In this document: positions 1 through 15,809 of the stretch, in pieces | Layout: every line of letters starts with the position of its first letter | How positions within the stretch are numbered: the first letter of the stretch is position 1 | DNA from: Pedobacter sp. | GTDB lineage: Bacteria; Bacteroidota; Bacteroidia; Sphingobacteriales; Sphingobacteriaceae | Direction of reading: 5' to 3' | Assembly (NCBI GenBank): GCA_028287885.1 | Contig: JAQBOT010000142.1 | Coordinates: 1 to 15,809 of the forward strand | Length of the DNA: 15,809 nt | Program-made: the position numbers and the translations under genes | The notes under the pieces: model-generated | What the model saw: the letters and a program-made list of their open reading frames with translations, nothing else | Database searches by the model: none | Told to the model about the DNA's origin: nothing

Positions 1-995
1 GCAATGTATGCATCTGGAAACCTTCTTCAAAAACGCCTTTGTGTGCAATCGCCTGTCAGCATATACTGGCAAAAGTATTACAAGACAACAACATGCCTGA
101 AGGTATAAGCAACCTACTTATAGGAAACGCTGTTGGCGACCTGATGAACAATGACAAACGAATTGGTCTTGTATCTTTTACAGGTTCTACACGCATCGGC
201 CGGATTGTAGCTGCCGCCGTAGCGAACCGCTTTGGCCGCAGCATCCTGGAACTTGGTGGAAACAATTCCATTATCATTTCAAAAGACGCTGATTTAGACA
301 TGTCGATCATTGGAGCGGTATTTGGCGCTGTTGGGACTGCAGGGCAACGTTGTACGTCAACCAGGCGACTCATTGTTCAGGAAGATATCTACGAAGATTT
401 CAAAACGAAGCTGGTAAAAGCATACGGTCAGTTGCGCATTGGCAATCCACTGAATGAAAATAACCACGTTGGTCCATTGATAGATACCGCTGCAGTGGAA
501 ACGTATACAACAGCAATTGCGAGAGGAGAACATGAAGGTGCAAACTTTATCGTGAAAGGTGCCGTGCTAAGCGGTGAGGCATTCGCCTCTGGGTGTTATG
601 TTCAGCCTTGTGTTGCAGAAGTTGAGAATCACTATGATATCGTGCAGGAGGAGACCTTTGCTCCCATCTTGTACCTAATAAAATATAAAACCCTGGATGA
701 AGCGATTGCACTTCAAAACGGCGTACCTCAAGGCTTGTCCTCGGCAATCATGACCTTGAACCTGCGTGAAGCAGAGCAGTTCCTCAGTGCTTCAGGATCT
801 GACTGCGGAATAGCCAATGTTAATATTGGCACTTCCGGCGCGGAAATAGGCGGCGCCTTTGGTGGTGAAAAAGAAACAGGTGGCGGTCGAGAAAGTGGCT
901 CTGACGCCTGGAAAGGTTATATGCGCAGACAAACCAACACAATAAACTACTCCAATACACTTCCTTTAGCTCAGGGTATTAAGTTCGACTTATAA
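1..995 (+). CDS. ALDH7-family aldehyde dehydrogenase (aminoadipate-semialdehyde / piperideine-6-carboxylate type), 5' truncated by window edge
   Basis: The reading frame is open from the first complete codon at position 3 (N-V-C-I-W-K-P-S), so this is the C-terminal two thirds of a protein that starts outside the window; the TTG at 39 is not a real start. The general-base Glu of the ELGG motif is codon 249-251. The catalytic Cys, in G-Q-R-C-T-S, is codon 351-353. The C-terminus carries GGEKETGGGRESGSDAWK, a signature of the ALDH7 (antiquitin/AmaB) branch. That branch oxidises alpha-aminoadipic semialdehyde, in equilibrium with piperideine-6-carboxylate, to aminoadipate with NAD+ in lysine catabolism. 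The exact substrate here is inferred from family resemblance; no other lysine gene is visible in the window. The gene converges on the GIN-domain gene across a structured intergenic region. Confidence 0.92.
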   Translation, partial: NVCIWKPSSKTPLCAIACQHILAKVLQDNNMPEGISNLLIGNAVGDLMNNDKRIGLVSFTGSTRIGRIVAAAVANRFGRSILELGGNNSIIISKDADLDMSIIGAVFGAVGTAGQRCTSTRRLIVQEDIYEDFKTKLVKAYGQLRIGNPLNENNHVGPLIDTAAVETYTTAIARGEHEGANFIVKGAVLSGEAFASGCYVQPCVAEVENHYDIVQEETFAPILYLIKYKTLDEAIALQNGVPQGLSSAIMTLNLREAEQFLSASGSDCGIANVNIGTSGAEIGGAFGGEKETGGGRESGSDAWKGYMRRQTNTINYSNTLPLAQGIKFDL

Positions 996-1052
996 ACCAG
1001 GAAACAGCTTGCTATGAAACAAACAGCAACCAGGCCTATACCTCGCCCCATC

Positions 1053-1072
1053 CAGGGCAAATAGCCCTGTTT
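1053..1072 (+). terminator. Possible weak terminator hairpin after the ALDH gene
   Basis: CAGGGC (1053-1058) and GCCCTG (1064-1069) form a perfect 6-bp GC-rich stem with a 5-base loop, followed by only three T. It lies 58 bases after the ALDH stop codon. It also overlaps the first unit of the 11-bp tandem repeat, so it could be part of that element instead of a terminator. Confidence 0.35.
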
Positions 1073-1116
1073 AGGCCCTGTTTGATCCCTGTTTGCGCCT
1101 TGTTTCGGGCCTGTTT
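1063..1116. repeat. Imperfect 11-bp tandem repeat, five units (core CCTGTTT)
   Basis: Units end at 1072, 1083, 1094, 1105 and 1116: AGCCCTGTTT, AGGCCCTGTTT, GATCCCTGTTT, GCGCCTTGTTT and CGGGCCTGTTT. The 7-base core is CCTGTTT (CTTGTTT in unit 4) and the leading three to four bases vary. The period of 11 is close to one turn of B-DNA, so all cores would face the same side of the helix. No open reading frame accounts for the periodicity. Confidence 0.8.
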
Positions 1117-1124
1117 AATTTGAA

Positions 1125-1158
1125 CTTGCCTGCATGCTGTTAACACGATGCAGGCAAG
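1125..1158. repeat. 34-bp near-perfect palindrome between convergent genes
   Basis: CTTGCCTGCAT (1125-1135) is the exact reverse complement of ATGCAGGCAAG (1148-1158). The centre TGTTAACA (1138-1145) is itself palindromic; only the two bases on each side of it are unpaired. As RNA it would form a strong hairpin on either strand, but neither side has a clear T-run. It may act as a bidirectional transcription barrier or as a protein-binding site. Confidence 0.75.
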
Positions 1159-1179
1159 CTTTCCAAATTGTTATTCCAC

Positions 1180-1213
1180 AAAAAAAGGTGTATCATTTCC
1201 CATGCTACACCTT
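1180..1213 (-). terminator. Rho-independent terminator of the GIN-domain gene
   Basis: Read on the minus strand, AAGGTGTA and TACACCTT pair over 8 bp around a 13-base loop (arms 1206-1213 and 1185-1192). The T-run, seven A on the plus strand at 1180-1186, overlaps the end of the second arm. It starts 35 bases after the stop codon of the minus-strand GIN-domain gene. Confidence 0.7.
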
Positions 1214-1248
1214 CGCTAATCGCTTCGGATTTCCGCTCTCTCTATTTG

Positions 1249-1836
1249 TTATCTTGCTGCGTATGAAGTTGAACTTGCTGTTGAGATTGATGTATCATTT
1301 GATACGAACTTGTCCATATTCAAACTTCCCAAATCAGACATTACAACAATATGGCTATCTGCAGAACCACATAATTTAAGGTCTGCTTTGTCTTTTACAG
1401 AGGTGAATAAGCTTAGCATGTTGGCATCAATATCAGCTGATGCTTGATCTTGTAATGTCACTTTCAAATTTAACAGGTGGAATTTACCTACGGTTTTCAC
1501 GGTCGACTCGTTGGAAGCAGTTATTGCATCAAGGTTATTTACAAAGACAACAACAGAAAGTGGAGATTTTTCAAAGGAGCTGATCCTTAACGTATTTCCT
1601 TGTTGTTGCACCAGCGCATTCTTTCCATAATAGTTGTCATAAACGTTGACACTTTCTTTGCTCGCCTGGATTAGGATGAGTTTCACATTACCAGTAACAA
1701 CAATCTTAGAGATGCTTTTTACCGATGAGATGGTTGTGAAGTTTTTGTTGGTTTCTGTCGCTTGTACAGTACTAACGTTCGCAATGATAACACATCCAAG
1801 AATTACAGCGAAAAGGGTTTTAAGGGGAGTTTTCAT
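1249..1836 (-). CDS. Secreted GIN-domain (DUF2807, putative auto-transporter adhesin head) protein
   Basis: 195 residues. The N-terminus has Lys2 and Lys6, a hydrophobic stretch at about 7-22 and a V-Q-A site at 24-26, so a Sec signal peptide with cleavage near 26 is likely. Cys15 in I-L-G-C is a weaker lipobox alternative. The rest is the beta-rich repetitive pattern of small Bacteroidota GIN proteins, with short alternating hydrophobic strands such as ISKIVVTGNVKLILIQ, LSVVVFVNNLDAI and LSLFTSVKDKADLKL, each turn containing Asp or Asn. The domain is thought to form a beta-helix or beta-prism on the cell surface or in the periplasm; its molecular role is not established. The gene appears monocistronic, with its own terminator downstream. 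No ribosome-binding site is visible; the leader is A-rich. Confidence 0.8.
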   Translation of the reverse strand: MKTPLKTLFAVILGCVIIANVSTVQATETNKNFTTISSVKSISKIVVTGNVKLILIQASKESVNVYDNYYGKNALVQQQGNTLRISSFEKSPLSVVVFVNNLDAITASNESTVKTVGKFHLLNLKVTLQDQASADIDANMLSLFTSVKDKADLKLCGSADSHIVVMSDLGSLNMDKFVSNDTSISTASSTSYAAR

Positions 1837-2026
1837 AATTTTTATTTTTTGTATATTGTAAATCAGTTATTTATAAGTTTTGCATTGTTTGGTATTAAGA
1901 CGCAGTCCTGCAAAGAACGTTTCATGGCTATTTCATTATTTAGACCATGAACATGTAATCCTCGACGAAAACCTGTATTCTTTCGACCAATGCGCTGTAA
2001 AAATTATTACTGGAAGCTTTCAACTT

Positions 2027-2057
2027 TTTGATGGGAACCCAAATTGGTGTATGTTTA
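2027..2057 (+). promoter_or_regulatory. Candidate Bacteroidota promoter for the SNF2 gene
   Basis: TTTG (2027-2030), 19 bases, then TATGTTTA (2050-2057) matches TTTG-N19-TAnnTTTG with one mismatch in the last base. Transcription would start near 2062 and leave a leader of about 40 bases. The rest of the 265-base gap 1837-2101 is AT-rich; I see no gene or clear structure in it. Confidence 0.4.
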
Positions 2058-2101
2058 AGGATTTTATGTGCTTACCTTTTCTTGTTTTCAACTTTTAGCC
2101 C

Positions 2102-4993
2102 ATGTTACGCGTCGATAGCTCCAAACCCTGTAAAATAGTATATGCTGTCTGTAAGCATGATTTTTTGGGCTATTTGATTGAGCCACACATGGTACAACTT
2201 AATCCACATGGCGATTTCTCTTTAACTTACCAACGGATCTTTAGCCATACAGCCAAAGAATTCAGTAAACATCTTACAGAGATAGACTTGAAGATGATCA
2301 AGATTCTGGATGAGACTGAACAAGACCACATCATTAAAAAGTATCATAAAAAGCCGGTTCGGCCTTTTGAATTCTTTAGTAAAGTATTCGAGGAGAAGTT
2401 TTACGATAAGGTTCGCCCGAGAATCGAAAAAAGACTGCACGAAGTTCTGAATACACCTGAGGTATGCAAATCCCTATTCTTAATGGGAAAAGATGGCTGG
2501 CCCGTAGAAAAGAAACTCAGCATTGCCTCAGAACCGGCAACAATACTGTTTCATTTTAGAAGAAATGAAATAGAGACCCGGTACTTCCCTACTATAAAAT
2601 ATAAGGGTTCCAGAATCGACTTCATGTTTAAAGATGCGCAGCTGATCAGTAATCAACCTGCATGGTTGTTACTAGACGATATTCTGTACTTCTTTGAACA
2701 GCAGATGGAAGGAAAGAAATTGCAACCTTTTTTGAACAAGCGCTACATAACCATTCCTAAATCTGCAGAACAAGCCTATTTCGAAAAGTTTGTTGCACCA
2801 CTTATAGAGAAATACCATGTGTATGCAGAAGGCTTTGAAATTATTACCGAAAAACACCTGCCGACACCCGTGCTCAAGGTGATCTTTATCGAGGAAGGTA
2901 TTTCACAGACTCAGCTTTGTTTTCGCTACGGAAACTATGCTTTTGGTATGGGTGATGGTCAGAAAGTTACTGTCCGGGTAAACCAAGAGGAGGAGCAGTA
3001 CACGTTTATCCGCATCAAACGGGACACCGATTGGGAAAAGGCCAAATTTGCGGAACTGTTGAAAATGGGTCTTAAAAAGGTAAGCGCCCTGTTCTATAAC
3101 CTGGAATTATCATCTGCAGACGAAGACTCTACTTATGGAATACTAAACTGGGCAAACGAACACCTGGCAGAATTGGAGGAAAAAGGCTTTCAAATTGAGC
3201 AGGAATCTGGCGCCAAGAAGTTTTTGATTGCTTCAAATCATATCGACTTCGAAATAAAGGAGCAAAACGACTGGTTTGACATCAATGCCATTGTTTACTT
3301 CGGACCATTTCCGATTCCTTTTATTGCATTACGTCAGCATATCCTGCATAAAAAACGCGAGTTCCTGCTTCCGGACGGCTCCATTGCGATAATCCCTGAA
3401 AAGTGGTTTACGCAGTACGGAAGTTTATTTAATTTCTCTAGCTCGGGCAAATCATTGAAACTGCACAAGCATCATATTGGCTTAATCAATGACCTTTCGG
3501 AAGATAGCATAGCGCACATTACGCTTAGCCGCAAACTGGAACGTTTAAGTGATTTCGAGGATATCGGCGATATTCCAATGCCCGTTCATTTTAAAGGTCA
3601 CCTAAGAAGCTACCAGAAAGCCGGGTACAACTGGTTCAGCTTTTTGAGGGAATATAGTTTTGGCGGATGCCTCGCTGATGACATGGGTTTAGGTAAAACC
3701 ATTCAAACGCTTGCGATGCTGCAGAAGATTAAGGAGGAAGATGCTGCATCTGCAACCCGAAGTACCTCTCTGATCATCATGCCAACATCATTGATTTACA
3801 ACTGGCAAAATGAAGCTAAGAAGTTTACACCGCAGCTAAAAATTCTTGCACATACAGGCGGTACCAGGATCAAAGATGTGAGTCATTTTATCGACTACGA
3901 CATCATCATTACCACCTACGGTATTACCCGCATCGATACAGAAATCATCAATGATTTTTACTTCAATTACATTATACTAGACGAGAGTCAGAACATTAAA
4001 AATCCGGCATCTAAGTCGTTTAAAGCCGTTCGATCCCTTAAGTCGAGGCATAAGCTTATTCTAAGTGGAACTCCTGTAGAGAATTCAGTAAGCGACCTAT
4101 GGACCCAGCTTACCTTCCTGAATCCCGGACTGCTTGGTACACAATCCTTCTTTAATGAGGAGTATGTACAGGCCATTGAGAAGAAAAAAGACGAGGAAAA
4201 AGCACGTAAACTGCAGTCTATTATAAAACCTTTTGTGCTCAGAAGAACCAAAGAACAGGTTGCTGAGGAATTGCCGCCGAAGACCGAGCAGATCTTCTAT
4301 TGTGATATGACCGAAGACCAAGCGGCATATTATGAGAAAACAAAGTCTGCATACCGGAATGATCTGTTAAGCAGCATGGATGATGGCAGTTACAATAAGA
4401 AGCAGGTGCAAATCTTGCAGGGCTTAACTGCATTGAGGCAACTTGCCAATCACCCCTTTATGATCGACGAGGAATACGATTCGGATTCCGGCAAGTTCAA
4501 GAACGTGATCCACGCATTGGATAATGTTTTAAAAGGTGGCCATAAAGTATTGATCTTCTCTCAGTTTGTAAAGCATCTGAATATTTTCCGCACAGAGTTT
4601 GACAACAAACACATTCCTTACGCATATCTGGATGGGGCAACGAAAAACAGAGGGGAAACTGTAGCCGACTTCCAGAATAATCCAGACCTTAAAGTATTTC
4701 TAATCTCTATAAAGGCTGGAGGCGTTGGCTTAAATCTTACTCAAGCAGACTATGTGTTTATTTTGGATCCATGGTGGAATCCGGCCGTAGAACAACAGGC
4801 AATAGACAGAAGTCACAGGATTGGGCAGGATAAGAAGGTTTTCATTTATAAATTCATAGCAAAGGATACCGTGGAGGAGAAAATACTTGCCTTGCAAAAT
4901 AGAAAAAAGCGACTGGCGAGCTCTCTGATCACCACTGAAGAAAGCTTCTTTAAGTCGCTTACGAAGGCTGACATCCGGGAAATGCTGGAGTAA
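2102..4993 (+). CDS. SNF2-family DEAD/DEAH-box ATPase (DNA translocase/helicase-like)
   Basis: 963 residues. The C-terminal half is a complete SNF2 motor: Walker A DDMGLGKT at 526-533, the P-T-S-L-I-Y-N-W motif Ia region, motif II DESQ at 627-630 (instead of DEAH), motif III LILSGTPVENS, L-R-R-T-K-E-Q-V, then the second RecA lobe with KVLIFSQF, the GGVGLNLTQAD motif V region and motif VI DRSHRIGQ at 902-909. These proteins use ATP to translocate on double-stranded DNA and remodel protein-DNA complexes. The first ~500 residues have no motif I can name; they resemble the long N-terminal part of bacterial stand-alone SNF2 proteins. No Zn-binding SWIM Cys cluster is visible. The first ATG of the frame fits the putative promoter upstream. 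The partner or target is unknown. The stop codon abuts that of aat. Confidence 0.9.
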   Translation: MLRVDSSKPCKIVYAVCKHDFLGYLIEPHMVQLNPHGDFSLTYQRIFSHTAKEFSKHLTEIDLKMIKILDETEQDHIIKKYHKKPVRPFEFFSKVFEEKFYDKVRPRIEKRLHEVLNTPEVCKSLFLMGKDGWPVEKKLSIASEPATILFHFRRNEIETRYFPTIKYKGSRIDFMFKDAQLISNQPAWLLLDDILYFFEQQMEGKKLQPFLNKRYITIPKSAEQAYFEKFVAPLIEKYHVYAEGFEIITEKHLPTPVLKVIFIEEGISQTQLCFRYGNYAFGMGDGQKVTVRVNQEEEQYTFIRIKRDTDWEKAKFAELLKMGLKKVSALFYNLELSSADEDSTYGILNWANEHLAELEEKGFQIEQESGAKKFLIASNHIDFEIKEQNDWFDINAIVYFGPFPIPFIALRQHILHKKREFLLPDGSIAIIPEKWFTQYGSLFNFSSSGKSLKLHKHHIGLINDLSEDSIAHITLSRKLERLSDFEDIGDIPMPVHFKGHLRSYQKAGYNWFSFLREYSFGGCLADDMGLGKTIQTLAMLQKIKEEDAASATRSTSLIIMPTSLIYNWQNEAKKFTPQLKILAHTGGTRIKDVSHFIDYDIIITTYGITRIDTEIINDFYFNYIILDESQNIKNPASKSFKAVRSLKSRHKLILSGTPVENSVSDLWTQLTFLNPGLLGTQSFFNEEYVQAIEKKKDEEKARKLQSIIKPFVLRRTKEQVAEELPPKTEQIFYCDMTEDQAAYYEKTKSAYRNDLLSSMDDGSYNKKQVQILQGLTALRQLANHPFMIDEEYDSDSGKFKNVIHALDNVLKGGHKVLIFSQFVKHLNIFRTEFDNKHIPYAYLDGATKNRGETVADFQNNPDLKVFLISIKAGGVGLNLTQADYVFILDPWWNPAVEQQAIDRSHRIGQDKKVFIYKFIAKDTVEEKILALQNRKKRLASSLITTEESFFKSLTKADIREMLE

Positions 4994-5629
4994 TTATTTT
5001 CGGTTCAAGATTTCCATGTACTGTGCTCTGGGGATCATTTCTGCGCCCAGACTCATCAAGTGGTCATTTGGCATCTGACAATCGATGAGGTCAAACTCCT
5101 GTGTACGGCAAAGGCAGATGAATGCTGCTTTCGAGGCATTAGTCATTAAGCTAAACATGCTTTCACCACAGAATACTTTTCCGACAATATTCCCATATAA
5201 GCCACCAACCAGCACTTCATTGTGCCAAACCTCAAAACTATGTGCAATACCAAGTTCATGGAGACGGATATAGGCTTTTCTCATTGCGCTGGTTATCCAG
5301 GTACCATCCTGATCCTTGCGGAAAACCGCTGAGCAGTTTTCGATGACCTGCTTAAAGGCCTGGTTCCTACTGATCTTAAATGTACCGGATTTCAACACCT
5401 TAGCCATGCTCTTGCTTACCTTAACATGCTCAGGAAACACAACACAGCGCTCATGCGGAGCAAACCAAAGAATAGGATCGTCATCACTGAACCATGGAAA
5501 AATACCACTTTGATAAGCTAAGAGCAAGCGCTCCGGGCTTAGGTCGCCGCCTACAGCAAGCAAGCCATCCTCATCTGCAAAGGCAGGTTCAGGAAACACA
5601 ATCTCATCATCAAGTAGTCTAAAAACCAT
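4994..5629 (-). CDS. aat: Leucyl/phenylalanyl-tRNA--protein transferase
   Basis: 211 residues, close to the usual 200-240. Aat moves Leu or Phe from aminoacyl-tRNA to the N-terminal Arg or Lys of proteins, creating a destabilising N-degron for the ClpS/ClpAP pathway in the cytoplasm. Recognised from G-I-F-P-W-F at 42-47 near the N-terminus, T-W-I..M..AY..LH..GIAHSFE at 110-133, GGLYG at 142-146 and F-C-G-E-S-M-F-S at 153-160, all hallmark motifs of the family. It lies 22 bases after the App1-like gene on the same strand, so the two are probably co-transcribed. Its stop codon touches that of the converging SNF2 gene, leaving no space for a terminator. Confidence 0.96.
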   Translation of the reverse strand: MVFRLLDDEIVFPEPAFADEDGLLAVGGDLSPERLLLAYQSGIFPWFSDDDPILWFAPHERCVVFPEHVKVSKSMAKVLKSGTFKISRNQAFKQVIENCSAVFRKDQDGTWITSAMRKAYIRLHELGIAHSFEVWHNEVLVGGLYGNIVGKVFCGESMFSLMTNASKAAFICLCRTQEFDLIDCQMPNDHLMSLGAEMIPRAQYMEILNRK

Positions 5630-5651
5630 TAAGCAATATTACACAATCCAT

Positions 5652-6662
5652 CTAAATGACGTTTTCTAAACCTTCGATTTCTTCTAAAGGAGCGATTAGC
5701 CCAATGGTGCGAGAATGTGTGATCGCTTCTGAACTGTTGCGGAAGAGGCAAGTTTTGATGCCCAATGTTCGAATCGTATTGAGCGTTTCTTTCGTTTTTT
5801 CTGCATTTGCCGGTACGATGTTTCGGATATAAACCGCTTCGACCTTCTCCGGATACTTGGCGGCAATGGTCGCATAAATGTTCGGATCCTGTTGAGAGTT
5901 GTCGCCGAAGAAAACAAACCTCTGGTGGGGGAAAGCACTAATTATGCGCATTACCCGCAGCAATTTGCCTTCATGACCGGTTTTGCCCGTACGGATAAGG
6001 TTGGTCCACATCTTTATTTGGTTAAGTAGAAAAACCCCTTCGGGAAGGTTATTAAAACGAAAGGTTTCCACCAGGTAATCATACAAGTTCCATTCTGAGC
6101 TGGAAACGTAAAAGAAAGGGTTTGGCTTGTCTACCGTGGTATGAGAAAGCGCCAATAAAGAATAATGAAGTTGGGTACCCGGGAAGGTTTTTCTAGTACG
6201 AGGATTCTTAATAAACAACTCCCTCAGCCTTTTAAGTACTGTTGCAGAATGAGAAACCATAATCGTATCATCCACATCAGAGACAAAGGCGTACTGGGTG
6301 CTGTGGGGAATATAGACCGTGCCGGTACAATCGGCAAGAACCGTTTCATCAACATCAAGAGCCTCTACCTTCACCTCGTGCCAGCCTGTAGTAAGCTCTT
6401 TGCCAGCATCCCACTCGAATTTAAAGAACCCGTCATATTCGGCAACCTGAGTCAGGATCTGATCCTGAAATTGGAGCCGTACTTTTAAAAAAGGGTAAGG
6501 TTTTAAGATAAAGAGTTTTAGCAGATACACGACGTTTACCAGCAGGTTATTGCTGTAATTCTGAGTAATCTTAGCCCTAAATTTAAAGGCATTGCCATAA
6601 ATTACGAGATTATGGCTATGGCCGTAACCATGATACAACTTGATACTTACAGAATTATTCAT
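5652..6662 (-). CDS. App1-like phosphatidate phosphatase (DUF2183)
   Basis: 336 residues. Yeast App1, the named member of this HAD-like family, dephosphorylates phosphatidate to diacylglycerol. The catalytic DxDxT motif is FVSDVDDT (D129, D131, T133 in DVDDT). SSSEWNLYD at 187-195, K-T-G-H-E-G-K at about 227-233 and FFGDNSQQDPNIY at 251-263 complete the HAD-type active site. Residues 1-120 form the beta-rich N-terminal domain common in bacterial homologues. No signal peptide is evident, so the protein is probably cytoplasmic or peripheral to the inner membrane. Start codons of this gene and the diacylglycerol kinase gene are 53 bases apart and divergent. Lipid phosphatase activity of bacterial homologues is inferred from yeast App1. 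Confidence 0.85.
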   Translation of the reverse strand: MNNSVSIKLYHGYGHSHNLVIYGNAFKFRAKITQNYSNNLLVNVVYLLKLFILKPYPFLKVRLQFQDQILTQVAEYDGFFKFEWDAGKELTTGWHEVKVEALDVDETVLADCTGTVYIPHSTQYAFVSDVDDTIMVSHSATVLKRLRELFIKNPRTRKTFPGTQLHYSLLALSHTTVDKPNPFFYVSSSEWNLYDYLVETFRFNNLPEGVFLLNQIKMWTNLIRTGKTGHEGKLLRVMRIISAFPHQRFVFFGDNSQQDPNIYATIAAKYPEKVEAVYIRNIVPANAEKTKETLNTIRTLGIKTCLFRNSSEAITHSRTIGLIAPLEEIEGLENVI

Positions 6663-6673
6663 TGAGATTAAAA

Positions 6674-6688
6674 CAGACTTCTAATCTG
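6674..6688. promoter_or_regulatory. Imperfect dyad in the divergent App1/DAG-kinase gap
   Basis: CAGACTTCTAATCTG has matching ends (CAGAcT / AaTCTG, one mismatch) and is almost centred in the 53-base region between the two divergent start codons. It could be an operator for both genes. No convincing TAnnTTTG element is seen on either strand here, so the promoters remain unplaced. Confidence 0.25.
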
Positions 6689-6715
6689 CTTGTTTGTGAA
6701 ATTAAAGAATATTGC

Positions 6716-7591
6716 ATGGAGCCGGAGTCTTTAGCGTTAAAATTTTTAATCATACTTAACAAGGGCGCGGGAAATGGAGCCGTCGATTATAAGGAGGTAA
6801 TCTCGGAGCATTTTAGCGGACTTCCTCATAATTACGAACTCTACGAGTTGCCTGATAACATTCAAGAGGAGGATTTAAAAAAGAAAATTAATGAATCCGC
6901 ACCAGACCGGATTATTGCCATTGGCGGCGATGGGACGCTAAAACTTGTGGCCCAGTGCCAGCTGGAGTCGAACATTCCAATTGGGATTATCCCCGGGGGA
7001 TCTGCAAATGGGATGGCAAAAGAGCTGGGCATCCCCCTAGACGTAAGTGAAGCCTTGACGACGGCGGTGAACGGCCTGCCTAAAAAGATTCACGTAGTTA
7101 TGGTGAACAAGGAACTCTGCATCCACCTTTCCGACATTGGATTTAATGCCTATGTAATTAAGAAATTTGACAGTCTCCCAGACCGGGGTATGTGGGCCTA
7201 TGCAAAGGCAGCATGGCAGGCCATTTGGCATCACCACAAAATGGAAGTTTCCTTTAGTATTGAAGGTGAAGAAATTTGCTCGGAAGCAGCAATGGTTGTT
7301 ATTGCGAATGCGACAATGTACGGAACGGGTGTGAAGATTAATCCTGAGGGGAAGTTGGATGATGATGTTTTTGAGATCATCCTAGTGAAGAACTATTCTA
7401 TACTTGAGATTTTGAAACTTAAATTCACAAGCCTTCCTTTCAACCCCGAAAACATCGAGCTGTTTAAGACGCAAAAGCTAACGATCAAATCCAAACATCA
7501 AGCCCATTTTCAGGTAGATGGTGAGTACATGGGCAAAGTGCACACAATCAGTGCACACATTATTCCAGATGCCATTCAAATTATTGTTTAG
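6716..7591 (+). CDS. Diacylglycerol kinase family lipid kinase (YegS/DgkB type)
   Basis: 291 residues from ATG 6716. A TTG-initiated version 18 codons longer would start inside the divergent promoter region and is less likely. The N-terminal DAGK catalytic domain begins with LIILNKGAGN; the nucleotide-binding GGDGT motif is at 70-74, and PGGSANGMA at 93-101 replaces the more usual GTxND. The C-terminal beta-sandwich contains the conserved V-D-G-E element (FQVDGEYMG), which contributes metal and substrate binding in this family. Expected reaction: ATP-dependent phosphorylation of diacylglycerol or a related lipid to phosphatidate. The gene is divergent from a predicted phosphatidate phosphatase, the reverse reaction. 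Its last 11 bases overlap the 3' end of a converging membrane-protein gene. Confidence 0.88.
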   Translation: MEPESLALKFLIILNKGAGNGAVDYKEVISEHFSGLPHNYELYELPDNIQEEDLKKKINESAPDRIIAIGGDGTLKLVAQCQLESNIPIGIIPGGSANGMAKELGIPLDVSEALTTAVNGLPKKIHVVMVNKELCIHLSDIGFNAYVIKKFDSLPDRGMWAYAKAAWQAIWHHHKMEVSFSIEGEEICSEAAMVVIANATMYGTGVKINPEGKLDDDVFEIILVKNYSILEILKLKFTSLPFNPENIELFKTQKLTIKSKHQAHFQVDGEYMGKVHTISAHIIPDAIQIIV

Positions 7592-7982
7592 CGGGAATAA
7601 AGGTCTTATAGGCCAGAATAGTATAGTACAAGCGAAAGAATTCGGCCATAACACAAAGGCGGAACAGCCAGCTAAAGAATTGATCACCCAGGTTAAAGAA
7701 TTCTGGTAACAACGTAATGAATCCAATGGAAAATACCAGTAGGAACAAGCGGAAAGGAAACTGGATATAATAGGTGATCAGCCCGTACTTCTTAAACGTA
7801 TAAAGGCCAGCTGTGGTTAGGAAGAGGGACAAGAAAATAAGGATGGTAAGGGTAATTTTGACAAGCGAGAAGGTATCTGTTCTAACATCAGAAACGTGTG
7901 TCAGGATTGTCCAGATCTGCATAGCAAGAAATACTATACTGATCAGATCCAGTAGCGCAAAGAGTTTAAATGTTAGACGCAT
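7581..7982 (-). CDS. Four-helix integral membrane protein, function unknown
   Basis: 133 residues and very hydrophobic. Probable transmembrane segments are at about 5-28, 40-62, 72-92 and 102-124, joined by short loops; the C-terminus is K-T-F-I-P-A-K-Q. No catalytic motif or Cys pair is visible and I do not recognise the family. It is the last gene of the minus-strand run, 15 bases after the M23 peptidase gene. Its final codons overlap the 3' end of the converging lipid kinase gene by 11 bases; both frames are well supported, so the overlap looks real. Confidence 0.75.
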   Translation of the reverse strand: MRLTFKLFALLDLISIVFLAMQIWTILTHVSDVRTDTFSLVKITLTILIFLSLFLTTAGLYTFKKYGLITYYIQFPFRLFLLVFSIGFITLLPEFFNLGDQFFSWLFRLCVMAEFFRLYYTILAYKTFIPAKQ

Positions 7983-7997
7983 AAAGCATTGTGAATT

Positions 7998-8690
7998 TTA
8001 GAATGTATGTTTAAGTATGATCTTTGGATCCGGACAATTGCTTAAATAGGCCGCCCGTTCCGAATATTTACATACGCCAGGATAATCTCCAACCTTTCCC
8101 TGCATATTAAAGATAAGCTGGAAGTGCAGGTGCGGTGGCCAGTATCCATTTTCTTCTTTGTTCCCGAAATTGGCAAAATGCCTGCCTGAAGGAATGAGCA
8201 TTCCTCTTGATAAGCCCTCAAGCGCTGCCAGATCCAGGTGACCGAACAAGCCATAAAATACGAGGTCTTTAATCGTGTACTTCAGGATGATCGTGCTGCC
8301 ATAATCACCAAAATGATCGTTAAACTGAAACCCATGTACTTCTGCGTCGAAAAAATTATATACAGGTGTGCCGGCGATGCCCCAAATGTCGAGCCCAAGA
8401 TGGAGGCGCCTTGGCTCTTCATCCCCATCAAAATAGGTGCTTCTGGAATATATGGTACGGTGCTCGTTGTAGCCACCTATGCCGTATTTACAGTTCTTTT
8501 CTGCCAGTTTATCACTGATCCAACGACTGAAAACATCCGTATCGCTCAGTACTTGCGGCGTTAATTCTGTATTGTTGCTGGTGAGATCAAATGCAAATAG
8601 CTTGTCGTTTTCTTTGTCATAGTCAACAACAGGGGAAATTTTGATTGCAGGATCAGCTAAGTATTGCTCAAATTTCTGAACTGGCGTCAT
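7998..8690 (-). CDS. M23-family (LytM-like) peptidase without a visible signal peptide
   Basis: 230 residues from the ATG at 8690, preceded by a GGAGA Shine-Dalgarno-like sequence five bases upstream. The frame stays open to 8780, but that longer start lies deep inside rbfA. The Zn ligands of an M23 metallo-endopeptidase are all present: H97 and D101 in H-L-G-L-D-I-W-G, and H189 in W-P-P-H-L-H-F; H151 in F-G-H-L-D and H187 are the usual catalytic partners. Such enzymes normally cut peptidoglycan cross-bridges outside the cytoplasm, yet the N-terminus (M-T-P-V-Q-K-F-E-Q-Y) has no hydrophobic segment. It may be exported another way or act on a cytoplasmic substrate. It overlaps the end of rbfA by 23 bases, suggesting translational coupling. 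Confidence 0.88.
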   Translation of the reverse strand: MTPVQKFEQYLADPAIKISPVVDYDKENDKLFAFDLTSNNTELTPQVLSDTDVFSRWISDKLAEKNCKYGIGGYNEHRTIYSRSTYFDGDEEPRRLHLGLDIWGIAGTPVYNFFDAEVHGFQFNDHFGDYGSTIILKYTIKDLVFYGLFGHLDLAALEGLSRGMLIPSGRHFANFGNKEENGYWPPHLHFQLIFNMQGKVGDYPGVCKYSERAAYLSNCPDPKIILKHTF

Positions 8691-9063
8691 CGTTCTCCGT
8701 TTCGGTGTCCTTACGCTCTCTTGCAATTTTGTCAAAGATCTTATCCATGTGTTCCGTATACTCGTTGGTATCGTCAACAAAGAATGTAAGTGTAGGCACT
8801 ACCCTAGCCTGATGGCGAATTCGTGATCCAAGCTTATAACGGATTTCTCCGGCATGAGAATTAACTGTGTTTACAGATAAAGTAGTATTGTTGGTGTTCA
8901 AGAAACTTAAATATACTTTGGCAACAGCCAGGTCTGGCGATACCCTTACTTTCGTAATGGTGACCAGTGTATTTGGTAAATAGGCTGCGCCTTCTTTCTG
9001 GAAAACAGCTGCAAGTTCTTCTTGTAAAAGACCTGCAAATTTCTGTTGACGTTTACTTTCCAT
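8668..9063 (-). CDS. rbfA: 30S ribosome-binding factor A
   Basis: 131 residues, typical length. RbfA binds the immature 30S subunit and helps 16S rRNA 5'-end maturation, especially in the cold. It is recognised by the KH-like fold pattern: an N-terminal helix (R-Q-Q-K-F-A-G-L-L-Q-E-E-L), the V-T-I-T-K-V-R-V-S-P-D-L strand, A-K-V-Y-L-S-F-L, and the C-terminal R-H-Q-A-R-V-V-P-T-L-T-F-F-V-D-D followed by the closing helix. The acidic tail (about 117-131) overlaps the start of the M23 peptidase gene. It lies 20 bases downstream of hflX. No promoter is visible in that gap, so it is probably transcribed with hflX. Confidence 0.94.
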   Translation of the reverse strand: MESKRQQKFAGLLQEELAAVFQKEGAAYLPNTLVTITKVRVSPDLAVAKVYLSFLNTNNTTLSVNTVNSHAGEIRYKLGSRIRHQARVVPTLTFFVDDTNEYTEHMDKIFDKIARERKDTETENDDASSEI

Positions 9064-9083
9064 GATTATGGTTTATATGCTAA

Positions 9084-10277
9084 TTAAAATAACAGCTGGT
9101 CGTATGGATACCGCTCGGCATGCATTGCCAGTACTTTATCGTACAATAGCTGTTTGAATTCTTCTAAATTCTCTTTGTGTATGGCGGAAATGAATATGGC
9201 TGGCGCATTGTGCTGCCCCATCCAGGTATTTTTGAACTCTTCGAGGGTAAGGGTTACCTTTTCATCTTCATGCATCTGAGGAGCCTCCGGACTAACGTAG
9301 GCGTCGATCTTATTGAATACAACAATTGTCGGTTTTTCCCTTGCGCCTAAATCCTTCAAGGTTTCGTTAACGACATTGATTTGATCTTCAAAATTGGGAT
9401 GTGAAACATCAACAACATGGATCAAGATATCGGCTTCGCGAACTTCATCTAGCGTAGATTTGAAACACTCAACCAGGTGATGCGGCAGTTTACGGATAAA
9501 ACCAACGGTATCTGAAAGTAAAAAAGGAAGATTCTCTATAACCACCTTGCGCACTGTGGTATCCAGCGTAGCGAAAAGCTTATTTTCTGCAAATACCTCT
9601 GACTTAGACAGCATGTTCATGATTGTCGATTTACCAACGTTGGTATAACCAACAAGAGCAACTCTGATAAGTTCAACCCGGTTCTTACGCTGGGTTTCAT
9701 TTTGCCTGTCGATCAGTTTAAGTCGGCTTTTAAGCAACGAGATCTTGTCTAGGATCATCCTTCTATCACTCTCAATCTGGCTCTCCCCCGGACCACGCAT
9801 ACCAATACCACCCTTTTGTCTTTCCAAGTGGGTCCATAGTCGTGTTAATCGAGGTAAAAGGTATTGTAACTGTGCAAGCTCAACCTGCGTTTTTGCCTGT
9901 GCAGTCTGTGCACGGCCGGCAAATATATCCAGGATCAGGTTACTTCTATCGAGTACTTTTATTTGAAGCTCCCGTTCAATATTTCGGAGCTGTGAGGGCG
10001 AAAGTTCATCATCAAAAACGACAAGGTCGATCTCTTCAGATATTACATACCCTTTAATTTCTTCCAGTTTACCCGTACCTACGAAAGTTGCACGGTCGGG
10101 CTTAAGCATTTTCTGTGTGAACACTTCTTCCACCTTTCCACCTGCGGTATCGACAAGGAATGCGAGCTCTTCCAGATATTCTTTGGTTTCCTCCGGTTTT
10201 TCACCTGGACGGATTACGCCGACAAGAACAGCCCGTTCTTGTTTAACGGCGGTATCATAAGTTTTTTGTTTTCCCAT
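9084..10277 (-). CDS. hflX: HflX ribosome-associated GTPase
   Basis: 397 residues from ATG 10277; an in-frame TTG at 10295 would fall inside the promoter-like sequence and is rejected. The N-terminal HflX domain (about 15-200) includes V-G-T-G-K at 66-70 and K-G-G-I-G-M-R-G-P-G-E-S at 155-166. The G domain follows, with G1 GYTNVGKS at 210-217, G3 DTVGF at 256-260 and G4 NKID at 322-325. HflX binds the 50S subunit, splits stalled 70S ribosomes after heat or antibiotic stress, and hydrolyses GTP. The gene follows trpC by 21 bases on the same strand and precedes rbfA. It has a likely promoter of its own that would give an almost leaderless mRNA. Confidence 0.96.
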   Translation of the reverse strand: MGKQKTYDTAVKQERAVLVGVIRPGEKPEETKEYLEELAFLVDTAGGKVEEVFTQKMLKPDRATFVGTGKLEEIKGYVISEEIDLVVFDDELSPSQLRNIERELQIKVLDRSNLILDIFAGRAQTAQAKTQVELAQLQYLLPRLTRLWTHLERQKGGIGMRGPGESQIESDRRMILDKISLLKSRLKLIDRQNETQRKNRVELIRVALVGYTNVGKSTIMNMLSKSEVFAENKLFATLDTTVRKVVIENLPFLLSDTVGFIRKLPHHLVECFKSTLDEVREADILIHVVDVSHPNFEDQINVVNETLKDLGAREKPTIVVFNKIDAYVSPEAPQMHEDEKVTLTLEEFKNTWMGQHNAPAIFISAIHKENLEEFKQLLYDKVLAMHAERYPYDQLLF

Positions 10278-10284
10278 TAAAGTA

Positions 10285-10313
10285 CAAAGATACAAAAGTT
10301 ATACCGAGATCAA
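10285..10313 (-). promoter_or_regulatory. Candidate internal promoter for hflX
   Basis: On the minus strand TATCTTTG (10292-10285) fits the -7 consensus TAnnTTTG exactly, with TTG at 10313-10311, 18 bases earlier, inside the end of trpC. With the usual distance of 5-6 bases to the start site, transcription would begin about three bases before the hflX ATG. Confidence 0.5.
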
Positions 10314-11090
10314 TTCACTTACAAATTGCTCCATAGCCTGCCCTGGGGCGCTTGTCTTCATGAAATTCTCACCAATCAGGAAGCCGTTAAAGCCAGCTTT
10401 CCTTAACTCCACAATTGTTAGCGGATTGCTTATTGCACTTTCAGAAATCTTGAGGAAGTCTGATGGTATTTCATGTACCAGGTCAAAAGACGTTTGAATA
10501 TTTACCGTAAAATCCGCAAGATTTCTGTTATTTACACCGATTGCGTCAACGTTCACATTCAGGCTTCTCTGTAACTCTTCCAGGTTATGTACTTCTAATA
10601 GTACATTTAAGCCCAGGCTCTTGGCAAGCTTTGCTAGCGTATCAATCTCCTTTGGACTAAGGATAGCCGCGATCAAGAGTATGATGTCCGCTCCTATAGC
10701 TTTAGCCTCAAGAATCTGGTATTCATCGATCATGAAATCCTTCCGCAGGATTGGGATGATGTTCATCGCTCTTCCCGCTTCCAGATCCCGGGCATGTCCA
10801 CCGAAAAAGTCTGTATCTGTCAGGATTGACAATGCCGATGCTCCCGCTTTTGCATAACCAGTGGTCACCTCTTCTACCGTAGAAGCCCCATTAATTAGAC
10901 CCTTAGAGGGTGAGCGGCGTTTGAACTCGGCAATAATTCCAGTGCGCTTGGGATCCAAAAGAAAGTCTTTGAACGAATAAGTCTGACGGCCAAAGAAAGT
11001 CTTAGCCTCCAGATCAGCTACGGAAACCTGTGTTTTAGAGAAAGCTACTTCCTCCTTTTTTCTAAGAACTATTTTATCTAAAATATTCAT
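10299..11090 (-). CDS. trpC: Indole-3-glycerol-phosphate synthase
   Basis: 263 residues, normal for the monofunctional enzyme. It closes the ring of carboxyphenylamino-deoxyribulose phosphate, releasing CO2, to give indole-3-glycerol phosphate in tryptophan synthesis. The (beta/alpha)8 barrel shows the expected active-site signatures: E-F-K-R-R-S-P-S-K-G at 55-64, L-R-K-D-F at 115-119 with the general-acid Lys117, L-L-E-V-H-N with Glu166, G-V-N-N-R-N-L at 185-191, and S-E-S at 216-218. It starts one base after the trpG stop codon. There is no trpF domain fused to it, and trpD, which supplies the step between TrpEG and the isomerase, is not between trpG and trpC. Confidence 0.97.
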   Translation of the reverse strand: MNILDKIVLRKKEEVAFSKTQVSVADLEAKTFFGRQTYSFKDFLLDPKRTGIIAEFKRRSPSKGLINGASTVEEVTTGYAKAGASALSILTDTDFFGGHARDLEAGRAMNIIPILRKDFMIDEYQILEAKAIGADIILLIAAILSPKEIDTLAKLAKSLGLNVLLEVHNLEELQRSLNVNVDAIGVNNRNLADFTVNIQTSFDLVHEIPSDFLKISESAISNPLTIVELRKAGFNGFLIGENFMKTSAPGQAMEQFVSELISV

Positions 11091-11091
11091 G

Positions 11092-11664
11092 TTAAGCCTC
11101 TAACCAGTTTTTCATCATTTGTCTGCCGTGTTCCGTTAACACGCTTTCCGGGTGGAACTGAACACCACGCACGTCCAACTCAGTATGCCTTAAAGCCATG
11201 ATTTGCTTGCTTTCATCTGATGCAGTAACCTCTAAACATGCTGGAAGGTTTTCGGTGCTCACTACCCAGGAATGATACCTGCCAACCTTGAAATGCTCAG
11301 GCAGTTCTTTGAAGATGAGCTCCTGCCGATCGAGTACGGAGATAGGCGTGGCAATGCCATGCATCGGGCGCCCAAGGTTCAATAAAGAACCACCGAAAGC
11401 CTCCGCGATAGCCTGTTGGCCAAGGCATACACCGAAGATGCTCTTGGTTGGCGCATAGGTCCGGATCAGCTCAAGCAAAAGGCCTGCTTCTTCTGGAATA
11501 CCCGGACCTGGAGATAGGAGTATTTTATCAAATCTGTCTACATCCGCCATTTCAAACTTATCATTTCTCCAAACCTCCGCTTCCTCCCCAACTTCATTGA
11601 TCAAATGAACCAGGTTATAGGTAAAGGAATCATAGTTATCTATAATTAATACTTTCTTTTTCAT
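11092..11664 (-). CDS. trpG: Anthranilate synthase component II (glutamine amidotransferase)
   Basis: 190 residues, a stand-alone class I glutamine amidotransferase not fused to TrpD. It hydrolyses glutamine and channels ammonia to TrpE. The triad is Cys80 in F-G-V-C-L-G-Q-Q, and His171 and Glu173 in V-Q-F-H-P-E-S. The oxyanion region S-P-G-P-G-I-P lies at 51-57 and the N-terminus I-I-D-N-Y-D-S-F-T is typical. The same family includes PabA, which makes p-aminobenzoate and can share this subunit; the position between trpE (11-base gap) and trpC (1-base gap) supports TrpG, though dual use is possible because no separate pabA is seen here. Confidence 0.95.
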   Translation of the reverse strand: MKKKVLIIDNYDSFTYNLVHLINEVGEEAEVWRNDKFEMADVDRFDKILLSPGPGIPEEAGLLLELIRTYAPTKSIFGVCLGQQAIAEAFGGSLLNLGRPMHGIATPISVLDRQELIFKELPEHFKVGRYHSWVVSTENLPACLEVTASDESKQIMALRHTELDVRGVQFHPESVLTEHGRQMMKNWLEA

Positions 11665-11675
11665 TTGTTTAGATG

Positions 11676-13079
11676 TTAAATGTCCTTAGCCATCTCCATT
11701 GCTTTACGCAATGCAGCTATTTTGTTGTTCACTTCATTGAGTTCGCTTTGTGGAACCGAATCTGCCACAATTCCAGCGCCCGCACGGTAATATAAATTAT
11801 TGTTCTTCGCCATAAAGGTCCGGATCATAATGGCATGATTAAATTCTTCATTAAAGCCCATATAACCAATTGCGCCAGCATAGAAATTCCTTCCAAGCCC
11901 TTCATACTGATCAATGAGCTGCATGGCCTTATACTTTGGCGCACCGCTTAGGGTACCAGCCGGATAAGTGTCCGCAACAACCTTAATTGCTGATTGGCCC
12001 TCCTGAATGGTGCCGCTTACTTTAGACACCAAATGTATCAGGTGTGAATAATATTGCACCTCTTTAAATGATTTAACTTCGACCTGTTTACAGTGTCTGC
12101 TTAAATCGTTACGCGCCAAGTCTACAAGCATCACGTGTTCTGCACTTTCTTTAGGATCTTCTTCAAGCTGTTTAGCTAGAATTGCATCGTCCTCATCGTT
12201 TCCAGTCCGCTTAAATGTTCCGGCAATCGGATAGATGTTAGCTATATTGTTTTTAATAGTTATTTGTGCTTCAGGCGATGAGCCAAATAACTTGAAGTTG
12301 CCATAATCAAAATAGAACAGATATGGCGATGGGTTTATGGAGCGCAGACACCTGTACACATTGAATTCGTCGCCACTGAAGCCCTGCGTAAAAGATCTTG
12401 ACGGCACAATCTGGAACACATCACCCCGCAAGATGTGCTTTTTAAGCTTTTCAACCATTTCGATGAACTGCGGATCCGTGAAGTTCGAAGTTTCAGGGCC
12501 TTTGGTATTGAATTTATACTCCGGAAAGTTCTTATTCTGAATGATATACTCCAGTTTTTCGAGGTCCAGATCTTCCTCTCCATCGAAGGAATTCTTAAAC
12601 AGCGTAACTTCGTTTCTGAAGTGATCAACAGCAATAATGTATCTGTACAAGTGATATTGCATGACCGGGATCTCTAGACCTTCCGGAGTTTTTGCCGTAA
12701 AACTGATGTCTTCAAAATAAGGAACAGCATTCCAGGTAAAGTAGCCAAACAATCCATTTGATACATACCTTTTGTCTGGTAGGGGTTCGGTGTCGAAAGC
12801 AGCTTTAAACGCTTGTATTTCCTCAGTAAGTACAAAAGAGTCTTTAGTTTCAGCCTGTCCATCTGGGAAATAGGTGGATAATACCCCATGGTTTAATATA
12901 ATTCCCGCAACAGGATCAGCGCAAACATAACTTACCGAATTCTCCCTGCTGTGGTAATCGGAGCTTTCCAGAAGTATGGTATTCGGAAACACGTCACGCA
13001 ACCGCAGGTAGATACTAACCGGCGTGGCCGTATCTGCAAGCTTCTTTTTAAAGGTAGTTTTCAGGTTGTATTTTTTCAT
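11676..13079 (-). CDS. trpE: Anthranilate synthase component I
   Basis: 467 residues. It converts chorismate and ammonia (from TrpG) to anthranilate, the first step of tryptophan synthesis. The C-terminal chorismate-binding domain (about 200-460) contains P-I-A-G-T-F-K-R, D-L-A-R-N-D-L, Y-P-A-G-T-L-S-G-A-P-K and Y-R-A-G-A-G-I-V-A-D-S. The N-terminal LLESS motif at 36-40 is the tryptophan feedback-inhibition pocket of known TrpE proteins, favouring TrpE over PabB. It is the first gene of a seven-gene minus-strand run and sits 60 bases after a transcription terminator that forms part of a probable attenuator. No Shine-Dalgarno sequence is visible at the start. Confidence 0.97.
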   Translation of the reverse strand: MKKYNLKTTFKKKLADTATPVSIYLRLRDVFPNTILLESSDYHSRENSVSYVCADPVAGIILNHGVLSTYFPDGQAETKDSFVLTEEIQAFKAAFDTEPLPDKRYVSNGLFGYFTWNAVPYFEDISFTAKTPEGLEIPVMQYHLYRYIIAVDHFRNEVTLFKNSFDGEEDLDLEKLEYIIQNKNFPEYKFNTKGPETSNFTDPQFIEMVEKLKKHILRGDVFQIVPSRSFTQGFSGDEFNVYRCLRSINPSPYLFYFDYGNFKLFGSSPEAQITIKNNIANIYPIAGTFKRTGNDEDDAILAKQLEEDPKESAEHVMLVDLARNDLSRHCKQVEVKSFKEVQYYSHLIHLVSKVSGTIQEGQSAIKVVADTYPAGTLSGAPKYKAMQLIDQYEGLGRNFYAGAIGYMGFNEEFNHAIMIRTFMAKNNNLYYRAGAGIVADSVPQSELNEVNNKIAALRKAMEMAKDI

Positions 13080-13138
13080 TTGAACGTTATTAGCATTATA
13101 GTGGTTAACCGGCTTTTAGAGTAAGTCAATATTTTAAA

Positions 13139-13169
13139 GCAAAAAACCCGGCGTGCTGTACGTCGGGTT
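13139..13169 (-). terminator. Attenuator terminator upstream of trpE
   Basis: On the minus strand AACCCGACG (13169-13161) pairs with CGCCGGGTT (13153-13145): nine positions, one A-C mismatch, 7-base loop. T-run to 13141. Placed between the leader peptide and trpE, it can only act on trp transcription, as expected for an attenuator. The plus-strand hairpin has a G-U pair in place of the mismatch but no T-run follows it. Confidence 0.8.
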
Positions 13170-13224
13170 ATCTGTAAATTTAAGGTTTAGGTTGGTAAAC
13201 TATAAGGTACACAGTACTGCGACG
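13161..13224 (-). promoter_or_regulatory. Possible antiterminator of the trp leader
   Basis: CGTCG inside the leader-peptide codons (13224-13220) can pair with CGACG in the 5' arm of the terminator (13165-13161). CTGT (13214-13211) can pair with ACAG (13175-13172). This structure excludes the terminator. A ribosome stalled at the two Trp codons would leave 13224 onward free and allow it; a ribosome reaching the stop codon at 13200 would cover it. The pairing is inferred by eye and the stems are short. Confidence 0.45.
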
Positions 13225-13277
13225 AAACTCTTTTTAGAATTACTGCGCCATTGCCATGTATGTATGTTCTTGATCAC
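13200..13277 (-). CDS. Putative trp leader peptide (25 residues, contains Trp-Gln-Trp)
   Basis: GTG at 13277 opens a 25-codon frame that ends with TAG at 13202-13200. Residues 8-10 are W-Q-W (codons 13256-13248) in the context H-T-W-Q-W-R-S-N-S. Two Trp codons with one residue between them, upstream of a terminator and of trpE, is the classical arrangement for ribosome-mediated attenuation. There is no ATG in this frame; GTG is the only standard start before the Trp codons. It lies five bases after a TATTTTTG promoter element, so the transcript would be close to leaderless. A competing ATG frame at 13257 encodes only five residues and no Trp. Confidence 0.6.
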   Translation of the reverse strand: MIKNIHTWQWRSNSKKSFVAVLCTL

Positions 13278-13282
13278 GTATC

Positions 13283-13313
13283 CAAAAATATAAATAATTG
13301 AATGAAAGCGAAA
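13283..13313 (-). promoter_or_regulatory. Candidate promoter of the trp leader and operon
   Basis: On the minus strand TATTTTTG (13290-13283) matches TAnnTTTG exactly. TTTC at 13313-13310 lies 19 bases upstream, one base from the TTTG consensus. The predicted start site falls at or very near the GTG of the leader peptide. The remaining part of the gap 13080-13328 is accounted for by the leader, the terminator and a 60-base spacer to trpE. Confidence 0.55.
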
Positions 13314-13328
13314 CTATTTTATGAACAA

Positions 13329-13778
13329 TTATGAGATTCCAAAAAGCGGGCGGCTAGGGTCTACTTTAACCATCATTAGAATGGCTACAGTGATCAACAG
13401 CAGCGCAAAACCGAAGAACACAAAAATAGTACGATGTTTAGCCACAGCTAATGAAAGTTTTTTAGACCTTGAGTTTCCAATTGTAATTAAAACAACAGCA
13501 ATAAGCATAATGGCTACATGTTCCATCTTCCAATAGCGATTAACAGCAAGAGAGGAATCGACCTTGTACCAATCGTTCATAAAATAAAGGACCAAACCCA
13601 AAAGTAACTGGATATGTGTACTGATAAGTGCAAAAACGTTTAGCTTTCTATTGCCTTCCGTGTACTCCTTTTTACCAATGTAACCCGAAAGTGCAGTGAT
13701 AAAAGCAACAAACAAAAGGAGGATAACAACATAACGCCATGCAGAATGTGCGTCTTTCAAGATTTCATAGATACTCAT
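13329..13778 (-). CDS. Four-helix membrane protein, possible b-type cytochrome-like
   Basis: 149 residues. Likely transmembrane helices are at about 16-34, 47-67, 86-101 and 117-137. Each helix carries one histidine in or just before it: H11 (D-A-H-S-A-W-R-Y), H55 (S-T-H-I-Q-L), H87 (M-E-H-V-A-I) and H115 (A-K-H-R-T-I). The pattern resembles small Bacteroidota membrane proteins annotated as cytochrome b-like, in which the histidines could bind haem; that function is not proven. It lies between the tRNA-like unit and the trp leader on the same strand. The terminator at 13866-13897 separates it from the RNA gene upstream. A TATTTTTG sequence at 13802-13795 (minus strand) could be its -7 element. 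Confidence 0.75.
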   Translation of the reverse strand: MSIYEILKDAHSAWRYVVILLLFVAFITALSGYIGKKEYTEGNRKLNVFALISTHIQLLLGLVLYFMNDWYKVDSSLAVNRYWKMEHVAIMLIAVVLITIGNSRSKKLSLAVAKHRTIFVFFGFALLLITVAILMMVKVDPSRPLFGIS

Positions 13779-13865
13779 ATGGGTGATTTTAATTCAAAAA
13801 TAAAAAATTATTGTATATAAATAACAAAACACATCTAAGTATTTAATCTATCGAAGGTCGTTAAA

Positions 13866-13900
13866 ATGAAAAAGCGACCCTATCCGGGGTCGCTTTTCTC
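13866..13900 (-). terminator. Strong terminator of the tRNA-like unit (bidirectional form)
   Basis: AAAAGCGACCC (13870-13880) and GGGTCGCTTTT (13887-13897) pair perfectly over 11 bp around a 6-base loop. A-rich sequence on the left gives the T-tail on the minus strand and T on the right gives a shorter tail on the plus strand. It lies 31 bases beyond the 3' end of the tRNA-like gene. Confidence 0.9.
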
Positions 13901-13927
13901 AACTAACTCAATATATTCATAAAACTG

Positions 13928-14034
13928 CTGTTGGGGAAGGAGTCGAACCTTCAAGGAGTAGTTAGCCCTTTCGGGTTTTCCAATTCTCCGCCACCGAGAC
14001 AAGGAGGTGTGTTTGCCAATTCCACCACCCAACA
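13928..14034 (-). tRNA. Class-II-like tRNA gene with a 38-nt structured variable arm; isotype uncertain
   Basis: Minus-strand cloverleaf of 107 nt. Acceptor TGTTGGG (14034-14028) pairs perfectly with CCCAACA (13935-13929). T8 and G9 are followed by a D-arm of Leu type (G-T-G, loop with AATTGG, C-A-C). The anticodon stem CCTCC/GGTGG has one U-U mismatch; the loop TTGTCTC gives nominal anticodon GTC (14000-13998), formally Asp, with an unusual pyrimidine at 37. The T-arm GAAGG-TTCGACT-CCTTC is canonical, and the base at 73 is G. CCA is not encoded (CAG follows). The variable region (13990-13953) is 38 nt, far above the 11-23 usual in Ser/Leu/Tyr tRNAs. It folds as GGAG/CTCC, TTGG/CTAA and a CCC-GAAA-GGG tip. 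It has its own promoter and terminator. A tRNA-derived regulatory RNA or degenerate tRNA is possible; I would not assign an amino acid. Confidence 0.75.
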
Positions 14035-14082
14035 GGATCTGAACAAGTATTTAAAGAACTATTTTTGCTTACTTGCTTGATA

Positions 14083-14114
14083 CAAATGTAACAGGATATC
14101 TAATACGTTGCAAA
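14083..14114 (-). promoter_or_regulatory. Promoter of the tRNA-like gene
   Basis: On the minus strand TTTG (14114-14111), 20 bases, TACATTTG (14090-14083): a full match to the Bacteroidota consensus. Transcription would start near 14077, about 43 bases before the mature 5' end. The -33 box directly adjoins the inverted repeat of the Lrp gene, so a protein bound there could affect both genes. Confidence 0.7.
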
Positions 14115-14152
14115 TATTATAATCAATTATTTTTATTTTTGTGATTATAATA
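14115..14152. promoter_or_regulatory. Perfect 11-bp inverted repeat around the Lrp-gene promoter (probable operator)
   Basis: TATTATAATCA (14115-14125) and TGATTATAATA (14142-14152) are exact reverse complements separated by 16 bases. TATTTTTG (14134-14141), a match to TAnnTTTG for plus-strand transcription, fills the end of the spacer and touches the right arm. A TTG at 14108-14110 lies 23 bases before it, slightly too far. The likely ligand is the Lrp/AsnC protein encoded 36 bases downstream (autoregulation); this is inference from position and symmetry. Confidence 0.6.
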
Positions 14153-14187
14153 ATTAACTTAGATATGCATTACCAATTATTCAAATC

Positions 14188-14664
14188 ATGCTAAGAAAAG
14201 AAAGCCTAAATTTAGAAATTGATAACCTCGATATTGAGATCTTAAAACAGTTGATGCAGGATGCAACAAAGCCTTATACAGAAATTGCCAAGGATTTGAT
14301 TGTTTCAGGGGGGACCATCCACGTGAGAATGAAGAAGCTCCACGAGCTTGGGATTATTAAAGGCTCACACTTGATCATTGATCCACAGAAGGCCGGATAC
14401 GACATCTGTGCGTTTTTAGGGATCTACCTGGAGAAAGGAATTCAGTATAAAGATGCAGTAGCCCAGTTGAGTAAGATCAAGGAAGTGGTTGAACTGCATT
14501 ATACAACAGGGTCCTACAGCATGTTTGCCAAGATCATCTGCCGTGATACTTCCCACCTCAGACATGTGCTGAACGAAGAAATCCAGGCGGTACCTGGAAT
14601 TCAACGTACAGAAACTTTAATATCCCTGGAGGAAAGTATCAAAAGGCAAATTGAACTGAGCTAA
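14188..14664 (+). CDS. Lrp/AsnC-family transcriptional regulator
   Basis: 158 residues, the standard size. The N-terminal helix-turn-helix domain (about 11-60) reads DNLDIEILKQLM, then Y-T-E-I-A-K-D-L, S-G-G-T-I-H-V-R-M-K-K-L and E-L-G-I-I-K-G. The C-terminal ligand-binding (RAM) domain spans about 70-150, with Y-D-I-C-A-F-L-G-I-Y-L, E-L-H-Y-T-T-G-S-Y and G-I-Q-R-T-E-T-L-I-S-L. Family members bind amino acids, form octamers or larger rings, and commonly autoregulate. Which amino acid is sensed cannot be read from sequence. It is divergent from the tRNA-like gene across a 153-base region that contains a perfect inverted repeat. Its stop codon abuts that of the converging tex gene. Confidence 0.93.
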   Translation: MLRKESLNLEIDNLDIEILKQLMQDATKPYTEIAKDLIVSGGTIHVRMKKLHELGIIKGSHLIIDPQKAGYDICAFLGIYLEKGIQYKDAVAQLSKIKEVVELHYTTGSYSMFAKIICRDTSHLRHVLNEEIQAVPGIQRTETLISLEESIKRQIELS

Positions 14665-15809
14665 TTACTTCTTAAATAAGTTTTTGAGGGCTTCCAGCTT
14701 TAGCTGTAGGTCGCCATCTGCTTGTTTAACCTTTGGTGATGCTTTGCTGGCTGGAGATCTTTCTTTAGCCTTCAGCTCAACAGGCTTCTTGTGCGTCTTT
14801 ACAGTTTCCCTGCTTTTGGCTGTTCTTGCCTGAGGAGCTTGCTCTGTCCGCATGGACAAAGAGATCCTTTTGCGTGCAACATCCACCTCAGTTACGGTTA
14901 CTTCAACCTTCTGATGCACTTTAACTACATCATTGGGGTTTGAAATAAAGCGATTCGCCAGTTGGCTCGTATGAACCAGGCCATCCTGGTGGACACCGAT
15001 ATCCACAAAGGCGCCAAAGTTGGTGATGTTTGTTACAATTCCAGGCAGCTTCATGCCAACCTTAAGGTCTTTAACCTCATTTACACCATCCGTAAAACTG
15101 AAAGCTTCAAATTGCTCCCTCGGGTCCCTTCCCGGTTTGGCAAGTTCTGCCAAAATATCATTCAGTGTTGGCAATCCAATCTCGTCGCTTACATAACTTT
15201 CTGGTTTGATTTGCTTCTGTAACTCCGGCGTCTTTATCAGCTGACTTACTGTACAGTTTAAGTCTCGTGCCATCTTGTTGACCAATGCATAGCGCTCCGG
15301 GTGAACACCGCTGGCATCCAGCACATGCTCGGCATTTCTAATCCTTAGAAATCCTGCAGCCTGCTCAAATGCTTTATCCCCAAGACGCGGAACCTTTTTA
15401 AGGCTCTCACGGTTCTTAAATGCACCATGTTCATTCCTGTAGCTCACAATGTTCTGGGCAAGTTGTGGCCCAAGGCCCGAAACATAGGCAAGAACCTGCT
15501 TTGATGCCGTATTAAGTTCAACCCCAACCGCGTTTACACAGCTCATCACCGTATCATCCAGTGATTGCTGTAATTTATTCTGATCAACATCATGCTGGTA
15601 TTGGCCTACACCTATCGATTTCGGATCTATCTTAACCAGTTCAGCTAGTGGGTCCATTAAGCGGCGGCCAATAGAGACTGCTCCCCGCACCGTAATATCT
15701 TGCGTTGGGAACTCCTCACGCGCAACTTCGGAAGCAGAATAGATGGATGCTCCATTTTCACTAACCATCACCACCAGGACGTTCTCCAGGTTTAAGGAAC
15801 GAACAAATA
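14665..15809 (-). CDS. tex: Tex-family S1 RNA-binding protein, C-terminal half (5' end outside window)
   Basis: 380 codons are visible and the frame is open to the window edge, with FVRSLNLENVLVVMVSENGASIYSAS reading through the GTG at 15774; full-length Tex is about 700-800 residues. E-N-G-A-S-I-Y-S-A-S-E-V-A-R is a hallmark of the YqgF-like domain end. The helix-hairpin-helix region (G-L-G-P-Q-L-A-Q-N-I through V-P-R-L-G-D-K-A-F) follows. One S1 domain is encoded at about 15040-14820 (I-T-N-F-G-A-F-V-D-I-G, ending K-R-I-S-L-S-M), and the tail is Lys-rich and low in complexity. Tex proteins bind nucleic acids and influence transcription and, in some pathogens, toxin expression; the biochemical role is not settled. 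The basic tail may add RNA contacts. Confidence 0.95.
   Translation of the reverse strand, partial: FVRSLNLENVLVVMVSENGASIYSASEVAREEFPTQDITVRGAVSIGRRLMDPLAELVKIDPKSIGVGQYQHDVDQNKLQQSLDDTVMSCVNAVGVELNTASKQVLAYVSGLGPQLAQNIVSYRNEHGAFKNRESLKKVPRLGDKAFEQAAGFLRIRNAEHVLDASGVHPERYALVNKMARDLNCTVSQLIKTPELQKQIKPESYVSDEIGLPTLNDILAELAKPGRDPREQFEAFSFTDGVNEVKDLKVGMKLPGIVTNITNFGAFVDIGVHQDGLVHTSQLANRFISNPNDVVKVHQKVEVTVTEVDVARKRISLSMRTEQAPQARTAKSRETVKTHKKPVELKAKERSPASKASPKVKQADGDLQLKLEALKNLFKK

Follow-up and report, generated by a model that had tools for sequence, protein, structure and literature searches.

The question raised by this locus is what an RNA can be for that combines the body of a tRNA and the anticodon GUC with a very long variable arm. 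The window, that is the whole stretch of 15,809 nucleotides of Pedobacter sp. DNA that was analysed, encodes this RNA on its reverse strand at 13928..14034 as a gene of 107 nt (positions 1-72 and G73), and all parts of the RNA given below lie on that strand. The general tRNA family of Rfam (RF00005) matches 13928-14034 with 39.1 bits, its gathering score being 29, and this was the only good match among the Rfam families; ARAGORN made no tRNA call in the whole window. A tmRNA is not indicated, as ARAGORN reported none in the window and there was none among the Rfam matches. The acceptor stem of seven perfect pairs is formed by UGUUGGG (14028..14034, beginning with U1 and G2) and CCCAACA (13929..13935), followed by the discriminator G73 (13928). 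The D arm (14009..14025) is Leu-like and contains G18 and G19, and the T arm reads GAAGG-UUCGACU-CCUUC (13936..13952), so that the body features of an elongator (7-bp acceptor, D and T arms, tertiary core) are present. This anatomy and the RF00005 score agree with an earlier note, made from the DNA letters, which had described a tRNA-shaped gene with canonical acceptor, D arm and T arm.

The same note had listed several oddities, most of which are borne out in the window copy. The variable region of 38 nt is branched as described, its long arm (13955..13989) comprising a GGAG/CUCC base, a UGG/CUA helix and a CCC-GAAA-GGG hairpin, the inner helices being seen by eye. The anticodon arm CCUCC-UUGUCUC-GGUGG (13991..14007) has U33, the anticodon G34 U35 C36 (13998..14000), U at position 37 and C38 (13996); G73, the pyrimidine at 37 and GUC at 34-36 had all been correctly noted. 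The U-U mismatch in the anticodon stem is present as U29.U41, but it is a trait of the home family, seen in 29/29 home-family copies (set A1), U29 occurring in 0/62 copies of set A6 (62 copies, of which 61 are distinct, found at 54 loci with models trained on such RNAs). Likewise the absence of an encoded CCA is real but normal for this genome, where only 4 of the 31 tRNA genes checked encode CCA. An ordinary tRNA-Asp is also encoded in the same Pedobacter genome.

Upstream of the gene, a promoter of the form TTG-N20-TACATTTG, a consensus which we take to be of the Bacteroidota type, lies on the reverse strand (14083..14113) and ends 48 nt before the RNA. When scored as TTG, 18-22 nt and TANNTTTG no more than 150 nt upstream of the gene, the motif was found before 55 of the 58 first copies in home-family loci; base-shuffled controls gave 0.46 on average and 3 at most, and the good promoter that had been proposed is well borne out by such sites. 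The perfect terminator proposed with it is not: a terminator scan of the locus found none, and only by eye can a possible bidirectional hairpin with flanking A/T runs be seen on the reverse strand at 13870..13897. Folding of the window copy alone gave a best structure of -32.6 kcal/mol and a cloverleaf of -28.9 kcal/mol, with a z of -0.82 versus shuffles; single-sequence folding of this copy thus lends the cloverleaf no support, another fold being preferred and no better than shuffles. In the predicted ensemble, UCC at RNA positions 30-32 pairs with 54-56 (0.52-0.58), and the two conformations suggested to arise through a GGAG/CUCC switch are favoured neither by folding nor by covariation.

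Single-sequence folding aside, the predicted cloverleaf of the window RNA rests on covariation, which is seen for the acceptor stem, the D stem and the T arm. Among 128 copies (124 distinct), aligned by fitting to a model that itself favours the structure, standard pairs fill 99.5 % of the pair cells of the distinct copies. Changes on both sides were found at 16 of the 23 pairs, in 314 cells compared with 68 cells in shuffles, and were lost when the partner was slid, and in the base helix of the variable arm all four pairs changed on both sides. Alignment bias and relatedness inflate these counts, yet the contrast is large, and the covariation among homologues to which the earlier note had appealed is present.

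A search by DNA recovered the RNA in 36 of 59 relatives, namely 35 of the 36 genomes of its own genus (that of the window included) and one genome of another family. Within the home family, it is found in 195/301 sampled genomes and in 15/25 genera. A covariance model built from the 29 home-family copies of A1 found 213 of 300 genomes sampled from the order positive at an E-value of 1e-12. In the class search (395 genomes), many families are represented among the listed matches of more than 105 nt and at least 60.7 bits; shorter matches (74-88 nt, 62.8 bits or less) were taken as ordinary tRNAs wholesale, not one by one. Named records bearing the RNA, again among the matches listed, include Chitinophaga, Dyadobacter, Algoriphagus, Cyclobacterium, Pontibacter, Belliella, Saprospiraceae and Flavobacteriales, and one such record is labelled Ignavibacteriales.

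Viral sequences were searched with a pattern consisting of the first 29 nt of the RNA only, which matched 91 stretches; in 88 of these the RNA itself is present at an E-value of 1e-13, one copy being cut at a contig end. In seven viral contigs the genes near the RNA encode terminases (4), DNA polymerases (2) and a helicase (1), and such neighbours indicate that carriage by phages is real for those seven contigs at least. In known-phage records, neither the window form nor the form at locus L307 has a match, and the form at L246 matches one unannotated phage of 636 kb, LR756504.1. Judging by its sequence relatives, the RNA appears to belong to an old tRNA-like family that occurs in Bacteroidota and in part of their phages. 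Conservation over many Bacteroidia families together with covariation bears out the earlier view that the RNA is maintained, and the first of these rejects the alternative once offered, a decaying tRNA. That the gene is a pseudogene or the relic of an att site could draw on its odd features and the lack of CCA, however the spread over many families, the pairing (99.5 % of cells, 314 against 68) and the promoters (55/58) speak so clearly against it that this reading may practically be set aside.

Other oversized, tRNA-like genes (108-148 nt, 33.7-50.2 bits with model R1) were also noticed in the phage contigs (L244 5130-7830, L249 4588-4706 and 9980-10112, L252 4907-5973, L307 5065-5412, L306 4517-4660 and L264 7214-7350). 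Most of them have an AGUCAGG/CCUGACU acceptor, A73 and, by eye, no anticodon arm, and several lie in large tRNA arrays.

The copy number and the variable region differ considerably among members. Same-genus genomes listed in the order search gave two matches each except G000, G108 and G368, and where these were read they are tandem genes, one of 107-114 nt and the other of 140-145 nt, the variable region of the second being longer by about 35 nt. The genome of the window has a single gene, with an acceptor of the second type and a variable arm of the first. As the single gene at L061 (G108) has the same mixed form, the window gene probably arose by natural fusion rather than through faulty assembly. 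At L059 (1421-1590, genome G021), both copies seem to be merged in 170 nt of a fragmented genome, perhaps by fusion or as an assembly effect. Tandem arrays were also noticed, with five copies at L213 (3983-5600) and three at L104 (1501-1869), and G062 has seven matches.

Complete genome copies of set A2 have a variable region of 39-123 nt and viral copies one of 21-93 nt, the overall range of 21-123 nt (A2 and A3) leaving out an incomplete match at L185. One member of 76 nt in genome G414 (L413 1539-1614), with the anticodon loop CUAUCUC, has a variable loop of 7 nt by eye; this short form shows promoter-like and terminator-like flanks by eye, and its genome has AsnA and GatC. Long D-loop insertions were seen by eye at L465, L481, L483 and L488. 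No part of the RNA is less constant than the variable region, while the anticodon loop and acceptor are nearly fixed. A small reading frame noticed by eye in the variable arm was discarded, its frame not being kept among relatives.

In twenty chosen long forms the arm helices covary, an internal loop (GAUAAAC / GCUAAC-like) is conserved and a GGGUUGACCAC loop is shared. Long forms with the GGGUUGACCAC loop come from second copies of Pedobacter, from uncultured Bacteroidota and from phages; in other long phage forms this loop is varied. Such an arm could be the working part of a regulatory RNA that binds mRNA or protein, with the tRNA body as a stable scaffold that gives processing and stability. 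The length and structure of the arm and the GGGUUGACCAC-like loop shared by many host and phage long forms would suit this explanation. However, it is the arm that varies most (from 7 nt in G414 and 21-24 nt in the phage forms with the shortest arm to 123 nt at most), while the nearly fixed parts are the loop and the acceptor, and we regard a regulatory RNA of this kind as rather improbable.

Because positions 1-29 are partly fixed by the pattern of the DNA search, identity was counted in the model-gathered set A6. U1-A72, G2-C71 and G73 occur in 62/62 copies and U35 and C36 in 61/61, copy L489 having a deletion in the anticodon loop; C38 is found in 60/62, and G34 in 56/61, being replaced in five. 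Position 37 is U in 56 copies, G in 4, C in 1 and A in 1, and is a purine in only 5/62. U33 is lost in 14/61 copies of A6 and in 13/143 and 15/88 of two other sets. G10 is kept in the window and in 29/29 copies of A1, and position 10 in A6 is A in 38, T in 19 and G in 5 of the 62. U11-A24 is present in 117/124 copies and C-G in 2/124. In A2 and A3 the anticodon loop is most often C/U-U-G-U-C-U-C; the genome's own tRNA-Asp has the loop CUGUCAC and G1-C72, and its own tRNA-Asn has U1-A72.

According to PMC6523644, AspRS of E. coli uses GUC, G73, G2-C71, C38 and G10, and the AspRS-substrate elements GUC, C38, G73 and G2-C71 are all found in the window copy. GatCAB of bacteria recognises U1-A72 (PMC4206432), a pair kept in all 62 copies of A6. 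The G1-C72 pair of bacterial tRNA-Asp is described as crucial for its identity in PMC9976931; this pair (here U1-A72 in 62/62) and a short variable loop (21-123 nt here; 7 nt in G414) are two features of tRNA-Asp that are lacking. By its sequence, the RNA has an anticodon loop and a discriminator of Asp type but a first pair of Asn type, all on a class II body. The earlier impression of no clear isotype therefore gives way to a coherent set of AspRS type in anticodon loop, discriminator and acceptor, together with U1-A72.

Could the class II body instead point to a serine or leucine acceptor used outside translation? The D arm is Leu-like, two unpaired bases follow the variable arm, and SerRS reads G73 and a long variable arm (PMC7609411). 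However, LeuRS uses A73, which is absent (G73 in 62/62), and the bacterial SerRS set includes C72 and C11-G24 (PMC9976931, Table 1), in place of which A72 (62/62) and U11-A24 (117/124) are found; the fixed U35, C36 and C38 would be explained by neither enzyme. We therefore hold such an acceptor to be quite improbable, and the homologues are not plainly Leu or Ser tRNAs, a finding that together with covariation favours the earlier suggestion of a non-canonical, tRNA-mimic RNA. Nor does an oddly shaped decoding tRNA-Asp fit well. GUC and the AspRS elements would suit it, as would U33 in the window copy and in 47/61 copies and the naming of the short phage forms L235, L265 and L276 as tRNA-Asp by ARAGORN. 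Loss of U33 (14/61) and of the purine at 37 (kept in only 5/62), however, argues against decoding, and an ordinary tRNA-Asp is present both in the own genome and in 2 of the 20 phage contigs checked (L252 and L288). The AspRS elements and the GatCAB pair sit on an RNA that is unlikely to decode, and a decoding tRNA-Asp is in our estimate highly unlikely. From its elements, the RNA probably is built for the loading of aspartate and not for reading the code, with asparagine-related chemistry as its probable service.

Occurrence of GatCAB was compared with that of the RNA, the presence of GatCAB being read from GatC (PF02686) alone, in 80 genomes of the class, with RNA status by model R2, and in 62 home-family genomes, with absence of the RNA taken from DNA and model searches. 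In the class, GatC is present in 40/40 genomes with the RNA and 25/40 without it (41/41 and 24/39 when the short RNA of G414 is counted as positive). In the home family, the figures are 33/33 and 4/29 (G006, G066, G068 and G091), with G097 below the cut-off. Pooled, and with G072, G074 and G096, which are in both lists, counted once, they become 73/73 and 28/66 with G414 as positive or 72/72 and 29/67 with it as negative. Fisher's test, which ignores phylogeny, gives p values of 1.2e-5 for the class (3.8e-6 with G414 moved) and 1.6e-13 for the family, and as the genomes with and without the RNA are related, these values overstate the association. In genus g44, one genome (G079) has neither RNA nor GatC and six tested members have both; in genus g39, RNA and GatC are both absent from 10/10 tested.

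AsnRS is over the cut-off in 80/80 class genomes, AsnA in 6/80 and an AsnB-type enzyme in 72/80. GatCAB is therefore not needed there for loading tRNA-Asn, and the RNA would seldom be the sole route to asparagine, a reading discarded on the AsnB-type counts. By reading of E-values, AsnB-type genes are over the cut-off in 35/40 genomes with the RNA; the eight weakest AsnB E-values include five such genomes, G677, G036, G648, G638 and G592, all without AsnA. As 24 of the 39 class genomes without the RNA keep GatC, GatCAB must have other work as well. The N-termini of AspRS from 20 genomes with and 20 without the RNA (G409 unusable), viewed under a discriminating-residue rule that we assume to apply, showed no group difference by eye.

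A possible dedicated synthetase was considered at L247, where a 280-residue class II synthetase core (11716-12558; PF00152, AsnRS/AspRS-like) lies beside the RNA, and was discarded as a common phage protein placed there by chance. Such proteins have at least 8000 scored relatives and occur in at least 600 viral stretches. In the DNA retrieved around the 80 loci kept for them, a high-scoring RNA (102 bits) was found only at L324, the contig of the query itself, with weaker matches (34-46 bits) at L347 and L380, and at every other locus of L031-L323 the protein is absent at an E-value of 1e-4. Elsewhere in the window, the reading frame at 4994-5629 resembles by eye a leucyl/phenylalanyl-tRNA-protein transferase (Aat).

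The neighbourhood of the RNA adds a further clue. On the forward strand at 14188..14664 lies a divergent gene for an AsnC-type regulator of the Lrp family (Pfam PF01037 and PF13404), whose best NCBIfam match is AsnC with 176.7 bits, below the cut-off of 227. A relative of it is present at 73/83 RNA loci of a first set, where orientation was unscored, at 66/119 named loci and at 22/36 further class loci; in the latter two groups of hits, which share no place, the regulator is divergent from the RNA and within 800 bp of it in 66/66 and 22/22 (88/88 of those found). At 10/83, 53/119 and 14/36 loci no AsnC-type gene was found, some being cut by contig ends, and the regulator-free loci include several of Cyclobacteriaceae as well as loci so cut. 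The asnC gene of E. coli likewise stands divergent to a partner related to asparagine; there the partner is asnA, for asparagine synthetase A, and here it is the RNA. A switch of the AsnC partner to asnA was looked for and is not supported, no AsnC-type gene being found within about 3 kb of asnA in the six genomes with AsnA.

Considering these observations together, we favour, with a probability of roughly 0.45, a non-decoding carrier that AspRS would load with aspartate, that GatCAB may amidate and that would stand under control of AsnC type. AspRS would attach aspartate to the RNA, which would be unable to deliver it to the ribosome; GatCAB would then turn the bound aspartate into asparagine by way of U1-A72. 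Such an RNA would be a dedicated carrier for tRNA-dependent asparagine chemistry, without the risk of asparagine at aspartate codons. AsnC-type control would match the level of the RNA to the supply of asparagine, and the variable arm may dock a protein or keep the translation machinery off. Against the predicted carrier it counts that U1-A72 is not the pair of tRNA-Asp, that G10 varies, and that G34 (5/61) and C38 (2/62) are at times replaced. It also counts against it that AsnB-type enzymes are common, that many genomes without the RNA have GatC, that at many loci the regulator gene does not lie beside the RNA and that AspRS is undistinguished between the groups.

The main rival, which fits nearly as well, is a decoy or scaffold: the RNA would bind AspRS, GatCAB or both without being turned over, so as to assemble or restrain them, and would be made or silenced under control of AsnC type. 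Some tRNAs act as a scaffold in transamidosomes. The same identity and co-occurrence data, the large structured arm with covarying helices in the aligned long forms and the carriage by phages would all be expected of it; however, the acceptor ends and G73, kept in 62/62 copies, are what one expects of an aminoacylated RNA, and the need of a pure decoy for U1-A72 is not obvious. We consider a decoy or scaffold rather unlikely, although more plausible than the regulatory RNA discussed above.

How does the RNA compare with known systems? Natural RNAs of tRNA-Sec and allo-tRNA type have acceptor branches of 12 or 13 bp that are split 8/4, 9/3 or 8/5. Novel cloverleafs were reportedly described by Mukai et al. 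in NAR in 2017. A literature search covering titles and the beginnings of abstracts, with subscription papers mostly outside, showed no description of such an RNA among the papers listed. Allo-tRNAs, selC-type tRNA-Cys and tRNA-Sec also have long variable arms, but their acceptor domains are longer (13 bp in the branch of tRNA-Sec), as given in PMC7609411, whereas the branch here is an ordinary 7+5, supported by covariation. With class II tRNA-Leu and tRNA-Ser the RNA has in common a Leu-like D arm, the arm geometry and a Ser-like G73, and it differs in lacking A73, in its Asp-type anticodon loop and in a variable region that measures 38 nt in the window copy and reaches 123 nt in relatives.

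Non-decoding tRNAs are already known as a kind from the pseudo-tRNA tRNAOther of Bacillus cereus, likewise tRNA-like and said to have a non-translational, non-canonical role (PMC3399842). The same paper gives tRNAOther a Trp anticodon, occurrence in B. cereus and some other Bacilli and poor charging with Lys in vitro (PMC3399842); the Pedobacter-type RNA differs from it in AspRS/GatCAB-type elements, presence in many Bacteroidota families, a long variable arm and an AsnC-type neighbour. The route in which ND-AspRS and GatCAB act on tRNA-Asn (described in PMC4206432) shares with the proposed carrier AspRS, GatCAB, U1-A72 and a possible conversion of Asp to Asn on an RNA, but the carrier there is the decoding tRNA-Asn (PMC4206432), and here it would be a separate RNA with GUC and anti-decoding features.

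That Bacteroidota and their phages have an RNA of their own, non-decoding and dedicated to the conversion of Asp to Asn by AspRS and GatCAB apart from translation, is a tentative proposal, somewhat doubtful as it stands. If undescribed, a tRNA-like RNA across Bacteroidia families and phages would be a large addition to non-translational tRNA biology. If the carrier reading is true, it would explain why GatCAB persists despite AsnRS and asparagine synthetases. The role of GatCAB beside AsnRS has been raised as a question for Bdellovibrio (PMC4206432), and the RNA offers a way to test which task GatCAB performs where AsnRS is already present. The RNA itself would be a tRNA that abandoned decoding but kept the elements for its synthetase and amidotransferase.
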